Positions 1-17,171 of a stretch of DNA of 17,171 bases are shown piece after piece; positions within the stretch are counted from its first letter, which is position 1; the number at the start of each line of letters is the position of its first letter. The stretch is from positions 1 to 17,171 of the forward strand of contig MU621439.1 in NCBI GenBank assembly GCA_025399215.1, in the 5' to 3' direction. Below the pieces are notes generated by a model that was not told the origin of the DNA, ran no database searches, and saw only the letters and a list, made by a program, of their open reading frames with translations. This DNA is from Globomyces pollinis-pini (Eukaryota; Chytridiomycota; Chytridiomycetes; Rhizophydiales; Globomycetaceae). The position numbers were made by a program, and so were the translations under genes.

Positions 1-3000
1 GTTCATCAATTTCACTAATTGATTCTTCGATTTCTTCTTTAATATCTTCCTCAATCTCACTCTCTACACCAAGTTTTTGTTCTGATTCTTTCAGATCAAT
101 ATGAGATGTGACAGAAATGGTTCCAGATTTTGTGTTCTGAGTCACAGTTTTAGAATCTACGTCTACAGGAATTGACAAAGAGACACTGTTTGGTGCTACA
201 ATGACACTATCCTTCGTCTCATCAGAGATGGTCGGTTGCAGTGATACCACAGAAGAAGCCTTCGGAATGTGGGATGTAGCAATAGGCATTTCACCCTTTA
301 GTGGCTCTGTGATTTTCGCATTCTCCGAATCACCAACAATTGTAGGTTGCACTTCAACTGGAGTCTCTTTCTGAATGGATGATTCACTGATCGGTATTAC
401 AGCATCTTCATTTTTATAATTTTTAGGAACAGCGATATTTCCTGACATACCCACTGTATTTGAAAACAATCCACCTTGATCGCGCTGTGTGGATGGCTTC
501 ATATCAGGTATATTCTGAACATCTCTAGTAGATAACAGTTTAGCTGGACTGCTTTCATCAACTATTCTAGCCTGGATGAATTGGAGTTCCTGTGCTTTCA
601 TGAGTTCATAATTTTTCATCTCATTTTGGAAATCTACGATTTTTTGGTTTTCAGCTGCCAGTAATTTATCCAGCATCTAGATAATCAGTAATGTATAGTT
701 TTACCTTAGACTCTTCTAGTAAACTATCCAAGGCTGCTTTAGTCTGTTCTTTATGTATTTCACTTCTCTTTTTGATCATTTGGTCGATTTGAATTTTCTT
801 CTGCTCATTTTGTAGTTTAATTTGCGCAATTTGATTTGCAAGGGATAAGTACTCAGCTAAAACGTAAATATTCTTAATTGTTACCATCTTCTGGGATATA
901 AACGGGCAAAGACTCGACCTTGGCTGCAGATATAGATAATATACCAATGTGATTATCCGATGAAATTGGCTGTGCGACCAATAACTTTTGCGCATCAGAC
1001 TGAGACGAAAATTGAATATTTTGTAAACTTTCTACTGCTGCTACTTCGGTCAACTGCTTTTTCTCCAGTAAACTTGTTGCAGCATTTTGCTGATTTAGTT
1101 GTCTTTTTGATTGCCCCTTGTCATCCAGTATCTGGCTTTTCGTGATTTTCGTTTCATTTGTTGTAGGTTCTAATACAGCAATCTTAATTTTGCTTTCTTG
1201 ATTAATAACAGAGATGGGTACAACTGTGTTGATATTGCTCGATTGATTTGCTTTAGCGTCTGCTATTTTGGTGCTTTTAACTTCGATTTTGAGATCCGCA
1301 ATTTTGTTTTCAAGATGAGAGGATTCTTTATTTGTTTTATCTTTTGGTTTTGTCGAATTTGGTTTGGTTATGGCTTCCGATATCGAAGTTATGTTTTCGA
1401 ATGAGTCTGTATTATAGTATTCTAACTCCTCTTCAATGTCTTCTGGAAGAGTCTCAATAATTTCCTCAATCAGCTCCGGTGGTTCAAAAGCGCTGTTATC
1501 GATTGGCATTTTCGAGTCAGTGGCTGGAGATTTGTGATTTGCTGGAGCGTTAACACCGATGTTAAATCCAATGTCCGAAACTGAGTCTTCACTTTTAAAA
1601 TCTAAATCTTCCGATATAGATGCGTTCGACTGGTGGAAGGGAATGTCTTCTTCAATACTTGATATTGATTGGTTTGTTTCAAGCGATTTAAGACTTTTAA
1701 CAAATGATTCTTGTACGCTGCGAGACTTCAGATCTGTATCTTCCCGATTTGATCTTTCTGGACTGGTGTGATTTCTACCAACTCTAGCAGGTGATAGGGC
1801 CGATTTGCTATCAGTTACTTTAACTTCACTCTTTATCAAATACTGCTTCAAATTAGTATTTAAGTCTGCTAAATTTCCAGTTGATAAGTGCTCTTTTTTG
1901 TTGTCTTTGATTGATTTCTTCATGTTGAATGGTTCCAAAATAGCCTCCAGCATATTGGATATTCTTTGCTGCTCTTCATCCAACTGTTTAGCTCGACCGC
2001 TCTGTTCAATTAACGTTTCTATCAATTCTTTTCCTTGGTGTATTTTTCGCTCCTTTTGGTGGAGTACATTAATGCTCAACTTTTGCTTAGCTTTATACAA
2101 GTTATTCAATAACTCAGACAGACTGTGATTGGAGTGATCAGATTCGTCATCACAAGAATCGCTTTGATTCACGTTGTTTTCTTTCAGGTTTCTCTTTGTA
2201 GATGCCACATTCAAGTTACTTTTCACTTCCTTCAACGTAGGTTTTGAAACTGACTGTATTTCTGACATGTTAGTGTCAGAATGACTTTCGGATACTTCGC
2301 TATCTGTTAATACTATTTGCCTTTTAGCGCGTTGCGCATGACTCTCTGATATGATCCTCTCCGCCGTTTCCACTTCTTGCCAAGCATTCTTTGTATTATT
2401 TTCAGTCATTTTAAGTGTTTTAGAGACCCTTTGCTCTCTTTCCCGAAGAATTTCATTTTTCTAAAATTTATCAATTACTGCATTTACCAAGTCTTGTTTC
2501 CATTTTGGCAACTGATGAGAGATTTCTGATTGCGAATCTTCTACCAAATTTGTATCATATAACGGGAGATCTTTTTCTTGCTGTTTATAATCGACTCTGC
2601 TACCTCGGACAGAGTTTGTCTCCTTCGAATGCGAAATGATTGGATTTGATAAAGAGCTTATTGGTTTGTTCCCGATTTGCGTAGTTATTCTCGGGTTACT
2701 AAACGCTAATATGCTTGCATCGTCATCATCATATTTGCTTTGTAGTTGAATTATCGATTTAAACGTTTGGTTGTCTTTCAAGTGCTTCACTTCATCAAAT
2801 TTGGTATCGGATGAGGTTTTACCATTGTTAAATTTGGAATTCTACAGTCAAAGGAAGAAAAACATGTACCAAATAATCAATTTCTTCATAATCAGATACT
2901 TCATTAAATTCATCCCCAGAATAATTATAGTCGTCTTCATCATGAATAGAACTAATTGATTTTTTTAATTGTGATGATTTGGACGTCTTTAGCTTCGTAT

Positions 3001-6000
3001 ATGGTTGAACATCAATCTCTGACACTGACTCAAACGACATTTCATAATCGCTTACATCAGGTGTTGTTGCTTTGTGTGATGTTGTGTGTGCCTGCATTCG
3101 AGTGTTTCTGGCATTTATTAAATCAGTTTCATGAAGTCTTTGCTGTTCAAGTAGTAGTTGAGCCAACCTAAATATCAGTAAAAAGTTCATACGCCATAGA
3201 TTCTTGTTGGCATACAGCAACCGCCCGATTCTTACCAAGTTCGGTATATTGAATATGTGCCTCGTTTAATGCACAGAGGTTTTGAATGCCCAGCTCGAGG
3301 CTAACGTCAGCTGAAAGAAATTATTACCTTCGGGATAAAGATGCAGGCGTTAACCGATCTTCAACACCGCCCATTAAGAATTTTCGCATTGTATCAGGTG
3401 ATCCACTAAATAAACCCTTTCTTCGTCTTGTGAAGCTACTTCTACGACCAATTGGAGGGCTTCTGATTTGATATGGTGAGCTAGGTTCACTTGTGCATTT
3501 TCTGTTCGGGCTTTTGCGCGATTTAGAATTGTCTGTAGCTTTGTACATAGATTCGGAACAACTAGAATCAATTATTTCCGCTCTTTGGGAAGTACATTCG
3601 CTTTTTGATTGTTCATCTCTGCTAGAGCTTTTGCTGATATTCTCTGAGATAGATTCAAAAGATGCTGAATACTCTTCAATGTGTGGGCGCTTGGGTATCG
3701 AATCGGTTATGGTTATACTTTTCTTCTCCGCAAATTGATTAATTTGGTTTCCTTCTGCAGGTTTCCTGGGACTGTTGGGGGTCGGAGTGACAGCATCTTC
3801 TAAAGATATAAAGGAATCGTCAGAGTAATAATCTACTTTGTCTATTTCTTTGGAAATCGCATCGTCCAACTTCAGTGAATCGGATGATAATGAGGATACG
3901 GAGTCTTGAAAAAAGGAGTCAATTTCTGGCATTGATTTCTTTATAGTTTTTAAAACCTCTGATTTTTCTTTGGAATTTATGGCAGGCGCTTTGAACTCCA
4001 AAACATCATTGGGTTTGTTTAAGATTGTTGGTGTAGTTTTCTTAGGGGACGTTGTTAATTCAAGTTGATCTTTATATTTTTTCGCGAATAAGTTTCCGAT
4101 AGAATATTGATCTTGAATAACTGGAATTACAAATGATAGACTCTCTGGTGATTTTTTAATACCATCATTTCTGTTTGGACTCATCGATGGAGGCCGAGCG
4201 GGTGTAGATAATCGACTACTTACGTGACTGATTTCCGATTTACTTGGTGAACTGCCTATGCTTGATGCCGTTGGGATGTATTGTGCAGCTGATCTATGAT
4301 AAACAGCCATTGGTCTGTCTATCGTTGGAGCATCCGATTCGGAAATACATTTAAAGAAAGATCGACCTTTAACGTACCGGTGATAGAAAGCCTGTAATTT
4401 GATGGCTGCATCTTCTTTAGATAAGTTCTCTTGTAATTTTTTTTGGAAGGATGACAAACTTCCAACACCTATTTCATCTTCTATTTGTAATGATCTTTTC
4501 CTGCTTCTGAAGGGAGTATTCGCTTGCGCTGGTGGTGTTTTGGGTCGAATGGTTGATTGGTCAGGCAAAGAAATCTGCCTCTTTCTCGAAATACGCTCCA
4601 ATCTGGTCTCAAGTTGAAGATGTGATTGAATTAACTCTGTCAGCTTTTGCTCAAGGCGAGGGTCTAATTGATTATTGTTTTGCCTATTTTCTTTGATGTT
4701 GTCAAAGGCGGGGTCATTAAGTGGCCCGATCAGATTTTTGTTTGGGATTGCCAATGATACATCTGCATCTAAACCAGCTACTTTGTCGGGTGTTCGTCGA
4801 GGGAGATCTTCTAAAACAACCAGATTTGACATAAGATTTGACATCTCAAGATTTGGTCTGATTGGCGATTTCGCCAATAATATCTCACTAGGGACGATAT
4901 TCAAGTTATTTTCTGATGATTGAGCTTTTTCATCCGGTGCAGGAGATGTGTTATCGTTTTGATTTTTTTCCCTCTGAGTCTCTAATTTAACATCATTTGT
5001 CAACTCCAATTGCACCTTCCTGATTTTAGGTGAAACCCCGTAGGTTGACGGAGTAACTGATGCCTCTTTGTTCATTGATTTTATAAGTTGAATGGTTGGT
5101 GAGTGTTGAGACGGAACAACAGAACTTTCTGTTTTCCTGCTTTCTTTTAACTTCTTGGCTTCTTTTTCTGCTTCGGCAATCTTTTTCTTCGTTGCCAGCT
5201 GAATGCTTCTTTGTTTTTTACGCTCATCTTCAATCAGTTTCAATCGTTCATGAATCTATCGTTAATAACCGTTGAACAAACCAAACGCCTTTTCCTCTCT
5301 TCCTCTTCCTGTTCCTTTAATAACTTTTCTTTTTTTAGCAATTTCTTTTGCTTCATATAAGCATGTAACCTTTTGAGCTCTTCTTGGTCCACATGTTTTG
5401 GTTTCAATTGTGGTTGTGGGTCTATGACTTTTGTTTTAACTTCTTTCTTTGTTGGAAGACTGTTTTCTTTTCCTTCATTCGTCTCTTTCATAGTGTTCCC
5501 ATTTTCATTTGATTTTGGTTTCTTCATTTTAACACGTAATCGATTTGGAGGTATATTTTCTTCTCTCTCTTGCAATAACTCTGCAAGGTACTGTAACTTT
5601 TCACGATCAACAGGATTATTCTTTGCATTTGAATTGTTTTGACTTAATGGGCGTTTCTTTGGTATCGAAGATGTGTCAAATTGAAACAGATCCGTTGGAA
5701 GAAACCCAAGAGGGTTTGTAGTAGGATTTACTTCCGGATCATTCTTGAATTCAACAGACTGGTTATTGTGTAAAGGTGTTTGATTTTCTGAGTATGGTAG
5801 TTGTTTGAGGTCAAATTGTGGAGATGCCATTGGCGACATAACACGATGCTACAAATCAGTGGATACTGTTTAAATACCTTTCTTATTTTTCGCCTTGGTG
5901 AAGAAGGCACGCTTGGTGTAGCTAGTTGTAGTGGTCCAATAGATGTTGTTTTTCGGGTTAATGTTCGCTTATGCTTGCCCTTAGCGACAACGGGGGGTCT

Positions 6001-6204
6001 ATGGATCCTATCATATTGGTTTGAGGTGATAAATGACTTGTTTTTAATTTTTAGATCTTCAGTGACAGATTCTCTATGCGCAGGTGCAATTATTCTCTCT
6101 CGTTCCACCAAATCATTTGACTGTCTTTGTAAATTGAAAGACACTGAAGACAAATCGCTTCTCAATAGTTGATCAGAACCAAGTATGTTTATCAGTCCGT
6201 TCAT
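1..6204 (-). CDS. CEP350-like centrosomal/basal-body scaffold protein (partial, C-terminus off window)
   Basis: Nine exons join in frame: complement(<1..676, 705..856, 885..2460, 2488..2841, 2870..3167, 3193..3300, 3328..5255, 5282..5848, 5878..6204). They give about 1,995 residues with no stop. The eight introns are 25-29 nt, all GT..AG. The protein is low-complexity and rich in S, K, E and N. It has coiled coils near residues 270-340 and in the last 300 visible residues, an IQ-like motif (AAIKLQAFYHRYVKGRSFF, about residue 580, nt 4352-4412), and recurrent Y-x-x-SFES-[IV]-SE motifs. After splicing, the stretch ACQQESMALAQLL-like around nt 3150-3210 (read as VCQQESMALAQLLLEQQR) resembles, from memory, a conserved CEP350/CAP350 segment. 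CEP350 anchors microtubules at centrosomes and basal bodies and ends in a CAP-Gly domain, which would lie outside this window. The start is the first in-frame ATG; an upstream exon cannot be excluded. The reading frame is secure; the family call is moderate. Confidence 0.5.
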
Positions 6205-6550
6205 CAAATTGTTTGTTACCCGTCTGTTGATCAAAAAGTCACGCGAATTCGAAATTTGATTATTAGTTTATCTCGGTCTGATAAGGTCCCTATTTCTTAA
6301 CTTAATAACTGGGTAGTAAAATGAATTTAGTACTCAGTTGATTGCAATATCAAATAACACGTTGTTTTGATCATCGAATCCTATTTATTCAATCATTTTT
6401 AACTTTCATCGATAATATAGATAGTATTGGTCAATATTTACCATCCTTGCGACTTTGAGATTGAAGGATCTAGCGTTTCCTAATGTTGAACACAGTTTTT
6501 GCCAACCCACATAAAACGTGTAATTTTGTTCGAACAAATCTTCACTTTTT

Positions 6551-6612
6551 ATCCATCCATCCATTCATCTATCCATCCATCCATCTATCCATCCATCCAT
6601 CCATCCATCTAT
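6551..6612. repeat. ATCC/ATCT tetranucleotide microsatellite
   Basis: About fifteen consecutive tetranucleotide units are visible, mainly ATCC, interrupted by ATCT and one ATTC. The interruptions mark an ageing simple repeat. It is non-coding and lies 350 bp upstream of the CEP350-like gene and 450 bp upstream of GUF1. Confidence 0.95.
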
Positions 6613-6836
6613 TGTAGTTAGAAATTTTTCAGAAGGTAATCTATACTCTATTATGCTGGTGGTCTTGGTGATTAGAAAAATTAGATTATATCAGAACTCA
6701 AACGAGTTGATGAAGATTTCTAGGGTGAACAATTTATGAAAGACCATCCATTATTTGGACTTTACTAACTCTATTAGACTCTATTGCCACTGTCAAGATT
6801 TGTTCATGACAATATAGTTTTCTGATTAATTTGATT

Positions 6837-6941
6837 CAAAGATCTTTGATGATTAAATTTATAGATAGGGACAACTTATCAAATATGATGATTTATCAAA
6901 TTCATGTGGAGACACCTCTGATGTTTATGAAAAGATCTTTG
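6837..6941. repeat. Palindromic 12-mer repeated, flanking box C- and box D-like motifs
   Basis: CAAAGATCTTTG (6837-6848) is a perfect palindrome and recurs with one change at 6930-6941, so the two copies can pair as the ends of a stem. Between them lie TTGATGA (6846-6852), ATGATGA (6885-6891) and CTGA (6918-6921), which resemble box C, box C' and box D of a C/D snoRNA. No D' box and no recognised rRNA guide is present, so this is only a weak RNA candidate. Confidence 0.25.
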
Positions 6942-7066
6942 TTTTTATTTTGTAATAAATTAAAGTATAGTAATTAAAACTTCTTTTGTATTATATTGTA
7001 ATTGAGTAGTAACTAGAAATACTATGGTGAGTAAGGAATTTAAGCTCCGCTTAATTTTTCTCTCAA

Positions 7067-9171
7067 ATGCAACAAATATTAAAAATTGTTCGATACCCAA
7101 AATGTCCATCGTTAATACGTTTGAATTCTTCAAGTGCAAAGAAATTTGAAGATTTGAACATCAATTTGGCTGATTTTCCTCCTGAACGAATTAGAAATTT
7201 CTCAATTATCGCTCATATTGACCACGGAAAAAGTACTTTAGCTGATAGATTATTGGAAATTGCTGGCACAATAAAAAAGGATGGGACTAATAAACAAGTC
7301 TTGGATAGTTTAAAAGTATTACAGCAATCATTAAAACATTAGGTTGAACGTGAAAGAGGAATCACCGTGAAAGCACAAACAGCTTCAATGTTTTATACTC
7401 ACAATGGGGAAAAATATCTGTTAAATCTAATTGATACTCCAGGTCATGCAGATTTTAGTTATGAAGTATCACGTTCTCTAGCAGCATGTGAAGGAACTCT
7501 ACTTTTAGTTGATGCATGTAAAGGCATCCAAGGTATAAAAATTGTATTAATTCATTAGCGCAAACCATTGCCAATTTCTATCTTGCCTTTGGAGAAGGTC
7601 TCACCATTTTGCCAGTGATTAATAAGGTTGACCTTCCGACAGCAGATCCAGATAAGGTATGCGAGCAAATAGAAACTGCTTTTGAATTGGATTCATCCGA
7701 ATCCGCACAAATATCTGCCAAAACAGGTTTGGGAGTGGAACCATTATTCAAAACAATTATTGAAAACATTCCTCCACCAAATGGAAATTTAAATGCACCG
7801 TTTAGAGCATTGCTTTTCGATACTTGGTATGACAAATATTCTGGTGTTGTTTGTCTGATTGCTGTAAAGGATGGTATTGTGAAAAAAGGGGATCGAATAA
7901 TGTCTAATTACTCTAAGCTAAATTACGAAATCAGTGATATTGGAATAATGTTTCCACAAAAGACGTCGACAAATACCTTATCTGCTGGTCAAGTTGGATT
8001 CGTAACGATGAATTTGAAAACCACAAGAGATGCGAACATTGGAGACACTTTCTATCACATTGGCAAACCAACTGAAGCATTCAAAGGATTTCATCCCGCT
8101 AGAAGCATGGTATTTAGTACATATTTGACGGAAAGGTTTTTGCTGGACTCTATCCAATGGATTCTTCAAAACATGGTAGGAGCATAAAAAAAATTAACAA
8201 TAGGTGAATTATCTGATGCCCTTGATCGTCTATCATTGAATGATGCATCAGTATCTGTTCAGAAAGAGACCAGTTCCTCGCTGGGACAGGGATTTCGATT
8301 GGGTTTTCTTGGAACATTACACATGGACGTATTTCGACAGCGACTAGAAGAAGGTTCTTTCTTATTGCTTAATTTTTTTAGAATATGATACAACAGTTAT
8401 AAACACAATGCCAACAGTACCATATATCATCAAATATAATAATGGAGATGAGAAAAGCATTCGTAATCCAACTGAATTTCCAGAAGGCAAAGATGCATTG
8501 CATATCAAATGTTTTATGGAACCTATGGTGAATGGTACATTTGTATTTCCAGATCAATATCTTGGCAAAATCATTGAATTATGTAATTCGCACCGAGGAG
8601 AGCAATTAGACTGTACATATGTCGATGATAATAGGTATTTATGGATAATGTTATTAACTCTAGGGTGATGATGAAATATAAATTGCCAATGGCAGAGATC
8701 TTGACTCAATTCTATGATGGCTTAAAATCTTGTTCGTCAGGATTCGCTAGGTACAGTACACTGTTGAATTAATATTCAAGTTTTGATTATGAGGAATGTG
8801 GATATGAGGAGGCCGACTTGGTTAAAGTTACCATTTTATTAAATTCTAAACCAGTTGATGCACTTTCTTGTATAGCACATCGATCCCACTCCGAGAGAAT
8901 TGCTAAATCATGGGTTCATAAGCTAAAAAAGGTCATTGAACGGCAACTATATGATATTGTTATTCAAGGAGCGGCATCAGGTAGAATTGTCGCACGGGAA
9001 GTTGTAAAGGCAGTGAGAAAAGATGTAACTAGTAAATGCTATGGAGGGGACATCACACGTAAAATGAAGCTTCTTGAGAAACAAAAGGAAGGTAAGAAGA
9101 AGAGGAAAATGGTTGCAGGAGGAGTTGAACTATCACAAGAAGCGTTTCTTTCCTTGATGACTGACCAATAA
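7067..9171 (+). CDS. GUF1: Mitochondrial translation factor GUF1 (EF4/LepA GTPase)
   Basis: Eight exons: 7067..7315, 7343..7532, 7559..8109, 8136..8175, 8204..8353, 8382..8634, 8664..8750, 8781..9171, giving 636 residues. GTPase motifs are intact: AHIDHGKST (49-57), the switch segment VERERGIT (84-91), DTPGH (114-118), NKVD (168-171) and SAK (199-201). LepA hallmarks follow, including [44 protein letters not shown] and the C-terminal VELSQEAFL. The first 30 residues are basic and acid-free until residue 28, as in a mitochondrial presequence. GUF1 binds mitochondrial ribosomes and supports translation under stress, so the organism should keep a translating mitochondrion. Introns are 26-30 nt; two end in AAG rather than TAG. 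One exon is only 40 nt. No family element is missing. Confidence 0.97.
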
Positions 9172-9183
9172 TTTATTAAAATC

Positions 9184-9189
9184 AATAAA
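9184..9189 (+). terminator. Poly(A) signal AATAAA of GUF1
   Basis: AATAAA begins 13 nt after the GUF1 stop codon. An AATAAT variant also overlaps the stop itself (9167-9172). A 9-bp hairpin follows at 9207. Confidence 0.6.
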
Positions 9190-9206
9190 GCTTCCATGTG
9201 TAGGAA

Positions 9207-9227
9207 TACATTCAATACTTGAATGTA
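9207..9227 (+). repeat. Perfect 9-bp hairpin downstream of GUF1
   Basis: TACATTCAA and TTGAATGTA are exact inverted repeats around a three-base TAC loop. The hairpin lies 36 nt past the GUF1 stop and 86 nt before the MRI1 start, where the first transcript must end and the next promoter must begin. A role in 3'-end formation is inference. Confidence 0.5.
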
Positions 9228-9312
9228 CATATGAGTCTTTGAAATCTTGTGTAATTTGGCGGTCCAATTGTACCATAAAACGGAATTGAACCAAAACCAA
9301 AGTTACCAAATC

Positions 9313-10534
9313 ATGTCACTTCAAGCCATCAAATACGAACGAGGAAGTTTACAAGTATTAGACCAACTACTTTTGCCTTATCAAAGTACCTACGAAACCG
9401 TCTCAAATTGTCAAGATGGTCATCATGTTATTAAAACTATGAAAGTATCCATAAGTTTATTAATAGTTTTAGGTTAGAGGTGCTCCAGCAATTGCAATTG
9501 TTGCTGCCTTATCATTGGCTGTCGAATTGTATCAGACCAAAAAGTCAACTCCAGCACTGTTGGATTCATCTGAAAAGGTTTTGAAATTCATTGAAACCAA
9601 ATTGGAATATTTGAAAACTTCAAGACCAACAGCAGTTAATTTATTCGAAGCAAGTGCTCGATTATTTAATTCTGTCAAACAACAAGTTCATATTCAAGCA
9701 TCAGATTTGATTCAACATTATATCGATGAAGCTGAAAGTATGCTTGGAAAAGATATACAAGATAATAAGGCAATTGGAGCTAATGGGTGTCAATACATTC
9801 TTGACAACATTAAAACTCATCCTGTAAGAGTTTTGACTCATTGTAATACTGGATCGTTGGCAACTGCTGGTTGGGTAATCAAAACTAAGTATCTAAGTTT
9901 TGCTTAGGGAACTGCTTTAGGAATCATTCGCGACTTAAATGCAAGTGGAAAGTTGGACCATGCCTACTGTACTGAAACCAGACCTTATAACCAAGGATCT
10001 CGTTTAACTGCATATGAATTGGTGTATGAAAAAATCCCTTCTACTTTGGTAACTGATTCAATGGCTTCTGCATTATTGAATCTAAAGGGAGTCGGTGCTA
10101 TCATCGTTGGTGCTGATCGGTAACTTCATTCTCAAACTAATTCTAGTGTTGCTGCGAATGGAGATACTGCCAATAAAATTGGTACTTATCAATTAGCCAT
10201 TACTGCTGCATATCATAACGTCATGTTCATCGTTGCTGCTCCTTTAACTTCAATTGATTTGAAAACTCCTAATGGTGCTGCTATCGAGATTGAAGTTAGA
10301 CCTGGAAATGAAGTGACTTCAATTAAAGGAAAACCGACTGATGGCTCAGCTGGTTTAGCTACAATTGACATTGCAGCCCCAGGTATTGGTGTTTGGAATC
10401 CAGCTTTTGACGTTGCCCCAGCAAAATTAATCAGTGCTATTGTAACCGAAAAGGGTGTGATTACTAAAAAGCAATTACCAAATGGTGAATTTGAAGATTT
10501 CTTTAGAATATCTGAATTTGTGGCCAATCAATAA
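9313..10534 (+). CDS. MRI1: Methylthioribose-1-phosphate isomerase
   Basis: Exons 9313..9444, 9473..9874, 9908..10119 and 10147..10534 give 377 residues, the usual family length. The enzyme converts 5-methylthioribose-1-phosphate to methylthioribulose-1-phosphate in methionine salvage, in the cytosol. Visible family motifs are VRGAPAIAI (45-53), [11 protein letters not shown] with the catalytic Cys168, [23 protein letters not shown] with catalytic Asp248, [15 protein letters not shown], and [15 protein letters not shown]. The Cys-Asp spacing equals that of the Bacillus MtnA pair (160/240). The chosen ATG opens the standard N-terminus ([13 protein letters not shown]); an upstream in-frame ATG at 9247 would add a non-homologous tail. 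Introns are 28, 33 and 27 nt. At the second junction a Trp (178) replaces the Tyr common in the family. Confidence 0.97.
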
Positions 10535-10535
10535 A
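10530..10535 (+). terminator. Poly(A) signal AATAAA overlapping the MRI1 stop codon
   Basis: AATAAA contains the whole TAA stop (10532-10534). The convergent CCDC47-like gene stops only 49 bp further on, so the two 3' UTRs are either tiny or overlap. Confidence 0.55.
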
Positions 10536-10583
10536 CCATGGAGAATACAACATTTTCATTGAATTTTTTATATTAGTGTTTGA

Positions 10584-11881
10584 TCAAGCACGCTTGGTTC
10601 TTTTGGATTGCAATTTCTTTGCTTCTTTCTTTTTTAATTTCGCTTCAGCTTTACGTTGACTTTCAGGAGACAATTTCAAAATTTCATTCATTTTTTCCTT
10701 CTTTTCTTTGATTTTTTGATCTGCCAACACCTACAGAAAAATAGTTTAAAATGCAATATACAGCATACTGCTTTGCGCTCTTCTTCTTCAGCTCGCATAA
10801 TTTCTCTTGCTGCAATTTCACGTAATCGAATGGATTTGGATTTTGCCTCATGAGATAGTTTACCATGTTTACCAATGATATCAATCACTTCCATCACTAG
10901 CTCGCTAAGTTCACGTTGGTAAGCAGTTGTAGATGCATCAGCTTTATCGAAATCTGGTAGTCTGAAAACAAACTGTAACATTTTTGGCTGGGCCAAATCT
11001 TCCAATCTACTAATGAATATAGCATAAAGTATACTTTTTCGGTTTCTCATAAGGCAAGTCAGTGAACGAAATTTGTTCAATAATTGGATGTGTGTTCAAT
11101 TCTCCCTGACCTATCGAAAAGGGTTCAACAACCACACAATTTACCTTGTTCATCTAATCCCAAAGATTTCCAAAAGGCTTTTTTAACCTTGGGGGAAGCC
11201 CATAATACATTAGTAAACTCTGGACAATCAGTTAGCATTGTGTAATGTTCTTTTGGAAATCCAGTCATATCTCGAGGTTTTGGAAAATTATCCTATAGAA
11301 TAAGCATTAGATATAGAATCATGTACCAAATCCCATCTGGTTTTCAACACGTTAGTAGCAGTCTTTCTTGGTAACAAAGCAAATACAATTGAATCACAAA
11401 CAGTTTCAGTAATCAACACATCAATAGTCTATGGATTAAAGATTTTGAAATACCACACGATCATATAAATCTTTTCCTGCAAAATAATCAAAAATGTATT
11501 GAATTGGATCATGACGTGCAACTAAACGTAACAATGCATAACAAGTTTGAACATAAATTCTGCCAGATCCATAATAAATATAATCTCGAGGTCCATCTTT
11601 AACCAACTTATGATCCTCATTACCAACATGCGCAAAATTTTCCTTCCAAACAGAGATGTTTGCTTGGGCCCTAGTTTAAGATCTTGATAAATAACATACC
11701 AATAACGAGCAATTCTAAGATTTTTACTATTTCCGATATAATAACAAGCAATATAGAACAGAATGGATGAGATGGCGATGAACTCAAACCATAAGTCTAT
11801 CCAGGCCATTGTATTCCAGTCCATCATTGGTCTAGTATCAATCGGAGTATCAAAAGACGATGATAAAGGAACTTGACTCAT
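10584..11881 (-). CDS. CCDC47-family ER membrane protein (PAT complex / translocon-associated)
   Basis: Exons complement(10584..10730, 10769..11009, 11035..11110, 11145..11292, 11327..11428, 11454..11670, 11700..11881) give 370 residues. One membrane helix at 32-50 (FEFIAISSILFYIACYYIG) is followed by GNSKNLRIARYWAQANISVW, the family's hallmark juxtamembrane block. A cytosolic domain with DGPRDYIYYGSGR, FAGKDLYDRVTIDVL and FPKPRDMTGFPKEHY follows, then LQFVFRLPDF and a lysine-rich, coiled C-terminal tail. CCDC47 proteins work with Asterix as an intramembrane chaperone and in the multipass translocon. The long acidic luminal N-terminus and signal peptide of animal CCDC47 (483 residues) are absent, as I would expect in a short fungal form. 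Introns are 25-38 nt. The acceptor at 11007-11012 is a tandem TAGTAG. The start lies 40 bp from the divergent OST2. Confidence 0.88.
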
Positions 11882-11921
11882 TGCTTTTAAATTGCAGTTT
11901 AAGAAAGAATTTTTACTTCAA
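11882..11921. promoter_or_regulatory. Forty-base bidirectional promoter between CCDC47-like and OST2
   Basis: Only 40 bp separate the start codons of two divergent ER genes. The spacer is AT-rich and must supply both 5' UTRs, or promoter elements must lie inside the coding regions. No clear TATA box or other known element is visible. Co-expression is inferred from the arrangement. Confidence 0.6.
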
Positions 11922-12315
11922 ATGAAAACAAAACAATCAAATCTTCTAGTTCGACTTCAACAATCTTATCAACAGAATACCCCTGTTTTTATCAAATTAA
12001 TCGATGTGTTTCTGGTTTTTGTGATGCTGACTGGAGTGGTGCAATTGTATGTTCAATCTGGTTAATCCATAGCATTTATATGATCATGGCTGGTACTTAT
12101 CCTTATAACGCTTTCTTGTCTGGATTCGCTTGTTCAGTTGGTATGTTTGTTAATACTGCCAATTTACGAATCCAATTGAATCCAGCAAACGCAAATGAAG
12201 TGTCCATTTCTCCTGAAAGGTATTTCGGTTGTTATACTGATGTTGTAGAGCTTTCGCTGATTATGCCTTTTCGTGTATGGTTCTTTTCTTCTTCGTGGTG
12301 TGTTTTGTTGGTTAA
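11922..12315 (+). CDS. OST2: Oligosaccharyltransferase subunit OST2/DAD1
   Basis: Exons 11922..12046, 12073..12219 and 12249..12315 give 112 residues, matching the family (about 113). The cytosolic N-terminus (LLVRLQQSYQQNTPVFIKLI) leads into three membrane segments: VFLVFVMLTGVVQFIYMIMAG, FLSGFACSVGMFVNTANLR (shortened here) and the terminal SCMVLFFFVVCFVG. The motifs TGVVQF, FLSGF, LRIQLNP and ISPERAFADY are diagnostic. OST2 is an essential subunit of the ER oligosaccharyltransferase that N-glycosylates nascent chains at the translocon. Introns are 26 and 29 nt; without splicing the second one, the conserved ERAFADY block and the last helix would be lost. The neighbour across 40 bp is another translocon-associated protein. 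Confidence 0.96.
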
Positions 12316-12319
12316 TAAA
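12314..12319 (+). terminator. Poly(A) signal AATAAA overlapping the OST2 stop codon
   Basis: AATAAA begins at the second base of the TAA stop (12313-12315). The next gene is convergent and ends 146 bp away. Confidence 0.55.
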
Positions 12320-12461
12320 TCTGTTTCCTCTACTTTACGTAGTATGATCTAAACAACTACAGGGTTGTCGTTTCTTATTTTGCAATCACCAGTACTTATA
12401 TTGTCATCTAAAATAAACTTCAACAGTGCTACTTCAATACTATTTGATACCCAAAGGTGGT

Positions 12462-13379
12462 TTACAATTTATTGAATGATGCAATGTCAACGGATTGAAC
12501 GTAATCTTCGAATTCCATGATTTGATCAATGAGATCGTCAGTGGAAACCTTGGAATCAACAATGACAGCAGTGATAGAGAGTTTCTTGATACCATATCCG
12601 ATTGGAACAAATTTCTTGGCACCCCAAACGAGACCGTCCATTTTGATGGCAATAACTTGCTTTTGCAAAGCTTCCATATCAGTTTCGTCATCCCAAGGCT
12701 TGACATCGAAGACAACCATGGACTTAGCATCTGGTAATGGTCCCTTAGCAGCCTTTCTAGCATTGTATTCAGCAACACGTTGAGCCTTGAGCTTTTCGTT
12801 TTCTTCATCTTCTTCTTCATCAGAACCGAATAAGTCCAAGTCTTCATCGTCTTCTTCTTCTTTGGCAGCAGGTTTGGCAGAGGCAGCAGCAGCCTTGGCA
12901 GGAGCAGCTTTAGCAGGGGCAGCAGATCCGGCTGGACCATATTCATGAGCAGCTTTCTTTACACCAATGAACCTAAGATAGGCATTAAAGACTTTTTGTA
13001 TTACTTCTTGCTTTCAGCCACGGTATAGGAAGCGATATGGTTGTACCAACGAAGGGCATTAACGTATTTAGAGGCAGGTGCTTTTTGGACAGCTTCGAAG
13101 ACAGCAACATCAGCTTGGGTAGGAACGAATCTACAAAGTCAGTAATCGGAATGAAATGAGATTAAAGATTGGTAAAAGGAACATAAAGCAATCAGAGATG
13201 CACAAGGCAAAAGGGGTTAACAGCACAGTAGGAGTGTCAAGTCCCGTCAGCAACACGGACCAATTAATCTCATCATCTTGCGAGTTTAGTTTAACTTACC
13301 CTTCGATATAGGATCGTTCAAGTAGGTAGCTATCAAGGACTTGGAGTCCAGCATCGGTATTAAGAGCAGAGAATCCCAT
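12462..13379 (-). CDS. EFB1: Translation elongation factor eEF1B alpha (EF-1 beta), nucleotide exchange factor
   Basis: Exons complement(12462..12972, 13005..13130, 13300..13379) give 238 residues. The N-terminal GST-C-like part (residues 1-70) has [18 protein letters not shown] and [12 protein letters not shown]. An Ala/Pro/Lys-rich linker follows, then the acidic [10 protein letters not shown] block (from 115), which is a CK2-type site in this family. The C-terminal exchange domain runs from about 150 to 238 ([42 protein letters not shown]), with the penultimate lysine used to eject Mg-GDP. The factor recharges eEF1A with GTP in the cytosol. The second intron is 32 nt, but the first is 169 nt and has the fuller donor GTAAGT, because it carries a snoRNA. 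AATAAA is built from the Asn-Lys codons next to the stop. Confidence 0.97.
12468..12473 (-). terminator. Candidate AATAAA inside the last codons of eEF1B alpha
   Basis: The codons for Asn-Lys, followed by Leu and the stop, spell AATAAA three bases before TAA. No better AATAAA follows within 40 bp. The coding constraint makes chance occurrence possible. Confidence 0.35.
13188..13281 (-). ncRNA. Intronic C/D-box snoRNA, snR18/U18-like, guiding 25S rRNA 2'-O-methylation
   Basis: It lies inside the 169-nt first intron of eEF1B alpha, same strand. Box C ATGATGA is at 13276-13270, D' box CTGA at 13250-13247 and D box CTGA at 13195-13192. A terminal stem pairs GCAA (13281-13278) with TTGC (13191-13188), giving a 94-nt RNA. 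The 12-nt guide TTGGTCCGTGTT (13263-13252), one base before D', is exactly complementary to AACACGGACCAA, a block I know as invariant in eukaryotic 25S/28S rRNA. The D+5 rule puts the methyl group on the A of ACA in that block (opposite 13255). From memory, this is the snR18/U18 target (yeast A649/C650), and yeast snR18 sits in the EFB1 intron. The C' box is weak and the guide upstream of D was not recognised. Confidence 0.88.
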
Positions 13380-13643
13380 GATAATAAAATTAGGTGAAAT
13401 TTACTAAAAGTTTTTTTTTTCAATTAACTGTACAAGCCACAAGTGCACCTTCCCACGTTCAGACAATTGTAACAATGGTCATAATACTCAGTACGCGTTA
13501 GCTGATAGTACTAGATCTTTCGACTGTGTTTAAGGTTAAATCGCTGCATGATGTACACTCTTTCCTTACATCACGTTACGCGTTTAGAAACAAGCTATCT
13601 CACTGTTAGATCAATATATAACTTTCTTTATTGAACGCTCATG
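13380..13643 (-). promoter_or_regulatory. Upstream region of eEF1B alpha with two ACGCGT motifs
   Basis: These 264 bp hold the eEF1B alpha promoter and the JIP5 3' end. A ten-base T run (on the + strand, near 13411-13420) lies 30-40 bp upstream of the ATG. Two ACGCGT palindromes occur at 13493-13498 and 13578-13583; this is the core recognised by MBF-type factors in ascomycetes. No open frame or tRNA was seen. Function is inferred. Confidence 0.35.
13627..13632 (-). terminator. Poly(A) signal AATAAA of JIP5
   Basis: AATAAA begins 11 nt after the JIP5 TAA stop on the minus strand. Confidence 0.6.
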
Positions 13644-14918
13644 TTAATCTAGATCTTGAAAAAATGAAGCGCCACTACTAATTTCTTTTTCTTTCCCGAA
13701 CGATACTTTCGTCTTCTTTGGTTGTTTTTTAACTCTTGCTTCCGGTTCATCATCAGAATCTGCATCATCGCTTTCCATTTCTTCATCTTCATTTATATCG
13801 GTATCATCATCTCCATCTCCAAATGCGTCGTTGTCCAAGTGAGATAAATCGGAATCCCAAATTTTGACAGTCTCTTCAATGGAGCATGTTGCTATTTTCT
13901 TTCCATCAAATGAGAGACTCATAGATTCAATTGGTAGATCATTTCCATGATCTCCAACACTTCCGATCAGGCAGTTTGGAAAAATACCAACTATACTTTA
14001 GAAGTGGTGTTTTGTACCTGCTCTAATTATTCCATCCCCAGATCCAGTATACAAAGTCGTTTCACTTGCCTTGATAACGGACGAAACGCTTTGTGGATGT
14101 CCTAAGGTTAGAAGCATCACAAAAATTGATACCTGGAAATCTATCAGTACAATCACCCCAATCATTCCAAGAAAAAAACAAGATATTTCCAGATTGAGTA
14201 CCCACTACAGCTTTGGTATTATTCTAGAGACGCATGTTAAATTTTAATCAATATTACACGCATCATCGTTACAGACAACAGTTCATCATCCTGGTTAGCT
14301 GAAACAGCTACAGGATTCTTTTTTCTGATATCAAATACTGATAAACATCCACCTCCTGATGTTACCACTAGTGTATTCTTATCCTCTACAAATGCCATAT
14401 CTGATATGAAATCACTATTTTCATGGTAACGATATGCTAATTTTCTAGACCTTAAATCCCAGATCTAATTCAGTTAAATATTAGTATGTACCTTCACACA
14501 ACCAGCGTCATCTCCTGTAGCAACCAAACTTTCCGAGAGTGCTTTGACCTTATTGATTGGTTGACTTTATCCGAGTTCAAGTTTTAATAAAAATTAATAC
14601 CTATGAGCTTTCTGTTTGCGCAATATAACTTTTTGAGACTCCAAATGGATCAATTGTAATGAACGATCTTTCGAACCAGTATAAATAGCATCTCCAGTGG
14701 AATTGAAATCAACAGAACGACAAGAATCAGTATGATGTTTACTAGAGAAGAGTAGTTTGGTAGATGTATCGTTTAAATCATAACTAATGATCAGAGTTGA
14801 AAGGATACCATTCTAGATTTCCATCAATCAAACCAGCAGCTAATAAATTCTTGGACGGATGGAAAGTTACATCAAATACGACTTCCGAACACGACACTGT
14901 TGATATAGGTTTTCTCAT
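13644..14918 (-). CDS. JIP5: WD-repeat protein JIP5/WDR55
   Basis: Exons complement(13644..13990, 14018..14101, 14133..14223, 14258..14464, 14492..14564, 14601..14783, 14809..14918) give 364 residues, close to WDR55 (383). The chain forms a seven-bladed-type WD40 series: VTFHPSKNLLAAGLIDG, CRSVDFNSTGDAIYTGSKD, LVATGDDAGCVKIWDLRS, SDMAFVEDKNTLVVTSGGG, AVVGTQSGNILFFSWNDWG with TDRFPGHPQSV, TLYTGSGDGIIRAV, and MSLSFDGKKIATCSIEETVK. A highly acidic segment and a basic KKQPKKTK stretch follow, as expected for a nucleolar protein. JIP5/WDR55 is needed for rRNA processing and large-subunit biogenesis. The six introns are 25-36 nt; the 36-nt one (14565-14600) ends in AAG. The start was chosen because the frame upstream of it is not WD-like. 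Confidence 0.93.
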
Positions 14919-15161
14919 TTTGTATCCTTACACGAATTGGGTCTAAAAACTTTTTTCTGATAGACTTCAAAGACAGTGGTCATTTAGCAGTCAAATCAGT
15001 CAATTGATCGCATAGGAATTGATTTTGAATTCATTGATTTGTCGAGAGAAATTTGAATTCTTATTGAGAATTAACTGATAAAACTCAAAGCTATTAGTGG
15101 ATGGTTTACATGGTTTACTAAATAAGTATGTAGAATTCAATCCATATTTTAATTTAATTAA

Positions 15162-15173
15162 GGCCAATTGGCC
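15162..15173. promoter_or_regulatory. GGCCAATTGGCC palindrome with CCAAT on both strands
   Basis: A perfect 12-nt palindrome lies 14 bp before the UsgS-like start codon, within the 269-bp divergent spacer shared with JIP5 (14919-15187). It displays CCAAT in both directions, the core of HAP/NF-Y sites. Its closeness to the ATG argues it may lie in the 5' UTR instead. The rest of the spacer holds a 9-bp direct repeat of ATGGTTTAC (15101-15118) and no gene. Confidence 0.3.
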
Positions 15174-15187
15174 GATTTTTCTTTTTG

Positions 15188-16336
15188 ATGTCACAGTTAG
15201 GTTCTGATATCTTCAAAGCACTTTCTGCAAGTCTGGCTAGAACCTGGACGGAATTAAAACACGATATAAAGAATATCCCAAAGCATCCCAAATTCGCCGA
15301 TTTCAAGCATGGAGTCCATATAGCTTGGTCTGGGCTTCTAATCACTTACCATTCCAAGCAAGTATATCCTCGATTATACTCAATCACTAAATGGATATTG
15401 GTGTTGGCGCTGATAGTGTGGTTCATATCAAGAATAATCACTTCATTAGTTCATTCCATACATTTACTCTTTTCTGTCCTATTGCAAAACCGAATCTACT
15501 ACTTTGATTTTATAATTGCCAAAATTGATCAGATCGCAGCATTCACCATCTCCCTTGTTCCAAATATTTTACTCTTTGTGATTAGATACATCTACCCAAT
15601 ACCAATTGATCAACTCTTCTTTTTGTCTTTGAGTGAAAGTGGATTACGATTGCAAGATTCAATCAATACGTCGAAGGATCAACTTCAAAGCCAAGAATCG
15701 GTTGAAAACCCACGTATTAGAAGTAATTGGGCCATGGAATTCGCTAAAAAAGAGTTGAATGAACTAAGTGATCAACCAGACAAGAAACGAAAAAGAAGTT
15801 CCTGGTCGCTAATCTATGAAAATTCTAGAGGCAGTATACCGGCTAGATTATTACTTTTCTTGAAGCGACTTACAATTAAGCTGGGATTTTTCCTTTCATG
15901 TGCAATTTTATCGTGGTTACCAATCGTTGGATCTTTTGTTTGGCCACTCGTAACGTTCTACTACATTCAAAAAACGTTTGGTATGAAATATGGTGTATTC
16001 TTACTGATCTTGGGATACTGTGTTCCTTCTTTGAATAATTTACTTACCTTCAGATTTCTCAAGACTTTGGCCAAGTTAAGAGCATTCGGAAGAGAGCTAC
16101 TTGAACCTTATTTGTGTCGATCCAATATGACAAAGAAAGAGGTAAAGAAAGTACATTGATGTTTTTAGCGAAGAGCATGGTTTGATATTCATTCGGCCTA
16201 CATCTATGGTTTTACTTGCTTGCTATATCCTTTCCTATCTATCCCAATATTTGGTCCTATATTCTTTGGTGTTGCTCAAGCTGCCATTAGTGAGTTAGTG
16301 ATTGTAGTTGTGCATGATACCGATTTCAATAAGTAG
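15188..16336 (+). CDS. Fungal UsgS-like multispanning membrane protein
   Basis: Exons 15188..16141 and 16169..16336 (27-nt intron) give 373 residues. Hydrophobic segments are near residues 63-95, 105-140 and 235-285, with one more at the C-terminus. A charged, probably cytosolic, loop lies at about 160-220 (basic KKRKRSSW). The order LVPNILLFVIRYIYPIPIDQ, SWLPIVGSFVWPLVTFYYIQ, RELLEPYLCR and, after splicing, RRAWFDIHSAYIYGF...GPIFFGVAQAAISEL matches the layout I recall for proteins annotated as transmembrane protein UsgS in filamentous fungi. Biochemical function is not known to me. Splicing is supported because the C-terminal helix and GVAQA motif appear only with the intron removed. A decayed copy follows directly. 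AATAAA starts one base after the stop. Confidence 0.72.
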
Positions 16337-16669
16337 AAATAAAACAATTAGGTGGAACGGATAGTATGTATTTATATGATTAGTAAACCTTATAGGAAAC
16401 CTATACGTTACCTTCTGCTGTTGTTGTTGAATACTTCCACATGAATACTCAACTATTGGCGAGTAGCAAGCACTTTTCAAAAACTTTATCAGCATGTTCT
16501 TCTAGATATGCTCCCTGTTCTACCTTGTCACTGAACTTGTTATCATCCAATGGTTTACTGGAGGTTTGTATCGATGTATATACCAGATAATGATTATGGT
16601 TATAAACCTAAACATCAGGTAATCAGCGACACAATGGCACATCTGTTGAAGCAGCGTGAATGGATCCTA
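16337..16669. other. Spacer between the UsgS-like gene and its decayed copy
   Basis: No gene is supported here. Open stretches on either strand are short and unrelated to known proteins. I could not align this spacer with the 5' half of the intact gene, so the duplicated block appears to lack the N-terminal coding part. A 6-bp hairpin with an AAA loop lies at 16391-16405. Confidence 0.5.
16338..16343 (+). terminator. Poly(A) signal AATAAA of the UsgS-like gene
   Basis: AATAAA begins one base after the TAG stop. A short hairpin, TATAGG-AAA-CCTATA (16391-16405), lies 48 bp further on. Confidence 0.55.
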
Positions 16670-17171
16670 TAGAAACGAACCTATTGGCCATTGTCAAAAT
16701 TGATTAGATCAAGGTAGTTACAATTTCGCTTGTCCCAAATATCGTATCCTTTATCGTTAGATACATCTATCCAGTACCAATTGATCAACATTTCTTTTTG
16801 ACGTTGAAAGAAAGTGGATTAGCAGCAAGATTCAATCACTATGTCAACGGAATTTTATCGTGGTTACCAATTGTTGAATCTTTTGTTTGGCCACTTATAA
16901 CGTTCTGCTACATTCAAAAAACTTCTGGTATGAACTATATGGTATTCTTACTGGTCTTGGGATAGTGTGTTCCTCGCAAAATTTACACGTCTTGGACAAG
17001 TTGAGAGCAATCGGAAGCGAGTTACTTAAACCTTATTTGTGTCGATCTAATATGATAAGGAAAGAGGTAACGAATGTAAATTGACGTTTTAGCGAAAAGC
17101 GTGGTTTGATATTCATTTTACATCTATTGTTTTACGTGCTTGTTATATCCTTTCCTGTTTTATCTTTAGTG
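16670..17171 (+). pseudogene. Decayed tandem copy of the UsgS-like gene (runs off the window)
   Basis: From about 16670 the sequence aligns base by base with 15485 onward of the intact gene. Shared blocks include those encoding RYIYPVPIDQ, LSWLPIVESFVWPL and KPYLCRSNM. The copy carries in-frame stops at 16705-16707 and 16963-16965, small frame-shifting indels (for example around 16970-16990), and a deletion of about 225 nt that removes the charged loop and the start of a membrane helix (parent about 15678-15902). The 27-nt intron is still present (GAG then GTAACGAATG...TTTTAG, 17066-17092), so the copy arose by DNA duplication, not by reverse transcription. It cannot encode the parent protein. 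Confidence 0.85.

Follow-up and report, generated by a model that had tools for sequence, protein, structure and literature searches.

Does the first intron of the eEF1B alpha gene in a chytrid fungus house the same guide RNA that the corresponding intron houses in budding yeast, and do both descend from a common ancestor? In Saccharomyces cerevisiae, snR18 sits in the EFB1/TEF5 intron (PMC2705663, PMC3938493, PMC4330371), as the original prediction for the locus had asserted, and in Candida albicans it is likewise found in the EFB1 intron (PMC2926782). The DNA analysed here, referred to as the window, is a contig of 17,171 bp from Globomyces pollinis-pini (Chytridiomycota, Rhizophydiales). 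The proviso of the prediction that the organism be an early-diverging fungus therefore holds.

The RNA family, its mechanism and the yeast pairing are already known. The new element would be a chytrid case at the identical intron site, to which the same genome adds candidates for two more pairings. In the literature consulted, a U18 RNA with EF1B as its host was named for no species besides S. cerevisiae and C. albicans; a prior catalogue, The fungal snoRNAome (Canzler et al. 2018), may list chytrid U18 and so contain part of these findings.

Host gene and intron position

The host gene consists of three exons. Its spliced product shows 100% identity to the deposited G. pollinis-pini protein P0001 (238 aa), an EF-1 beta, and matches the Pfam families EF1_GNE and EF-1_beta_acid, which confirms the proposed host as the counterpart of yeast EFB1. 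For Kappamyces, the closest relative by EF1B, the deposited gene model (P0002) has no exon 1. The coordinates of the gene, its introns and the elements of the snoRNA are collected in Table 1.

Table 1. Host gene, introns and snoRNA elements in the window.
Feature	Position	Strand	Basis
Host gene eEF1B alpha (EF-1 beta), start to stop codon, 3 exons	12462..13379	-	spliced product = P0001; Pfam
Exon 1, 80 nt, ends with GG of the Gly27 codon (SYIEG)	13300..13379	-	gene model
Intron 1, 169 nt, GTAAGT...TTTGTAG, snoRNA host	13131..13299	-	gene model
Intron 2, 32 nt, typical size among modelled window introns	12973..13004	-	gene model
Box C/D snoRNA, U18/snR18 type, 94 nt	13188..13281	-	Rfam SNORD18 33.8 bits, layout, shuffles
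Terminal stem, 5' arm, GCAA	13278..13281	-	layout; also paired in minimum-energy fold
Box C, AUGAUGA	13270..13276	-	layout
Guide UUGGUCCGUGUU, pairing with LSU AACACGGACCAA over 12 bp without mismatch	13252..13263	-	duplex computation
Box D', CUGA; A649 (yeast numbering) pairs with the base five positions upstream	13247..13250	-	duplex computation
Box D, CUGA	13192..13195	-	layout
Terminal stem, 3' arm, UUGC	13188..13191	-	layout

The position of intron 1 was compared with that of the yeast intron. According to the exon-end primers given in PMC2705663, the yeast EFB1 intron follows KSYIEG and interrupts the Gly codon after its second base. Chytrid intron 1 follows RSYIEG and splits its Gly codon at the same point (GG/N). 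Codon and phase are thus the same in Globomyces and yeast, an observation that goes beyond the original prediction. It identifies the two as the same intron site, a strong sign of common descent. Searches of the collections viral_contigs and genome_contigs returned no EF1B relatives.

The intronic box C/D RNA

The RNA occupies intron 1 with 18 nt before it and 57 nt after it. It possesses a box C of the form RUGAUGA, a box D and a short closing stem of 4 bp (GCAA/UUGC), and a single unpaired base separates the guide UUGGUCCGUGUU from the CUGA of box D'. All elements of the layout claimed for 13188..13281 (boxes C, D' and D, terminal stem of 4 bp) are therefore present. When the layout was defined as boxes C, D' and D at proper spacing with a stem of at least 4 pairs, 13281-13188 was the only place in the whole window, on both strands, at which it occurred. 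Among 20,000 dinucleotide shuffles of intron 1, three produced the generic layout, and none did so together with the guide. No RUGAUGA box C' was found between D' and D of the 94-nt RNA, and inspection by eye revealed nothing convincing; the C' box is often degenerate in C/D RNAs. The minimum-energy fold is not better than that of shuffled sequences (z 0.35), as is usual for C/D RNAs, and gives no support.

In a comparison of the whole window with 4227 Rfam families (cmscan), the full SNORD18 model (positions 1-71) aligned end to end with 13281-13188 (-), exactly the predicted coordinates, with 33.8 bits and an E-value of 0.0049. The stretch from D' to D is longer than in the SNORD18 consensus, and four model positions are absent before the guide. 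Across the 18.5-Mb genome at E<=10, this is the best of 14 SNORD18 matches, with an E-value of 0.00126 compared with 0.122 for the next. The Rfam U18/SNORD18 search proposed in the original prediction thus yielded a full-length match that is the best in the genome, although its 33.8 bits lie under the RF00093 gathering cut-off of 41 bits. For this reason, the RNA is not filed as a formal member of RF00093, and the assignment is limited to a C/D RNA with its U18 target class and host. At E<=10, the SNORD18 model also produces hits below the cut-off in 10 of the 14 prokaryotic genomes (bacterial and archaeal) that served as controls, so that the genome search alone is not decisive.

Seven of the 13 lower genome matches were scanned as loci, and five of them gave no match at E<=1. 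Locus L003 retains a weak U18-like match (L003:1571-1501 (-), 25.7 bits) amid other C/D-like RNAs. Locus L007 was rejected as a U18 gene, being better explained by snoU61. Its match to that family (L007:1583-1501 (-), G000:C67; 33.1 bits, E 0.00051, cut-off 55) marks another probable C/D RNA.

Two further observations concern other parts of the window. A second C/D-like RNA lies in the intergenic region upstream of a GUF1-like gene (6843-6925 (+)). Its similarity to snoMe28S-Cm2645 is weak (28.5 bits and an E-value of 0.032, with a cut-off of 48), its guide reads UAGAUAGGGACA, and it fails the strict layout test. By the D'+5 rule, its target would be the C that we take to be guided by yeast snR64. 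A 10-bp inverted repeat, recognised by eye, flanks this RNA with arms at 6837-6846 and 6932-6941. Furthermore, the window contains a reading frame without a Pfam match at 15188-16159 (+), of which a partial, diverged second copy of the middle and end is located at about 16708-17084 (+).

Predicted rRNA target

The guide was compared with a piece of yeast 25S rRNA around A649, rebuilt from the DNAzyme arms given in PMC3938493. The longest duplex between the chytrid RNA and this piece comprises 12 bp and ends one base before D'. The pairing is perfect and exceeds the 10 nt of complementarity to LSU ACACGGACCA expected before D' of a U18-type guide. On the same piece, the position selected by the D'+5 rule is precisely yeast A649, and the predicted methylated A would lie in the 28S context AAC[A]CGGACCAA. 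Both the 12-nt complementarity and the snR18/U18 site named in the original prediction are upheld by this comparison. Yeast snR18 is additionally assigned to C650 (PMC3938493), whereas for the chytrid RNA the rule yields the A649 equivalent alone.

A pattern search of the genome found no AACACGGACCAA outside the snoRNA and no 21-nt block with three or fewer mismatches, so the target was taken from yeast. Conserved 18S and 25S blocks were also absent from the G000 assembly by pattern search, and the rRNA genes may therefore be missing from it.

Relation to known U18 RNAs

The chytrid RNA resembles S. cerevisiae snR18 in its C/D class, its A649 target, its host gene and the codon and phase of the intron. 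The D' guide of yeast snR18 presumably pairs with AACACGGACCA, as does that of the chytrid RNA. We take the yeast EFB1 intron to be 366 nt in length, longer than the chytrid intron. In vertebrates, SNORD18 is located in RPL4 introns, while plant snoU18 is found in clusters. Animal SNORD18 and plant snoU18 belong to the same Rfam clan, CL00047. Their rRNA target corresponds, according to the target table in PMC3511168, in which the yeast site is numbered Am647. Neurospora crassa has two intronic copies, CD46A and CD46B, which are listed as U18 homologues with an 11-12 bp D' guide for 26S-Am635 (PMC2780460). The C. albicans snR18 shares RNA family and host gene with the chytrid RNA; the former was detected by tiling array (PMC2926782), whereas the latter is known from its sequence.

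Based on these two ends of the comparison, a chytrid and the Saccharomycotina, we infer that the pairing of host and snoRNA has probably survived most of fungal evolution, as had been proposed. This suggests that the gene-within-a-gene arrangement may be very old in fungi.

Further candidate host introns in the genome

Other introns of G. pollinis-pini were compared with known yeast host-snoRNA pairs and with the exon coordinates of yeast RPL7 and RPS22. The RPL7 intron (133 nt, L012:1506-1374 (-), G000:C247) contains a candidate C/D RNA of the snR39/59 family. Its predicted target has moved by two bases, to G805 instead of A807; G805 is presumably the snR39b site. The RPS22 intron (218 nt, L029:1505-1288 (-), G000:C40) contains an H/ACA-like RNA that was missed by Rfam. 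The 5' pocket of this candidate fits 18S U106, which we take to be the target of snR44, the presumed guest of yeast RPS22B. Both targets are compatible with N. crassa, in which an snR44 homologue is reported at 18S-Psi105 and an snR39b homologue, CD47, at 26S-Gm785 (PMC2780460). A separate intron-like stretch of 187 nt with a strong hairpin is located right before the RPS22 start codon (L029:1827-1641 (-)). Yeast RPS22B is described as carrying an RNase III-related intron element (PMC8476143).

The snoRNA introns of RPL7 and NOG2 are reported to be widely conserved in fungi (PMC8476143), which follows the same principle of an orthologous intron kept for its snoRNA; snR18 and EFB1 have no mention in the main text of that article. 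In G. pollinis-pini, no Rfam family was matched at NOG2 or IMPDH, both of which have introns that look short by eye. The first intron of eEF1B gamma (L010; 131 nt, ends set by eye) has neither a RUGAUGA box nor an Rfam match. Two U24-like RNAs are arranged in tandem at L016:1340-1415 and 1501-1570 (+) (G000:C90), with 36.3 and 40.4 bits against a cut-off of 41. Each lies in an apparent intron, and the transcript concerned has no long reading frame. The locus has no evident protein host and looks like a non-coding snoRNA host gene.

On balance, it is somewhat more likely than not that a few locked pairs of host intron and snoRNA are an ancestral set common to chytrids and yeasts, comprising at least EFB1-U18, RPL7-snR39/59 family and RPS22-snR44, with unchanged intron sites. 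These introns would have remained long through their RNA cargo while others shrank to a few tens of bases, and in RPL7 the host would have been kept while the target site shifted (G805 versus A807).

Intron length

A gene finder that is crude and has not been validated placed 22 introns, from 19 to 49 nt long, in the GUF1-like, MRI1-like, CCDC47 and WDR55 genes and as intron 2 of EF1B; a few are doubtful, such as the one of 19 nt. Outside this count are one or more large genes on the minus strand (about 0.7-6.3 kb) and the 5' end of WDR55, which is called as one intron of 368 nt or, under other settings, as introns of 19-119 nt. Three longer calls were rejected. The 171-nt call in a REEP-like gene is an artefact, as the frame is open there, the 146-nt call in GUF1 proved to be a pair of short introns separated by an exon, and the 203-nt call in MRI1 came from a wrong start. 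The statement that EF1B intron 1 is the only long intron is therefore supported within the genes modelled.

The long EF1B and RPL7 introns each contain a snoRNA match, and the coding intron of RPS22 contains the H/ACA-like RNA. The first intron of eEF1B gamma (131 nt) and the RPS22 5'UTR intron (187 nt) are long and have no identified RNA, which makes length an imperfect predictor. A snoRNA cargo would explain the length of EF1B intron 1, as nearby introns are mostly about 30 bases long.

Alternative explanations

A chance C/D-like pattern within a long intron would be in line with the SNORD18 score under the Rfam cut-off and with the weak matches in the prokaryotic controls. Exact matches to guide and D' also occur elsewhere, in eight viral contigs. 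None of these eight has a box C in the 60 bases upstream, and six of them lie in one recurring flank; they were rejected as chance matches. The rarity of the layout among shuffles and its absence from them in combination with the guide argue against coincidence, and the match falls in precisely the gene, and the intron of that gene, from which yeast snR18 comes. Chance is thus extremely improbable. The RNA could also be a relic or minor copy, with the working A649 guide located elsewhere, for example in the U18-like RNA at L003, which lies near other C/D-like RNAs; the two U18 genes of N. crassa (PMC2780460) provide a precedent for more than one copy. However, as read by eye from the alignment, pairing of the L003 copy with the block is limited to about 10 bases and its D' position lacks CUGA, while boxes C, D' and D of the EF1B copy are intact, and this reading is considered very unlikely.

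It is also unlikely that a genuine U18 was inserted into the EF1B intron twice, once in the chytrid line and once in the yeast line. Highly expressed translation genes are favoured hosts, and two loci of this genome, L003 and L016, hold groups of snoRNA-like sequences with no obvious protein-coding host. Mobility of snoRNAs between introns is the subject of PMC3511168 and is raised in PMC8476143. Against separate entry stands the identity of the intron by codon and phase. Moreover, the genome offers candidates for two more of the yeast pairings, and repeated independent insertion in three matching hosts would be improbable.

Proposed function and significance

The 94-nt sequence is very probably a functional snoRNA, orthologous to snR18/U18 and inherited with its intron, that directs methylation of the A649 equivalent. 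In the proposed pathway, the eEF1B alpha pre-mRNA would be transcribed, and proteins of the 15.5K, Nop56, Nop58 and fibrillarin type would bind the C/D motif of intron 1. The intron would be freed by splicing and lariat debranching and trimmed by exonucleases to a protected particle of 94 nt. The bases on either side of the RNA within the intron would presumably provide room for splice signals and particle assembly. In Fusarium graminearum lacking the debranching enzyme, intronic U18 is reported to be lower and snoRNA-carrying lariats higher (PMC9606315). The D' guide would then pair with LSU AACACGGACCAA and direct 2'-O-methylation to the A that corresponds to A649 of yeast. Intron and RNA would have been present together in the ancestor shared by chytrids and Dikarya and passed down from it, and intron 1 may have stayed long because the RNA needs room.

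The surprise is moderate, since this kind of system is well known. The finding extends a textbook gene-in-intron arrangement of yeast to chytrids at the identical intron site. It opens to testing the question of why a few introns persist when most are drastically reduced, with the prediction that surviving long introns carry RNA. If long introns are kept by their RNA cargo, non-coding RNAs could be recognised simply from the length of an intron. In genomes with compact introns, each translation-gene intron of more than about 100 nt would be a candidate snoRNA host, which offers a cheap screen. Such a screen could also catch RNAs that are missed by Rfam, such as the H/ACA candidate in RPS22.
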